Virus record (IMG/VR): IMGVR_UViG_3300032829_000024
Coordinates: 1-39,403 of that record
Origin: a virus
DNA length: 39,403 nt
Strand: one strand, 5' to 3'
In this document: one piece after another, positions 1 through 39,403 of the stretch
Layout: the number at the start of each line of letters is the position of its first letter
Position numbering within the stretch: position 1 is the stretch's first letter
The notes under the pieces: model-generated
Seen by the model: the letters and a program-made list of their open reading frames with translations, nothing else
Databases searched by the model: none
Told to the model about the DNA's origin: nothing
Program-made: the position numbers and the translations under genes

Positions 1-428
1 CCAATCATCAAGGCAGATTGTGACGCCTGGAGCTTCACGACGACCGTTCCCGTCATCGTGGCAGACCCCCGCACCCGGAAGGCAACGAGTCCCGCAGCTT
101 GAACCTGCCAGCCGCCCCCTGCGGTCGTGGTCGTAACTGCCGAGCCTCCAGCTACTGGATTTGCCGCCACTGCCCGCCAAGTAGCCCCATCAATCGTGCC
201 CTCAAAGCTGCATGTTCCCGTCCAGGTTCCAGACAGGTCTACCCCTACAGTCGCAAACGTAGGCGCCCAAGGGCCGGGAATCGAGACGCACGAACCAGCC
301 GTTGAACAATCGCTGCTGTTCGTCGTGATGGTCCCGCTGACGCTGAAGGGATATTGCGCCTGCGCGGGAGGCGACCAACCCAACACGCAGACCAGAATCA
401 GCAGCAGGCATGCCAGCCAGTTACGCAT
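1..428 (-). CDS. Exported late protein with Sec signal peptide (runs off the left end)
   Basis: Start ATG at 428 is preceded by a strong GAGGAGG Shine-Dalgarno. Residues 1-24 form a classic Sec signal peptide (basic start MRNW, Leu/Val-rich core, cleavage after PPAQA before QYPF). The mature part is a small Thr/Gly/Ala-rich beta protein with two Cys and a region of the type seen in phage surface proteins (FEGTIDGATWRAV). The gene is open to base 1. If the window is circular it ends two codons later with TGA at 39397-39399, giving about 144 aa. It lies directly after the gp4-like gene. Function is unknown. It is probably a secreted or surface adhesin-like protein; the signal peptide is clear, the role is inferred. 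Confidence 0.8.
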   Translation of the reverse strand, partial: MRNWLACLLLILVCVLGWSPPAQAQYPFSVSGTITTNSSDCSTAGSCVSIPGPWAPTFATVGVDLSGTWTGTCSFEGTIDGATWRAVAANPVAGGSAVTTTTAGGGWQVQAAGLVAFRVRGSATMTGTVVVKLQASQSALMI

Positions 429-437
429 CTCCCCTCC

Positions 438-1262
438 TCAGCGGTCCAGGCCCGTGTGGTAATTGAACGAAGCCCTGGGCCGCGACGTGCTCGGTTGCCC
501 GAAATCGTTCAGGTTGATTCTCGGAGGCGCCGCATTCAGCCCTTGCACAGCCAGCCGTGCCCTCGAAGCCGCATTGAGCAGAATCGGGCTGGGCTGCTTC
601 TCAAAAGAAGGACCACATAACTCCGCAAGCGTCAGGGTCATCGCCAGTTCGTAGCCCGGGGGCGCAGCGAATGAGACATCCAGCGTAAATCCACCTTTGA
701 CGATAGTCTCAATCTCTAATTCCACCTGATAGGCGTAGTTCGGTACCGGCCAGAAGAACAGCGACCCAAGAGGCCAGTCAGGACGGTAATACAGGTCCGT
801 TGGAAGCGTTGTCTCGATGGTCTGGACACGCTGCTTGGCCCACCAGTCCTTATCGCGGATTTCGAGAGGAAACCGCACAATCGGATTGACGTTTGAGAGC
901 AAGACGTTGGCCGACACGATGCGAACGGGCCGCTCGTTGTTGACCAGGAAGTTCGGAGACGGCGCCGAACCAATAGCCGCCGGCCCGATGGTATGGGGGG
1001 AAAGCCCCGGCGTGAAGATGTAGGAATTGCCAGAAGGGTCTTTGCTCAACAGGTCTGAAGCGAAGATATAGACTTGCTGGGCCGTCCAGGAATCCGCTAA
1101 CTGGTTAAACTTGTCGAGGACGAAGGCCAATTCAAGAGGGTCAGGAGTTTCGCCGGGAGCTACGACGTTGATTTCGTAGAGCGCATTGGTACACACCTGT
1201 CTTACCGTCGTCGGCCCCGGGGGGACCGGATTCCCCGCGGGTGGACCCGGTACTACAGGCAT
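438..1262 (-). CDS. Head-completion / tail accessory protein, P22 gp4-like
   Basis: 274 aa. An N-terminal Pro/Gly-rich tail is followed by a helical part (residues about 20-60, containing LYEINVVAPGE and LDKFNQLADSW) and then a beta-rich part with FTPGLSPHTIG, the DLYYRPDWPLGSLFFWPVP segment and PPGYELAMTLTLAELC. This order is typical of gp4-like proteins that bind under the portal and close the head after DNA packaging. P22 gp4 is shorter (about 166 aa). Its stop is followed almost at once by the exported-protein gene starting at 428, and its ATG directly follows the TAG of the upstream gene. Assignment is from remembered motif order, not from a search. Confidence 0.75.
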   Translation of the reverse strand: MPVVPGPPAGNPVPPGPTTVRQVCTNALYEINVVAPGETPDPLELAFVLDKFNQLADSWTAQQVYIFASDLLSKDPSGNSYIFTPGLSPHTIGPAAIGSAPSPNFLVNNERPVRIVSANVLLSNVNPIVRFPLEIRDKDWWAKQRVQTIETTLPTDLYYRPDWPLGSLFFWPVPNYAYQVELEIETIVKGGFTLDVSFAAPPGYELAMTLTLAELCGPSFEKQPSPILLNAASRARLAVQGLNAAPPRINLNDFGQPSTSRPRASFNYHTGLDR

Positions 1263-1712
1263 CTATTTTCCTTTTCGAGCTGGTTTCTCCGGGCTGACTG
1301 CTTCCGCCTTGGTAGGCGTCTTGTCCGGGGGATTGCCGTTCTCTGCTTCCTCGAAGAATTGCTCCTGCTCGGCAGGCCCGAGATTGTCGAGGAATTCTGC
1401 GGCTTCCTTGAGCGTTTCAACCTGCACCCCGTTCGACTTCAGGAAAGCCAAGTGGTAATCGTAAACGCGGAATCCTGACCGGGTGTGGACTTCGTTCAGC
1501 TTCGCCCGCCAGTTCGAGGGCTTGATGACTGGAATCTCCCCGTAGGAAGGTCCAAGAGCATTTTGCTCCTCGCGGCTGTTCACAATCTTGGTCAGGCCGC
1601 TGGCGTGATAGACCATCTTGGGGAACTCTCGCGGAGCTGGACGCACATAGTTTGCGTCCACCACACCCCGGTGGTTCGGGTCGTTCCGCAACGGTATGAA
1701 TGCCGTGCTCAT
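1263..1712 (-). CDS. Small virion-associated hypothetical protein (149 aa)
   Basis: ATG at 1712 has a good GGAGG Shine-Dalgarno. Residues 28-55 (REFPKMVYHASG, then VNSREEQNALG) resemble a short motif common in small phage structural-module proteins, often written PKMLYH...VVVNSEEE. The C-terminal 45 residues are acidic then Lys/Pro-rich and probably disordered. It sits between the beta-helix-like protein and the gp4-like protein, so a role in the head-neck region is likely but not shown. Confidence 0.65.
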   Translation of the reverse strand: MSTAFIPLRNDPNHRGVVDANYVRPAPREFPKMVYHASGLTKIVNSREEQNALGPSYGEIPVIKPSNWRAKLNEVHTRSGFRVYDYHLAFLKSNGVQVETLKEAAEFLDNLGPAEQEQFFEEAENGNPPDKTPTKAEAVSPEKPARKGK

Positions 1713-1722
1713 AGTCCCTCCG

Positions 1723-2745
1723 CTACGTGTTCACGATGGCGATGCCGCTGGTGTTGCTGGTCGGCACCGGACCGCTGACCAGGATTTCAAGTTTGCTCGC
1801 GGCGTCATATCCCCAGTCGGTGTAGCCGTATTCGGTGCAATCCTGCAGGAGCAGTGCTCCACCGGCTGCGGCAACGAGTTTCATCACCCCGGTTCCGGCA
1901 GCCCCGCCAGAAAATGCAGCGGAGTTGTAGAACAGGCAGCGGCGGAAGATGGTCATGCGGTCAATCGCAGCGGCTGCCGCCACAATCACCGCGAGTCCCG
2001 CTGCCCCAGTGCTGCACAGGGCCGGGAAGTAGCAATCCTCAAACACGTTCCGCGCTGCCCCGGCAGACCCGGCTTTGAGTTCCACGGTCGCATTGAGGGC
2101 CGTGCGCTTGATAGTGTCCACCCCAAGGGTGCAGTGGCGGAAGAAATTCTCATCGTTCGAGATGACCAGCGAACGGCTTCCCGCGTCCCCGGCGCTTGTT
2201 GAATCGCCCATCCCGGCGATGTGGCAGTTGTCGAACACGTTCTGGACTCCGCTCACCACGAGGTTGATTTGGGCGGTCGTTCCGGTCGTGAAGGCATCGA
2301 AGATTTCAAGGTTGGCGAAATAGTTCCCGTTCCCGCTGACGGTGATGAACGGGGTGAAGGCAGTATCGGAAGCAGTCGGGGCGATGCGGGCACGCTGCGA
2401 ATAAACCGAAGGAGCCGCGATTCCGATGAGACGGCAGGCGTTCTTTGACCAAGTGAAAGAAGCCTCTACGCGGGCAGTTCCGCTCGAAGCGCCGTTGCCG
2501 ATGAGCACGATGGTGTCATTGTTCCCGCTCACCAGAAGGGCATAGGCGGCCGCCAAGGTCTTGACCGGGCCGTTGCCAGCCTGCCCCAACAGGGATGCCG
2601 GATAGAGGCCGTTGTTCGTATCGAGGCCGTTTACCGGGTCGAGGTAATACGTGTTCCCGGTCCATTGAATCGCCGCGATGCTGGCGTAGATGGCGTCAAT
2701 GTCCGCTCTTGTAAAGACGCCGCCCGAATTGGCAATCGGAATCAT
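1723..2745 (-). CDS. Putative right-handed beta-helix virion protein (340 aa)
   Basis: ATG at 2745 has an AGGAG Shine-Dalgarno 8 nt upstream. After a short helical lead (residues 1-30) comes TYYLDPVNGLDTNNGL, a common opening of pectin-lyase-like proteins. Repeated short beta segments rich in Gly, Asn, Ala and Val follow (FANLEIFDAF, NVFDNCHIAG, NVFEDCYFPA, TIFRRCLFYN), a spacing typical of a parallel beta-helix. There is no signal peptide, unlike its neighbour at 2755. It may be a capsid decoration or tailspike-like protein. Fold call is moderate; function is inferred from position after the coat gene. Confidence 0.65.
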   Translation of the reverse strand: MIPIANSGGVFTRADIDAIYASIAAIQWTGNTYYLDPVNGLDTNNGLYPASLLGQAGNGPVKTLAAAYALLVSGNNDTIVLIGNGASSGTARVEASFTWSKNACRLIGIAAPSVYSQRARIAPTASDTAFTPFITVSGNGNYFANLEIFDAFTTGTTAQINLVVSGVQNVFDNCHIAGMGDSTSAGDAGSRSLVISNDENFFRHCTLGVDTIKRTALNATVELKAGSAGAARNVFEDCYFPALCSTGAAGLAVIVAAAAAIDRMTIFRRCLFYNSAAFSGGAAGTGVMKLVAAAGGALLLQDCTEYGYTDWGYDAASKLEILVSGPVPTSNTSGIAIVNT

Positions 2746-2754
2746 TGAACGCTC

Positions 2755-3576
2755 CTAGTACGAGGCTACCCATTTGCTGTTAGTTGCGTCCCATGCAAAG
2801 TAAATCGTCTTGTTCGCAACGCAAGTCGTTGAGGCCGCGATGTTGTTTCCCCCCGTGAAGCTGCATGCCGCATCGGGAATCACCGCAAAGGAACAGCCGC
2901 CATAAGCGGTCGCATTGCATCCCACCGGAATAGCGATGGAAGTCATCGCGGATGTTCCGGTGACATGAAACAGCGGCCCGCTTACCACCATCGCGGCGGT
3001 TGAGGAATTGTGGGCTGCCGTGACTGCCGCAGAACCGTACGCGGCGGGGTTGTTGAACCCCGGAACCCAGGTTTTCGTGATGGTCGAGCAGAGCCACTGA
3101 GCGCCGGTCCGAATGTTGAGCCAAGGACTCACCAGAACGCTGGCGGTCGTGCAGGATTCCCCGCTCACGCCTCCGCTGTTTCCGGTGACTGAGCCGGGGT
3201 CATAGGTGTAGAGCCACGCCTGCTTGCCGTAGAGCACCATCTGGCCGGAGACATGCGCGACCGCTTTTGTCGAGTCGTAGCCGCGAATCACCGTCAAGGC
3301 TGTGCCGCTGACGCCCACCACCGCCATCGCCTCGCGATCCACGTAGAGAACCCAAAGGTTCTGGCTGTTCAGGGTCGCGTTGATGTTCAGGCCAGCCGTA
3401 ATGCTGGTGGCTGAAGCAACCTGAACGAGGCTGGTCTGACCTCCGGCAGTCGGGGCAGGCACAGCGGCAGACAGTGTGGTCTGAACGAGCAGGTTCTGTT
3501 GCGCGAACAGGGAACCCGGCAGGAGCAGCGCCGCCAGCAGGAGCGCCCACTTTGCGAGATGTTTTGTCATGGTCAT
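2755..3576 (-). CDS. Exported structural-module protein with Sec signal peptide (273 aa)
   Basis: ATG at 3576 is preceded by AGGAGA. A signal peptide covers residues 1-25 (MTMTKHLAKW, hydrophobic core, GSLFA before QQNLL). The mature protein has a beta-rich N-terminal domain (about 30-110, with LYVDREAMAVVGVSGTALTVIRGY) and a C-terminal domain ending in TIYFAWDATNSKWVASY, resembling short phage-fibre modules that end in a Trp-containing strand. It lies immediately downstream of the coat gene, where a cytoplasmic virion protein would be expected. Whether it enters the virion or is secreted cannot be told from sequence. Confidence 0.75.
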   Translation of the reverse strand: MTMTKHLAKWALLLAALLLPGSLFAQQNLLVQTTLSAAVPAPTAGGQTSLVQVASATSITAGLNINATLNSQNLWVLYVDREAMAVVGVSGTALTVIRGYDSTKAVAHVSGQMVLYGKQAWLYTYDPGSVTGNSGGVSGESCTTASVLVSPWLNIRTGAQWLCSTITKTWVPGFNNPAAYGSAAVTAAHNSSTAAMVVSGPLFHVTGTSAMTSIAIPVGCNATAYGGCSFAVIPDAACSFTGGNNIAASTTCVANKTIYFAWDATNSKWVASY

Positions 3577-3590
3577 TCCGTTTCTCCTGA

Positions 3591-4838
3591 TTAGGCGCCG
3601 CAGATGCGGACGGCGCAGGAATCGCTATAAAGCTGGCCGAAGCCGAACACAGAATCCCAGCGGTTAATCATTTTCGATTGCACCGGGTCGAACATGCGGA
3701 TGAACCGAAGGGCTGCGCGGGTTTCCGGGTCGCGGGTCTGAGAAGTCATTTCTGTGGCTCGCGGCTCCTCCAGCTTGACACCCGCGAAGCCGAAGGCATC
3801 GCCGTGAATCACCAGGGCTTGAGCACTGGTTTTCGCGTTCGGGGAAGGAGTGCCCGGCCAGAGCGTAATCGTCGCGCCGTTGACCGGCAGGGCATCCACG
3901 TTCTGGTACTGCGAGCCAGGCCCGAAGATGGCCGGGGAGATGATGAGGAAATCCGCCGCGTTGCCTGAACCGAGCGCGGTCAAGGGTTGAAGCACCACGA
4001 ACTGTTTTGCGGTGGTCGAGAGCGTGCGCCGTGTGCGCGGGTTGACTTGGTTCACGTTGGCGATGGAGATTACATCCCCGGCGTTGATTTGGTCGGAAAC
4101 GGTAAGATTCACTCCCAACTGGTTGCCGCCGTTGTTGGCGTTCCCGGTGTTGACCGTGAACGTCGAGGCTACGCTTCCAGCCGTGAAGCGCCACAGCGAC
4201 ATGCACTCGTACACGTCAAAACCATGCAGTTTCCCGAGTGAGCCTTCCTTGAACTGCTTCGAGATGTCGTCCTGCGGATTGAGCAGGGTCTGGAGGGCCG
4301 GGACCATCGAGGTCGAGAACTGCGGCGGGATGCAAAGTGACTTCTCGCCTCCCGGCGGGCAGGCCAACTCGAACATCCGCTGCCGGGCTTGAGCGAACGT
4401 CGTCACGGTGTTGGGGTCCACGCCCAGAACGCCCACGATATTGTTCGTGTTCAGCATCGCAAAGTTCGCGGCCCGGGAGTCCACTTCCTGCGCCATCTGC
4501 GCCACGGCAGGCTCCAGGTACTGCTTGCGGATTTCTTCCTTGGAGCGTTCCATGTTCAGGGCTTGCTCGAAGGAATCCCACTCGAAGTCCACGCCCATGA
4601 TTTGGTTGCAGTTGATGGTGGTGGTGAGGCGGTTGATTCCCTGCGGGTTGTAGCCCAGGCCGTCGCGGATCAGGAAGCTCTGCGGAATCTTGACCTGAGT
4701 TGCGGAGCCGATGGGGAATTCCTGCTCGAATTCCTTCTGCCATTCGGTGTTGAAGCAAGCAACGACTTCCAGCTTGTTCAACAGCAGGCGCAGGGCATCC
4801 ATCGAAACCCACTGCGGGAAAGCAAATGTGTTGGGCAT
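3591..4838 (-). CDS. Major capsid protein, P22 coat (gp5)-like
   Basis: 415 aa, close to P22 coat (430 aa). It opens with a short lead and WVSMDALRLLLNKLEVVACFN, typical of the P22-coat branch of the HK97 fold. It contains the conserved early segment IPQSFLIRDGLG, the long helix region WDSFEQALNMERSKEEIRKQYLEPAV, a central insertion-like beta domain (about 215-300) and a C-terminal LKLEEPRATEMTSQTRDPETRAALRF-type strand region (GVKLEEP, ALRFIRMFDP). It begins 2 nt after the scaffold stop, the normal scaffold-coat order. It builds the icosahedral shell. Confidence 0.88.
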   Translation of the reverse strand: MPNTFAFPQWVSMDALRLLLNKLEVVACFNTEWQKEFEQEFPIGSATQVKIPQSFLIRDGLGYNPQGINRLTTTINCNQIMGVDFEWDSFEQALNMERSKEEIRKQYLEPAVAQMAQEVDSRAANFAMLNTNNIVGVLGVDPNTVTTFAQARQRMFELACPPGGEKSLCIPPQFSTSMVPALQTLLNPQDDISKQFKEGSLGKLHGFDVYECMSLWRFTAGSVASTFTVNTGNANNGGNQLGVNLTVSDQINAGDVISIANVNQVNPRTRRTLSTTAKQFVVLQPLTALGSGNAADFLIISPAIFGPGSQYQNVDALPVNGATITLWPGTPSPNAKTSAQALVIHGDAFGFAGVKLEEPRATEMTSQTRDPETRAALRFIRMFDPVQSKMINRWDSVFGFGQLYSDSCAVRICGA

Positions 4839-4840
4839 GG

Positions 4841-5824
4841 CTAATTCACCGTCCTTTTGCGGTGTTCCTCAGCGTCGGCAGCCTTCTTGTAGCGCGAAAA
4901 GTCTCCCGCCTCGACCGCAGCGGCTTCCTCATCCACCGGGCCGGTTGCTTTTCCCCCGATGCTGGCAGCCGGTGAGGGTGGAACCTTGACGGGCGCGGCG
5001 GGTTTCTCCTCTGGCTTGGCAGGCGCCGAGCTTTCGGAGAGCTGGAGTTCCATCTTGGTCAATTCCCGGGCAGCGGCGAAGGGTCCGAGCGCCTGAATCC
5101 TCTGCACTTCGTCGGGATTCTTGCAGAGGTGGTAGAGGATTTCGGCCCCTACTTCGCTGTCCAGAATCCAGGCATCGAGTACCCCGTTGTTCTTGATGGC
5201 CTTCACCGCATCGGCGTTGAAAACCGTCTTGCCGTCCTTGGTTTCGAGCTTCAGGACATCCGCAAAGTCCTTGTGCTTCTTCTGGGCGATTTCGAGGGAG
5301 TTCTGAAGTCTCCGCTCGATGATTTTGTTCTGCTCGGCAGCTTTGGCTTCCGCCTGCTCCTTGGCGATGGTGGTCCTGGTTTCCCGGCTGGCCTTCTCGA
5401 AGACCCACTTGTCCCGGGCTTCCTCGAAAGCCTCATCCGTCGCATAGAGGGGCAGGCCGGTCTTGGAGTCCAGGTCGTGGCGCTTCGGCTTGGGTGGTTC
5501 GTCTCCCTTGGGCGCTGATACCGATGCGGGAGATTTGCGAAGCGTTTCGAGTTCCGCCGCGAGGCGTTTGTTCTCGGCTTCCAGAGCCTTTACGTCCGGC
5601 TGCGGTTCCTCGGCAGGTTTCGGCGCTTCGGCTGGCTTCTCAGGAGGAGCTTCCGCTGGTTTCTCGGCGGGCGCTTCGGCGGGCTTTTCTTCTTGCGCCT
5701 TCACTGCGGGCAATTCGCCCGTCTCGCGCCATTTCTTGGTCTGCGCGGGAGTCAGTGCCTTCAGGATTTCGGTGCCGGTGCGCTCATCGGCGACCGGCTC
5801 GGCCGTCTGGGTCGGTTCAGGCAT
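4841..5824 (-). CDS. Scaffolding protein (327 aa)
   Basis: Highly charged, mostly helical protein with no Cys. Residues 1-45 contain ILKALTPAQTKKWRETGE. Residues 45-75 carry tandem AEAPxEKP repeats that are probably disordered. A coiled coil covers about 78-105 (VKALEAENKRLAAELETLRK). A second helical block covers about 145-260 (EKASRETRTTIAKEQAEAK, SLEIAQKKHKDFADVLKLE). The C-terminus is basic (RYKKAADAEEHRKRTVN), like the coat-binding tail of P22 scaffold (303 aa). Its position between portal and coat genes supports the call. The ATG overlaps the TAA of the His-rich gene (TAATG). Confidence 0.85.
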   Translation of the reverse strand: MPEPTQTAEPVADERTGTEILKALTPAQTKKWRETGELPAVKAQEEKPAEAPAEKPAEAPPEKPAEAPKPAEEPQPDVKALEAENKRLAAELETLRKSPASVSAPKGDEPPKPKRHDLDSKTGLPLYATDEAFEEARDKWVFEKASRETRTTIAKEQAEAKAAEQNKIIERRLQNSLEIAQKKHKDFADVLKLETKDGKTVFNADAVKAIKNNGVLDAWILDSEVGAEILYHLCKNPDEVQRIQALGPFAAARELTKMELQLSESSAPAKPEEKPAAPVKVPPSPAASIGGKATGPVDEEAAAVEAGDFSRYKKAADAEEHRKRTVN

Positions 5825-5961
5825 TAGTGTTTGTGCGCTGCCTTGTAATGGTCATGTCCGTGCAGGGCGTGGGCAACCTTGGCGACGTGGCCGTGATGCG
5901 GGTGCATCCCGCTCTTGGCTGGTCCTGCGGTCGTGCCCTTCGCCACTTTCATTTTTGCCAC
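5824..5961 (-). CDS. His/Lys-rich microprotein (45 aa)
   Basis: GTG start at 5961 is placed 6 nt after GGAGG; an in-frame ATG at 5952 is the alternative. The product is small and basic with nine His residues, including GMHPHHGHVAKVAHALHGHDH, and no Cys. Its TAA shares bases with the ATG of the scaffold gene (TAATG), which supports real translation and coupling. Composition resembles the other small Lys/His-rich protein at 10199-10420. A metal- or nucleic-acid-binding role is possible; none is shown. Confidence 0.6.
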   Translation of the reverse strand: MAKMKVAKGTTAGPAKSGMHPHHGHVAKVAHALHGHDHYKAAHKH

Positions 5962-6014
5962 AGCAAGCCTCCACAATCCTCAGTGGCAAGCAAACAATCA
6001 CAGTGCAAACTATG

Positions 6015-6197
6015 TCAAGCAGTTTTCTTTGCGGCGGATTCAGGCAGTCCATTCTTGCGGGTTCGGGAAAGAGCGTTCTTCACGGAGTCCGTGCTGCCTC
6101 CGAAGCGGGTAGCGATAGCCTCAGGACTGACGCCCAATTCATCACGAAGTTTGAGCATCTTGCGGAGTTCTTCCGGGGTGAACGGAGAACGCTTCAC
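6015..6197 (-). CDS. Small helix-turn-helix-like protein (60 aa)
   Basis: GTG at 6197 overlaps the portal stop (GTGA). Residues 3-45 read as three short helices with a turn (FTPEELRKMLKLRDELGVSP, then AIATRFGGSTDSVKNALSR), the pattern of homeodomain-like or sigma-region-like DNA-binding units. The tail is basic (RKNGLPESAAKKTA). It sits between portal and scaffold genes, followed by a 53-nt spacer. It may bind DNA during packaging or regulate late genes; this is inference. Confidence 0.6.
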   Translation of the reverse strand: MKRSPFTPEELRKMLKLRDELGVSPEAIATRFGGSTDSVKNALSRTRKNGLPESAAKKTA

Positions 6198-8305
6198 GGT
6201 TGCGTTCCGTTGCCGCTTGGAGTTTCTGGAGGAGCCAAAGCCGCCGCTTGCTGGCCTTGTTGTAAAGTCTGTTGATGCTCCTGCGCCGACATTGCCCGTT
6301 CGTGGGCCATCTGGTGGAAGTCGGCCTGTAACTGCTCCAGAGCGGCAATGCGTTCGCTGAGAATCTGGGCCTTGGTGTTGATTTCCGCCACCGCCTTCTG
6401 GGTGTCGGAGTGAATCTTCTCGACCTGGAGTTTGCCCTCCATCTCCCACATCTTGGCGGCTTTTTCCTGCTGGAGCTGTTGGATAGCTTGTTGTGCCTGT
6501 GCGATATGCTGCTTGAGCTGGCCGACAAGAGGCCGTGCTTCTTCGGGAATGGAGTCATCCTGACCCGCAAACTGCGGAGGCGTGAGACGTTCGGCAATCA
6601 GTTGCCCGATGGGACTCTGGGTCCGCATCTTCGTGATGAGGTCGCCAATGAGCGGGAACACTCCGGGAATAGCCGCAAGTATATCGGCAAACTGCATGTC
6701 GGCTTCCCGCTGGGAATCGCTGTGCGGCCCGGTCGTTACCGTCACGTCATGCTCGCCGCCGAATCCTTGGTTCTTGGCATGGGCCGGGTCGTTGACCCGT
6801 ACGATGGAATGGCGCCCATCTTCCTTGCGAATCGGGATATCCCGGGCCATGGTGTTGATTTTGTCGAACACGTCCACCAGTTGCCGTCCGCAACACGCAA
6901 TCGAACGCTCGATGTTGTCGAGGAAACGATAGGTAGCTTGCGCCCGTTCGCCTTGAATCTTCTCCAAGGCCACACCGCTTTTCTCGTTGTTGCGCTGCGC
7001 CGCCGAGGGAAGCGGAGAAATTCCCATCGAGGACATGATGCGCCGCTCCCATGACTGCATGGCGGCTTCGTACTGCTGGAAATTGGGCACAAAAGGCACG
7101 CGCTCCGGCTTCACGGAGCCAGGCTGGTAGTTGTCGGGCACGTTGTATTCGATGAACGCTTTGGGAGTCTCGTTTATGTCCTCCCAATCTCCCTTGTTGT
7201 TGCTGAACATGCCCAAAGGCCCGATATAGGGCGTCCGGGGCGTGAGCTTTGACTCCATGAGTTCCTGCGAGGCCAGGTAATTGAACACTCGTTGAGGATC
7301 GCGGGCCTTACGAATCATCGAGAACAGCATCCGGCGCGAGCCTGCGCCTTCGTCCACGTACAGTTCCGGCCCCCAGAACGGAATAATGGGAATCCACTGG
7401 CCCGGCCAGCCCTTGCCCTTCTTCGGGTCGTTCGTCTCCAGAATCTCGACCCCGTTGATGACGTACTGAACGACTCGCCGGTCCTCACAGTCACGGGATT
7501 TCAAGATGCGGGCCTTGCCCATGTTCTTCGGAAGCTGGTCGCTCCTCATCACCACCGGCTGTTTTCCCGGGCTGAGTTCCACCAGATGCAATTCAACGGT
7601 TTCCACTTCGACTTTCCACCATGAGGCTACCTGGACTTGCTTGGGCTTAATCCAATCGGGAGCTACCTGCTGAATATCTTCGGCAAATGTCGCAATCTGG
7701 GCTTTCGGATAAAGCCTCTTGAACTTGTCGTGCGACATGAAGTCAATCTCGAAGCAGTCCTCAGCGTCCGAACAGTCGTAATGCTTGCAATCTGGGTCGT
7801 AAAGAATCGTGTTGCCGTTCGGCACTGGCATGATTTTGACGCCAAGATTCCATGACTTCTGGCTCTCGAAGTATGTCTCCAGCTTGCAGAACCCGTAGGA
7901 TGCTCCAATCATCTGCTCGGCTGCGGTGATGTAGGCGGTTTGGCCTTGCGAGAGGTATTCCGTGGCCCGAACCCAATCGGCCAGGAAGTTGGCGGTCTGC
8001 TCGGTGGCCCCGTAGCCTTTGGGAAGCACATTTACGGCCCGCTTGTTCTGCCGAATGTCTCCGACCAGCTCGTTGACGTACTGGCCGAGCAGGTCCACCT
8101 CAATCATCGGCAGGTGCTTGTCCTTGCGCCTGGACTTCTCGCGCTCATCCCAGGAATCGCCCGCAAGGAACTTCATGTCAAGATCGTGCTGCTCGCGGAT
8201 GTCGCGCCAGGATTCGAGGCAGTATTTGAAGCGATCCCGCGCCTTCACTAGAAACGGGTCATTCTCGGCTTCTGAGGCTTGGCGGGATTTGAGGCGCTTG
8301 GGCAT
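6194..8305 (-). CDS. Portal protein, P22 gp1-like (703 aa)
   Basis: Length is close to P22 portal (725 aa). Typical features are the N-terminal helix with DRFKYCLESWRDIREQHDLDMKFLAGDSWD, the segment VDLLGQYVNELVGDIRQNKRAVNVLP, the YGFCKLETYF and ILYDPDCKHYDCSDAEDCF stretch, and a central stem region with SSMGISPLPSAAQRNNEKSG. The C-terminal 170 residues are Gln-rich and coiled-coil (LKQHIAQAQQAIQQLQQEKAAK), matching the barrel of P22 portal. It forms the dodecameric DNA entry ring. The ATG directly follows the TAA of the membrane-protein gene. Confidence 0.92.
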   Translation of the reverse strand: MPKRLKSRQASEAENDPFLVKARDRFKYCLESWRDIREQHDLDMKFLAGDSWDEREKSRRKDKHLPMIEVDLLGQYVNELVGDIRQNKRAVNVLPKGYGATEQTANFLADWVRATEYLSQGQTAYITAAEQMIGASYGFCKLETYFESQKSWNLGVKIMPVPNGNTILYDPDCKHYDCSDAEDCFEIDFMSHDKFKRLYPKAQIATFAEDIQQVAPDWIKPKQVQVASWWKVEVETVELHLVELSPGKQPVVMRSDQLPKNMGKARILKSRDCEDRRVVQYVINGVEILETNDPKKGKGWPGQWIPIIPFWGPELYVDEGAGSRRMLFSMIRKARDPQRVFNYLASQELMESKLTPRTPYIGPLGMFSNNKGDWEDINETPKAFIEYNVPDNYQPGSVKPERVPFVPNFQQYEAAMQSWERRIMSSMGISPLPSAAQRNNEKSGVALEKIQGERAQATYRFLDNIERSIACCGRQLVDVFDKINTMARDIPIRKEDGRHSIVRVNDPAHAKNQGFGGEHDVTVTTGPHSDSQREADMQFADILAAIPGVFPLIGDLITKMRTQSPIGQLIAERLTPPQFAGQDDSIPEEARPLVGQLKQHIAQAQQAIQQLQQEKAAKMWEMEGKLQVEKIHSDTQKAVAEINTKAQILSERIAALEQLQADFHQMAHERAMSAQEHQQTLQQGQQAAALAPPETPSGNGTQP

Positions 8306-8608
8306 TTAGCCTCTTTTGAATCCACTCAGACTATAGAGCCACCATACGTCTTTCGGTTTCTTCTCGAACGCTTTGAGCGGCGAAAGTTCCCAGATTTTCC
8401 CTGAATTTTCGCATTTGGTAACTGGGTGCTCCGCATGAGCGATGCCGTGATGTAGATGAAGCATGCAAGATGCTCCGCATCCGCACAGAACCGCTGAGAA
8501 TGGGTACAACTTCATTTTTCGCAGCTTATTTGCTTCCCATACGGCAATGAGTCCACAGGTCCCGCCGATGATTCCAAAAACTACTCCGCACCAAAAAAGA
8601 AACGTCAC
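8306..8608 (-). CDS. Small membrane protein (100 aa)
   Basis: GTG start at 8608 forms a GTGA overlap with the upstream stop. A first membrane segment spans residues about 3-24 (FLFWCGVVFGIIGGTCGLIAV). A weaker hydrophobic stretch with several Cys follows at about 36-50 (FSAVLCGCGASCMLHLHH), then a soluble tail with His, Cys and Trp (HGIAHAEHP, KDVWWLYSLSGF). I do not recognise the family. It lies just upstream of the portal gene. Confidence 0.6.
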   Translation of the reverse strand: MTFLFWCGVVFGIIGGTCGLIAVWEANKLRKMKLYPFSAVLCGCGASCMLHLHHGIAHAEHPVTKCENSGKIWELSPLKAFEKKPKDVWWLYSLSGFKRG

Positions 8609-8829
8609 GCCCTCCTCCCATAGATGAAGGCATGGCTGTCACTCTTGGGATGTGGCCGCTGGTCCGTCTTGTGGCGGGTCTTGTACTCCCGCTTGCCCTT
8701 CTTCGCCGCCCGCTTCTCCGACAACATGATCGCCACTGCCTGCTTCTGGCTGCTCACCTTCGGCCCTTTCTTGCTGCCCGAGTGCAGGCTGCCCGTTTTC
8801 CACTTGTGCATCACTTGGTCCCACGGCAT
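8605..8829 (-). CDS. DUF6496-like small basic protein (74 aa)
   Basis: ATG at 8829 has an AGGAG Shine-Dalgarno 8 nt upstream. The N-terminal 45 residues match a widespread small phage and bacterial family: VMHKWKTGSLHSGS, GPKVSSQKQAVAIMLSE. The rest is very basic (KRAAKKGKREYKTRHK). The gene lies within the 3' half of the 8639-8980 gene in another frame, so 191 bp are coded twice. Function of the family is unknown. Confidence 0.75.
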   Translation of the reverse strand: MPWDQVMHKWKTGSLHSGSKKGPKVSSQKQAVAIMLSEKRAAKKGKREYKTRHKTDQRPHPKSDSHAFIYGRRA

Positions 8830-8980
8830 CGGATTTCTCCTCGGGCGGATACAGGTCGCCCACTTTCAGGTCAAGTTTCTCATGTTCGCCGCGCAGGAAG
8901 ATGTAGGTCGTGCCGTCCTCGAAATCAACGGCCTTGTGGCCCAGTGCGGCGTTGCGGATGGCGGTGATTCGTCGGCTCAT
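8639..8980 (-). CDS. Hypothetical protein overlapping the DUF6496-like gene (113 aa)
   Basis: ATG at 8980 makes an ATGA overlap with the upstream stop, which supports the start. Residues 1-48 look folded (AVDFEDGTTYIFLRGEHEKLDLKVGDLYPP). From about residue 50 the protein is Glu/Gln/Gly-rich and its codons also encode the DUF6496-like protein in another frame. The C-terminal half may therefore be a low-constraint tail. No family recognised. Confidence 0.55.
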   Translation of the reverse strand: MSRRITAIRNAALGHKAVDFEDGTTYIFLRGEHEKLDLKVGDLYPPEEKSDAVGPSDAQVENGQPALGQQERAEGEQPEAGSGDHVVGEAGGEEGQAGVQDPPQDGPAATSQE

Positions 8981-9249
8981 AACTGAGCATTCTCCTTTGC
9001 CTCTTGATTTTCCTCGGTTCCAGCGGCGGCTTCGGTGTCGAGTTTCATGCCCATGTGCTTCTCGAGGTGCTGCTTGAGCTTGGCGCCTTCATCCGCCCCG
9101 AAGATGTGCGTCTCCGGGCCATGCTCGAAGTGGGTATGCCGATGGGTGAGCGATACACCTCCGCTCTTGCCCTTCTTCATCTCGATGGCTTCGAGCACCT
9201 TGGGCAGCTTCTTGGACTTGTGGGTCGTGGCCGCTACGTCAGATGGCAT
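8977..9249 (-). CDS. His-containing hypothetical protein (90 aa)
   Basis: The internal ATG at 9249 is chosen because an AGGAGA Shine-Dalgarno lies 6 nt upstream and it overlaps the upstream stop by only 11 nt. The middle has a His/Gly motif (GGVSLTHRHTHFEHGPETHIF), which could bind a metal, followed by a Lys/Glu helix (GAKLKQHLEKHMGMKLD) and an acidic tail. It is part of the chain of small genes between terminase and portal. Function unknown. Confidence 0.65.
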   Translation of the reverse strand: MPSDVAATTHKSKKLPKVLEAIEMKKGKSGGVSLTHRHTHFEHGPETHIFGADEGAKLKQHLEKHMGMKLDTEAAAGTEENQEAKENAQL

Positions 9250-9538
9250 TGTGAGTCTCCTTCCATTCGGCAAGAGTTCCGTAGAAAGAGTCGGACGCTG
9301 GGACCAGTCGGTGAGAGGCTTTCTCGATTTCTTCAAATACTTCCGGCGTGAGAGATTTCAAGCGATACATCTTAAGCGATTCCATCACTTCTTCGACGGT
9401 CTGTCCCGTCGCTTCTATCTCAACGGCAAGCGGAGGATTATCAAGCTGCTCTTGGGTGGTGAGCGTGAGCCACACGTTGCACATCTGGTTTCTGAACACG
9501 TCGTAAGCACGAACAAAGCGGACGGCTGGAAGATTCAT
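9239..9538 (-). CDS. Hypothetical protein (99 aa)
   Basis: ATG at 9538 overlaps the TGA of the GroES-like gene (ATGA). The protein has a beta-rich N-terminal part (LPAVRFVRAYDVFRNQMCNVWLTL), then EIEATGQTVEEVMESLKMYRLKSLTPEVFEEIEKAS-type helices (VEEVMESLKMY, VFEEIEKA). The VEIEATGQTVEEVMES stretch resembles small HicB-like folds, but the match is too weak to name. It is coupled to the co-chaperonin gene. Confidence 0.6.
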   Translation of the reverse strand: MNLPAVRFVRAYDVFRNQMCNVWLTLTTQEQLDNPPLAVEIEATGQTVEEVMESLKMYRLKSLTPEVFEEIEKASHRLVPASDSFYGTLAEWKETHNAI

Positions 9539-9867
9539 TTCTGTACCCCAATCTTGGCGAGGATTTCTTCCTCGCGGATTACATGCACGTCCTCATCGTT
9601 CCACCGGAAGCTCTGGAACGACTTCGGATACCGATTACACAGGACAATCTCCCCGGGCGCAACTGAAAACTCGTACCGCTCCCCATTCCGCATCACCCCA
9701 TCGCCTAGAGCCAGGACTCGGGCTAACCGGCTTGGTTCCTTGGCGCAATCAGGAACCAGAACTCGCGGCTCAAGATTGAGCGCGGTATTGCGGCACTCAT
9801 CGGCAAAGGATTCGATACGGACCAGGCTGCCCCGGAAGATGAGCACGGAATCAGGCCGCTCACCCAC
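9535..9867 (-). CDS. GroES-like co-chaperonin (110 aa)
   Basis: GTG at 9867 overlaps the previous stop by 8 nt and gives MGERPDSVLIFRGSLVR, which aligns with the first strand of GroES. Landmarks in order are the mobile-loop position (about 19-32), PRVLVPDCAKEPSRLARVLALGDG (the base of the Cpn10 barrel), APGEIVLCNRYPKSF and the closing HVIREEEILAKIGV. GroES is about 97 aa; phage versions such as T4 gp31 (about 111 aa) replace it to fold the coat protein with host GroEL. Here the gene lies in the late operon. The roof and mobile loop are poorly conserved. An in-frame ATG at 9960 exists, but it would overlap the upstream gene heavily. Confidence 0.72.
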   Translation of the reverse strand: MGERPDSVLIFRGSLVRIESFADECRNTALNLEPRVLVPDCAKEPSRLARVLALGDGVMRNGERYEFSVAPGEIVLCNRYPKSFQSFRWNDEDVHVIREEEILAKIGVQK

Positions 9868-10006
9868 GGCGCCTCCAGCAGTTCGGTTCGTCCTTGAAGA
9901 TAATGCCATGCTTGAGAGGGTCGTAGGATTCGTTGATTCGGGCGATGGTAGTATCGGCATGCAGGAACTTGGGCATCGAATCGAGCGCCAGTAACAGCCG
10001 TATCAT
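9860..10006 (-). CDS. Microprotein (48 aa)
   Basis: ATG at 10006 forms an ATGA overlap with the stop of the Cys-motif gene, which is why this start is preferred over ATG 10024. The product begins with a short helix (IRLLLALDSMPKFLHAD) and ends in charged residues (YDPLKHGIIFKDEPNCWRRRG). No family recognised. It is coupled to the GroES-like gene downstream. Confidence 0.5.
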   Translation of the reverse strand: MIRLLLALDSMPKFLHADTTIARINESYDPLKHGIIFKDEPNCWRRRG

Positions 10007-10197
10007 GGCGATTTCGGCTTCCATTTGCGGCACCAGTCCTCGGCTAGAATCCTGCCCGTCACGATTTCGCATTTTTCGCGCAGCGGCTTGAAGTGAGCGC
10101 AGCCTCCACAATTGTCTGAGCCTTTGGCCGGATGCTCGTAGCCGACTTCGATCTTGGTGAGCTTGTGTCCATAGGCGTGGGCGGAAACGTCGGACAT
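10003..10197 (-). CDS. Small Cys-motif protein (64 aa)
   Basis: Carries four Cys in the pattern NCGGCAHF...CEIVTGRI...WCRKW (residues about 29-60). This spacing recalls small phage proteins with a high-potential-iron-sulfur-like Cys pattern, where a G(R/T)I turn precedes a final WC. It could bind Fe-S or Zn. It starts 1 nt after the upstream stop and ends in an ATGA overlap. Confidence 0.62.
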   Translation of the reverse strand: MSDVSAHAYGHKLTKIEVGYEHPAKGSDNCGGCAHFKPLREKCEIVTGRILAEDWCRKWKPKSP

Positions 10198-10198
10198 T

Positions 10199-10420
10199 TC
10201 AATGCTTCATGGCCTTCAGGCCAGCCGCGCTCGCCGCCATCCTGCGGACGTGAGGATTCTTCGACTTCCTCGCTTGGGCCATCTTCTTGGCGGGAATCTT
10301 TTTGCCCTCAGCTACTCCAAGGGCACGATGGAGCGCACCTTTGTGCAGCGAGAATCCGCCCTTCTTGCCGAGCGAGACGTGCTGCATCGCGCTCTTGAAG
10401 CCTTTATGGACGTGGGCCAT
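10199..10420 (-). CDS. Small basic protein (73 aa)
   Basis: ATG at 10420 has a strong AAGGAGG Shine-Dalgarno 7 nt upstream. It is Lys/His/Ala-rich and basic (MAHVHKGFKSAMQHVSLGKK, then KKIPAKKMAQARKSKNPHVRRM). It has no Cys. It looks like a small nucleic-acid-binding helix bundle. It is similar in style to the His/Lys-rich protein at 5824-5961. Function unknown. Confidence 0.65.
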   Translation of the reverse strand: MAHVHKGFKSAMQHVSLGKKGGFSLHKGALHRALGVAEGKKIPAKKMAQARKSKNPHVRRMAASAAGLKAMKH

Positions 10421-10610
10421 CTTGTGCCTCCTTCAGCGCGGAGAACCGCGTCTCAACTTCAAATTTCCGAGCCTCGCATGCAACTAACCAGGCACGAACC
10501 GTGCGAAGCTGATCTTCTGATTGGAGCACAGATTTACGGGCATCCTCTAGACGTAGGATGGCAGCCTCATAATCTCGCACAACTTGGACTAGTTCAAGGC
10601 CGAGGTCCAT
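10404..10610 (-). CDS. Coiled-coil small protein (68 aa)
   Basis: Nearly all helical, with heptad-like spacing in residues 5-60 (VVRDYEAAILRLEDARKSV, then SEDQLRTVRAWLVACEARK). ATG at 10610 overlaps the KTSC gene stop by 17 nt. No family recognised. It may be a helical accessory protein to packaging because of its position. Confidence 0.6.
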   Translation of the reverse strand: MDLGLELVQVVRDYEAAILRLEDARKSVLQSEDQLRTVRAWLVACEARKFEVETRFSALKEAQDGPRP

Positions 10611-10821
10611 TAAACACCAGCCTTGCCGGTTTTACCGGCTTCAGAATGTTGGAGAAGTGACTGCCGATGGATTTCGCCCCGAGAAGCGCGTTGTGCTCAT
10701 CCACGTTCACGTTCCCGTATTCATACACCCTGCCGTTCGAGAATTCAACCTCCAAAATGTTGCGCTCGGGGTCGTGCCCGATGCTCCTGATGTTTGAAGA
10801 TTGGACGGGTATTCGCTCCAT
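10594..10821 (-). CDS. KTSC-domain protein (75 aa)
   Basis: ATG at 10821 is chosen because GGAG lies 7 nt upstream and it starts 2 nt after the terminase stop; a GTG at 10833 is possible. The protein is almost wholly a KTSC domain: PVQSSNIRSIGHD, ILEVEFSNGRVYEYGNV, NALLGAKSIGSHFSNIL. The family is common in phages and bacteria and is linked by some to RNA polymerase or RNA binding. A role here is not shown. Confidence 0.82.
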   Translation of the reverse strand: MERIPVQSSNIRSIGHDPERNILEVEFSNGRVYEYGNVNVDEHNALLGAKSIGSHFSNILKPVKPARLVFNGPRP

Positions 10822-10823
10822 GC

Positions 10824-12128
10824 TCAACTCCACGGCGTAGGCGCCCGGCTCGGTCTGTCCTGTGTGCTCTCAGGCCGTTGAGCCATCCGAATAGCTACCG
10901 CCAGCGTCCTGAAAGCATCTGCATCGTGAGAAAATTGGTCATGCAGCGGTTCCCTCTTGAACGTACCGAGCTTTTCATCCCGTTCGTACCGATAATGCCT
11001 CAAGGATTGCAGCCCGTCAGCACATTTCTCGCGGTCAAACCAGCACTTCGGGAAGATGGCCCGGGCAGCGGCGATGCCGTCCGCGACGCTCAGCTTCTTC
11101 GCGCAGCTCACCCTGCCCGGATAGAACTTCTGCAACTGCTCTTGAATCGAGCGGCCTGTACCCAGTTCCTTTGCGGCGCCATCCCAGGGAAGATGGTGGT
11201 TTCCATAGATGTAAGGCCGTTCTTGAAGCTGGCGGACGTAGTAATCGAGGCCGTGCAGCGATGCGCTCAGATGGTCAATCAGATGGAACTCAAAGCCTAC
11301 GGACTGGGCGAACCAAATAGACGTGTTGTCGCCAAAGCCCAAATCCCAGAACGTGTGGACAGGATACTGAGCGTCATAGGGCACGCGAGTGAGCCTTCCT
11401 TCCTTTTCGGCGGCGGTCAGTTCGTTACGGTAAATCGCGCCTTCAACAGCTTGTTTGCACTGGCCCTCGTAAACGTGGTCAAAGGCTTCCGGGTCGCGCT
11501 TCTTCAGGTCCGCCATTTCCTGCTTCATCACCGCTGAGAGCCAGGCATTGTCTCGATACGTTGTATGGATGACTTTGGCGCCCGTAGGCGGGAAAGCCAC
11601 GAATCGTTGATAGGTTTCATCCATCTCAAGTTCAGGATTGAACGAGACCCATATTTCCGAACCTTCCTTGCGGATAGTCGGCACCAGCACATTCCAGGAG
11701 TTCTTCGAGACGGTCTGGGCTTCCTCGACCCAAGCGATGTCGCAGGCTTCGTAGCTCTTGATGTTGGTCACGTTCTGCCGGATACCGGCGAAGATGAACT
11801 CTGCCCCATTGGTCGCGCTGATGGAGGACTGCTGGACGGTGAAGTGACCTTCGAGGCCCATCTCGACAATCTGGTCGCTCAGAAGTTTGTGGACGGACTC
11901 CGCGATGGACTTCTGTGTTTCACGGGCGCACAGGATACGCGGGCCTTGGATACGCTCGGGCCAGAGAATCCGGGGATCGTCGGCAATTAGCAGGAGTGCC
12001 CGGGCAAAAGACCAGGACTTGACCCCGTACCGTCCCCCATAAGCTATCTTATAGCGGTTCGGCTCGAACAGGAAAGCGAGCTTTTCGGGGAACTGAACTG
12101 TCCGCTCAATCTGCGCTAGGCTTGACAA
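10824..12128 (-). CDS. terL: Terminase large subunit
   Basis: 434 aa packaging motor. The ATPase domain has a Walker A-like loop at 31-38 (GGRYGVKS), a Walker B region at 129-137 (CDIAWVEEA) and a coupling motif near LVPTIRKEGSEIWVSFNPE. The nuclease domain has HTFWDLGFGDNTSIWF (first acidic site) and a final acidic cluster in HDQFSHDADAFRTLAVAIR. It belongs to the Terminase_3/PBSX-like group. The Walker A loop is unusual in having Tyr and Val where Gly and Ser/Gly/Ala are common. The start is TTG at 12128, overlapping the small-subunit gene by 23 nt. Confidence 0.9.
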   Translation of the reverse strand: MSSLAQIERTVQFPEKLAFLFEPNRYKIAYGGRYGVKSWSFARALLLIADDPRILWPERIQGPRILCARETQKSIAESVHKLLSDQIVEMGLEGHFTVQQSSISATNGAEFIFAGIRQNVTNIKSYEACDIAWVEEAQTVSKNSWNVLVPTIRKEGSEIWVSFNPELEMDETYQRFVAFPPTGAKVIHTTYRDNAWLSAVMKQEMADLKKRDPEAFDHVYEGQCKQAVEGAIYRNELTAAEKEGRLTRVPYDAQYPVHTFWDLGFGDNTSIWFAQSVGFEFHLIDHLSASLHGLDYYVRQLQERPYIYGNHHLPWDGAAKELGTGRSIQEQLQKFYPGRVSCAKKLSVADGIAAARAIFPKCWFDREKCADGLQSLRHYRYERDEKLGTFKREPLHDQFSHDADAFRTLAVAIRMAQRPESTQDRPSRAPTPWS

Positions 12129-12366
12129 GTTCGACCTTCAGCACAAGAGGATTGCCGGTCTTGCCGGTGCCTTCAAGAGGCTGGACAGGCTTGCCATAGG
12201 CACGGTCGTTGAGATAGATAGTCGCTTGGAGAGCGATTTTCTCATTTTTGGAACACAGAAAGCGTTTCCACAGTTTGACTTGCTGAGTTTCGTCCCCCAG
12301 GCAGCGCAGGGCGATTCTCTGGCTCATTTCGGTTGCGGAGCCTTTGGGTCGGCCACGTTGCGCCAT
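12106..12366 (-). CDS. Probable terminase small subunit (86 aa)
   Basis: ATG at 12366. Residues 1-12 are a basic GRPKGS tail, followed by helices (EMSQRIALRCLGDETQQVKLWKRFL, then NEKIALQATIYLNDRAYGKP) and a beta-type tail with VQPLEGTGKTGNPLVLKVE. The segment ALQATIYLNDRAYGKPVQPLEG resembles the C-terminal half of short small-terminase-like proteins of many phages. It precedes and overlaps terL, as small subunits do. It is short, with no complete helix-turn-helix seen. Confidence 0.65.
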   Translation of the reverse strand: MAQRGRPKGSATEMSQRIALRCLGDETQQVKLWKRFLCSKNEKIALQATIYLNDRAYGKPVQPLEGTGKTGNPLVLKVELVKPSAD

Positions 12367-12431
12367 GGGGGGATTCTACACGCGGGAGAGAGGGGGAATC
12401 AAGAGCGAGTCAGGATGGGTCATGGGTCTTT

Positions 12432-12572
12432 TCAACTTGCGCCAGCGTAGCCGGTAAACCTGCGCTCTGAGAAGAATCCGCGACACGCAGTGCAGCGGTA
12501 CATCGTGGACAGCGCATGGCCGTTCTTCTGATGAATCCTGACTTGCTGACTCTTGCAGTGCGGGCAGTTCAT
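12432..12572 (-). CDS. Zinc-ribbon microprotein (46 aa)
   Basis: ATG at 12572 is selected for its GAGGAG Shine-Dalgarno. It has two CxxC knuckles: NCPHCKS at the start and YRCTACRGFF 20 residues later. This is a compact zinc ribbon like those at the N-terminus of IS1 InsA-type proteins, but no transposase follows. It is the first gene of the leftward operon and faces the early promoter, so a transcriptional role is possible. Inference only. Confidence 0.7.
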   Translation of the reverse strand: MNCPHCKSQQVRIHQKNGHALSTMYRCTACRGFFSERRFTGYAGAS

Positions 12573-12600
12573 TTTCCGTCTCCTCGTGTCGGATTTGGCC

Positions 12601-12618
12601 TGCCCCCTTGCGGGGGCA
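12601..12618. promoter_or_regulatory. GC-rich dyad abutting the early promoter
   Basis: Perfect 7-bp inverted repeat TGCCCCC / GGGGGCA with a 4-nt loop, ending one base before the -35 box at 12619. It could be an operator for the early promoter or a hairpin in the leader of the zinc-ribbon transcript. The symmetry is seen; the role is inferred. Confidence 0.45.
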
Positions 12619-12648
12619 TTGACACGTGGAGGCGGGCGAGCGTATAAA
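12619..12648 (+). promoter_or_regulatory. Early rightward sigma70 promoter
   Basis: TTGACA at 12619-12624 and TATAAA at 12643-12648, spaced 18 bp. The -35 box is perfect and the -10 box has five of six consensus bases. Start of transcription is expected near 12655. It would read the early region beginning with the GIY-YIG gene, away from the late operon. Confidence 0.75.
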
Positions 12649-12691
12649 CAAAACGAGCGGTTGCTTCTTCGCAAGGGGCGACCAGCTTTCC

Positions 12692-12724
12692 GGGCTTATC
12701 GCTGTTACAAGCAGCGGTAAGCCC
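12692..12724 (+). promoter_or_regulatory. Leader hairpin, possible attenuator
   Basis: A 13-bp stem with one G-U pair (arms 12692-12704 and 12712-12724) closes a 7-nt loop. It is followed by the moderately T-rich TCTTACTTTCT. It lies about 40 nt after the predicted early start site. It may be a weak terminator, an antitermination site or an mRNA-stability element. The T tract is interrupted, so a strong terminator is unlikely. Confidence 0.5.
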
Positions 12725-12884
12725 TCTTACTTTCTAGGCCGTCTCAGCAGCCTTTCCCTCTCTCCTAACCAAATCAAAATCGTGTAGGCTGGAAGTCGCG
12801 GTAGGGAGTCCAATCTCAGGCAGGACAGTCAAAGAAATTGGGGCGGTATACGGGCTCTTTAGCCGGAACCTGTACCGCCCCAAC

Positions 12885-13079
12885 GTGTACGACTGCCTCT
12901 ACGTGGGTGAAACCGACAATCTGCACAGACGCTTGTTAGAGCATTACAACGTCCCGCCGGTTGCTGGTATCACTCACTTCTTTGTCGAAATCAGCCCCAT
13001 CGAACGACAGAGAAAATCTCGTGAGAAACAGCTAATCGCGGAATTCAGCCCGCCCAGAAACAGAACACGCGGGGGCTGA
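12885..13079 (+). CDS. GIY-YIG nuclease (5' limit uncertain)
   Basis: The frame contains both hallmarks: AVYGLF (the GIY position, encoded at about 12843-12860) and CLYVGETDNLHRRLLEH (the YIG position and catalytic Arg region), then IERQRKSREKQLIAEFSPPRNR with the usual Glu near the end. The frame is open from 12738, but between there and GTG 12885 the only start-like codons are CTG 12789 and ATT 12837. GTG 12885 would remove the GIY strand. So the gene probably starts upstream with a rare codon, or is 5'-damaged. The 3' end overlaps a convergent gene by 48 bp. Confidence 0.7.
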   Translation: MYDCLYVGETDNLHRRLLEHYNVPPVAGITHFFVEISPIERQRKSREKQLIAEFSPPRNRTRGG

Positions 13080-13343
13080 TGTTCCGTCGAATTTCCCGCT
13101 GATGCGGTCGAAGTAGAAACGCCGAGCACCGATGGACAGAACAGAAAACCGTTTGCCAGTTGAGAGGTAAACGGCCTCATCGGTGTCAGGATCAACAAAC
13201 TCAAACTCTCTGAGCTTGGCTGGTGCTCCGATTCGTTCGAGGCACCAGCCAGCCATATCCGCAAGCAAATCCTTCCATCGCAGACGAGTAATCTCGCCGC
13301 GCGTCTCCGCAAGTATGGCTATGGGCTGCGCTTTTGCCGTCAT
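13032..13343 (-). CDS. Hypothetical protein of the leftward islet (103 aa)
   Basis: ATG at 13343 makes an ATGA overlap with the upstream small gene; a GTG at 13403 without Shine-Dalgarno is less likely. The product has a helical front (EITRLRWKDLLADMAGWCLERIG) and a beta-rich back (REFEFVDPDTDEAVYLSTGKRF, ARRFYFDRISGKF). No family recognised. Its last 48 bp overlap the 3' end of the GIY-YIG gene on the other strand. Confidence 0.6.
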   Translation of the reverse strand: MTAKAQPIAILAETRGEITRLRWKDLLADMAGWCLERIGAPAKLREFEFVDPDTDEAVYLSTGKRFSVLSIGARRFYFDRISGKFDGTSAPACSVSGRAEFRD

Positions 13344-13456
13344 GTCAAAAAACCTACCGTCCACGAGCGGAACGCGCAAGGGGCAGGGCCAACGGGTTTC
13401 CACTTTAGCACGGGCAGACCATTCGTCAAGTCTAAAAGACCCATCACCCGAATCAT
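13340..13456 (-). CDS. Microprotein of the leftward islet (38 aa)
   Basis: ATG at 13456 overlaps the TGA of the gene before it, and its own TGA overlaps the ATG of the gene after it, so it is coupled on both sides. AAGGAGGT abuts the first ATG; an in-frame ATG four codons later has better spacing. Sequence begins MIRVMGLLDLTNGLPVLKW. No family recognised. Confidence 0.45.
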   Translation of the reverse strand: MIRVMGLLDLTNGLPVLKWKPVGPAPCAFRSWTVGFLT

Positions 13457-13668
13457 ACCTCCTTCCAGAATCGGTTGTACTCGAATGCGAAGTTGAATAC
13501 GCAAATTCCTACGAATTGACGGCTCCAATAGAAATTGAAAACCGAGAACGACCGTAATCCATCAGTGGTGGGCTTCCAGCAGTTATAGAAACGGAATCGT
13601 GGCCAGCCCTTCAAGATTATAATATCGCTCATGTTGCCCTGTACCTCTGACAGTTGCACTTGCGGCAT
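13453..13668 (-). CDS. Aromatic-rich hypothetical protein (71 aa)
   Basis: ATG at 13668 has AGGAGA 7 nt upstream; ATG 13632 is possible. The product is rich in Phe, Trp, Tyr and Arg (KGWPRFRFYNCWKP, SFSVFNFYWSRQFVGICVF, FEYNRFWKEV). Such composition could mark a small membrane-associated or beta protein. It is the first gene of a three-gene leftward islet inside the rightward early region. Confidence 0.5.
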   Translation of the reverse strand: MPQVQLSEVQGNMSDIIILKGWPRFRFYNCWKPTTDGLRSFSVFNFYWSRQFVGICVFNFAFEYNRFWKEV

Positions 13669-13786
13669 GCCCTGTCTCCTGTTTTTCCGTGCTCGGATTC
13701 TGCGCATCGGCACTCGCAAAGTCCTCCAGACGCACTAGCCCGCCCCTCAGCCAGCGGACGGGAAATGTCGTTTTGATGGACGCAGA

Positions 13787-13798
13787 ATGTCAACATTT
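13787..13798. promoter_or_regulatory. Small dyad upstream of the leftward islet
   Basis: AATGT-CA-ACATT is a perfect 5-bp inverted repeat with a 2-nt centre. It covers a minus-strand TTGACA (13793-13788) that could be the -35 of a leftward promoter. The candidate -10 (GACATT after 18 bp) matches only three of six bases. An operator-promoter is possible but weak. The rest of 13669-13898 shows no gene. Confidence 0.3.
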
Positions 13799-13898
13799 GG
13801 GCTGATAAGCGATGCGGAGTCTGCAAGTTACGTGTTTTCAGCGTTGCGAGTTTGGCGAACGTCGTGCAGCAAGTGAGGCCAGTGGGAGGGAGCAAGCG

Positions 13899-14081
13899 AT
13901 GACACACACACTCAAAGTGAAAGCACCTTTCAGGTTGGAACCATTTCCAAGGATGAAGCGCACGAGCAATGCCGCGATTCGCGGGATTTATCTGCGGATG
14001 CCGAGCGGTCGCCTTGTCATCGGGAAATGGCTGCTGTACTGGTATCAGCGCAACGGCCAGATTGCTGAGATTATCAGCTAG
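13899..14081 (+). CDS. Small early hypothetical protein (60 aa)
   Basis: ATG at 13899 is preceded by GGGAGGGAGCAAGCG. The product is basic (MTHTLKVKAPFRLEPFPRM, then RMPSGRLVIGKWLLYWYQRNGQIAEIIS), with a compact beta-type end. No family recognised. The same Shine-Dalgarno/start block (GAGCAAGCGATGA) precedes the next gene. Confidence 0.6.
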   Translation: MTHTLKVKAPFRLEPFPRMKRTSNAAIRGIYLRMPSGRLVIGKWLLYWYQRNGQIAEIIS

Positions 14082-14113
14082 GACCGCAACCCGGCCCACA
14101 GGAGCAAGCGATG
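14075..14113 (+). repeat. Intergenic leader repeat, copy 1
   Basis: A block made of the end of one gene (CAGCTAG), GACCGCAACCCGGCCCA, a Shine-Dalgarno (AGGAGCAAGCG) and ATG. A near-identical block lies at 14329-14369. The GACCG/CGGCCC part can form a short hairpin just before the ribosome-binding site. It looks like a duplicated gene-junction cassette. Confidence 0.6.
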
Positions 14114-14335
14114 ACCGCCAAACTAACCGATATAAAAGCGGAAGTGAAGAAGGGCGGATTAGTGCGTATGTTCTGGGGACATGCGCCAACAGTGCTGGTA
14201 TGCGCAGATGGCCGAGTTTTGCCGATAGATGGCCGCTCCTATCAGGGATTCTTGCGGGCCTTTGCTAATACCCTTCAACGCTCTGAAACTGGCAGCACAG
14301 AGGCAGAGGATTTGGTAATCGAGTGGCGCAGCTAG
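14111..14335 (+). CDS. Small early hypothetical protein (74 aa)
   Basis: ATG at 14111 with AGGAGCAAGCG upstream. Beta-rich middle (GGLVRMFWGHAPTVLVCADGRVLPIDG) and a helical end (FLRAFANTLQRSETG, EDLVIEWRS). No family recognised. It lies between two copies of the leader repeat. Confidence 0.6.
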   Translation: MTAKLTDIKAEVKKGGLVRMFWGHAPTVLVCADGRVLPIDGRSYQGFLRAFANTLQRSETGSTEAEDLVIEWRS

Positions 14336-14369
14336 GGCCGCAACCCGGCCCAGAAGGGAGCACACGATG
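14329..14369 (+). repeat. Intergenic leader repeat, copy 2
   Basis: Second copy of the gene-junction block at 14075-14113, offset about 254 bp. Here the hairpin is perfect: GGGCCG and CGGCCC enclosing CAACC. It ends with GGGAGCACACG and the next gene's ATG. Confidence 0.6.
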
Positions 14370-14564
14370 GATGCGAAACAAGCAGTGGAGTTGCTGAGGG
14401 AGTTGATTTATTGCGAAACCGAAATGGTCAAGCAAGTCAATTCCAGGCGTGGCGGGATCACAAAGAAGCTGGCCCGCGAGGAACGCAAAGCAGTAGACGC
14501 CATTTTCAAAGAGCTAGTCGGCACTGTTACAACCGATGCCGAATATCAGGCGATTACTGAGTAG
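14367..14564 (+). CDS. Small helical early protein (65 aa)
   Basis: ATG at 14367 follows GAAGGGAGCACACG. All-helical and charged (KQAVELLRELIYCETEMVKQV, KKLAREERKAVDAIFKELVG). No family recognised. The next 74 bp hold no gene, only a further GAGGAGCACAC block that resembles the leader repeats without an ATG. Confidence 0.6.
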   Translation: MDAKQAVELLRELIYCETEMVKQVNSRRGGITKKLAREERKAVDAIFKELVGTVTTDAEYQAITE

Positions 14565-14638
14565 CCCCGCCCGCGAGCGGCGAGAGGAGCACACCTGTAA
14601 TTCCGGGCATCACCCGCGCTCAAGGAGGGGCGCACCAG

Positions 14639-14917
14639 ATGGCACAGCAAGCAACATGGTTGTATCTCAAGAGTGAAGCGCAACTGTGGACCGTGGGATT
14701 CTACGATCCAAGCGGCAAGTGGCACGCGGAATCAGACCACCATTCTCCTAATCAAGCTGCCGCGAGGGTGAATTATCTCAACGGCGGGAGTCGGAGCGCG
14801 GATTTGCTGGAGGCGTGCCAAGCGGCGCTCGCATATGTCCGTATGCGTGGCGCTGGCAAGGCAGAAATAGCCTCCCGCATCGAGGCTGTTCTCGCCAAGG
14901 CGGTCGGCCATGACTGA
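14639..14917 (+). CDS. Early hypothetical protein (92 aa)
   Basis: ATG at 14639 with AAGGAGG upstream. The first half resembles small phage proteins with LWTVGFYDPSGKWHAESDHHSPNQAA, ending VNYLNGG. The second half is a helical tail (DLLEACQAALAYVRM, EIASRIEAVLAKA) of a kind shared by many short phage proteins. No function known. It overlaps the next small gene by 8 nt. Confidence 0.68.
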   Translation: MAQQATWLYLKSEAQLWTVGFYDPSGKWHAESDHHSPNQAAARVNYLNGGSRSADLLEACQAALAYVRMRGAGKAEIASRIEAVLAKAVGHD

Positions 14918-15011
14918 CCCGCGCCGCTGGGCCTCGCTCATCGGCTGGAGCATCACGGCTGGTCTGTTCCTGGCGGTGGTGGTACTGCTGTTAAGGGGGA
15001 ACTATGAGTAA
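14910..15011 (+). CDS. Single-pass membrane microprotein (33 aa)
   Basis: ATG at 14910 lies inside the end of the previous gene, and the TAA at 15009-15011 lies past the next ATG (15004). The product is MTDPRRW followed by one membrane helix (IGWSITAGLFLAVVVLLL) and RGNYE. The N-terminal positive charges suggest N-in topology. Function unknown. Confidence 0.55.
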   Translation: MTDPRRWASLIGWSITAGLFLAVVVLLLRGNYE

Positions 15012-15342
15012 ATTTGGATGGAGCTTACCACCTGGATGCACAATGGCCGACATTGAGGCTCAATTCGCAGACCGCCCTTGCGGAATTTGCGGGAAATGGG
15101 CTGACGACTGCGAATGCCTGGAATGCCCGACTTGCCAAGCGCAGGGATGTGTTGAGCACCTTCCAATTCAATCACTTGTCGGCACACTCGACCGCTATCA
15201 GTATGTCGTTTCAGTTCTGCAAGCCGAATTAACAAAGCGCGAGGCTGCGCTCGCGGTGAAATGCCGCAAATGCGGGAAGATGTGCCCTGCTGATTTGCGA
15301 GAAGGCATGACGTATTGCGAATCCTGTGAAGATTTCGCCTGA
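15004..15342 (+). CDS. Cys-rich zinc-binding-like protein (112 aa)
   Basis: ATG at 15004 with AAGGGGG upstream. It has two Cys clusters: CGICGKWADDCECLECPTCQAQGC at about 28-50 (quoted in parts: CGICGKW, CECLECPTCQ) and CRKCGKMC with YCESC near the end. A helical linker lies between (YVVSVLQAELTKREAALAV). It probably holds two or more zinc sites. Role unknown. Confidence 0.65.
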   Translation: MSKFGWSLPPGCTMADIEAQFADRPCGICGKWADDCECLECPTCQAQGCVEHLPIQSLVGTLDRYQYVVSVLQAELTKREAALAVKCRKCGKMCPADLREGMTYCESCEDFA

Positions 15343-15354
15343 GAGGAGACGAAC

Positions 15355-15645
15355 ATGGAAGAGAAGCACACGCCGACGCCGTGGAAGTGGATGCCCGGCG
15401 AAGGGCAATTCATCGTGGCTCCTGACGGTACTATTGTTGCTGAGATTCCCTGCCAAGGGGCGAATCCTGCCGATGGGGAATTTATCGCCCGCGCCGTCAA
15501 TGCCCACGAAGATTTGATGACCGCCTTGGAGAGAATCAAGGATTTGTCCGATTATTGGTGCAGTGATTCCACGCTCCATACTCTCTTGAAGGTAATCAAC
15601 GCCAAGGCCGATGCCGCTCTTTCCAAGGCAAAGGAGCAACCGTGA
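15355..15645 (+). CDS. HTPTPW-type phage protein (96 aa)
   Basis: Begins with EEKHTPTPWKWMPGEGQF and continues with IVAPDGTIVAEI, NPADGEFIARAVNAHEDLMTALERI. This matches a very common phage family of unknown function whose members share HTPTPW, a DG turn and FIVRAVNAHDELV. The 3' end overlaps the next gene (GTGA). Confidence 0.78.
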   Translation: MEEKHTPTPWKWMPGEGQFIVAPDGTIVAEIPCQGANPADGEFIARAVNAHEDLMTALERIKDLSDYWCSDSTLHTLLKVINAKADAALSKAKEQP

Positions 15646-15959
15646 ACGCCTGGCTCTGGCTCGCGCTGATGCTCAGCTCTGCCCATGCTGCTGACGGTCT
15701 GACTACCGCAGCCGCACAGGGCCGGGGAGCGTGGGAGTTCAACGTGCGGGACTTCGGCTCTCACCACCCCTCGAATGGGCGCATCGCTGCTACCGAGAGC
15801 CTGTACTTCGGGGCCGAGATGGGGGCGCTGACGTTCACGGAGCGCAACCGACACCGCACAATCCGATGGGCTGGCCGGGCCGGGGCGCTGTTTGCAGCGG
15901 GTTACTTTGGGCACCTGGCCGTGCACAACGCGGGAGTTTGCCGACATGGATGCCGATGA
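15642..15959 (+). CDS. Exported or membrane early protein (105 aa)
   Basis: GTG start at 15642 overlaps the upstream stop. Residues 1-16 form a short signal peptide or membrane anchor (MNAWLWLALMLSSAHA). They are followed by ADGLTTAAAQGRGAWEFN, reminiscent of membrane proteins that begin with D..TT..A....E.N. A second hydrophobic stretch lies at about 80-95 (AGALFAAGYFGHLAV). It might act at the envelope early in infection, for example in superinfection exclusion. This is inference. Confidence 0.58.
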   Translation: MNAWLWLALMLSSAHAADGLTTAAAQGRGAWEFNVRDFGSHHPSNGRIAATESLYFGAEMGALTFTERNRHRTIRWAGRAGALFAAGYFGHLAVHNAGVCRHGCR

Positions 15960-16032
15960 TTTCACGCAGCGTGAACGTAGGGGCGGCTATGTAGCTGGGC
16001 CTTGGGATGCCGCCCGCTCCCAAGGGTACTAG
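15946..16032 (+). CDS. Possible microprotein (28 aa)
   Basis: ATG at 15946 overlaps the previous gene by 14 nt and ends with TAG at 16030-16032, just before the promoter at 16047. Sequence is charged (MDADDFTQRERRGGYVAGPW). No clear Shine-Dalgarno. It may be spurious. Confidence 0.35.
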   Translation: MDADDFTQRERRGGYVAGPWDAARSQGY

Positions 16033-16046
16033 GCGAAATTCGGTAC

Positions 16047-16075
16047 TTGACACATCAATGGAGGACGGGTATATA
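16047..16075 (+). promoter_or_regulatory. Second early rightward sigma70 promoter
   Basis: TTGACA at 16047-16052 and TATATA at 16070-16075, spaced 17 bp. Transcription should start near 16082, about 13 nt before the next ATG at 16095, leaving room for its GGAGG. It would boost the downstream recombination and nuclease genes. Confidence 0.75.
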
Positions 16076-16094
16076 CGAGTCTCGGAGGATCACG

Positions 16095-16403
16095 ATGAAC
16101 CAATACCAGTGGCAGCACAGGCAGCGCGGCACGGCGGTCCTGACGGACGCTGAAAAACATCGCAGGAGCGAAGCGGCGCGTGAGGCTCTTGAAGAAGCGC
16201 AGGCCCGCGCTTGGATGGAAACGATCTGTATGGCCGTGCAGGTTGGGCCAAGCAAGGAAGAAGGCAAGGTGCGAGTGAAGTTTCTAGGACTTCCTGGGTG
16301 TTGCGGACCTGAGTTGAACATCGCACAGGGTACCGCTCTCCAGCTTCACAGGGCGCTGACATCCTACATCCAGACCGGAATTGAGCAGACGGACGAAGCG
16401 TAG
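16095..16403 (+). CDS. Early hypothetical protein (102 aa)
   Basis: ATG at 16095 is chosen because GGAGGATCACG precedes it and the promoter start site lies just upstream. A helical N-terminal half (LTDAEKHRRSEAAREALEEAQARAW) leads to a beta part (KVRVKFLGLPGCCGPELNIAQG) and a final helix. No family recognised. It is the first gene after the second early promoter. Confidence 0.65.
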   Translation: MNQYQWQHRQRGTAVLTDAEKHRRSEAAREALEEAQARAWMETICMAVQVGPSKEEGKVRVKFLGLPGCCGPELNIAQGTALQLHRALTSYIQTGIEQTDEA

Positions 16404-16406
16404 ATC

Positions 16407-16727
16407 ATGCCACACAAACTCAGAGTGACCAGATGCCAGCAGTGCGGCAAGGAAATAAGGCTCACGGGCGATCACCGTAGGCGCGGAATCATCCCGAAGT
16501 ATTGCCTCCCGCCTTTCGGCAGGGAGTCGAGCAGATGCAAGCTGAAAGCCTACTGGGACAGAAAAATCCGCAGGGAGCAAGTGCGGCAATCGGCCACCTA
16601 CGCGGCTCTAGAGACTATCTGGAAAGCCAAACGGGAGTACCGGGCGGAGCGGAAGGCGCAGGAAGCTGTTTGGCTCGATTCGCTGAGGCAGAGAATGGAA
16701 ACGGCGAACAAGGCGCGGGGGCGCTGA
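16407..16727 (+). CDS. Small zinc-finger-like protein (106 aa)
   Basis: The N-terminal 45 residues carry CQQCGKEIRL...YCLPP...RCKLKAYWDRK, the layout of a small zinc finger of the type seen in phage and bacterial CGxC-YC proteins. A long basic helix follows (RREQVRQSATYAALETIWKAKREYRAER). It is likely DNA- or RNA-binding; function unknown. Confidence 0.65.
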   Translation: MPHKLRVTRCQQCGKEIRLTGDHRRRGIIPKYCLPPFGRESSRCKLKAYWDRKIRREQVRQSATYAALETIWKAKREYRAERKAQEAVWLDSLRQRMETANKARGR

Positions 16728-16743
16728 AAGGAGAAAGGGAACC

Positions 16744-16947
16744 ATGAAATGCTACCTCATGGCCGACGCGGAGAACCCACAGGCTTTCCGCATGGCTCGC
16801 AGCAAAGAAGAGGCGCAGGAATTCCTCGCTGGCCACAAGAAATTCACTTGGACGAGGCTGTATGAGCCAGACATCCGCGCAATGGGCTGCACCAAGAAAC
16901 TCCCCACCGGCAAGCAGGTCATTGCCGTCAACCTGGAGATGCGCTGA
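16744..16947 (+). CDS. Small early hypothetical protein (67 aa)
   Basis: ATG at 16744 is preceded by AAAGGAGAAAGGG. Short alpha-beta protein (MKCYLMADAENPQAFRMARS, EEAQEFLAGHKKFTWTRLYEP, GKQVIAVNLEMR). No family recognised. Its TGA overlaps the next ATG. Confidence 0.6.
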   Translation: MKCYLMADAENPQAFRMARSKEEAQEFLAGHKKFTWTRLYEPDIRAMGCTKKLPTGKQVIAVNLEMR

Positions 16948-17185
16948 TGAAAGTCCAACCCTACCGCGTGAGGCGGAACTTTCCCGACCTGCCCACCTAC
17001 GACCCGCTCCCAGAGGCCGACTGGCCGGAGTGGGCGGAACTGCAGGTCGAGGCTGAGAAGATGCAGCGTCTAGAGGCCGTCGAGCGCAATCACTCACGGC
17101 GCGGCGCTCACCTATTGGGGTGGGTGGGGATTGCCGTGATTGTGGCCGCGTTCGTGGCGATGTGGATTGCGGCGGGAGAACACTG

Positions 17186-17186
<1 letters not shown>
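16947..17186 (+). CDS. C-tail-anchored small membrane protein (79 aa)
   Basis: The soluble front (about 1-50) is charged with a short helix (EWAELQVEAEKMQRLEAVER). One membrane helix spans about 56-75 (LLGWVGIAVIVAAFVAMWIAA), leaving a three-residue tail. It is coupled on both sides by TGATG overlaps. Function unknown. Confidence 0.6.
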
Positions 17187-17775
<589 letters not shown>

Positions 17776-17776
<1 letters not shown>

Positions 17777-18012
17777 TGGCCGAACACGAATACCACCCCC
17801 TCTACACCGACCGCATGACCTTTGAGGACCAGGAGGACGAAGAAATGGACGACGCACAGGAACGCGACCTCAAGGCCGTGTCGTGGCCCTTCGAGCAGCT
17901 AGCCAAAGCCTTCGACACTCCGGCGCGGCGGTTGCTTGCCAGTGAGCGCGTTACCAGACTCTTGGAGGAATGGAGGAAAGAAGATGGCGACACAAATCAT
18001 CCCAACGAGTGA
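17776..18012 (+). CDS. Acidic early hypothetical protein (78 aa)
   Basis: TAATG overlap with the upstream stop. Acidic front (TFEDQEDEEMDDAQERDLK), then a helical part (WPFEQLAKAFDTPARRLLASERVTRLLEEWRKEDG). No family recognised. It overlaps the next gene by 29 nt. Confidence 0.58.
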
Positions 18013-18772
18013 ACAGCAGCGCATTGAGGCTACCCTTGTACCGCTGAAGCAAAGGGTAGCGGCTATCGTGGAGCATGGCGTAACCACGGCTTCTGAATAC
18101 GCCGACGCCGGGGACGTGCTGCGCGAAATCAAGGGCCAAGAGAAAACCGCGCAGGGAATCTTGAAGCCCTACGTGGACATCGCCAAGCGAGCTTGGGAGG
18201 ATGCCAAGGCGCAGATGGACCGGCAGGTCAATCCATTCTCGCAACTCAAAGAGATGGTCAGCCGCCCGATGGAAGCCTATGCCGCTGAGGAACGCCGCAA
18301 GGCAGAGATGGAACAGGCGCGGCAACGTGAGGAAGCCCGCAAAGAGGCAGCCCGCATCGCTGAGGAACAGCGCAAGGCAGCCGAGGCACAGGCGGCAGAG
18401 GAACGCAAAAAGAGACTAGCTGAGATTGAATTCCAGAAAGGCATCGGGGAACTCAAGAAGAAAGAGGCCGCCGAGTTGGCCCGGCAAGCAAAAGAACAAG
18501 AGGAGCGCGACAGGGAAGCAGCCCGCATCGCGGCAGAGCGGCAGGCAATGGAAGTCGCATCCGTGGTCGTTGAGGCCAACATTCCCAAAGTGGCCGGTAT
18601 CAAACGGCGCGTGAATTACAAGTTCCGAGTCGTGGATGCTGCAAAGATTCCCCACGCTTACCTGATGCCCGATTTGGTGAAGATCGGAGAGATGGTTCGC
18701 AGAACAAAGAACACCGCAAAAGCCGAGGCCGAGTGCCCCGGTATCGAAGCCTACGAGGAGGATTCAGTATGA
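17984..18772 (+). CDS. Coiled-coil protein of the recombination module (262 aa)
   Basis: ATG at 17984 follows GGAGGAAAGAAG. The N-terminal part (10-95) has TLVPLKQRVAAIVEHGVTTASEY and YVDIAKRAWEDAKAQMD. A long Glu/Arg/Ala/Lys coiled coil spans about 95-190. The C-terminal domain (about 195-262) ends NYKFRVVDAAKIPHAYLMPD...GIEAYEEDSV. Proteins of this architecture commonly lie beside ERF or RecT genes in phages, as here. The role is probably in recombination or replication; not proven. Confidence 0.68.
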   Translation: MATQIIPTSEQQRIEATLVPLKQRVAAIVEHGVTTASEYADAGDVLREIKGQEKTAQGILKPYVDIAKRAWEDAKAQMDRQVNPFSQLKEMVSRPMEAYAAEERRKAEMEQARQREEARKEAARIAEEQRKAAEAQAAEERKKRLAEIEFQKGIGELKKKEAAELARQAKEQEERDREAARIAAERQAMEVASVVVEANIPKVAGIKRRVNYKFRVVDAAKIPHAYLMPDLVKIGEMVRRTKNTAKAEAECPGIEAYEEDSV

Positions 18773-19581
18773 ACGAAGAAATCAAACAGCAGGAACTCCC
18801 GCAACCGCCTGATGATTATTTTGACCCTGGTGTTGAGGAACTGCCTGCCCCCCATCCGGTGCGAGTAACAAGGAGCGCAACCTTCGGGAAGCTAGCGGCA
18901 GCTTTGGCAAAGGCTCAGATGGAATTTGAGCCAATCAAGAAGGACTTGGAGAACCCTTACTACAAGTCGAAATACGCGGACCTTGCGAACGTCATTTCAG
19001 CCACTCAGCCTGCCCTTGCCAAAAATGGGCTGGTCGTTATCCAGTTGCCGAATGTCAGCATCGAGGCGCGGCAGATGACCCTAACAACCCTCCTGCTTCA
19101 TTCCTCAGATGAGTGGCTATCGAACGAACTGACCCTTCCGGCCATCATGGACGGGCGCGACGGAAAGCAGCGATTCGATTCTCAAAGCGTGGGCGCGGCA
19201 ATGACCTACGCTCGGCGTTACGCCTACCAAGCCATCGTTGGGGTTGCCGCTGAATGCGATGACGACGGAAACCTTGCCAGGGGAGGTGGCACAAAGCAAG
19301 CCGCCCAGGATGTAGCTAACAAGAAGCTGGCCGATGCCGCCGTGAAAGTGAAGGCAGGAGCCTCCCTGTTCTGCGCGTGGGACGATGCGGAGCAAAAGGG
19401 CTATATCACGGGCGATAAAGACCTGATGAGCCTCAATCGGGAACTGCTGCTCTACAAGGGCAAGTGGAACCAGAAAGAAGGGGCTGTCATCGTGGACGCC
19501 GACGGCCTGGAGGCCCTGAAGTTTGAGTTTGGAGAGCGCAAGGTGCCGTTCAAGGTGCTGTTGAAACCCAAGGCAAGCTAG
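18769..19581 (+). CDS. erf: ERF-family single-strand annealing protein (270 aa)
   Basis: ATG at 18769 has GAGGAGG upstream and overlaps the previous stop. Residues about 30-165 carry the ERF core: LAAALAKAQMEFEPIKKDLENP, YKSKYADLANVISATQPALAKNGL, LTTLLLHSSDEWLS, QSVGAAMTYARRYA and the closing ECDDDGN. A C-terminal domain of about 90 residues follows (ITGDKDLMSLNRELLLYKGKWNQ). It anneals complementary strands in phage recombination, which can circularise or repair terminally redundant genomes, as Erf does in P22. Confidence 0.9.
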   Translation: MNEEIKQQELPQPPDDYFDPGVEELPAPHPVRVTRSATFGKLAAALAKAQMEFEPIKKDLENPYYKSKYADLANVISATQPALAKNGLVVIQLPNVSIEARQMTLTTLLLHSSDEWLSNELTLPAIMDGRDGKQRFDSQSVGAAMTYARRYAYQAIVGVAAECDDDGNLARGGGTKQAAQDVANKKLADAAVKVKAGASLFCAWDDAEQKGYITGDKDLMSLNRELLLYKGKWNQKEGAVIVDADGLEALKFEFGERKVPFKVLLKPKAS

Positions 19582-19877
19582 TGTCGAGAGCCAAGCACAC
19601 CCGCGAAGAACTCCACGCCGCGATTGACGAGTTGCCGGACGCAACCGTGGCGGATGGAATCGTGCTGCTGGCCCCGCGCACTGAGAACCGCTACCGGCAG
19701 AAACATCCTCAGAAACGGTTTGTGCTGGTCTGCGATGACGATGTGGCCGCGAGGCTGTACGCCCAGAAAGAGCGATGGTTCAGCATCGTGGTCAACAAAG
19801 GCCACGCTTTGGACATGATGTGCGCCCTGTGGGAGAAGGTGAAGAACGAGCAGTTGGAGGATTGGAGGGACCAGTGA
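19581..19877 (+). CDS. Early hypothetical protein (98 aa)
   Basis: GTG at 19581 overlaps the ERF stop (TAGTG). Alpha-beta protein with REELHAAIDELPDATVADGIVLLAPR, a basic region (RYRQKHPQKRFVLVCDDDVAARLY) and a final helix. No family recognised. It is coupled to the annealing protein, so it may be an accessory factor. Confidence 0.6.
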   Translation: MSRAKHTREELHAAIDELPDATVADGIVLLAPRTENRYRQKHPQKRFVLVCDDDVAARLYAQKERWFSIVVNKGHALDMMCALWEKVKNEQLEDWRDQ

Positions 19878-20101
19878 AAACCGAGTGGACGCCAGAGAGC
19901 TTTAAGGAATTCCTTAGGAGACATGGGACTCTTGGGCCGTGGATAGGGCCGAAGGACGCGAAGCCCTACAACACTTGCGTTGACGGTTGGTTGAATCTGG
20001 AAACTATCTGCGACGAACTGAACGCCCGCGATGCCGATAACACGCTTCCGGACTCGATCAAAGAAGCCCTAAACAACGGGGATGGGACATATCGGCCATG
20101 A
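19874..20101 (+). CDS. Early hypothetical protein (75 aa)
   Basis: GTG at 19874 forms a GTGA overlap. Begins MKTEWTPESFKEFLRRHGTLGPW, then NLETICDELNARDADNTLPDSIKEAL. Mostly helical and acidic. No family recognised. Confidence 0.6.
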   Translation: MKTEWTPESFKEFLRRHGTLGPWIGPKDAKPYNTCVDGWLNLETICDELNARDADNTLPDSIKEALNNGDGTYRP

Positions 20102-20250
20102 GCAATCCTAAACTCTGCGGCGCACGCCCGCACGCCGAAAGCAAGGCCATAGTGACGCGCTGTCACTGCGGCCAATACTTGCGTGAATTCCTGGGATACC
20201 TGTTTTGCGACAACATGAGTTGCCCACAGCGGCCAGTGAGGTTGCCATGA
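20098..20250 (+). CDS. Cys-rich zinc-binding-like microprotein (50 aa)
   Basis: ATG at 20098 and TGA at 20248-20250, with ATGA overlaps at both ends. Contains RCHCGQYL and LFCDNMSCPQ, two CxC/CxxxxC-type knuckles 20 residues apart, consistent with one zinc ribbon. Function unknown. Confidence 0.58.
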   Translation: MSNPKLCGARPHAESKAIVTRCHCGQYLREFLGYLFCDNMSCPQRPVRLP

Positions 20251-20456
20251 GCCACGCCTCCCAGAAGGAACGCCTCCTCGCTTTGCTGCAATCGAAGCCT
20301 GTCGTGACGCTGCCAGAGATTCTGGACCTACGCATAGCGAGCCACAGCCGCCGAATGACCGACATCCGCAAGGAATGGATTGTCGAACGTCTGCCGGATG
20401 TGTGGGTGGGCGAACAGCGGCGGACCAGTTACCGGCTGGTGGGCAAGAAACCGTGA
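20247..20456 (+). CDS. Winged-helix DNA-binding protein (69 aa)
   Basis: The whole protein fits a small winged helix: QKERLLALLQSKPVVTLPEI, LRIASHSRRMTDIRKEWIVERL, and a wing RRTSYRLVGKK. This resembles the helix-turn-helix (HTH_39-type) proteins common in phage early regions. It may regulate transcription or act in replication. Confidence 0.7.
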   Translation: MSHASQKERLLALLQSKPVVTLPEILDLRIASHSRRMTDIRKEWIVERLPDVWVGEQRRTSYRLVGKKP

Positions 20457-20602
20457 AGCAAGAGAAGCAAATCCGCAAGCGGCTCTCTGAGCTTCGCCGG
20501 CGCCTGAAGCGGTACGTCAAGGCCGGAGGCAATCTGTTGGGCGTGATGCTCGCGCAAGCGGCAGAGGAGCAACTTGTGTGGGTTCTTAAGGGGAAAAAGT
20601 GA
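20453..20602 (+). CDS. Small basic helical protein (49 aa)
   Basis: GTG at 20453 makes a GTGA overlap with the winged-helix gene. Basic helix (KQEKQIRKRLSELRRRLKRYV) and a hydrophobic helix (GGNLLGVMLAQAAEEQLVWVL). No family recognised. It is coupled to the nuclease gene by a second GTGA. Confidence 0.55.
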   Translation: MKQEKQIRKRLSELRRRLKRYVKAGGNLLGVMLAQAAEEQLVWVLKGKK

Positions 20603-20928
20603 AGCGCACCGAAGCCAGCCTGTGCCTCGAAGCCGCCCTGGTGGAGGTCTTTGGGGTGTGTCAGGCCGAGTTCAAGTTCTGCCCAGACCGGAAGTTCAGG
20701 GCCGACTTTGCGGTGTGCCTTGAGCGTCTGCTGCTGGAAATCAACGGCGGGGCTTTCACCCAAGGCCGTCACACGCGCGGCACAGGCTACGTGCGGGACA
20801 TGGAAAAGAGAAATCTTGGCACAATCCTGGGCTGGTCGTGGCTGGAGTTTACGCCTGAGCAGTGCGAGAACGGCAACGCCAAGGAAACGCTCATCGCCTG
20901 GAAGGTGGCCCATGCTGGCAAACATTGA
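20599..20928 (+). CDS. PD-(D/E)XK-type nuclease (109 aa)
   Basis: GTG at 20599. FRADFAVCLERLLLEINGG supplies the D...ExN pattern of the PD-(D/E)XK fold. It is followed by GAFTQGRHTRGTGYVRDMEKRN and LGWSWLEFTPEQ, a layout like Vsr/DUF559-type nucleases with a conserved Gly-Arg-His and Arg-Asp/Lys-Asn pair. It may act as a resolvase or in host DNA breakdown. It lies beside an HNH nuclease and the ERF module, pointing to DNA processing. Confidence 0.75.
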   Translation: MKRTEASLCLEAALVEVFGVCQAEFKFCPDRKFRADFAVCLERLLLEINGGAFTQGRHTRGTGYVRDMEKRNLGTILGWSWLEFTPEQCENGNAKETLIAWKVAHAGKH

Positions 20929-21265
20929 CGTGGAAGCAACGCAGGCCCGCAAGTTCAAGTCGAAGCGCAGCAGGGTGCTGCTCGATGGGCGAGAGATTCT
21001 TGGCAAGCCGGACTGGAAGCAGCGCAAGGCGGAACTGTGGGCGCGGTGTGGGGGGCGCTGCGAGCATGAGGACCACGTACAGGATTCTTTTGCGCCGCGA
21101 GATACTCCGAAGCTCCTGCATATTCGATGCTTCCGTGTGGCCCACGACCCTCACCACATCATTCCCCGCAGCAAGAAGCGCGACGACCGTCTCTCGAACC
21201 TTCAGGCACTTTGTAGATTTCACCACCGGCTGGTAGACCAGAGGAAGATTGGAGGGAGGAAATAA
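20912..21265 (+). CDS. HNH endonuclease (117 aa)
   Basis: ATG at 20912 overlaps the previous gene by 17 nt. The core is WARCGGRCEHED (zinc Cys pair), HDPHHIIPRSKKRDDRLSNLQALCRFHHRLVD, which includes the HH, N and H of the beta-beta-alpha-metal fold. The front is basic (ARKFKSKRSRVLLDGREILG). It could be a packaging-linked or early nuclease. It is far from terL here, which favours an early DNA-processing or mobile role. Confidence 0.85.
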   Translation: MLANIDVEATQARKFKSKRSRVLLDGREILGKPDWKQRKAELWARCGGRCEHEDHVQDSFAPRDTPKLLHIRCFRVAHDPHHIIPRSKKRDDRLSNLQALCRFHHRLVDQRKIGGRK

Positions 21266-21459
21266 TGGACTACATCTTGGTTCCGGGTTCTCAACAGAGG
21301 GACGCTCTGCGTGAAGCATTTACGACGCTGTACGCTCTGTCGTGCCTGAAAGATGGGATGTTTACGCCCATCGCTAGCATGGCGAGCCGAAGTAAAGAAC
21401 TCCTGATTGAAGCCTTCCCCGAGGCGGAGCGTTGGCAAGAAGCTCTGAAGTCAAGGTGA
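21265..21459 (+). CDS. Small helical early protein (64 aa)
   Basis: TAATG overlap with the HNH gene. Sequence includes QQRDALREAFTTLYALSCLK and SKELLIEAFPEAERWQEALK. No family recognised. Confidence 0.55.
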   Translation: MDYILVPGSQQRDALREAFTTLYALSCLKDGMFTPIASMASRSKELLIEAFPEAERWQEALKSR

Positions 21460-21462
21460 GCC

Positions 21463-21684
21463 ATGCGCTGCCGCTATCACGTCAGCGTGGATCTGGAGCC
21501 GTACCTTCAGCACTCGGAGCCACGGGCAGGCGCAACCGGGAGGCTGATTCCCACGCGCGTCGCCCTGAGATGCCCGGTCGTGCAGAATGGCCTGCGCTGC
21601 CCGTATGTGGACCAGGCCGAGGCGATTTGTGATCCCAAGCAGGAGACCCGGCGGTGGCAGGAGAAGGATTGGATGGAGTTGTGA
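21463..21684 (+). CDS. Small early hypothetical protein (73 aa)
   Basis: ATG at 21463 follows the upstream TGA by 3 nt. Contains several Cys (MRCRYHVSV, ALRCPVVQNGLRCPYVD, AICDPKQE), perhaps a metal site. No family recognised. Confidence 0.52.
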   Translation: MRCRYHVSVDLEPYLQHSEPRAGATGRLIPTRVALRCPVVQNGLRCPYVDQAEAICDPKQETRRWQEKDWMEL

Positions 21685-21696
21685 AAGGGGCTTGCA

Positions 21697-22161
21697 ATGA
21701 GGCGCATCTTGGGATACGATTTGCGTAGCCTGCGTAGGAATTGCGGGGGCGGCGTGCTGGTAAGGCTGCCTTTGCCGGTTGCTCCCGGCCACGCCCCCAA
21801 TTTTTCTACCAGAGTAACCGGCAAATATGCTCAACCATTTCCGGCCGTCTCGACCGTCACTCGGCCCCTTTGGGGGAATGACTGGCTTGGTGTTTCGGCT
21901 CACTCGAAGGATGCTTGCAACGCTTCAGGATACACGACGGACACCATGCCGTCCCTACATGACTGCGGCGGTTCGACGAGCATCCTTCCGGTGGGCCGAA
22001 GTGGTGCAGTCTGTATGCGCGAAACCCGGGCAACGGGCAGCTACTCGATGCTGCGCAACGGATACGTCCCGGTCGAATCTGGTCTGCCGCAAGGCATAAG
22101 ACTTACTAAGCGCAAGCAGGCTTCTCGGGCTAAGACCAGAAGGGAATCCGTTTCTCTGTAG
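21697..22161 (+). CDS. Uncertain early protein (154 aa)
   Basis: ATG at 21697 has AAGGGG about 7 nt upstream, and the frame stays open for 465 bp. Composition is plausible but without any domain I recognise (VLVRLPLPVAPGHAPNF, WGNDWLGVSAHSKDACNASG, YVPVESGLPQGIRLTKRKQ). The region also holds an inverted repeat at 21771-21825. The stretch could instead be a structured RNA or a decayed gene. I lean slightly towards coding because the other frames look worse. Confidence 0.42.
   Translation: MRRILGYDLRSLRRNCGGGVLVRLPLPVAPGHAPNFSTRVTGKYAQPFPAVSTVTRPLWGNDWLGVSAHSKDACNASGYTTDTMPSLHDCGGSTSILPVGRSGAVCMRETRATGSYSMLRNGYVPVESGLPQGIRLTKRKQASRAKTRRESVSL
21771..21825. repeat. Perfect 10-bp inverted repeat
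   Basis: TTTGCCGGTT at 21771-21780 and AACCGGCAAA at 21816-21825, with a 35-nt loop that includes a GC-rich part and the run ATTTTTCT. It could be a recombination site, a protein-binding dyad or an RNA hairpin. No role shown. Confidence 0.5.
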
Positions 22162-22216
22162 GGGTCTGAGGTTTCCTTTGCTCAGAGGCCTCGCATTACC
22201 GGGATGAGGGGGAAGC

Positions 22217-22432
22217 ATGAAAGGCAACATTGCAAGCACACAAGGAAAGCTGAGATGGCTGAAACGCCACCGCTACCAGCTTAAGAACTCCGAGATTGGC
22301 TGGTGGGTTGATGGTGCGTGCGGTTTCCTTGTGAGCGGCTATTTCAAGTACCGGCACGAGGCAATAAAAACCGCGTTTGAAAGAGTACGCGAGGCCAAAG
22401 CGAAAGACGAGCATCCGACGTGGCTATTTTGA
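22217..22432 (+). CDS. Small basic early protein (71 aa)
   Basis: ATG at 22217 follows GAGGGGGAAGC. Basic, with TQGKLRWLKRHRYQLKNSEIG, a beta hairpin (WWVDGACGFLVSGYFKY) and a helix (AIKTAFERVREAKAKDE). No family recognised. The next 77 bp hold no gene. Confidence 0.6.
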   Translation: MKGNIASTQGKLRWLKRHRYQLKNSEIGWWVDGACGFLVSGYFKYRHEAIKTAFERVREAKAKDEHPTWLF

Positions 22433-22509
22433 GCGCCAGCGTGAACGAGCAACTTTCACTCTAGGATTTGTTCGGCGGTTGGCGGGAATCTACCAGCGGG
22501 AGGGAAGCG

Positions 22510-22572
22510 ATGGGCAGATTTAGAAAGAAGCCGGTGGTAAATGTTGCCGGAACCGGGTTAAGGGGGAACTAG
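22510..22572 (+). pseudogene. Truncated RKKPV-type phage protein (20 aa)
   Basis: ATG at 22510 has a strong GGGAGGG Shine-Dalgarno. The product begins MGRFRKKPVVNVAGTG and stops after 20 codons. Many phages carry a small protein starting M.(K/R)(Y/F)RKKPVVVEA; here only the start remains. It may be a remnant whose ribosome-binding site now feeds the next gene, which starts directly after its stop. Confidence 0.5.
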
Positions 22573-22812
22573 ATGAACTTCACGAAAAAGGAACTTGATA
22601 GATTGGCTGAGGGGAACGGCTGGGACACAGATAGACATACTCTCTTGATTCTGCTGCACTTTTCGAGGAAGGCTAATTTCCCTGGAGAAGTCTATGCTCT
22701 TCGCAGGGCGCGGCAGATTATCAAACATCGTGAACGGACGAGCAAAGGCATTGAACGGTTGCTAGAACTAGCTGAGGCAATTCAAGTTGCGATAGGCGAA
22801 AGAAAGCCATGA
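22573..22812 (+). CDS. Small early hypothetical protein (79 aa)
   Basis: ATG at 22573 directly follows a TAG, with AAGGGGG upstream. Helical (FTKKELDRLAEGNGW, RHTLLILLHFSRKANF, IERLLELAEAIQVAIGE). No family recognised. It overlaps the DnaT-like gene by an ATGA. Confidence 0.6.
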   Translation: MNFTKKELDRLAEGNGWDTDRHTLLILLHFSRKANFPGEVYALRRARQIIKHRERTSKGIERLLELAEAIQVAIGERKP

Positions 22813-23198
22813 GCCACCAAGACAGCTTCTTGCTAGCGCAGCCCGATGACTTCGAGCAGTTTTGGGCGTTCTACCCACGTCGGGTTGCCAAGATCGCCGC
22901 GCAGAAGGCGTGGAGTAGGTTAGGCCAGCAGGAACGCGCAGCCGCTATCAACGGCATTGAGAAAGTAGTTGTCTCAGCGAGGATTTGGGCTGCTGGATTT
23001 TGGCACGTAGATTTACAGTTTGTCCCCTACCCGGCCACCTACCTGAACGGCAAGCGTTGGAATGATGAAGTTGTGCAGTCTGCGCCCCAGGTCGGCCAAG
23101 GCCCCTCGCCTGAGTTGCCCTTCGGGTGCCGGGCGTGTCGCAAGAGGTTCCTGAGCGCGGCGGAGAGAGATGCGCATGAGTGTGGGAGGCAGCCATGA
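22809..23198 (+). CDS. DnaT-like replication module with C-terminal zinc finger (129 aa)
   Basis: Residues 13-95 carry DFEQFWAFYPRRVAKIAAQKAWSRL and FVPYPATYLNGKRWNDE, the conserved C-terminal module of phage replication proteins, in which FW..YP and YPATWLNG.RWeDE are typical. The usual N-terminal DNA-binding domain is missing. A C2HC-like finger is added at the end (CRACRKRFLSAAERDAHEC). It may load the host helicase. It is the only replication-type gene I can see. Confidence 0.72.
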   Translation: MSHQDSFLLAQPDDFEQFWAFYPRRVAKIAAQKAWSRLGQQERAAAINGIEKVVVSARIWAAGFWHVDLQFVPYPATYLNGKRWNDEVVQSAPQVGQGPSPELPFGCRACRKRFLSAAERDAHECGRQP

Positions 23199-23317
23199 GC
23201 GACCTAGTTTTCGGAGGATTATTCTCAGTGTCGGCTGGCCTATTTGTCTACTGCTGGATTCGTTTTACCGTCGAGGTTATCAAGATACATCGTCTCGACC
23301 GGAAGAATAAGCCATGA
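23195..23317 (+). CDS. Single-pass membrane microprotein (40 aa)
   Basis: ATGA overlap at both ends, with GGAGGCAGCC upstream. One membrane helix (LVFGGLFSVSAGLFVYCWI), then a basic tail (VIKIHRLDRKNKP). Function unknown. Confidence 0.58.
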   Translation: MSDLVFGGLFSVSAGLFVYCWIRFTVEVIKIHRLDRKNKP

Positions 23318-23436
23318 ACCTTCTTCGCAGGCTGTGGCTGTTCATCCGCATCGTGTGGCGCTACGACGAAACGGAAACGCGCATGTCGGCAGGAACGGCG
23401 TGGGCCATCAGTGGAATCATCTGGAGGCAGCCATGA
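23314..23436 (+). CDS. Microprotein (40 aa)
   Basis: ATG at 23314 and TGA at 23434-23436, with ATGA overlaps. Basic amphipathic front (MNLLRRLWLFIRIVWRYDE) and a short hydrophobic part (AGTAWAISGIIW). Possibly membrane-associated. No family recognised. Confidence 0.5.
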   Translation: MNLLRRLWLFIRIVWRYDETETRMSAGTAWAISGIIWRQP

Positions 23437-23654
23437 GCGAACAGATTGAGCAGGTGATGGACAAGGTGGTGCGGCGGCTTGGACTGATTACGAATACAAT
23501 TGTCGAGCCTCAAATTCGCGCCCAACTGGAGCCTATCGCCCGGCTGCTGCGGGCGGGGCAGGGTTGCCGCGACTGGCTCCATGTGCATGGTTCTCCGACA
23601 GCGGCTATTGAAGCGTGGGACGCCGCTCTGCGTGCGGCATTGGAGGAACGATGA
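23433..23654 (+). CDS. Small helical early protein (73 aa)
   Basis: Start after GGAGGCAGCC. All-helical (SEQIEQVMDKVVRRLGLITN, RAQLEPIARLLRAGQGC, IEAWDAALRAALEER). No family recognised. Confidence 0.58.
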   Translation: MSEQIEQVMDKVVRRLGLITNTIVEPQIRAQLEPIARLLRAGQGCRDWLHVHGSPTAAIEAWDAALRAALEER

Positions 23655-23878
23655 GCGCACCGCGCCTCCTGCCTGAATGGTTTGGCTATCGCGTAGCGAT
23701 GCGCGTGGCTGTCGAAGTCTTACGGCGCAAGGGCCATAGATTCACCGTCGCCCAAAAGTTGCGTGCGGCAGACCTATTGGAAGCGCGTTGCGAGCAGGAA
23801 CGGCAGGCTGCGACAAACACATCACGCAAACGTAGGGCTGCAATCCGCGAGAAGCTGGCCCGCAAGGAGGAACGATGA
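23651..23878 (+). CDS. Small basic helical protein (75 aa)
   Basis: Start after GGAGGAACG. Contains WFGYRVAMRVAVEVLRRKGHRFTVAQKLRAADLLEAR and a very basic end (SRKRRAAIREKLARKEER). Likely nucleic-acid binding. No family recognised. Confidence 0.58.
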   Translation: MSAPRLLPEWFGYRVAMRVAVEVLRRKGHRFTVAQKLRAADLLEARCEQERQAATNTSRKRRAAIREKLARKEER

Positions 23879-24006
23879 GCGACCTGTCAGTATTGCCGAT
23901 GGGATTCTTCATAGTCATCGCTGCGTTCTTCATCCGTGACAAGATTGAAGAAGCAACAAGGGAAATCTGCAAAGCCATCCGGGAGCGCGAGCGCGGTGAC
24001 GCCTAG
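23875..24006 (+). CDS. Single-pass membrane microprotein, last early gene (43 aa)
   Basis: Start after GGAGGAACG, ATGA overlap. One membrane helix (LPMGFFIVIAAFFI), then a charged helix (KIEEATREICKAIRERERGDA). Its TAG at 24004-24006 lies within the palindrome CTAG at 24003-24006, which also gives the TAG of the convergent late gene. Confidence 0.58.
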   Translation: MSDLSVLPMGFFIVIAAFFIRDKIEEATREICKAIRERERGDA

Positions 24007-24608
24007 AACGTGAACGTCACCCCGAGGATTCCCGTTGGGTCGTTGAGTGAGCCGAACGGCGTGGTTTGCTTGTTGCCGTGGAACAGGCCGAACTCAGCCC
24101 GCAGGGAAGCAGGCATCTGGCCCACGATGCTGGACGGCAACTTGTAGGACAGCCCACCGCTGATAGCCGCCGCGAAGCTCGCGGGACTCTGCATGGCAGG
24201 AGCGGTCGAGGTAGCCGCGATCTGCGTTCGCCAGCTTCCCGCCGTGGCGTTCACGAACAGCGTCAGGTAGGACGGATTGATGGCGCCCCACATGGTTCCC
24301 GCCTTGGTGAACTGCCCGGCGTTCCAGCGGAACTCCCCGCCCATCTGGTAGCTCTGGCCCTGCCACACGGGAACGATGTACTGGCGGTACATGATGGCGA
24401 TTCCGGGGTTGCCCTTGTTCTGCGCCTTCACGGGCAGCCACGCATCCACCAAGGTGGCGGTGGTCGAGGTCTTGCCGTTGATGAAGGTCGAGGACACGCC
24501 CGTTTCCAAGTGGAACAGTGGCGTGGGAGCAGGCGTCGGCGCAGGCGTCACCGCTTGGCCGAAGCACGGCACCGCGAACAGCAGCAGCAGGGAGAGTTTG
24601 CGAATCAT
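24003..24608 (-). CDS. Exported beta-barrel-like protein, last late gene (201 aa)
   Basis: ATG at 24608 has a perfect AGGAGG. The signal peptide (MIRKLSLLLLFAVPCFG before QAVTP) is followed by a TPAPTPAPTP linker. The mature protein is a series of amphipathic beta strands with Gly turns (GEFRWNAGQF, NPSYLTLFVNATAGSWRTQIA, LRAEFGLFHG) and ends GILGVTFTF. A C-terminal Phe after alternating hydrophobics is the usual outer-membrane barrel signal. It may modify the host outer membrane, as a lysis aid or in receptor blocking. It lies right after the endolysin. Confidence 0.68.
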   Translation of the reverse strand: MIRKLSLLLLFAVPCFGQAVTPAPTPAPTPLFHLETGVSSTFINGKTSTTATLVDAWLPVKAQNKGNPGIAIMYRQYIVPVWQGQSYQMGGEFRWNAGQFTKAGTMWGAINPSYLTLFVNATAGSWRTQIAATSTAPAMQSPASFAAAISGGLSYKLPSSIVGQMPASLRAEFGLFHGNKQTTPFGSLNDPTGILGVTFTF

Positions 24609-24616
24609 CTTTCCTC

Positions 24617-25057
24617 CTATGTCTTGTACTTTTCCATCCTTGCGAGCACTTGGGCCGGATACTGAAGGTTACCGCCTCCGTTATAGAGAAGCAACGCCTT
24701 TTCCGTGTTGCCCTCCGCCATCGCCAGCTTGTGGGCCAGCACCTTGCAGCCCCACAGAATTCCAATGGGCGGGTCGCAGAGCGAAGCCATGTTCCCGGTG
24801 AAGCCCAACTCGCGGACGGTCTGGCCCATCGTCTGCATCAGCCCCCAGGAGAACGCGCGGGCCTGCGCCTCGGTGATGGAGATAGTCGTCGTGTCCATGA
24901 TGGGCTTGACGTAGTGCTCAAAGAAGGCAGGCTCATAGCGAATTGAAAATGGATTCCACGAACTTTCCTGTTCAATGACGGCGCACACAAGCTCAGGGAA
25001 AAGCCCTTCATCTTGGGCCGTGGTCCGCGCAATGTTAATCATGTCGGCTTGGGTCAT
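24617..25057 (-). CDS. Endolysin: SLT-type lytic transglycosylase (146 aa)
   Basis: ATG at 25057 gives a TGATG overlap and is preferred to GTG 25060. Motifs in order are VIEQESSWNP with the catalytic Glu at about 31, FSWGLMQTMGQTVRELGF (the GLMQ motif), PIGILWGCKVLAHKL and ALLLYNGGGN...YPAQVL. This is the full set of a soluble lytic transglycosylase domain, which cleaves peptidoglycan with 1,6-anhydro formation. There is no signal peptide, so a holin is needed; several membrane proteins precede it. Confidence 0.88.
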   Translation of the reverse strand: MTQADMINIARTTAQDEGLFPELVCAVIEQESSWNPFSIRYEPAFFEHYVKPIMDTTTISITEAQARAFSWGLMQTMGQTVRELGFTGNMASLCDPPIGILWGCKVLAHKLAMAEGNTEKALLLYNGGGNLQYPAQVLARMEKYKT

Positions 25058-25254
25058 CACTCCCCTCCCGCATCAATGGCCTTGAAGATGGCCTGCCGCA
25101 CGCTGTCGTTGATGCCGTTCATGCTCAACAGCGCCCTCAGAACCAGCGATTGCCGGTGCTCCAGCCGATGAATTCTCCGGGTAACATCCCGGTAGCCGAG
25201 CGCCGCCAGAATCCCGCACAGCCCGATGAGCGAGCCGATGAGGGCATCGTTCAT
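25057..25254 (-). CDS. Holin-like small membrane protein (65 aa)
   Basis: ATG at 25254 overlaps the upstream stop (ATGA). One membrane helix (ALIGSLIGLCGILAALGY), then a charged amphipathic part (RDVTRRIHRLEHRQSLVL) and a final helix. Position directly before the endolysin supports a holin or lysis-regulator role. Confidence 0.6.
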   Translation of the reverse strand: MNDALIGSLIGLCGILAALGYRDVTRRIHRLEHRQSLVLRALLSMNGINDSVRQAIFKAIDAGGE

Positions 25255-25838
25255 GCCGTTCTCCGCTCCATCGCAGCCCAACGCAGGCAGCCACCCAGCC
25301 AGGTTACGGCAGCTATCAGCAGCGCCGCCGGCAGCCATTCGGTCACCGGGTGCCACTTGGACTCATGCAGGATGACGCCTGCCCGGATGCCCGCCTGACA
25401 GAGCCACAGGAGCGAAAGGGTAGCCGGTATCATGCGGTCCCGGCCATGCGCGGATAGTCCTAGTACTAGCGCCGAGAAGGTCAGGAGCACTATCTCCCCC
25501 ATCTGGACTACAGCATCCCCGGAAAGCGATTTACAGCCCTCCAGAAGGGCGATGAGGACGCAGACAGAGATTCCCCCTGCCGCCGAGATTACGGCCCGCC
25601 TTGGTTCACCCAGGGCCGAAAAAGCCATACCCAGGCACGTTGTCAGGATGACGCCGGTAAAGACAGCGTAGATTTGCAGGTAGATGATGCCGTAGCCTTG
25701 GGTGAAGAAGTAGGCTCCCCAGATGGCAGGGATGTAGAGCAGTTGAGCCACCAGCCACAAGGTCAGCCAGAGGCTCCTTTGGGGGGCCATGAGCGCCCAG
25801 AGCAGGGCGCAGGCAAGCACGATGGCCGGAACGGGCAT
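25251..25838 (-). CDS. Multi-pass membrane protein of the lysis cassette (195 aa)
   Basis: ATG at 25838 gives a TAATG overlap with the Pro/Lys microgene. A longer frame from GTG 25922 would start within the 69-bp repeat and read that microgene in another frame. Five or six membrane helices are visible (IVLACALLWALMA, LWLTLWLVAQLLYIPAIW, LQIYAVFTGVILTTCLG, VISAAGGISVCVLIAL, IVLLTFSALVLGL, LPAALLIAAVTWLGGC). I do not recognise the family. It is much larger than usual holins. Confidence 0.65.
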   Translation of the reverse strand: MPVPAIVLACALLWALMAPQRSLWLTLWLVAQLLYIPAIWGAYFFTQGYGIIYLQIYAVFTGVILTTCLGMAFSALGEPRRAVISAAGGISVCVLIALLEGCKSLSGDAVVQMGEIVLLTFSALVLGLSAHGRDRMIPATLSLLWLCQAGIRAGVILHESKWHPVTEWLPAALLIAAVTWLGGCLRWAAMERRTA

Positions 25839-25915
25839 TACTTCGCCGGTTTCTTGGGCTTCTTCGGCTTCGGCGCTTTCACTGGCGATGGACGCGGACT
25901 CGGGCCTGACCCCAT
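25838..25915 (-). CDS. Pro/Lys-rich microprotein (25 aa), intact copy
   Basis: ATG at 25915 has GGAGGTGAG directly upstream, supplied by repeat copy 1, and its TAA overlaps the next ATG. The sequence is MGSGPSPRPSPVKAPKPKKP plus KKPAK. A second copy of the first 13 residues lies at 25968-26021 with several synonymous codon changes, including AGT versus TCC for the same Ser. This indicates selection at the protein level. Confidence 0.6.
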   Translation of the reverse strand: MGSGPSPRPSPVKAPKPKKPKKPAK

Positions 25916-25981
25916 CACTCACCTCCGTTGCGGCCTGTCTCAGCCGCCAACTTCACCCGCAATTTTGTCACAATCTCGGCC
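25913..25981 (-). repeat. 69-bp direct repeat, copy 1 (gene-end fragment)
   Basis: Identical to 26188-26256, offset 275 bp. It holds the last 21 codons and stop of the 68-aa lysis-cassette gene, its GGAGGTGAG Shine-Dalgarno and the ATG of the following gene. Here it is detached from the rest of that gene. Identity stops exactly after the ATG on one side and before GGCCGAG on the other. Confidence 0.9.
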
Positions 25982-26021
25982 CTTTCACTGGCGATGGACG
26001 CGGGGACGGACCTGAACCCAC
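25968..26021 (-). pseudogene. Pro/Lys-rich microgene, broken copy (17 aa)
   Basis: GTG at 26021 lies 4 nt after the TAG of the 54-aa gene, with GGAAGG upstream. It encodes MGSGPSPRPSPVKGPRL and then meets TGA inside repeat copy 1. Its first 13 residues equal those of the intact copy at 25838-25915. The expected Lys/Pro tail is lost at the repeat junction. Confidence 0.55.
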
Positions 26022-26025
26022 GGTT

Positions 26026-26190
26026 CTACCCTTCCTTTCTGTGACTGCGGTACATCTGGAAGCTGCAAAGCGAAACGTTGAACAGAAAATACACGATGCC
26101 GAGAAAAGTATGGCCGAAAAGATTGAACCCGGAAGCGATTACGAGCGAAGCGCCCAGAATCCATAGGAGGTCAATCGCCGCGTGTTTCAT
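26026..26190 (-). CDS. Two-helix membrane microprotein (54 aa)
   Basis: ATG at 26190 makes a TGATG overlap with the 68-aa gene, after GGAGGTGAG. Two membrane helices (IDLLWILGASLVIASGF, HTFLGIVYFLFNVSLC) and a basic tail (QMYRSHRKEG). Size and topology suit a class II holin or antiholin. No family recognised. Confidence 0.62.
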   Translation of the reverse strand: MKHAAIDLLWILGASLVIASGFNLFGHTFLGIVYFLFNVSLCSFQMYRSHRKEG

Positions 26191-26256
26191 CACTCACCTC
26201 CGTTGCGGCCTGTCTCAGCCGCCAACTTCACCCGCAATTTTGTCACAATCTCGGCC
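26188..26256 (-). repeat. 69-bp direct repeat, copy 2 (native position)
   Basis: The native copy: it forms the 3' end of the 68-aa gene and the start of the 54-aa gene. See 25913-25981 for the displaced copy. Confidence 0.9.
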
Positions 26257-26396
26257 AAATCCTCATGCTTTTCTTCCTGCTTGGCGATGCGGTCGGTCAG
26301 GGCTTCGAGCTTCGGCGGCAGCCACAGGATACTCAGAAGAATCGTGCTGCCCGCGCCGCCCAGCAGTGCCACGACGATGGCCCAGGAGATGTTCAC
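26190..26396 (-). CDS. Membrane-anchored coiled-coil lysis-cassette protein (68 aa)
   Basis: GTG at 26396 makes a GTGA overlap. One N-terminal membrane helix (WAIVVALLGGAGSTILLSIL) is followed by a coiled coil (KLEALTDRIAKQEEKHEDLAEIVTKL). This layout resembles an inner-membrane spanin or the hemolysin XhlA-type phage proteins. Its last 21 codons are repeated at 25913-25981. Confidence 0.65.
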   Translation of the reverse strand: MNISWAIVVALLGGAGSTILLSILWLPPKLEALTDRIAKQEEKHEDLAEIVTKLRVKLAAETGRNGGE

Positions 26397-26593
26397 GGAG
26401 TACGCCTATCCTGATTCGATGCCTGAGACGCAGTGCGAAACCGGGCCAAGAGGGTGTGGCTGACCTTGAAGAACCACACATAGAACGCGCTGGATTGTGG
26501 GGTTGGGTCAGGCAGGGCATCTACCGCCGCGCCGACAATGATGGGAGTCCAGAACGCAATCGCTACTTGATGCGCTGTGATGAACTGTCCCAT
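26393..26593 (-). CDS. Small lysis-cassette protein, holin-linked (66 aa)
   Basis: ATG at 26593 has GGGGAGG upstream. One weak hydrophobic stretch (VAIAFWTPIIVGAAVDAL) and then PDPTPQSSAFYVWFFKVSHTLLARFR, resembling short phage proteins found near endolysins that contain SS.FYRWFF.F.H. First gene of the lysis cassette, 22 nt after the fibre gene. Confidence 0.6.
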   Translation of the reverse strand: MGQFITAHQVAIAFWTPIIVGAAVDALPDPTPQSSAFYVWFFKVSHTLLARFRTASQASNQDRRTP

Positions 26594-26615
26594 CGGCCCT
26601 CCCCGTGTACTTGCG

Positions 26616-28223
26616 TCAGTTTACTATAAAATAGCTGAAGCAAGCAGGATTTGTCGTCACCGTTCCTAAATTAATGGTGAAACTCGTTGCTGCCACGTAG
26701 GACGCTAGAATCAGGTGCGTCGGAATCACCGTTGTGCTCGTGTTGCACGTCACGCCCAGTTCTGTTCCAGTGGCCGAGGTATCGCTCTCGAACACGAATA
26801 TCTCGCTGTGTGCCGTCACTCCCGTGGTGTTGACTTGGCAGGTGGCGCCGGTTGCCATAGGGTCGCAGGAGAAATGCCCCGCTGTGGCAGACCCGCAGGC
26901 CGCGATGGATGGACTGGCCGCGCTGCCCTTGGCCGCGCAATTCGTCGCGGTTCCGTGAGATGCTGCGGTGACTTCCCCTACGGCTGCGACATTCCCTCCC
27001 TTGTCCACGGTAAACTGAGGAGTTCCTCCCACTTGAAGGTCAAGGAGTTTCGCCCCGGAACCGCTCGCGGTATTCGTGATGTTCACCAGAATCGCTGCAT
27101 CCGGTACGCCGGTTGTGTTCCAAGTTCCTGTCATGCACAGGAAACAACTTGCGAGGTTCCCGCCTACCGTGTCGAAGGTGAGATTTACTTGGCCGGGAGC
27201 GCCAGCCGTCCCGGAGCCTCCCGTTCCCGGCGCTCCAAGCGTAACATTCAGGTTTCCGCCGCGAGCATTGGTCCCCGTTCCGCTTCCCGTTCCGCCTGCG
27301 CCAGTCTCCAACTGAATGTCTCCGCCCTGTCCTCCAGGGGCATTCCCAGATGTTGAATTCCCCCCGCTCGACGCTTCGATGGTGAACAGTCCCCCACGGC
27401 CACCTGCTTTGTTGTTTCCAGAGGCGTTCCCGCCGCTGTTTGCGATGAATGTGATATCCCCTCCGTGCCCTCCAGTGCCCAACGTGACTCCGGCATTCCC
27501 TCCTACTCCAGTGGTGATAAGGGCTGGGCCAGCGATTCCCCCGTTGCAGGAGGCGGTGACACAGTTGAATCCATTTCCCCCAGATAAATTGAGTAGATTT
27601 GCTCCAGTGCCCGCCGCGCCGCTTCCCTGCGTAATCGTGAACGGGCTGGTCAACGATCCCGCTGCCGTGGAAAGAGCGAACAATACATTCCCGGACCCGG
27701 AGGATGCGGCGCCTTCCCCGAGCGCCAGTCCGGTAGTATTTGTTCCCGAAAACGTCCAGTTCCACGCTTGGGCATAATTTCCGTTCGCAATCGTATTCGT
27801 TGCCTGCGCTGCCGTGAGCGCGGAAAGAGGAACCGAAAGCGGGCCGGCACTGATTGTATATGGCCCGAAACTCTGGCCTGTGAAAACGGTGATGGTGTAG
27901 TCGTAGTTACCGGACGCTACCCATGCGCCCCAGTTACCGCGTGAGTCCGTTCCCGCGACGCAGGTGGAAGTCCCGGCCAGCACGACTTGAGCCGAAGTCG
28001 CGCATGGAGTTCCTAGCGTCACATCCGTATAGGTCGTCGCCTTGTTCGTGCAGGGCACGGCATTCGCAGGCGAGGCACAGATGTTGATGGTGGCCTGAAG
28101 CGTCGAGATGACCCCGGGAGTGGTCAGCGACGATGAGACGGATTGTGCGTCCCCAATGCGGAAGCCCTGCGCCATCGCTGCCGGAGCGCAGAGCAGAAAT
28201 AGGATTGGAAGAAGTCTCCTCAT
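26616..28223 (-). CDS. Exported Gly-rich fibre/adhesin-like protein (535 aa)
   Basis: ATG at 28223 with GGAGTG upstream. Signal peptide (MRRLLPILFLLCAPAAMA before QGF). A beta N-terminal domain (about 25-150, with GNWGAWVASGNYDYTITVF) leads to a Gly-rich zone (about 225-365) with many GGxGG blocks (GGHGGDITF, GGRGGLFTI, GGQGGDIQL). The last 110 residues form a Cys-containing domain (NCAAKGSAASPSIAACGS to FTINLGTVTTNPACFSYFIVN, quoted in parts) also found at the end of the protein at 38738-39400. The Gly-rich blocks recall polyglycine lattices of some phage adhesin tips. It is probably a surface-binding protein. Confidence 0.72.
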   Translation of the reverse strand: MRRLLPILFLLCAPAAMAQGFRIGDAQSVSSSLTTPGVISTLQATINICASPANAVPCTNKATTYTDVTLGTPCATSAQVVLAGTSTCVAGTDSRGNWGAWVASGNYDYTITVFTGQSFGPYTISAGPLSVPLSALTAAQATNTIANGNYAQAWNWTFSGTNTTGLALGEGAASSGSGNVLFALSTAAGSLTSPFTITQGSGAAGTGANLLNLSGGNGFNCVTASCNGGIAGPALITTGVGGNAGVTLGTGGHGGDITFIANSGGNASGNNKAGGRGGLFTIEASSGGNSTSGNAPGGQGGDIQLETGAGGTGSGTGTNARGGNLNVTLGAPGTGGSGTAGAPGQVNLTFDTVGGNLASCFLCMTGTWNTTGVPDAAILVNITNTASGSGAKLLDLQVGGTPQFTVDKGGNVAAVGEVTAASHGTATNCAAKGSAASPSIAACGSATAGHFSCDPMATGATCQVNTTGVTAHSEIFVFESDTSATGTELGVTCNTSTTVIPTHLILASYVAATSFTINLGTVTTNPACFSYFIVN

Positions 28224-28226
28224 GGT

Positions 28227-29621
28227 TCACTCCAGTGTAGCTGTAAACGTGGCTGTGTTATTCGGGGAACAGCCGGACGCAGAAGTCGTAATCCCGATTC
28301 CGATGGTATGGGTCGCTGGAACGCTTACAGAAAGCGCCCCTGAGTCATGGACTCCGGTTGCTGAGGGGGTATAAGAAGCGAGCACAGAACCAGCGGTAAT
28401 GTCATAGACCCCGTACACTCCCGATGGGCTGCACCCTGCCTGCGCTATGCTGGTCGTCACGACAAACCGGACCAAGGTGTGAGCATTCGGGAAGATGTAA
28501 TAGAAGCACGTCGGACTCGGCGTTCCGCCCTGACAGGTAGATGTCGAGCCAGCGGCGCTTCCCCCGATGGTGAAATCCGTCGTGCCGAGTGACCGGACTT
28601 CCGTTCCAAACAACGTCACTGCGTAGGTGCCTGGAGAGGCATTCGTGACTAGCACCCGGCCCATAACCTGCCCTGCAATCGGGAAAGTTATCCCGGCATC
28701 ATGGCAGTCCCCGGCGACACTGCTGCTGATTTGAACGTAATCTCCCGCTGTCACTGAGCCATCGAACACGCAGGAAGCCTGCCCGATAGTGCTGATCGAA
28801 GCCGTGCCTGAAGTCCCGCATCCAGCCACACAGATTCCGATTGCCCCGCCTGTGTCCGTGGTCGCTGTGCTCGTAACCGTCGAGGGCGCTCCCGTCAGCT
28901 TGGCGATGAGATTTGTTCCTGTCCCCGCCCCGTTATTCGTGTAGGATTGAATCACCGCCGGGAGGTCCGCGCTCTGAATGGCCGAATCCACATACTGCAC
29001 TCCATTGTTCCGTGGATAGTGCCCGATGGTGTTGACGGAGTTCGTCACCGTGTTGGAGTCAAGTGCGATGGTCTTGTTGGCGAATGTGTCGGTAGTCGAA
29101 AGGCCCGGGATGCTATCCCAGGAACTGTTGAAGAATCTCAGCCGTCCCAAGTCTGTGCGGTAGTCCACCATCCCGGCCTGCCCCGAAGGGTCCATCGTGA
29201 CCCCGGCGAAGATGATGGTTTGGGTTCCCACGACTACCTGAAAGGCGCTTACATTGTCCTGCGCCCACTGCTGCACCCCGCTGTTCGGGCATGAGGAATT
29301 TCCAGAACCATCATAGAGGACGAACTTGTACTCCTGGTTCGCCAGGTAGATGGTCGCGTAGCCGGATGAATCCAGCACAATCGGATTCGAGTTCTGGATG
29401 ACCCCATTGATGTCCACGTAGGTTGCGGCAGGAGTCGTCGTGCCTGCGTTGTAGGTGCAGAGCTTCCCTCCGGCCAGAGCTACGCTCGGATTAGTCGCGC
29501 TGAAGAACTGCTGGCGGGCGACGGGCGCGAGAGCTACGGGTGTCTGCGCTCTTGTGCAGATGACAAAAACCGATAGAATAAGAGCCGTGAGCGTTGCCGC
29601 TTTTTTTGCAGTGCTTCTCAT
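28227..29621 (-). CDS. Exported tail-fibre-like protein (464 aa)
   Basis: ATG at 29621 with AAGGA upstream. Signal peptide (MRSTAKKAATLTALILSVFV, ending CTRA before QTP). Residues about 35-110 match the head-binding module of many tail fibres: QQFFSATNPSVALAGGKLCTY, AGTTTPAATYVDINGV, NPIVLDSSGYATIYL and YKFVLYDGSGN. A middle module (about 235-345) has NLIAKLTGAPSTV, GIGICVAGCGTSG-like text and ASCVFDGSVTAGDYVQISS, which I associate with Acidobacteriota phage fibres. The C-terminus is a beta domain. A true fibre with a Sec signal is unexpected. Confidence 0.75.
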   Translation of the reverse strand: MRSTAKKAATLTALILSVFVICTRAQTPVALAPVARQQFFSATNPSVALAGGKLCTYNAGTTTPAATYVDINGVIQNSNPIVLDSSGYATIYLANQEYKFVLYDGSGNSSCPNSGVQQWAQDNVSAFQVVVGTQTIIFAGVTMDPSGQAGMVDYRTDLGRLRFFNSSWDSIPGLSTTDTFANKTIALDSNTVTNSVNTIGHYPRNNGVQYVDSAIQSADLPAVIQSYTNNGAGTGTNLIAKLTGAPSTVTSTATTDTGGAIGICVAGCGTSGTASISTIGQASCVFDGSVTAGDYVQISSSVAGDCHDAGITFPIAGQVMGRVLVTNASPGTYAVTLFGTEVRSLGTTDFTIGGSAAGSTSTCQGGTPSPTCFYYIFPNAHTLVRFVVTTSIAQAGCSPSGVYGVYDITAGSVLASYTPSATGVHDSGALSVSVPATHTIGIGITTSASGCSPNNTATFTATLE

Positions 29622-29641
29622 CTGTGTCCTTCGCCTTTGCC

Positions 29642-31171
29642 CTACTGCTGTGAAGATGCCCCGCCCGCAACCGCTCCTGCGACTGGGGCTGCTGTTTGAA
29701 CTCTACCGGAAGGAACCTGTACGGCGGTTCCACCGCTTGGCCTCCCGAAATTAGCGAACGCTCTTTCCATCATGGCCTCTGAAGTCTGCCGCTCCTTGAG
29801 CCAGGTAGCCGCCGCGCTCTGCTGGGTTCCTTCGTAGACGGCCCACGGGTCGCCCCTTGCTACGCCGACTGCAATCTTCGCATAGGCTCTTGCCTTGCTG
29901 AGTTGTTCGGCAAGGCTCTGAGGTTGCTGGCGCAACGCTACATTCTCCCGCTTGGAAAGAACATCCTGAAAGTTCGAGAGCGCCCCGTACCGCTGTTTCA
30001 ATTGAGCTGCCCCGGGTCCGGTCAATTCATCGAGCTTTGCATACAAGGATGCCCGCAACTGATTGGCCTCGGCCACGACATGCCCGGTTTCCGGGTCGCG
30101 TGCCGCTACCTGCTGCCCTACCTTGTTCTTCGCATAGTAGGAATTCAGTTCGTTGTTTGCGGATTGCAGGAATTCCTCGGCTTCATCGAGTTTCATCGGG
30201 CGCCGGTAGGTATCCGCGATCTTCGTGATGCGTTCAACGAGTCCAGGGTTCTGAATCGCCGTCCGTGCGTCTATCGAATTCATCATGGCGTCGGCCACTT
30301 CGTTTCCGTTGATTGTCGGTTCGTGGGTCACTGCCTGGAGTTGACCTGTAGTGGGGTTGCGAGTTTGCAGCGGTCCTACGTCCATTGCCCTTGCTTGCGA
30401 GAGTTTCTGGGCGTATTGGTCCCAGATGTGTGCCTTTGCAACCGTCGCCGCTTCCTTGGCGTCCGCGAACGTCTTGATAGGCCGTCCCAGTTCCGCCTCT
30501 GCCGCCTTCAGGTCAGGGAAGGCTTTCGCCATGTCGCTGGCCCACTTTACGTTGTTCGTGCCCGGCTTCAAGGCACTGGTAATCAGGCTCTGGGGGTCTT
30601 TGTCGAAGATTCCCAAAGTCTCGGCCATTACATCTCCCGCAGGCTTCGGAGTTGCTACGGGTGTCGTCTGGGGCGCGGGTGTTATCGCAGGAGTCGCAGC
30701 GGCTTCCTCCCCGGCTGCTTTGGCTGCTGCGGATACTCCCCTCAAGGTGCGCCAGAACTGAAATGCCTTCCCAAGAAGTCCTCCAGCAAGTTCAGCGCCT
30801 CCGTAGGCGGCGGCTTGTGTGCCCATGTTCTTGAGGATGTCCCGGCCTGAAGGATGTTCGTCCACTGCCGATTGAGCCGCCCCGACTGCGGCGCCTGTTG
30901 CGGCTGTGGCTGCTACTTTTCCGATGAGCGGCCAGCTTGCGGGAATCGCCATAAGAGGCGCCATGGATGCCGCAACGAGTCCGCCTTTCGTGGCCTCACG
31001 CTGCGATTCCGGTGACATCAACCGTTCGGTAGGAGTCGTTCCCTCTGGGCCAGTGGAAATATCCTCCGGTTTACCGAGCGCGGCAGCGCCCATACCCTGC
31101 TGAGAAACCGGAGTCCAGCCTTCAGGAGCGGACTTCGGAGTCTCAACGGGAGTCCAGCCAGCGACGCTCAT
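29642..31171 (-). CDS. Ejection protein, P22 gp16-like position (509 aa)
   Basis: ATG at 31171 makes an ATGA overlap. The N-terminal part has repeated AGWTPV, APEGWTPV segments, then a hydrophobic Ala/Gly stretch (VAATAATGAAVGAAQSAV). Long helical regions follow (about 215-430). Third of three consecutive proteins after gp10/GNAT, the place of P22 gp7-gp20-gp16, whose products enter the cell with the DNA. Assignment is by position and composition, not by clear motif. Confidence 0.65.
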   Translation of the reverse strand: MSVAGWTPVETPKSAPEGWTPVSQQGMGAAALGKPEDISTGPEGTTPTERLMSPESQREATKGGLVAASMAPLMAIPASWPLIGKVAATAATGAAVGAAQSAVDEHPSGRDILKNMGTQAAAYGGAELAGGLLGKAFQFWRTLRGVSAAAKAAGEEAAATPAITPAPQTTPVATPKPAGDVMAETLGIFDKDPQSLITSALKPGTNNVKWASDMAKAFPDLKAAEAELGRPIKTFADAKEAATVAKAHIWDQYAQKLSQARAMDVGPLQTRNPTTGQLQAVTHEPTINGNEVADAMMNSIDARTAIQNPGLVERITKIADTYRRPMKLDEAEEFLQSANNELNSYYAKNKVGQQVAARDPETGHVVAEANQLRASLYAKLDELTGPGAAQLKQRYGALSNFQDVLSKRENVALRQQPQSLAEQLSKARAYAKIAVGVARGDPWAVYEGTQQSAAATWLKERQTSEAMMERAFANFGRPSGGTAVQVPSGRVQTAAPVAGAVAGGASSQQ

Positions 31172-32769
31172 TGCGGAGCCTTCTCCTGCTTCCATCCTTC
31201 AGGGACTGGAGTCCCTTCTTTCGCCTGATGCAAGACTCCCTGCGGGTCGCGGGCGTAGATAACACCGGCAGTGCCTTGTGGCGCCCACTTGTCGAGCTGC
31301 GCCTTGGCCTCCGGCGTGATGAACCTGTCCTGGAAGGAAGGCATGGAATCGCTCTTGTTCTGGTTCCACTGATTCTCCAAGGCTCCAATCTTGGAGCGCA
31401 ACAGTTTAGCCGTGATTCCCACGTTGCTCTTGAGTTGCTGCGGCCCCAGACTCGGGTCGAAGTCCTTTTCATCCGAACCGCGTTCGCCTGCCGACCCTCC
31501 TGCCCCGATATACGCCTTGGCAATCTCCGGCCCTACCCGGTGGACAATCGTGTTGAACGTCGTCACGTTGTCTTTGCCGGTCTGCACCCCAACGAAATTG
31601 GCAATGCGGTTGAGTGCCTTGATGTCATTGTTGTTGAGCGCGTCAATCGCATCTCCCAGTACTCCGACGTGCCCCATCGCCGTGTTGATGGCGTTGATTT
31701 CCGTGGAGTGCTTTCCGACCGTGAAGTCCTTGCGAATCTGCGCCCGTTGCTCGCTCCACTGCGGGTCACGCTGGAACACGTCCCCCATGACTGCCTGCCA
31801 GTAGGGAGTTCTGAGGGCGAAACTTCCCGGAGGCGACATGCGCCCCTCGAGAATCGCATCGGAAGTCGCCTTCTGTGCCGGACTCACTTGTTGGCCTTGC
31901 AGTCCTCCGGCCTGAAGATTGAAGTTGAACGCAGGCACCATCGTCTTGATGGCCTTGACTCCAGCGATGGCTTTTTCTTCATCTGCGCTGATGGGTTCCC
32001 CGGCAGATTTCTTGCCGAGCGCCGCTGCCGCGACCGCTTCCATCTGCGGGAAGGGCATCCGCAATCCCGCCGGTGAAGTAACCTCTTGGGTCCGGGTGTT
32101 GTAGAACATTCCCGTCCCGGGGATTTCCTTGATTTCCTTGGCCGCAACGTCCCGTTCCTTCATCGCCTGGTCAAACTGTTCTTTCTGTCCGAGCAACGAC
32201 TTCTTGAACATATCGAGGGCCGGGCCGATACGTTGGGGGTCGTTGGTCGAGGCAAGCTGGTCAATCATGTCGGCGTGCTGCTTGTCGAGATACCCTCCTG
32301 CGAGTGCCGCGTTCTTCTCCGTCTGCAAGGCATTGATGAAATTCGGGTCGCTCGGGTCCGGCAATGCATTCAAGTGACCAAGAAGCATGTCGTTTTTCTT
32401 CTGGGCGGTTTCCAGGTTCTTTGCCCCTGTTTCGGCATCGTTCTTGGCGATGTTAGAGAGCTTTTCCTGCTGGCCGAGGATGACGTTCTTGAGACCGATG
32501 ACTGCCTGTGAAGAACCCCCATGCTTGACGATGAGGGGAAGCAAGTCGTCGTAGCTCTTGCCGTCCCATTCGTGCATCGCGGCGGTCGTGGCTTGCTGGT
32601 CGTTAATTTGTTGCTGGCGGAGTTGGTTTTCTTGTCCGAGCGCCTGCTGGCCGAGCACTTGGCTCTGCTGCTGGCCGATCATGCTCTTAATAGACAGAGC
32701 CTTGGCGTATTCGCTGAGAGGGTCAGCGGGAGGACGAAGCTGATTCGCCGCAGAGGGGAAGGCGCCCAT
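31168..32769 (-). CDS. Ejection protein, P22 gp20-like position (533 aa)
   Basis: TAATG overlap at the start. Gln-rich helical front (MIGQQQSQVLGQQALGQENQ), helices to about 240, a central domain and an end with EAKAQLDKWAPQG and VIYARDPQGVLHQAKEGTPVPEGW. P22 gp20 is 471 aa. Probably one of the proteins released ahead of DNA. Position-based call. Confidence 0.65.
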   Translation of the reverse strand: MGAFPSAANQLRPPADPLSEYAKALSIKSMIGQQQSQVLGQQALGQENQLRQQQINDQQATTAAMHEWDGKSYDDLLPLIVKHGGSSQAVIGLKNVILGQQEKLSNIAKNDAETGAKNLETAQKKNDMLLGHLNALPDPSDPNFINALQTEKNAALAGGYLDKQHADMIDQLASTNDPQRIGPALDMFKKSLLGQKEQFDQAMKERDVAAKEIKEIPGTGMFYNTRTQEVTSPAGLRMPFPQMEAVAAAALGKKSAGEPISADEEKAIAGVKAIKTMVPAFNFNLQAGGLQGQQVSPAQKATSDAILEGRMSPPGSFALRTPYWQAVMGDVFQRDPQWSEQRAQIRKDFTVGKHSTEINAINTAMGHVGVLGDAIDALNNNDIKALNRIANFVGVQTGKDNVTTFNTIVHRVGPEIAKAYIGAGGSAGERGSDEKDFDPSLGPQQLKSNVGITAKLLRSKIGALENQWNQNKSDSMPSFQDRFITPEAKAQLDKWAPQGTAGVIYARDPQGVLHQAKEGTPVPEGWKQEKAPQ

Positions 32770-33578
32770 TACGTGACAATCCCTCCACCGATGTCAGGAG
32801 TCGTGGCAGGCTTGAGAAGGTTCTGAAGGGCCAGAATCCCCCCGATGCTCCCTACACTCCCGGTCAGGGCATTGGCCGCGCCCGTGTAGCCGGAGGCCGT
32901 CTGATAGGCAGCGTTCTGGATGTCGGAGCCAATCTGCGCCCCAGAGGTCAGGTTGATATTTGCGACGTTTCCAGCCGCAGCCTGCCCCTGATTCCCGAGG
33001 GTTGTCGTAGCTGTCTGGCCCGCTCCAGCAACTCCAGCCAAACGGTTGTAGGTGTTGGCTTGGTTGTTCTGGAAGATGTTGTACGCCTGCTGATACTGGG
33101 TCAGGGCGCGGTTGAACACATTGGAATATTCATTTGAGGCGTAGTCCTGAGCGTAGTTGGTCAAGTCACGCGCCGTCCCACCGGCCAAGACTCCGCCCCG
33201 GGCCGCTGCTGAGTTCTCAAGGGTCTGCTGGCCGAGTTGCAGCCGCGCCAGATAACCCGGGTCCGTTGTTTCGTTGAGTTGGGGAGCTTGGAAAGTGTCA
33301 GTCCAAGGCATGAGCAATCCCTGTCCGGGCGTCGAAGTCAGGCCAGAAAGAGTGTTGATTGCCCCGGTCCCGGCAGTGACCCAAGGTTGTGCCCTTTGGA
33401 CGTTCTGATTGTACTGTTGCTCTTGAAACTGGAGCGAGTTCTGGGCTTCCTCATATTGGAGTTGCGCTGCGCTCTTGGCGGCATTGGCCTGAAGACTGGA
33501 ACCGTAGATGGATGCTCCCGCCCCCACGAGTCCGGTTGCCCCGATGATTGCTGCCGTTGCTCCCGTCCCGAGGCCCAT
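32769..33578 (-). CDS. Ejection protein, P22 gp7-like (269 aa)
   Basis: TAATG overlap with the GNAT gene. A Gly/Ala-rich hydrophobic start (TGATAAIIGATGLVGAGASIYG) is typical of the first ejection protein in P22-like phages. A helical part with YEEAQNSLQFQEQQYNQNVQRAQPWV and a Gly/Ala/Gln-rich tail follow. P22 gp7 is about 229 aa. Confidence 0.72.
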   Translation of the reverse strand: MGLGTGATAAIIGATGLVGAGASIYGSSLQANAAKSAAQLQYEEAQNSLQFQEQQYNQNVQRAQPWVTAGTGAINTLSGLTSTPGQGLLMPWTDTFQAPQLNETTDPGYLARLQLGQQTLENSAAARGGVLAGGTARDLTNYAQDYASNEYSNVFNRALTQYQQAYNIFQNNQANTYNRLAGVAGAGQTATTTLGNQGQAAAGNVANINLTSGAQIGSDIQNAAYQTASGYTGAANALTGSVGSIGGILALQNLLKPATTPDIGGGIVT

Positions 33579-34042
33579 TAGCCCTCCCTGAACGACTTCG
33601 TGAATGCCTTATCGGTGAACCGCCAACCCATCTTCTCGAACAGGTCCGAATGGTCCTGATGCATCTTCGTGGACAGATAGGCTTTGACGACCCCGCGTGC
33701 CTTGAGCGTGCGTTCGACTTCCGCCAGCATCTTGGCCCCGGTCCCTCCTATCCGGTAGTCCGGGTGGATGAAATACATGTCCGTAAAGGCCATCGGCCCT
33801 GCGTCTTTATAGTGCATGTGTGGCATCACTATGGCTAGAAAATATCCGACCAGTCGTCCCTCGTCCCGAACAGTCAGGATGTGCAGCATATCCAATGCGT
33901 CAATGCTGGCGAAGCGTTCCTCGTTCACTCCCAGGGGAATCCACTCCTGGTCAAGAGCCAGTTCTTTCCAGTGAATCGTAATCAGGGGCTGACAGTCCTG
34001 CCAGAACTGCGCCCATCGTTCGAGTTGGTAGGTGAGGCTCAT
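33578..34042 (-). CDS. GNAT-family N-acetyltransferase (154 aa)
   Basis: ATGA overlap with the ACP gene. It has LLTVRDEG-like strand text (LHILTVRDEGRLVGYFLAIV), a MYFIHPDYRIGGTGAKML segment with the acetyl-CoA binding loop at about 97-102 (RIGGTG), and the last strand GVVKAYLSTK...LFEKMGWRFTD. This is a known phage GNAT type found in tail modules. Its substrate is unknown. It directly follows an acyl carrier protein, which may mean acyl rather than acetyl transfer. Confidence 0.85.
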   Translation of the reverse strand: MSLTYQLERWAQFWQDCQPLITIHWKELALDQEWIPLGVNEERFASIDALDMLHILTVRDEGRLVGYFLAIVMPHMHYKDAGPMAFTDMYFIHPDYRIGGTGAKMLAEVERTLKARGVVKAYLSTKMHQDHSDLFEKMGWRFTDKAFTKSFREG

Positions 34043-34260
34043 TCTTCACCGAGTTCCTTGAGCACGGTCACAAGGTCTTGAACCGTGTCGAGCCGGTAAA
34101 TCAGTTCGTTCGGAACCTTGCGTATGGAATTGGCGATAGCGGCCAACATGCACAGAAACTCCATCGAGTCGAGGCCCAAGGCATCGAAACGGGTGTCCAG
34201 AGCCACGGACTGACCGACATCCTCCGAAACTACCGAGATGACTCTCTCCTCAAGGCTCAT
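34039..34260 (-). CDS. Acyl carrier protein (73 aa)
   Basis: ATG at 34260 makes a TGATG overlap. All ACP landmarks are present: helix I (SLEERVISVVSEDVG), the TRFDALGLDSMEFL motif with the phosphopantetheine Ser at 32, helix II (MEFLCMLAAI) and helix III (TVQDLVTVLKELG). Standard ACP is 70-80 aa. It is acidic, as expected. It is coupled to the GNAT gene on the far side and to a small structural gene before it, so it is expressed with the tail proteins. Confidence 0.85.
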   Translation of the reverse strand: MSLEERVISVVSEDVGQSVALDTRFDALGLDSMEFLCMLAAIANSIRKVPNELIYRLDTVQDLVTVLKELGEE

Positions 34261-34487
34261 CAAAACGCTCCCAGGGGAACGCGGCGCCAGAGATTCGTTC
34301 CGATACAGATGTACAGGAAATTCGCGTCATAGGCAATCTGCCCGGAGATGCCGGTGCTGGTAGAAGAAGCGGGAGCCGCCACACCCCCGGCAGGCGACCG
34401 CATGGCCTGATACCAGTTCGTCAGGGTCTTGGAATCAACGTCCTTGATCCGCCCTGAACTTGGCGGCGGTGCGACGGTTTGCGCCAT
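34260..34487 (-). CDS. Small fibre-type protein (75 aa)
   Basis: ATG at 34487 follows the gp10 stop by 1 nt. A flexible Pro/Ser/Ala-rich front (VAPPPSSGRIKDVDSKTLTN) leads to GQIAYDANFLYICIGTNLWRRVPLGAF, a short module common at the ends of phage fibre or tail proteins, with Tyr-Ile-Cys and a final W..V pattern. May be a tail accessory. Confidence 0.65.
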   Translation of the reverse strand: MAQTVAPPPSSGRIKDVDSKTLTNWYQAMRSPAGGVAAPASSTSTGISGQIAYDANFLYICIGTNLWRRVPLGAF

Positions 34488-34488
34488 C

Positions 34489-36024
34489 CTAGCTGGCCTT
34501 TCCGATACTCGCCACAAGCCGTTCTTGAGGCTTATATCCGGGGTCCGCGTTCAGGTAGCCGTCAATGACCCGCCAGGGAATCGGGTCCGCCACGGAGATT
34601 TCGTACACCCGGTCCCGCGCCCTGCCAAGTCTTGAACGCCGTACCCGGTGGCGATACCGTCCCGCTTGCCCGGCATCGAGCGGGTATTCATTCGACCAAG
34701 TATGGGCGTAATCGTTCGACCAGCGCAGCATCACCTGTGGCCCTCGGGCGTTTCCCGCCCCGTCTACAAGCGGAGGCTGAGGTCCAAGCCCTGTCTCGAT
34801 GTCCAGAACCAATTCGTTATGGAACATCCAGTGATTCTCGATAGATATGTGCGGAGAACGCCGCACCCGCTTGATGGCGTTTCCGCTGTCATCGTAGAGC
34901 GAAATGGACATCTGGTAGATGTTCCCGCTTCCCGGGTCGCCTACCAAGTGCTTGCCGAAGGCGAATACATGGTTCTGGCTCTTATGGGCCGAGAACATCG
35001 CGGTTGAAACGTTCCAGTACCCGCGTTCATGCCACATCCCGGTTGCTACGTCATAGACCCACGTCTTTTGAGCCGTGGGGAAGAAGAACACCGCGAAGGC
35101 ATGGCCCTGGTCCTGGTAGGAATAGACTACACAATCGTTGATGACCGGATAGCCCTGGATGGCGTATTCGATGGCGTGATTTGAGATGCGAGTGGGAGTG
35201 TAGCCCGAAAGTCTCCGGGCCACTCCTGCCCCACGTTCATCTTGGTCGAGCCAAAAGACGGAATTGTCCAGACGGCAGTTTGCGAACGGCGAAACAATGC
35301 CGTTTTCAATCGTGCCGCTCGGGTCCACGTCCAGGATGTTGAGGCTTCCTGAATCATAATAGGTGGTCGAGCGTTTCTTCCCCTGCACGGAAAGACGCCT
35401 TTGATTGACGATGAAGGTCTGCACGTTGTCGCTGAACACCGAGACGATGATTTTCTGCAAGCCCGGCCAACTGGTCGCGTCAAAGAGCGTCGAGATGTAG
35501 AAGGTCTGGGAGTTCCGCAGGAGAACGAGAAAGAAGCCATCCAAGAACTCAACGATGCTCGGCTGACCATAAGCTCCACTCGGCAGGGAGAAATTGGAGT
35601 TCGGCACCTGCACGAACGACCCTGCGACCCCAGTCCCAAGCGCGATTCCTGTCTGTGTCTGAAGCTGATAGACGTAGAGGTTTCCCCCGGAGGCGATGAG
35701 CAACTGCTCTGGCGAAGCGACCATTGAAGCGGGAAGCTGGTCGTTGGTCACCGGAGCGATGATAGCGTAAGAGCCATCGGACTTAACTTCGCAGAACGTC
35801 GCGCCTGCGATGGCGAATGAACGCCCGTTGATTTCCAGTTGAGCACGAATGGGAGCATCGGGAATCGTGGTAAAGACTTTAGTGCCTGGCGTGGGATAGA
35901 GCGCCATCTGCGCCTTGCCGGTTCCGCTTTCGATAATTTCAGGATACCAGTTGCGCGTCACCTGACAATCTGCTGTCAGGCTCTGGCTCTGGTACGAAGG
36001 TCCAATCAAGCCGAATCGCGCCAT
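34489..36024 (-). CDS. Packaged-DNA stabilisation protein, P22 gp10-like (511 aa)
   Basis: P22 gp10 is 472 aa. It opens with FGLIGPSYQSQSLTADCQVTRNWYPE and continues with GTKVFTTIPDAPIRAQLEINGRSFAI, FVNQRRLSVQGKKRST-like text, and SPFANCRLDNSVFWLDQDERG, all typical of the Phage_stabilise family. Beta-propeller-like repeats run through the middle. It caps the portal-gp4 channel and binds the tailspike or needle. Confidence 0.82.
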   Translation of the reverse strand: MARFGLIGPSYQSQSLTADCQVTRNWYPEIIESGTGKAQMALYPTPGTKVFTTIPDAPIRAQLEINGRSFAIAGATFCEVKSDGSYAIIAPVTNDQLPASMVASPEQLLIASGGNLYVYQLQTQTGIALGTGVAGSFVQVPNSNFSLPSGAYGQPSIVEFLDGFFLVLLRNSQTFYISTLFDATSWPGLQKIIVSVFSDNVQTFIVNQRRLSVQGKKRSTTYYDSGSLNILDVDPSGTIENGIVSPFANCRLDNSVFWLDQDERGAGVARRLSGYTPTRISNHAIEYAIQGYPVINDCVVYSYQDQGHAFAVFFFPTAQKTWVYDVATGMWHERGYWNVSTAMFSAHKSQNHVFAFGKHLVGDPGSGNIYQMSISLYDDSGNAIKRVRRSPHISIENHWMFHNELVLDIETGLGPQPPLVDGAGNARGPQVMLRWSNDYAHTWSNEYPLDAGQAGRYRHRVRRSRLGRARDRVYEISVADPIPWRVIDGYLNADPGYKPQERLVASIGKAS

Positions 36025-36035
36025 GAGTCACTCTA

Positions 36036-38048
36036 TCAGAAAAGGTGAATCGTCACGCCAGTTCCGGTTACGCCCTGGATGGTCACGCCCGGCCCAGGTG
36101 TGATGGTGTATGTGGCGCTGGATATTGCAGAATCCGTAAGCGACACCGAACCCGCCACCGCATACTGCGTCTGCGTCGTGCTCACGGTGATGTCGCCGCA
36201 GACCGTTGAACTTGCCACACAATTGGTCCCGGAATTTGTCGTGATGGCCGAGCCGGATGAGCACGTCGAGCCGTCACCGTTCGTGGCTGGGGTGCTTCCC
36301 GTTCCGTGGCAGATTACCGTACCAGAAGTCGAGGAGATGGTCACCGTCTCGGCCCCAACGTGCGACCCGGTTCCGGGATTGAGCGTTGGCGCGTTTGCTT
36401 GGCCTCCATTTGTATCCAGCGGGTGAGGATAGGTGTATGGCGTATAAATGTCCGTCCAAGTGTTTGTCGCGGTGCAGACCGAGAGCGTGTTCGTGTCGGT
36501 TGACCAGTAGCCTACTCCGTAGCTACCCGTTGGACTGGTCCATTTTGCGCCGCCCAGCCCGGCCGTGCAGGTAGCCGGCCGTGCGGAATGAAGGCCACTG
36601 CCTGTTCCCACTGTTCCATCAAAGGCTGTTCCCGTGAACGATGAACCGTTCCAAGTAAGCGTGTAGCAGTAATACTCACGGTTGGAGACGATGGATATAG
36701 TTGCTGGATTGGGAGTGCATTGTCCTCCACCCTCACCAGGGTCAGTCCACTTGTCCAGCCACTCATAAACAGGCTCCAACTGATTGTGGGGCCAACTCAC
36801 GGAAGATGTGGTCGTGTTCACTCTGGTTGCATTCTGGCTATCGTAATGAAAATATCCACTCAGCAAGTCGCCCTTCCCACGGCCTACCTGCTGGACGCAC
36901 GGGAATCCGTCACCCGGGGAGCCGGAACCCTCACTATAGTCCCAGTCGGAAGGCCCTAGATTGGCCCCACTGCCGAGTGTTCCGCAGTAGCCCCATCCGG
37001 TCATCGCCGTAGATGAAAGGATGGGCGGTGCGGACCCGAAGGCATGAAATGTATCGGTGCGGTCATTCGCCATGTCTAGAAGCGTCTGGTAGTTCGTTGA
37101 GGTGTTCCCCCAAACAAGCGCCGGTCCGGTGCGCATCTCGTACACGTAGCTGCTGTCAATGTCTCCCTTCACTCCAACGTACAGATTGTTGTAGACCTCC
37201 GCTGCGCGGCATCCTTGATACTCACCCTCCATTTCATGCCCTTGCAGACCCGTGTCGTTGAACGTGTTGTACCTCCAGACTTGCCTTCCGCCGTGGGCGC
37301 AATCGTTGGCGAATCCACCATTGAAGGTGTTGTTCTCGAAAAACATGAACTTCGCGGTTCCCCAGTTGCTCGCATCGGCCCAGGAGCCGTCTCCGTAGCC
37401 CGCCGAATCCCCGTTGTATTTCCCCATCTCCACGAACATTCCGTTCGTCACGGTAGCGGCACCCTCGGAGAAGTAGTTATGGTCCGCAACGCCATACAGC
37501 CAATCAATGAAGCCGATGGCCCGCGTGCTCGCAACGATATTTTCGAGGCTATTGTGGTCGAAACGGAAACAGGCTCCCGACGTTCCCCCGCACCCGGAGC
37601 TTTGCGGAGTTCCGCCGAAGTAGATAATCGCATTCGAGGGGGAATGCACACCATCCGATTCAATGCTCATCCCGGTAAAGCGGAGTGACTTTCCGTTCGC
37701 CTGCGTAAAGTGGAATCCCTGTGTCCCTCCGGTGAACTCGAATATCGTCTTGGTGCTGCTATAGCCCGTTGGATTTCCCAGCGAGTCGGAACCCGTTGTG
37801 CTTCCTGCTCCTTGGATGGTCAGATTCACGCTGACCGCGACATCCACCTCCGCGCTGGTGGTTGTAGTGCCCGCAGGAATCGTGAGCACCGTTCCATCCA
37901 TGTTGGCGCTCTCGACGGCTGCCTTGACGGTAGCCGCACTCGCATTCGCGGCAATCGAGCAACTGGTCGTCCCGGCGCACTGTGCGAAGCACGGACAGGC
38001 CGTCAGCAGCAGGAACAATCCAAGGCTAATAGACCGAAATGCTGACAT
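36036..38048 (-). CDS. Exported beta-helix protein with chitobiase-like C-terminal domain (670 aa)
   Basis: Signal peptide (MSAFRSISLGLFLLLTACPC, cleavage after FA before QCAG). LTAC is also a possible lipobox, so it could be a lipoprotein. The next 300 residues are a right-handed beta-helix (LTIQGAGSTTG, FRFDHNSLENI, KFMFFENNTFNGGF, VWRYNTFNDTG, AEVYNNLYVGV), the pectate-lyase/tailspike fold. The end (about 575-665) has ETVTISSTSGTVICHGTGS and SSATYTITPG, the chitobiase/hexosaminidase C-terminal domain type. The start overlaps the upstream gene by 23 nt. Likely acts on surface polysaccharide. Confidence 0.78.
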   Translation of the reverse strand: MSAFRSISLGLFLLLTACPCFAQCAGTTSCSIAANASAATVKAAVESANMDGTVLTIPAGTTTTSAEVDVAVSVNLTIQGAGSTTGSDSLGNPTGYSSTKTIFEFTGGTQGFHFTQANGKSLRFTGMSIESDGVHSPSNAIIYFGGTPQSSGCGGTSGACFRFDHNSLENIVASTRAIGFIDWLYGVADHNYFSEGAATVTNGMFVEMGKYNGDSAGYGDGSWADASNWGTAKFMFFENNTFNGGFANDCAHGGRQVWRYNTFNDTGLQGHEMEGEYQGCRAAEVYNNLYVGVKGDIDSSYVYEMRTGPALVWGNTSTNYQTLLDMANDRTDTFHAFGSAPPILSSTAMTGWGYCGTLGSGANLGPSDWDYSEGSGSPGDGFPCVQQVGRGKGDLLSGYFHYDSQNATRVNTTTSSVSWPHNQLEPVYEWLDKWTDPGEGGGQCTPNPATISIVSNREYYCYTLTWNGSSFTGTAFDGTVGTGSGLHSARPATCTAGLGGAKWTSPTGSYGVGYWSTDTNTLSVCTATNTWTDIYTPYTYPHPLDTNGGQANAPTLNPGTGSHVGAETVTISSTSGTVICHGTGSTPATNGDGSTCSSGSAITTNSGTNCVASSTVCGDITVSTTQTQYAVAGSVSLTDSAISSATYTITPGPGVTIQGVTGTGVTIHLF

Positions 38049-38736
38049 CGGAGTAATGATCTCCTACGAGCGTGTTGCTCCATGTGGGCGTGATGGTTCC
38101 GGCTGAGACTTGTAAAACATGCCCCTCGAACACTTCCGTACCACTTCCGGCAGGAACGGAATCGTTGTCCTGGGTGTAAGGGCTGAGAGAAGCCACGCTT
38201 GTGGCAGCGGCGTTGCGGAAGGCGAAAAACAATGCCATCCGATTGGAACCCGTAGTCGTCAAGGCTGCACCTGTGCAACTGGTGCAGAATCCGGTATCCG
38301 CCTGGTAACTGCTGATGGCGTTGAAGGTCTGCGTTGTCCCGTGGACGACGTAAATAGCCAAGTTGATTTCTGTCCCGCCGCCAGAGGTTGCGCTCAGACT
38401 CAGGGTGCATGAACCGGTTGTCGTGGATGGAGATGTCCACACGGTTTGCACGGGACTTCCCGATGGAGTGCCCTGAAGCGTAAAAGTCGTCCCGCAACCG
38501 CTCGGAGTATTCAGTCCGGTACCGTGCGTTTCACCCCAAATAACCAAGAAGTCGCTCGTTGTCAGGCCGGTTAGACCTTTCGATGTAGATGGGTTGGTGC
38601 CGAAGCCTCCATTTGCCACAAAGAGGGTTGTGGTGAGGCTGCTCCCCGCTGGAGTCGTGTTGGATTTATCCGTTCCGTACTGAGCGCCAAGCAACGGCAG
38701 CAGGAAAACGAGCGAGGCAGTGAGTAGTTTTCCCAT
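38026..38736 (-). CDS. Exported beta-rich protein (236 aa)
   Basis: ATG at 38736 follows the upstream stop by 1 nt and gives a signal peptide (MGKLLTASLVFLLPLLGA before QYG); an upstream in-frame extension would be masked. The mature protein is Thr/Ser/Gly-rich with alternating beta strands (VQTVWTSPSTTTGSCTLSLSA, INLAIYVVHG, NRMALFFAFRNAA, HVLQVSAGTITPTW), suggesting a jelly-roll. Four Cys may form disulfides, in keeping with export. Function unknown. Confidence 0.65.
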   Translation of the reverse strand: MGKLLTASLVFLLPLLGAQYGTDKSNTTPAGSSLTTTLFVANGGFGTNPSTSKGLTGLTTSDFLVIWGETHGTGLNTPSGCGTTFTLQGTPSGSPVQTVWTSPSTTTGSCTLSLSATSGGGTEINLAIYVVHGTTQTFNAISSYQADTGFCTSCTGAALTTTGSNRMALFFAFRNAAATSVASLSPYTQDNDSVPAGSGTEVFEGHVLQVSAGTITPTWSNTLVGDHYSDVSISVY

Positions 38737-38737
38737 G

Positions 38738-39400
38738 TCAGTTGATGATGATGTAGCTGAAGCATTCCGGGTTCGTCGAGAACGTGCCGAGCGTGATGGT
38801 GAAACTGGTGCCTGCGCTACGGGCTGAGACACGCGGGGCGGTCAACCCTGAATCAGCCGTCGTGTTGCAGGTGACTGAGAGGGCCGTGCCAAGCGTCGAG
38901 TCGGGCTGAATCTGGATAACGCTGTTGGCTGTCACCGCCGTCGTGCTCACCACGCAGGTTCCAGTCGAGGCATTCGTGGCGCAGGAAAAGAATCCGGCCG
39001 GGGCAGCAGAGCAAGCGACCAGAGAGGGATTCGCTCCCGAGCCAGCCGCCGCGCATTTCGTTGCCGTGGCGTAGAGCGTGGCGGTCAAGGTTCCCGATGC
39101 AGCCGACACTCCGGAGTCAGCTAATCTACCACCATTCGTCACATTGAACGCCGCCAAGTGAGTGCTGGTACTCGATGCCGGTCCCTGCACCAAGGGCAGC
39201 GTCGTGCCCGCGTTGAAGTTGCACAGCAGACCATGCTGCGTCGAGTCGGCGTAGCAGTTGTCCTGACCGGATGCCGATAGACTTCCCGGCACGGTGCCTT
39301 CCTGCTGGAGAAAGATGCTTGAGCCTACACCGCCCCCAGGAAGCCCGGATGTCAACGGCCCCGCGCTCGCCGTGATACCTCCAGAACCTGCATAGCTCAA
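38738..39400 (-). CDS. Fibre-like protein with shared Cys C-terminal domain (220 aa, 5' end at window edge)
   Basis: TTG at 39400 would overlap the TGA of the gene at 1-428 if the window is circular (TTGA). If it is not, the true start lies outside. The front is Gly/Ser-rich (GGITASAGPLTSGLPGGGVG) and has no signal peptide. The last 105 residues (KCAAAGSGANPSLVACS to STNPECFSYIIIN) are clearly related to the C-terminus of the protein at 26616-28223. Probably a structural or adhesin-type protein. Confidence 0.65.
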   Translation of the reverse strand: MSYAGSGGITASAGPLTSGLPGGGVGSSIFLQQEGTVPGSLSASGQDNCYADSTQHGLLCNFNAGTTLPLVQGPASSTSTHLAAFNVTNGGRLADSGVSAASGTLTATLYATATKCAAAGSGANPSLVACSAAPAGFFSCATNASTGTCVVSTTAVTANSVIQIQPDSTLGTALSVTCNTTADSGLTAPRVSARSAGTSFTITLGTFSTNPECFSYIIIN

Positions 39401-39403
39401 CGT

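Follow-up and report, generated by a model that had tools for sequence, protein, structure and literature searches.

An acyl carrier protein and a GNAT acyltransferase encoded as a conserved pair in the virion module of a P22-like podovirus and its relatives, with a possible role in virion protein acylation

The window, meaning the whole stretch of DNA analysed here, is the 39,403-base record of an uncultivated P22-like podovirus, which encodes a P22-type portal and coat, a terminase and an Erf-like annealing protein and carries its late genes on the minus strand. Among these late genes, that for the packaged-DNA stabilisation or head closure protein Hc3 (gp10-like; 34489..36024, minus strand; phrog_578, E 4.9e-88) is followed by a small gene whose product is tail-protein-like in its C-terminal part (34260..34517, minus strand; a weak match to phrog_17312), the gene for an acyl carrier protein (ACP; 34039..34260, minus strand), the gene for a 154-aa GNAT acyltransferase (33578..34042, minus strand) and the gene for a gp7/gp14-like first ejection protein, the best candidate substrate of the pair (32769..33578, minus strand; phrog_598, E 1.5e-30). 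Farther along lie the genes for a probable second ejection protein (31168..32769, minus strand), assigned from its position after the phrog_598 gene and by analogy with the gene order of PfAn1 and matching no family in Pfam or PHROGs, and for a probable third (29642..31195, minus strand), assigned by position. The stop of the ACP gene and the start of the GNAT gene have an ATGA in common, while at the start of the ACP gene and at that of the ejection gene a TGATG links each to the preceding stop through a single common base; through these TGATG, ATGA and TGATG overlaps four genes are chained, from the small tail-like gene through the ejection gene. The initial annotation had described the ATGA coupling to a GNAT with a RIGGTG loop and had placed the pair between gp10-like and ejection-protein genes. 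The coordinates, the GNAT match to PF00583 (40.3 bits, cut-off 20.7) and the phrog_578 and phrog_598 flanks bear it out on both counts, with the amendment that the small gene at 34260-34517, which it had left out, separates the ACP gene from the Hc3 gene. In two related contigs (L009 and L010) the ACP gene is likewise preceded by a small tail-like gene. Two observations lie to the side: a small tail-region gene of MW202796.1 (L001:2086-2331) carries the annotation 'ubiquitin', and an ORF in the early phage region of the window (17120-17776, plus strand) matches an Imm5-like immunity protein (PF21805, 40.7 bits).

The ACP is 73 aa long when read from its natural ATG at 34260, and the ORF extends to 74 aa from a TTG at 34263. 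It matches PF00550 at 26.8 bits (cut-off 20.8), and its AF2 model (pLDDT 89) has the four-helix ACP pattern, with Ser32 opening helix II (helix 32-45), so that the earlier description of a complete ACP with Ser32 stands. The sequence around this serine reads FDALGLDSMEFLCML, and its codon (34165..34167, minus strand) marks the predicted 4'-phosphopantetheine site. Foldseek places the model closest to AcpP-type ACPs (TM ~0.8, best E 1.4e-3), and its matches include ACPs that serve as structural subunits, namely those of complex I and MmpL5-AcpM. Identity with the housekeeping AcpP was rejected, the NCBIfam PRK00982-type models scoring 17.1 bits against a cut-off of 71. The 22 distinct ACPs found at this locus are acidic (pI 4.1-4.6) and mostly 21-36% identical to that of the window, with Asp31-Ser32 as the only invariant columns, and they appear to be under purifying selection (omega 0.05-0.22 in the two closest ACP pairs). 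That Asp-Ser is constant across such divergent proteins gives good support to the prediction that the ACP needs its serine and argues for a phosphopantetheine form, and we infer that the protein works as holo-ACP. A search for a phosphopantetheinyl transferase (PF01648) found none in 21 records that carry the ACP, so the ACP-activating enzyme would have to come from the host.

The GNAT belongs to phrog_1249, as do all 31 of the relatives scanned, and its AF2 model is confident (pLDDT 95), with a structural Z of ~15 to many GNATs. The pyrophosphate-binding loop RIGGTG, read from the sequence at residues 97-102 (33737..33754, minus strand), fits the pattern Q/R-x-x-G-x-G/A. Across the 31 relatives R97 is invariant, G102 nearly so and the middle glycine variable, as in RKANVG and RKGTSG. 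The residue that aligns by eye with the canonical helix 4 tyrosine, the general acid, is Phe135 in the window and Phe, Met or Leu in relatives; this tyrosine is dispensable in some GNATs. The nearest solved folds are CoA users, and the acyl-ACP users HlyC and LuxI are absent among the listed Foldseek/VIA matches, which name ordinary CoA-dependent GNATs, an absence compatible with kinship all the same. Two assignments found no support by family match: membership of the RtxC/HlyC family, GNAT families being the only Pfam matches at E<=0.05, and identity as an AHL synthase of the LuxI type, Pfam giving no Autoind_synth match.

The pair recurs well beyond the window. Scans of IMG/VR that took as queries the ejection protein, the GNAT itself and two alignments of GNATs yielded about 100 contigs, metagenomic and in many cases fragmentary, with start codons set by eye in places, and an ACP model was iterated on their loci. 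Counting the window and two later finds, 25 IMG/VR contigs have an ACP gene directly upstream of a GNAT gene at this locus, and together these hold the 22 distinct ACPs; the co-occurrence survey proposed with the initial annotation thus finds the two genes together in 24 other contigs. The overlap between them is mostly 4 or 17 bases, and in relatives, too, the phrog_598 ejection gene is the next gene after the GNAT. Over ~0.8 Mb of fetched phage DNA the ACP model gave 34 matches, each directly upstream of a GNAT, from which we conclude that the pairing is not chance. When whole records were searched with PF00550, 18 of 50 had a match above the cut-off and 20 of 50 at E<=0.1, with one ACP per record and always at this locus. 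Moreover, when loci were collected by means of the ejection protein alone, 80 had enough upstream DNA; with presence called by the ACP and GNAT models, 15 of these had both ACP and GNAT, none had the ACP alone, 22 had the GNAT alone and 43 had neither (Fisher p ~1e-6, a value that is too optimistic because the loci are related, a few contigs are near-copies and relatedness is uncorrected). The pairing of ACP and GNAT in the virion module is therefore real and conserved. The searches revealed no cultured phage that carries the pair: the window ACP as query matched none, and two related ACPs gave scattered weak matches to unannotated faecal records, apparent host DNA and jumbo phages. The paired locus was not found in the three jumbo-phage records inspected, and PF00550 had no match anywhere in the records of six phages with a related Hc3 or ejection gene. 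In open PMC papers we found no description of a dedicated ACP-GNAT pair.

The history of the association can be followed on a tree of 59 GNATs, in which ACP presence changes ~4 times against 18 expected at random. Strongly supported branches force at least two changes, the ACP accompanying both the window-type GNAT and a second, distinct type (L042 and L048), and a single origin of the ACP within the window-type family is compatible with the data (AU p 0.39). Within that family three GNAT residues sort with the carrier: residue 131 is His or Arg in 18 of 18 proteins with an ACP and in 0 of 17 without, Ser124 is found in 18 of 18 and 1 of 17, and Asp144 in 18 of 18 and 2 of 17. GNATs with an ACP also lean basic, with a median pI of 8.5 vs 7.0 for those without. 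The second-family GNATs of L042 and L048 do not have the basic residue 131. Residue 131 and ACP presence both track the tree, leaving one independent contrast on supported branches, so the split is a lead rather than a proof; perfect as it is, residue 131 was rejected as proof of ACP use.

A GNAT at this position is not in itself new. In the cobavirus SIO1-like phages, pc40 is a GNAT beside the internal virion proteins, and its authors compared it with T7 gp13 (PMC6775973). What the initial annotation had offered as an unusual pair within a virion module is thus, as far as open PMC papers show, new in the conserved, dedicated ACP partner and already known in the GNAT at the locus (PMC6775973). 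In Pseudomonas phage PfAn1, in Zobellviridae phages of Vibrio and in others, a phrog_1249 GNAT precedes the ejection genes, and none of eight GNAT phage records checked has an ACP anywhere in the record. In the T7 order gp12-gp13-gp14, gp13 lies between tail tube B and the gp14-like ejection gene, the same position as the GNAT. Homology of the GNAT with T7 gp13 (PF11090) found no support by sequence (hhalign probability 0.1%; phrog_308 is the only PHROG to which T7 gp13 is assigned).

In relatives without an ACP, other enzymes often occupy the slot ahead of the ejection gene, namely cupins, further GNATs, DUF6445 proteins and an aspartyl/asparaginyl hydroxylase (PF05118). Enzymes of the PF05118, DUF6445 or cupin types, often beside a GNAT, are seen at L025:3459-4004, L050:3366-3935 and L112:3519-3839, and similar slot ORFs, unscanned, occur in L030, L032, L038, L118, L061 and L063. 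In three contigs (L054:1477-1971, L055:3345-3839 and L046:3438-3950) a protein of 164-170 aa takes the place of ACP and GNAT, and those of L054 and L046 have no Pfam match. The slot looks exchangeable and looks like a place for protein-modifying enzymes, and its richness in possible enzymes of this kind adds to the plausibility that a virion protein is modified.

The first ejection protein, the candidate for such modification, has a hydrophobic N-terminus rich in Gly and Ala. In a four-member alignment it has no invariant lysine, and its lysines are few overall, so that a side-chain acylation site is not evident. Its position 2 is Ser or Gly in most loci with an ACP and often Val or Ala in those without, a comparison made by eye in which several starts are uncertain, for which reason its Fisher value, computed from hand-entered counts, carries no weight here. 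In two relatives (L044:4000-4030 and L053:3425-3455) the ejection gene apparently starts with ACG after a good Shine-Dalgarno sequence (AGGAGATTTTACGTCAACC and AAGGAGAAACTTACGTCAACG); in their relatives an ATG stands ahead of the same codons, and in L044 and L053 no ATG, GTG or TTG fits equally well.

As to the host, the GNAT alignment had no match in 84,980 bacterial and archaeal genomes, and the same genomes scanned with the ejection protein gave two contigs, both from Acidobacteriota MAGs and the sole genome contigs with a close relative of the ejection gene. One of them has a GNAT without an ACP, and the other is cut at the contig edge. In 396 Acidobacteriota genomes the GNAT profile gave weak matches only (<=41 bits), read as generic chromosomal GNATs. 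These two MAG contigs, together with the ACP listed for an Acidobacteriota virus in the part of the Tunturi virus paper drawn on here (PMC11924767), hint at Acidobacteriota as the host phylum. On one Acidobacteriota MAG contig (L130) an ejection-gene fragment is followed by a bacterial-looking ORF of 1307 aa on the opposite strand (L130:1592-5515), a junction that looks like a prophage edge or a chimera.

Collectively, the gene order, the pairing and the invariant serine suggest a model in which the ACP is the dedicated acyl donor of the GNAT and the two together acylate a protein of the virion in late infection, a reading to which we give a probability of about 0.4. The location of the pair just before the gene of an injected protein suggests that these phages acylate their own injection machinery, and we infer, as the initial annotation did alongside a host lipid or sugar, that an ejection or tail protein may be the target. 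Specifically, the ACP and the GNAT would be made together by coupled translation, as their overlapping genes predict; a host enzyme of the AcpS or Sfp type would modify Ser32 with 4'-phosphopantetheine, as the invariant Asp-Ser and the absence of PF01648 suggest; and the acyl group would presumably be loaded by the host, through fatty-acid synthesis or by an acyl-ACP synthetase. The GNAT would then draw this group from the ACP, not from CoA, and pass it to an amine. The donor role of the ACP and the direction of transfer would follow from the strict pairing and from analogy: SbzC, SbzI and FeeM are GNATs with free-standing ACP donors (PMC6331615), and RtxC is a GNAT-like enzyme that uses acyl-ACP as donor and is without CoA elements (PMC8339906). 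The amine may belong to the ejection protein made next, in which case the modification could aid entry into or crossing of the host envelope; the choice of this protein is a guess from gene position, and the acyl chain is a guess likewise. CdiC lipidates a delivery protein and thereby improves target recognition (PMC8510554). A fuller form of the model, in which the private ACP and the GNAT are a self-contained unit that acylates the ejection protein for insertion into or crossing of the host envelope, as a virion counterpart of HlyC/CdiC lipidation, seems to us somewhat unlikely. The usable CoA loop RIGGTG kept in the window GNAT counts against the ACP as donor; in addition, many relatives of this GNAT, in many podoviruses, stand at the locus without an ACP, so that the ACP would be unnecessary for the basic role of the GNAT, which may use CoA. 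If the model is true, an acyl-marked ejection protein would be a new answer to the question of how the soluble ejection proteins of short-tailed phages are driven across membranes, and the GNAT beside the ejection genes in several podovirus groups would be given a function. The ACP makes the acylation reading testable, as it points to a donor, to its active serine and to a candidate substrate, with the genes for all of them adjacent.

The best-surviving alternative, itself unlikely, is that the pair makes an acylated small molecule or lipid, such as an N-acyl amino acid, an AHL-like signal, a modified sugar or a lipid A precursor, whose product alters the host or neighbouring cells and for which the ejection-side position is merely a convenient expression slot. 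AHL synthases are GNAT-type users of acyl-ACP, a precedent that counts for this account. FeeM is a second such user (PMC6331615), the slot carries other enzymes in relatives, and PHROGs classes phage ACPs as moron/AMG. A virion role fits better with the finding that GNATs adjoin ejection genes in distant podovirus groups; moreover, no other metabolic gene is seen beside the pair and, as noted above, the GNAT gives no Autoind_synth match in Pfam. Improbable in our judgement is a purely structural role, in which acyl-ACP would stabilise the GNAT or the ejection protein as a folding subunit during assembly and no acyl transfer would occur: the complex I and MmpL5-AcpM precedents among the Foldseek matches favour it, and the invariant Asp-Ser motif and the translational coupling are compatible with it, but it leaves unexplained both the association of ACP with GNAT and the absence of the ACP from ejection loci that have no GNAT. 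Transfer in the reverse direction, with the GNAT charging the ACP thiol with an acetyl or another short acyl group taken from CoA, for use by a further enzyme, has a parallel in the curacin GNAT, a decarboxylase/S-acetyltransferase acting onto an adjacent ACP (PMC3252866), and would suit the CoA loop kept in the window GNAT; it is nonetheless highly improbable, as no conserved third enzyme is seen beside the pair and GNAT relatives without an ACP must have another acceptor. Least credible by now is that an ordinary acetyl-CoA GNAT and an unrelated small ACP gene share the slot as independent passengers, since, although many GNATs stand here without an ACP, the two genes are adjacent in 25 contigs and across two GNAT families, no ACP occurs without a GNAT, the serine is invariant and selection is purifying.

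Acylation of a virion protein by a phage-encoded carrier and its GNAT would both resemble known systems and depart from them. The initial annotation regarded phage ACPs as rare and without a described role in a virion module, but the ground is less unexplored than this implied: phrog_5934 and phrog_4154 are already named 'acyl carrier protein', and acpP has been reported in roseobacter prophages, some copies lying within fab clusters (PMC8224337). A further ACP is listed as a possible moron/AMG for an Acidobacteriota virus vOTU with a high-quality genome, and the part of the Tunturi virus paper drawn on here describes no partner, place or role for it (PMC11924767). The acpP genes of roseobacter prophages and jumbo phages share with the present locus the feature of a phage-encoded ACP; those of jumbo phages, unlike ours, are surrounded by short genes, most of them unknown, and have neither a GNAT nor an ejection gene annotated as a neighbour. 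Lone ACP genes of this kind occur in jumbo phages XbC2, Bajun and Motura (L131:3749-4156, L132:3998-4231 and L133:3983-4228). The GNAT loci of cobavirus SIO1 (pc40) and the Zobellviridae are like the window in the GNAT fold and in its place between a tail or stabilisation gene and the ejection proteins (PMC6775973), and differ in having no ACP in the eight records checked. SbzC and SbzI with SbzG and SbzK, and FeeM, would share with the phage pair the combination of a GNAT and a dedicated carrier as donor (PMC6331615), whereas these natural-product clusters encode an adenylating loader as well, a gene not seen beside the two phage genes. Finally, the RtxC/TAAT enzymes, including HlyC and CdiC, resemble the proposed system in a GNAT-like fold, in an acyl-ACP donor and in a modified partner that is encoded adjacently and delivered to another cell, a part for which the ejection protein is our candidate (PMC8339906, PMC8510554). 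In contrast to the phage pair, however, they use host acyl-ACP and have no CoA-binding elements, while the phage brings its own ACP and keeps a CoA loop.
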